Assembly: GCA_040756715.1 (NCBI GenBank)
Contig: JBFLYE010000033.1
Coordinates: 1-6,716, forward strand
Reading direction: 5' to 3'
Length of the DNA: 6,716 nucleotides
Source: JBFLYE01 sp040756715 [NCBI: bacterium]
Lineage (GTDB): Bacteria > UBA9089 > UBA9088
Program-made: the position numbers and the translations under genes
The notes under the pieces: model-generated
What the model was told of the DNA's origin: nothing
Seen by the model: the letters and a program-made list of their open reading frames with translations, nothing else
The model's database searches: none
In this document: positions 1 to 6,716 of the stretch, in pieces
Layout: each line of letters starts with the position of its first letter
Numbering within the stretch: the first letter of the stretch is position 1

Positions 1-6
1 TTTTGT

Positions 7-909
7 ATGGAAGATTTTAAATTAGAAAGGGTTTTAGGAGAGGGAGGATTTGGAAAGACCTACCTGGCAGAGGTTTTGAATGAAAGCCTTAAAAAGGAAT
101 GGGGAAATTTTGTGGCAATAAAGCTTCCTTCTGATAAAGAGAAAGAAGAATTGTTAAAAAGAGAGCTTTTGGTGAATGCTGATGTTTTGCTTAAGCTAAA
201 GAATGTAGGAGGATGTCCAAATATTGTTCAATTCCTTGGCATTTCAAGATATAAGGGCTATTATACAATGATTATGGAATATGTAGAGGGAAGAAGCCTA
301 AAGGATATAGAAAAGCCCCTTTCTATTGAAGAAGCCCTTTCAATTATAGAGGATGTCCTCTGTGGCCTTGTTTGTCTCCACAAAGCAGGCGTTCTCCATA
401 GGGATATAAAGCCATCAAATATACTACTTACAAGGGAGAATAGAGTAAAGCTATGTGATTTTGGTATAGCAAAGCTTACCGCAAGCAATGAAAAGCTTCT
501 TTTAAGGACAGGCTCTTATGCCTATGTTCCTAAAGAGAGGCTGGTGGGAGAAAAAGAAGGGTTTTCATCTGATATATACTCTGTTGGTATAACCCTATAT
601 GAGCTTCTTACAGGAAACAGCCCATTTTTGGGAAATAGCCCAGGTGAAACTGTGAGGAATATATTAGATAAAGAGGCAATACTGCCCATATTTCTAAATA
701 GAAAAATAGGGGAAAATTTAAACAAAATTATTATTACCTCAATAGCAAAAGACCCAAAATCAAGGTTTCAAAAGGCAGAAGATTTCTTTAATGTCCTAAG
801 GCTATATAGAAAGGAGGGAATAAAAAAGGATACATATTTAGAAAAAGAAATAACGGAAAAGCCAAAACCGAAGATGTTTGTTGCCACAGGTGAGTGGAAC
901 AAAAGATAA
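7..909 (+). CDS. Eukaryotic-type Ser/Thr protein kinase, soluble
   Basis: A 300-residue Hanks-type kinase that transfers phosphate from ATP to Ser/Thr of target proteins. Visible motifs: Gly-rich loop GEGGFG (11-16), ATP-anchoring Lys39 in VAIK, probable helix-C Glu53, catalytic loop HRDIKPSN (131-138) with Asp133 and Asn138, DFG (151-153), DIYSVG (189-194) and a late DPKSRF segment. The RD-type catalytic loop and complete core predict an active enzyme. The usual APE at the end of the activation segment reads PKE (175-177), keeping only the Glu. There is no transmembrane helix or PASTA/sensor domain, only a short Lys/Glu-rich tail after about residue 270, so it is probably cytosolic. The ATG sits where such kinase domains normally begin, but the frame is open to the window edge six bases upstream, so a longer N-terminus cannot be excluded. 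The next gene follows after 17 bases. The substrate is unknown. Confidence 0.93.
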   Translation: MEDFKLERVLGEGGFGKTYLAEVLNESLKKEWGNFVAIKLPSDKEKEELLKRELLVNADVLLKLKNVGGCPNIVQFLGISRYKGYYTMIMEYVEGRSLKDIEKPLSIEEALSIIEDVLCGLVCLHKAGVLHRDIKPSNILLTRENRVKLCDFGIAKLTASNEKLLLRTGSYAYVPKERLVGEKEGFSSDIYSVGITLYELLTGNSPFLGNSPGETVRNILDKEAILPIFLNRKIGENLNKIIITSIAKDPKSRFQKAEDFFNVLRLYRKEGIKKDTYLEKEITEKPKPKMFVATGEWNKR

Positions 910-919
910 TTTAAGATTT

Positions 920-923
920 AGGA
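920..923 (+). promoter_or_regulatory. Weak ribosome binding site for the DRE-TIM enzyme
   Basis: AGGA lies three bases before the ATG at 927. The match to Shine-Dalgarno is partial and the spacing is shorter than the usual 5-9 bases. It is the only candidate in the 17-base gap after the kinase stop codon. Translation may partly depend on coupling to the kinase gene. Confidence 0.4.
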
Positions 924-926
924 TTT

Positions 927-2759
927 ATGGAGATTTTAAAGGAGAAAAAGAAAAGGTATTATAAAGTAGAGGATATAGAGCAACCAGAGCTGTTTAGGGA
1001 CTTCTTTCCATATACAGAGATTCCCAAAACATTCTTTGACTTTATTTCTGTGCCAATAGAGATTCCAGAGGAAATATACATTACAGACACAACATTTCGC
1101 GATGGACAGCAGGCAAGGCCACCATATACAACCGAGCAGATTGTTGAGATATACAAGCTTCTTAATAAGCTGGGAAGTGTAATCAGGCAGAGCGAATTTT
1201 TCCTTTATTCTGAAAGGGATAAAAGGGCGGTTATTGAATGTTTAAACTTAAATTTTAAATATCCAGAGGTAACTGGATGGATTAGAGCAAATAAAAACGA
1301 CCTTATCCTTGTAAAAGAGATGAACCTTAAAGAAACAGGCATACTAACATCTGTATCTGATTACCACATATTTTTAAAGCTTAATAAAACAAGGAAAAAG
1401 GCGCTTGATGATTACCTCTCTATCGTCAAAGAGGCATTGGGCAATAATATAATCCCAAGGTGTCACTTTGAGGATATTACAAGGGCTGATTTTTATGGCT
1501 TTGTCATCCCATTTGCTCAGGAATTAATGAGACTTTCTGAAGAGGCAAAAATTCCAATAAAGATAAGGGCTTGTGATACTATGGGGTTTGCTCTTCCTTA
1601 TTCAGAGGCATCCCTTCCTAGAAGCGTTCCAAAGATTATCCATTATCTTATAAAAGAGGCTAGCGTTCCCTCAAAAAGCCTTGAATGGCATGGACATAAT
1701 GATTTTCATAAGGGAGAGATAAATGCTATATCTGCCTGGCTGTATGGTTGCTCTGCTGTCAATGGAACCCTCTTTGGTTTTGGAGAGAGAACAGGAAATA
1801 CACCCATTGAGGCTTTAATCATTGATTATATAAGTATAACAAAAAATAGCAAAGGGATTGATACGAAGGTAATTACAGAGATTGCCGAATATTTCAAGCA
1901 TAATTTAAATACCCATATTTCTCCAAATTACCCATTTGTTGGCTCTGAATTCAATATAACCAGGGCGGGAATCCATATTGATGGCTTACTTAAAAATGAG
2001 GAGATATACAATATCTTTGATACAAAGGAGATATTGAATAGACCACTTGAGGTAGGAATAACAGATAAATCAGGCCTTTCTGGGGTAGTACATTGGATAA
2101 ATACCTACTTTGGCCTCTCTGGTTCCCAGCAAATTGACAAGAGGCATCCTGGGATTTCCCATATTATAAAGTGGATAAATGAAGAATACGAAAGGGGAAG
2201 ACAGACATCCATCTCAAATGATGAAATGCTTAATGAGGTAAAAAAGCACCTTCCTATGCTTATTAAGTCTGATTTTGATACCTTAAAGATAAAGGCAGAA
2301 TACCTTGCATTGCATCTTATAGAAAACCTGGCTTCTTGTGAAGATATAGTCTCTATGGAGCCAGAGAAACAAGAGAAAATTTTAAGGGATTTCATTGAAG
2401 AAAATCCATTCATTCAATTTATATATGTGGTTGATCTGCAAGGACATAAAATAACAAGAAACATTACCCATTCTAAGGATTTAGGAAAATATAAAGAGCT
2501 TAAGGATGAGGAGAATTTTGCGGATAGGGATTGGTTTATAAAGCCCTTGGAGGATGGAAAGACATTTATTTCCAATTTCTATACATCAAGGTTCACATAT
2601 AGGCTTTGTATCACTGTATCTAGCCCGGTAAGAGATAAAAACAATGAAATTGTAGGAGTATTAGGGGCAGATATAATGTTTGAAGAGCTAGCAAAGCTTG
2701 AAGAGGTGGAAGAAAGAGGATGTATGTGTTTAGCTGACCTATATTTAGGCACAAAGTAA
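927..2759 (+). CDS. Re-citrate synthase-like DRE-TIM acyltransferase with C-terminal Cache-like domain
   Basis: A 610-residue enzyme of the isopropylmalate/homocitrate synthase superfamily. It condenses an acyl-CoA with a 2-oxo acid. The overall wording of the sequence (IRQSEFFLYSE, EVTGWIRA, SDYHIFLKLNKTRK, GERTGNTP) matches, from memory, the subgroup containing Clostridium kluyveri Re-citrate synthase, which makes citrate from acetyl-CoA and oxaloacetate in anaerobes lacking the ordinary Si-enzyme. TIM barrel about 50-310: DTTFRDGQQ (54-62) with catalytic Arg58 and metal ligand Asp59, HGHND (255-259) with ligands His255 and His257, and GERTGNTP (286-293) with Asn291. RAGIHIDG (346-353) begins the linker subdomains. 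The LeuA-type regulatory domain is not evident. Instead about 490-590 looks like a Cache/PDC sensor fold: YVVDLQG, DRDWF (533-537), FYTSRFT (551-557), SSPVRD and GVLGADI. No signal peptide or membrane helix is seen, so this domain would be cytosolic. The tail has a CMC pair (599-601). Substrate choice (citrate, isopropylmalate or homocitrate synthase) is inferred only. Family entries are often loosely named isopropylmalate synthase. Confidence 0.85.
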   Translation: MEILKEKKKRYYKVEDIEQPELFRDFFPYTEIPKTFFDFISVPIEIPEEIYITDTTFRDGQQARPPYTTEQIVEIYKLLNKLGSVIRQSEFFLYSERDKRAVIECLNLNFKYPEVTGWIRANKNDLILVKEMNLKETGILTSVSDYHIFLKLNKTRKKALDDYLSIVKEALGNNIIPRCHFEDITRADFYGFVIPFAQELMRLSEEAKIPIKIRACDTMGFALPYSEASLPRSVPKIIHYLIKEASVPSKSLEWHGHNDFHKGEINAISAWLYGCSAVNGTLFGFGERTGNTPIEALIIDYISITKNSKGIDTKVITEIAEYFKHNLNTHISPNYPFVGSEFNITRAGIHIDGLLKNEEIYNIFDTKEILNRPLEVGITDKSGLSGVVHWINTYFGLSGSQQIDKRHPGISHIIKWINEEYERGRQTSISNDEMLNEVKKHLPMLIKSDFDTLKIKAEYLALHLIENLASCEDIVSMEPEKQEKILRDFIEENPFIQFIYVVDLQGHKITRNITHSKDLGKYKELKDEENFADRDWFIKPLEDGKTFISNFYTSRFTYRLCITVSSPVRDKNNEIVGVLGADIMFEELAKLEEVEERGCMCLADLYLGTK

Positions 2760-2770
2760 ATAAATTCTAA

Positions 2771-2805
2771 TGCCCAATGACAAATAAAATTCCCATGACC
2801 AATGC
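2771..2805. repeat. Two similar short AT-rich intergenic motifs
   Basis: TGCCCAATGACAAAT (2771-2785) and ATTCCCATGACCAATGC (2789-2805) share a CCCA(A)TGAC core and lie almost head to tail just after the stop codon of the DRE-TIM gene. They could be a degenerate tandem repeat or remnant of a dispersed intergenic repeat, or a regulatory site before clpC. They do not match the CtsR heptad operator. The evidence is only the likeness between the two copies. Confidence 0.3.
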
Positions 2806-2842
2806 TTAAAAAATTTTAAAAACTTATTGCAATTGTTTAAGC
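2804..2842. repeat. Inverted repeat in the gap before clpC
   Basis: GCTTAAA (2804-2810) and TTTAAGC (2836-2842) are exact reverse complements separated by 25 bases that are themselves A/T rich. A transcript could form a weak stem here. It lacks a GC-rich stem and a following U-tract, so it is a poor fit to an intrinsic terminator for the upstream gene. It could be chance in such AT-rich sequence. Confidence 0.22.
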
Positions 2843-2859
2843 CGAACACAAAAAAATTC

Positions 2860-2889
2860 TAGACAAAAAACCCATTTTTATAATAAAAT
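2860..2889 (+). promoter_or_regulatory. Putative clpC promoter, probably giving a leaderless transcript
   Basis: TAGACA (2860-2865, five of six to TTGACA) is followed after 18 bases by TAAAAT (2884-2889, five of six to TATAAT). A perfect TATAAT also overlaps at 2879-2884, but the spacing from the TAGACA box would be only 13 bases. With either -10 box, transcription would begin at or within a few bases of the clpC ATG at 2896. That agrees with the absence of any Shine-Dalgarno sequence there. The background is very AT-rich, so chance matches are likely and the call is moderate at best. Confidence 0.42.
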
Positions 2890-2895
2890 ATTTAT

Positions 2896-5316
2896 ATGTT
2901 TGAAAGGTTCACAGAGAGGGCAAGAAAAATCCTGGCCTTAGCCCAGGATGAAGCGAAGAGGTTAAATCACGATTATTTAGGCCCAGAGCATATCCTTTTA
3001 GGTCTTATAAAAGAGGGGGAAGGTGTTGCAACAGAGGTCTTAAGAAACTTTGATATTGACCTTGAAGGCTTAAAAATAGAAATAGAAAAGGAGATACCAC
3101 CAGGTGGAAGCCTTGCTATATTAGGTAATGTCCCATTTACGCCCCATTCAAAAAAGGTTCTGGAGCTTGCGGTTGAAGAGGGAAGAAATATGGGTCATAA
3201 TTATATTGGAACAGAACATCTCCTCTTTGGTCTTATAAAAGAGGAAGAGAGCATTGCCTCAAAAATCCTTGCCAGGCTCGGAGTAACATTGGATAGGGCA
3301 AAAAAGGAGGTGGCAAATATATTAGGAGGCTCTGCACCTGGTCAAGCCCCTCCTGGTGCAAAAAAACAGAAGACACAAACGCCTGTCCTAGACCATTTCT
3401 CAAGGGATTTAACAGGCTTGGCAAGGGAAGATAAACTTGACCCTGTTGTGGGAAGGGAGAATGAGATAGAGAGGCTTATTCAGGTATTGGGAAGGAGGAC
3501 AAAAAACAACCCTGTTCTTATTGGAGACCCAGGGGTTGGAAAAACAGCCATAGTAGAAGGTCTTGCCCAGAGGATTGTTTCTGGTCAGGTTCCAGAGATA
3601 TTGGCAAATAAAAGGCTCTTGTGCTTGGACTTAGCCGCAATTGTTGCGGGAACAAAGTATAGGGGTGAATTTGAAGAGCGTCTTAAAAGGGTAATGAATG
3701 AGGTCAGATCATCGCCGAGTGTTATTTTATTTATTGATGAGATGCATACAATAATTGGTGCGGGTGGAGCAGAGGGAGCTATAGATGCATCGGCAATCCT
3801 TAAACCTGCTTTGGCAAGGGGAGAGCTTCAATGTATTGGAGCAACCACATTGGATGATTATAAAAAGTATGTTGAGAGGGATGCCGCATTAGAAAGGAGG
3901 TTTCAGCCAATAATGGTTGATGAGCCAACTGTAGATGAGACAATAGAGATTCTTAAGGGCTTAAGGGATAAATATGAAGCACATCATCGGGTAAAATTTG
4001 ACGATTCTGCTTTAATTGCAGCGGCAAAGCTCGCCCATAGATATGTCTCGGATAGATTCTTGCCAGATTCTGCTATAGACCTAATGGATGAGGCAGGCTC
4101 AAAAGCAAGGCTAAAGACAACAACCCTTCCTCCAAAGCTTAAGGATAAGGAGAAGGAGATGGCACAGATAGAAAAGGAAAAAGGGGAGGCAATAGCAAAT
4201 CAAGAATTTGAGAAGGCGGCAATCTTAAGGGATAAGGAAAAGGCATTGAGGAAGGAATATGAGGCAATAAAGAAGAAATGGGAATCAAAATCCTCCTCAC
4301 CTGCCAATGTAATAATTGATGAAAACATTGCCGAGCTTCTTTCAAAGCAAACAGGGATTCCCGTTTATAAGCTTGTAGAAAAGGAGAGCGAGAGACTTTT
4401 AAGAATGGAGGAGGAATTGCATAAAAGGGTAGTCGGTCAAAATGAGGCAATCTCATCTTTGGCAAGGGCAATGAGAAGGGCAAGGACAGGATTAAAAGAC
4501 CCAAAAAGGCCAATGGGTTCATTTTTGTTTTTAGGACCAACCGGGGTTGGAAAAACAGAGCTTAGCAGGACACTAGCCGAATTCCTCTTTGACGATGAGG
4601 ATGCTCTTATCCAAATAGATATGTCTGAGTTTATGGAGAAATTTGCTGTATCAAGGCTTATTGGTGCTCCACCTGGATATATTGGTTATGAAGAGGGTGG
4701 AGAGCTTACCGAGAAGGTTCGGAGAAAGCCATATTCTGTTGTCTTACTTGATGAGATAGAAAAGGCACATCCCGATGTTTTCAATATCCTGCTTCAGATG
4801 TTTGAGGATGGCCATCTTACCGATAATCTTGGTCATACGGTTGATTTTAGAAATACCGTAATTATTATGACATCAAACATTGGAGCAAGGGAAATCTTCG
4901 AGAAGAAGGCATTAGGATTTAGGCCAGCTGATGAAGAAACAAGCTATGAGGCGATGAAGAACAAGGTTATGGCTGAGGTAAAGAAGGTATTTAACCCTGA
5001 ATTTCTAAATAGAATAGATGAAACCATAGTTTTTCATTCTTTAAGCAAGGATGATGTCAGAAAGATTGTATGCCTTATGATAGATAAGTTAAACAAGCAG
5101 CTTTCAGAGCAGAATATAACCCTTTCATTAAATGATGATGTTATAACCTTTCTCATTGAAAAGGGTTATGATGAATCCTACGGTGCAAGGCCTTTAAGGA
5201 GGACAATACAAAAGGAAATTGAAGATGTCTTGTCTGAGGAGATCCTTAAGGGAAAGTTTAAAAAGGGAGGAAAGATAAGCGTTTCCTTGAAAGAAGGAAA
5301 GATTGTGTTTAAGTGA
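2896..5316 (+). CDS. clpC: ATP-dependent Clp protease ATP-binding subunit ClpC
   Basis: An 806-residue class I Hsp100 unfoldase, close to the usual length of ClpC. It forms hexamers that unfold proteins and feed them to the ClpP peptidase in the cytosol. Two Clp_N repeats span about 2-70 and 81-143; the copies [10 protein letters not shown] and [10 protein letters not shown] show the internal duplication. D1 has Walker A GDPGVGKT (210-217), pore loop KYRG (254-257), Walker B with Asp281-Glu282, and Arg334/Arg335 as arginine-finger candidates. A UVR motif starts near [11 protein letters not shown] (436-446) in a short middle region, which separates it from ClpB with its long coiled coil. D2 has GPTGVGKT (547-554), pore loop GYIGYEE (594-600), Walker B Asp619-Glu620, Arg706, and sensor 2 GARPLRR (763-769). 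The ClpP-docking tripeptide LGF (673-675) is present, so it should work with a ClpP, which is not in this window. No ctsR or mcsAB lies beside it. The ATG matches the conserved [10 protein letters not shown] start but has no ribosome binding site. Confidence 0.97.
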
Positions 5317-5323
5317 AAGATAT

Positions 5324-5351
5324 TTGTAAAAACAGGTTAAGAGATTATACT
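5324..5351 (+). promoter_or_regulatory. Possible promoter for the lipoprotein-ftsQ unit
   Basis: TTGTAA (5324-5329, four of six) is followed after 16 bases by TATACT (5346-5351, five of six). Transcription would start near 5358 and leave a leader of roughly 27 bases before the TTG start. The alternative TTGACT at 5353-5358 is a better -35 box, but its -10 box would fall on the start codon. The gap is short (68 bases) with no terminator visible after clpC, so read-through from clpC is also possible. Confidence 0.33.
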
Positions 5352-5352
5352 A

Positions 5353-5368
5353 TTGACTTATAAGGCAA
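5353..5368. promoter_or_regulatory. Imperfect dyad in the clpC-lipoprotein gap
   Basis: TTGACTTATAAGGCAA is a 16-base near-palindrome: the central CTTATAAG (5357-5364) is perfect and the outer TTG and CAA also pair, with one mismatched pair between them. It covers the expected transcription start of the proposed promoter, which is where a repressor operator could lie. The 8-base core also occurs inside the ftsQ coding sequence at 6288-6295, so chance is a real alternative. Confidence 0.22.
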
Positions 5369-5384
5369 AACTTAAATCTAAAGA

Positions 5385-6302
5385 TTGAAAGACCTAAAAA
5401 TTGCTCTTGTAATCTCTAGCCTGTTTTTTATATCTTGCCATCAGCAAATAGCAGAGGATGGTTCGCTAAATAACTACGCTATCTATTGCATCAAAAATAA
5501 TCTATGGGATAGCGCGATGTTCTATTTAGAAAGGGCAAAAACCCTCTATCCCAATTCGGCAAAGATAAATAATAACCTTGGCGTAGTCTATGAATATTTT
5601 GGAAGAAAGGATGAAGCAATTTCATTTTACAAAAAGGCAATAGAAATTGACAAAGAAGAGGCATATTATAAAAATCTCGCAGGAGCCTCTTCCTCCAAAA
5701 TTCCAAAGGGACTAAAAAATAACCCTTTGGCTGAAAAGATAAGAATAGAAAAAAACCTTCTAGCCTCTATTGATCTTTCAAAGACAGAAAGGATTGGCCT
5801 TTGTATTTCTTGTAAGGATAAAAACCTTATTCCCCTCATTCTATCAGCCATAAAAGAGCAAATAATAAAGGAGACAAATTTTTATATTGTTCACCACGAA
5901 GCCTATCCAAAAACTACTGATGAGATTAAAAATATAAGCCTAAAGCTTCTTGTAGATAATCTCCTTTTGATTGATGTTTCTGAGTATAATGTTTCTGACC
6001 TAGCTGACTTTGATGTTTCTACAAAATTTATCAAGGAGGAAAATAGATATGAATTCTTAAGGTCATACTATACAGATAGAAAGGCAAGCCTTTCATCCTC
6101 CCTTTCTTTATTTGATAGTAATGGTTCTTTGCTTTTCAAAAAGGATTTTAATATAGAGGAAAAGAAGAGATACAGGGAAGAAAATCCATATATCTATGAT
6201 TATTCCTTAATCTTTGTCCTTACCAAACCCCTGGTTTCTTCTTTTCTTTCTTTAATTACACAGAAAAATTATATTCTAGAAAGATGGCTTATAAGGGATT
6301 AG
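5385..6302 (+). CDS. TPR-containing lipoprotein, function unknown
   Basis: A 305-residue putative lipoprotein. Residues 1-18 form a lipoprotein signal: Lys2 and Lys5, a hydrophobic stretch IALVISSLFF, then FISC with the lipid-bearing Cys18, so the mature protein should be anchored to a membrane outside the cytoplasm. Two tetratricopeptide repeats follow: about 28-60 (YAIYCIKNNLWDSAMFYLE) and 61-94 (NNLGVVYEYFGRKDEAISF then YKKAIEID). TPRs usually hold protein partners. Residues about 130-305 are alternating strand/helix sequence that I do not recognise; the pattern loosely recalls periplasmic CsgG- or TolB-N-like domains, a weak impression. The start is TTG: an in-frame TAA at 5379-5381 rules out anything further upstream, the next Met is at residue 45, and TTG gives a complete signal peptide. 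No clear ribosome binding site is seen. The 3' end overlaps ftsQ by 19 bases, hinting at a cell-envelope or division role. Confidence 0.82.
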   Translation: MKDLKIALVISSLFFISCHQQIAEDGSLNNYAIYCIKNNLWDSAMFYLERAKTLYPNSAKINNNLGVVYEYFGRKDEAISFYKKAIEIDKEEAYYKNLAGASSSKIPKGLKNNPLAEKIRIEKNLLASIDLSKTERIGLCISCKDKNLIPLILSAIKEQIIKETNFYIVHHEAYPKTTDEIKNISLKLLVDNLLLIDVSEYNVSDLADFDVSTKFIKEENRYEFLRSYYTDRKASLSSSLSLFDSNGSLLFKKDFNIEEKKRYREENPYIYDYSLIFVLTKPLVSSFLSLITQKNYILERWLIRD

Positions 6303-6716
6303 CAAGATTTATTCTATTGATTTTTGTCCTTTGTTTGGGGATTTATGGAATTAGAATGGCTCTTTTTTCTTCCCTTTTTACCATAAAAAATGTAGAGGTA
6401 AAGGTATCGGGTGATATATCAGAAAATGAAATTATGAGATTATGGAAGGGATTTTTAAGGCAAAACTATCCAGGCATTGCCCCCAATCTTTTTAAACTAA
6501 AAAAAGATGGCCTTCGTAGATATATCCTTTCTGATGTAAGGGTAAAAAGGGTAGAGATAAAAAGGTATCCCCCTCATAGGATTGTTATTCTCATAGAGCC
6601 AAGAAAGGCTTTTGTATGGATTAAAGATAGTCTCGGCGTTGATGGAGAGGGGGTTATATTTCCTATAAAAGGGACACAAAGTCTGGCATATCTTTCGGGT
6701 TTTGAAGGGAAAAAAA
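6284..6716 (+). CDS. ftsQ: Cell division protein FtsQ, 5' part (runs off window)
   Basis: The frame stays open from the ATG to the window end, giving 144 residues without a stop. After a short basic start (MAYKGLAR) there is one membrane helix, about residues 9-28 (ILLIFVLCLGIYGI), with the rest outside the cytoplasm. A POTRA domain follows from FTIKNVEVKVSG (about 32-43), containing helix SENEIMRLW and the strands LSDVRVKRVEIKRYPPHRI and VILIEPRKAFVW. It ends with the FtsQ beta-domain signature DGEGVIFP (about 119-126). This layout is that of FtsQ/DivIB, the bitopic divisome protein that bridges early and late division proteins through FtsB and FtsL. The C-terminal beta domain is cut by the edge; FtsQ is usually 250-300 residues. 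The ATG lies inside the preceding lipoprotein gene in another frame, with AGAAAG directly before it but no proper spacing, so translational coupling is likely. The neighbouring mur/ftsA/ftsZ genes of the usual division cluster would be expected to the right. Confidence 0.85.
   Translation, partial: MAYKGLARFILLIFVLCLGIYGIRMALFSSLFTIKNVEVKVSGDISENEIMRLWKGFLRQNYPGIAPNLFKLKKDGLRRYILSDVRVKRVEIKRYPPHRIVILIEPRKAFVWIKDSLGVDGEGVIFPIKGTQSLAYLSGFEGKK

Follow-up and report, generated by a model that had tools for sequence, protein, structure and literature searches.

The window, that is, the whole stretch of 6,716 nucleotides that was analyzed, carries at positions 927..2759 the gene of a fused Re-citrate-synthase-type enzyme of 610 residues, which takes up the whole open reading frame. 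This gene and all the protein features given below are on the + strand. The HMGL-like (DRE-TIM) catalytic barrel (residues 50-321, positions 1074..1889) was recognized by PF00682 with an E value of 1.1e-28, and its profile matches in the PDB were to isopropylmalate, homocitrate and citramalate synthases. The TFRDGQQ, HGHND and GERTGN stretches of the barrel showed no variation in the six rows of alignment A1. A post-barrel region (residues 322-447, positions 1890..2267) lies between the barrel and a Cache/PDC domain (residues 448-594, positions 2268..2708), and an AlphaFold2 model, which covers residues 400-594 only, places helices in that region from residue 408 onward.

A eukaryotic-type Ser/Thr kinase gene, recognized by Pfam, is located just upstream of the synthase gene, at positions 7-909 of the window. 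By reading only, a similar frame was also found upstream of the gene in another genus of the same family (L005). The kinase might phosphorylate the synthase.

Identification and placement of the Cache/PDC domain

The earlier note had proposed that a Cache domain is fused to the C-terminal side of this DRE-TIM synthase, and both Pfam matches and the predicted fold bore this out. PF22673 (MCP-like_PDC_1) matched residues 483-589 with an E value of 6.2e-15 and 56 bits (cut-off 27), and PF02743 (dCache_1) matched residues 478-588 with an E value of 3.1e-14 and 53.5 bits (cut-off 45). The motifs on which that proposal was based were all present: YVVDLQG (500-506), DRDWF (533-537), FYTSRFT (551-557), SSPVRD (565-570) and GVLGADI (577-583). 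Both Pfam families were matched by all 74 rows of alignment A2, which holds 74 of our 77 fused sequences (L060, L075 and L078 were dropped as incomplete), and the match is therefore not a matter of chance.

Structure prediction and comparison with known Cache/PDC folds also gave a Cache fold. The AlphaFold2 model of residues 400-594, built on the 74-row alignment, had a mean pLDDT of 88.7, and its top match in the PDB was the sensor domain of KinD from Bacillus subtilis (4jgo, and 4jgp with pyruvate), with a Foldseek E value of 3.6e-9 and, in VIA, a Z score of 16.0 and an rmsd of 3.6 over 136 aligned residues. The sensor domains of WalK, CtaA, PctC, CitA and Tlp3 followed, with Z scores of 13.8-15.6. 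A full-length model built on six rows was poor (pLDDT 58) and was left out of the fold comparison. A chance match, or a match to a plain PAS domain, was ruled out by the Pfam matches, the structural match to KinD and the recurrence in 74/74 rows.

The domain had been placed from position 2390. Its identity as a Cache domain stood, but that start is about 120 nucleotides too late, the true start being nucleotide 2268. The structural match to KinD covers model residues 49-195, which correspond to protein residues 448-594, and the domain thus includes a long N-terminal helix that had been taken as linker (residues 449-469, positions 2271..2333; helix 50-70 of the model, inside the KinD-aligned range). 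A PDC fold preceded by a long N-terminal helix, as in the Cache superfamily, is therefore present in the model. The two PDC modules of a dCache_1 domain were not found, as only positions 48-155 of the 240 in the profile were matched and the domain totals about 147 residues. It is a single PDC module resembling the first half of a dCache.

The KinD domain is the sensor of a membrane kinase, whereas the synthase appears to be a soluble protein. The absence of a membrane helix claimed by the earlier note agreed with hydropathy, the sole measure used: the highest 19-residue Kyte-Doolittle mean was 1.08 in the window protein, and a search of the 77 fused rows for a membrane-like segment, begun at the column that contains window residue 1, gave a maximum of 1.64. 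These maxima ruled out a membrane protein, and, since no membrane helix was seen, the Cache domain should be cytosolic. The extracellular placement that is usual for the superfamily, although not strictly defining, is not found here. In the portions available of a survey of Cache families, every family is given as principally extracellular (78% confidently predicted to be so) apart from the small Diacid_rec and YkuI_C, which are principally intracellular; the long N-terminal helix is described there as continuing the first membrane helix (PMC4822843). In the window protein, that helix comes after the catalytic part, not after a membrane helix. The same source, as far as available, presents YkuI_C as the domain C-terminal to the EAL domain of YkuI (2w27) (PMC4822843). 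YkuI gave weak matches to the window domain in structure and profile comparisons; its Cache module is placed on a signaling protein, that of the window on a central metabolic enzyme.

Assignment of the reaction

The reaction was addressed through family models and genome context. All the NCBIfam synthase models listed for the window protein scored below cut-off. The best were those of homocitrate and isopropylmalate synthases, with 137.7 bits for NifV (cut-off 462.9); the LeuA model NF002085 gave 131.2 bits (cut-off 517), and Pfam found no match to LeuA_dimer at E values up to 1. Elsewhere in the genome the superfamily is represented by LeuA and CimA, each of which scores above its NCBIfam cut-off, and those roles are therefore taken. 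The window protein is a DRE-TIM (HMGL-like) synthase that could not be assigned to IPMS, HCS or CimA, and the low NF002085 score, the missing LeuA_dimer and the separate LeuA gene all place it outside LeuA.

We then looked for an Si-citrate synthase. No match to Citrate_synt (PF00285) was detected in the own genome or in any of the 19 genomes of the window's phylum, which are 78-100% complete, whereas 13/14 controls matched. Likewise, 40 of the 50 genomes sampled from the loci (43 with the fused form, 6 with a short form, and that of L080) had no match. This is the pattern of an enzyme that takes the place of the Si-citrate synthase. Twelve of the 19 genomes of the phylum had neither a Citrate_synt match nor a match to the enzyme at an E value of 1e-40.

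Apart from LeuC, the own genome encodes a further aconitase-family protein; apart from LeuB, it encodes an isocitrate-dehydrogenase-like protein, which scores below every IDH equivalog cut-off. Neighboring genes were grouped by single-linkage BLAST clustering within 3 kb on each side, or less at contig ends, and family checks were made on cluster representatives. An aconitase-family, IDH-like or MDH gene was found within 3 kb downstream and on the same strand in 17/77 fused loci; by cluster, aconitase-family genes were found at 12 of these loci, IDH-like genes at 8 and MDH-like genes at 3. As Pfam families do not distinguish enzymes acting on isocitrate from those acting on isopropylmalate, ten of these neighbors, from nine loci, were tested against NCBIfam. 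Three passed the cut-off for NADP-IDH (L023, L065 and L076), two that for aconitate hydratase (L045 and L048) and one that for malate dehydrogenase (L024), while the neighbor in L022 was IDH-like but below cut-off. The large subunit in L023 was over the cut-offs of aconitase/homoaconitase subfamilies, not of LEU2. The cut-off passed by the neighbor in L072 was that of an unassigned hydratase, which the neighbor in L081 resembles; these two belong to the aconitase family but are not aconitases. None of the ten passed a LeuB or LEU2 cut-off, and a leucine operon was thereby rejected for the neighbors tested.

In other clusters, 31 loci (among them L012-L014, L018, L020, L021 and L023) had a gene for aspartyl-tRNA synthetase upstream of the synthase gene and on its strand; Pfam was used to check one representative. 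A histidyl-tRNA synthetase gene lay still further up in 16.

The gene neighbors, the lack of a detectable Si-citrate synthase and the separate LeuA and CimA genes support the Re-citrate-synthase type named in the earlier note, and on this context Re-citrate synthase is the most likely and best assignment. The enzymes of Syntrophus and Clostridium kluyveri are called known, isolated Re-citrate synthases in the part of PMC12016533 available, and no extra domain is described in what was available of its main text. According to the available text of PMC8027424, a gene of Kuenenia has been proposed as a Re-citrate synthase, its identity to the enzyme of C. kluyveri being 55.1%; acetate labeling in Kuenenia culture pointed to Si-type activity, for which the authors suggest a side population as a possible source. 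The window protein has the DRE-TIM domain in common with the C. kluyveri and Syntrophus aciditrophicus enzymes and the Kuenenia candidate, and genome context suggests a similar role.

It is improbable that the enzyme makes homocitrate, methylcitrate or a similar product instead, as a different acyl-CoA synthase of the family under the same kind of Cache regulation. The ranking of the NCBIfam models would fit this, as would the presence of a Citrate_synt match, in one case partial, in 10 of the 50 sampled genomes, 9 of them among the 43 with the fused form. However, those models are far under their cut-offs, true NADP-IDH, aconitate hydratase and MDH genes are among the neighbors, and the phylum is devoid of Si-citrate synthase matches. 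In addition, six short relatives from Planctomycetota, the phylum of Kuenenia, are 59-62% identical to the window protein. A SucC-like CoA-ligase gene, unlike the aconitase-family and IDH neighbors of the fused forms, was found, by BLAST cluster, directly downstream of the short planctomycete enzyme in 6/6 loci (L082, L084, L085, L086, L087 and L089; one checked by Pfam).

Distribution of the fusion

A survey of DRE-TIM homologs for the same C-terminal domain showed that the fusion is common, although not universal. Among the best 80 of at least 566 relatives in the genome_contigs set, a selection that favors full-length matches, 71 were fused and 7 short; L062 ends at a contig end, and L080 was counted as neither because of a masked run. 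Those 71, together with L001 and L004-L008, make up the 77 fused rows. The labels of the fused forms among these best 80 of at least 566 were Thermodesulfobacteriota, Myxococcota, Nitrospirota, Omnitrophota, Spirochaetota, Elusimicrobiota, Lentisphaerota, Fibrobacterota, Margulisiibacteriota, Auribacterota and Pseudomonadota. In the window's own phylum, 7/19 genomes had a match at an E value of 1e-40 or lower, six of them full length and one cut by the contig end.

Larger sets of genomes were surveyed as well. In the family of the Desulfovibrio genome of L076 (G060), 31/59 genomes had a match and 27 of the 31 matches reached residue 589 or beyond. In the phylum of Desulfovibrio, a match was found in 143/297 genomes, and 137 of these reached residue 590 or beyond, two of them without the N-terminal part; of the other six matches, four were short forms, one was cut by a contig end and one was a fragment. 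In Syntrophaceae, the family of L041, 27/51 genomes had a match, full length in 26. Thus, the fusion is widespread, as the earlier note had supposed it might be, though none was seen in Planctomycetota, in which 18 matches in 17/199 genomes all ended at residues 436-456. Some of these planctomycete open frames are longer than the match, up to 773 residues.

In the genome_contigs set, all seven short relatives end within window residues 448-456, at the junction with the N-terminal Cache helix. As enzymes without the Cache domain exist, the domain is predicted to be dispensable for catalysis. Two homologs from the family of G060, L097 and L098, have no detectable Cache match and carry another C-terminal stretch of about 100 residues, which is perhaps a degenerate Cache domain.

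On a tree of the catalytic domain with 91 rows, the fused and short labels changed five times, and most short forms were nested inside fused ones. On an 86-row tree that left out two outgroups, L097, L098 and L103, the AU test did not reject a grouping of all fused rows (p = 0.149). The sample of sequences was without the Clostridium and Dehalococcoides enzymes. With this AU value, a single gain followed by later losses was not established as the history of the fusion.

Predicted ligand pocket and proposed regulation

The pocket was mapped through profile alignments, in which Tlp3 K149, W151, Y167, D169 and D196 correspond to R534, W536, Y552, S554 and D582 of the window protein. In Tlp3, the ligand ammonium is held by Y167, D169 and D196 and the carboxylate by K149, W151 and T170, according to the accessible portion of PMC7277094; the motif residues of PctA are given as R126, W128, Y144 and D173, with Y129 structural, in that of PMC10104139. 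R534 (positions 2526..2528; KinD R131, Tlp3 K149, PctA R126) is a predicted carboxylate contact and was Arg in 72/77 fused rows. W536 (2532..2534; Tlp3 W151, PctA W128) and Y552 (2580..2582; Tlp3 Y167, PctA Y144) are predicted pocket residues; the former was found in 77/77 rows, and the latter position was Tyr in 65/76 and Phe in 9/76. D582 (2670..2672; Tlp3 D196, PctA D173), a predicted ammonium contact, was found in 76/76. S554 (2586..2588) replaces the Asp of the amino-acid motif (Tlp3 D169). The earlier note had pointed out that the Asp of the YxDxxT pattern reads Ser in this protein, and this Ser proved invariant in the family (76/76). All five residues, RWYSD, were present together in 63 fused rows.

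The mean entropy of these five Tlp3 contact positions was 0.23, compared with 1.87 for residues 448-594, and none of 100000 random sets of five positions was as low. The sixth Tlp3 contact, T170, corresponds to position 555, which was not conserved (Arg or Lys in 59/76); with this position added, 6/100000 random sets of six were as low in entropy. Position 529, the counterpart of PctA Y121, was variable (Glu in 28/77), and when both were added the mean entropy rose to 0.90, with 239/100000 random sets of seven as low. Because of S554 and the variable position 529, the domain does not have the dCache_1AA motif (R/K, W, Y, D, D and PctA Y121). It has the R/K, W, Y and distal D in common with PctA and Tlp3 but differs from them as a single, cytosolic module. 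A purely structural domain, serving dimerization or stability without a ligand, is unlikely: a scaffold would not require mapped contacts whose conservation so far exceeds that of the remaining domain, even though PAS and Cache domains can act as dimerization domains, according to the sections available of PMC8694187, and the short relatives manage without one.

Conservation of the predicted pocket in many phyla points to a single class of internal ligand. Nevertheless, ligands may differ between clades, because R534 is replaced by His, Lys or Ser in 5/77 fused rows. The fused rows with Ser or His at this position (L049, L066 and L068, spirochaete records) all come from genomes with a Citrate_synt match, which hints at a changed role in these three.

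The predicted pocket is a hybrid, combining D582 of the amino-acid type with S554 of the KinD type. KinD has R, Y, S and T in common with the window domain at aligned pocket positions, but Phe at the position of W536 and Ala at that of the invariant D582. The substitution that distinguishes the R131A mutant chain of KinD from the wild-type chain falls on the residue that aligns with R534; in KinD, R131 contacts pyruvate. Like the ligand of pyruvate-bound KinD, that of the Cache domain might be a carboxylate lacking an amino group, namely pyruvate, 2-oxoglutarate, citrate or acetate, and the domain would then sense substrate or product, not an amino acid. We regard this as a credible minority reading. 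It is favored by KinD being the closest structure, by the invariant S554 and by the basic residue common at position 555, which could serve a second carboxylate. It is at odds with D582, as this Asp binds ammonium in amino-acid and amine sensors.

Taken together, it seems fairly likely that the protein is the cell's Re-type citrate synthase bearing a cytosolic, single-module Cache regulatory domain that binds a small carboxylate metabolite. We infer the binding, the regulation, the citrate-forming reaction, the identity of the ligand and the direction of its effect from the data above. A small carboxylate metabolite, made from citrate or feeding into it, would enter the Cache pocket, where R534 and W536 would hold its carboxylate, and Y552 and D582 an ammonium or another polar group. 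S554 would confer a specificity unlike that of chemoreceptors. The change upon binding would be relayed by the helix at the start of the domain (residues 449-469), much as the leucine domain does in LeuA, and would alter catalytic activity or assembly. In receptors this helix continues into the membrane; in the window protein it is joined to the catalytic part. Citrate, and from it 2-oxoglutarate and glutamate, would thereby be produced to demand.

As a first guess, ranked slightly ahead of a keto or plain carboxylate, the ligand of this regulatory domain is possibly an amino acid such as glutamate. R534, W536, Y552 and D582, as well as the pathway, are compatible with an amino acid; KinD and S554 are compatible with a keto or plain carboxylate. 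In LeuA, leucine exerts feedback regulation through the C-terminal domain. LeuA and the homocitrate and citramalate synthases likewise have a catalytic barrel followed by further C-terminal parts, in place of which the window protein has a Cache/PDC module. We tentatively suggest, as a proposal that may well prove too specific, that a Cache domain related to extracellular amino-acid sensors moved to the cytosol as the glutamate-family end-product feedback domain of citrate synthase in several phyla of anaerobes, playing there the part of ACT or LeuA_dimer with a motif of its own, R-x-W-F...Y-x-S-x-x-T...D.

No description of a fusion between a Cache domain and a Re-citrate synthase was found in the open-licence literature, nor, in wider searches, among the matches listed, and the passages covered gave no account of the regulation of Re-type citrate synthases. 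The Cache domain, the Re-citrate synthase and the C-terminal regulatory domain on enzymes of this family are each known; their combination in a cytosolic metabolic enzyme did not come up in these searches. As the predicted pocket is nearly unchanged across many relatives, it is probably through the Cache domain that a metabolite of the cell raises or lowers the output of citrate. If this is true, the commonest extracellular sensor fold of prokaryotes serves here to regulate a central metabolic enzyme allosterically, and a new ligand motif is added to those of Cache domains. In sulfate reducers and syntrophs the enzyme stands at the entry to 2-oxoglutarate and glutamate, and the conservation of its predicted pocket makes the question of its regulation directly testable.
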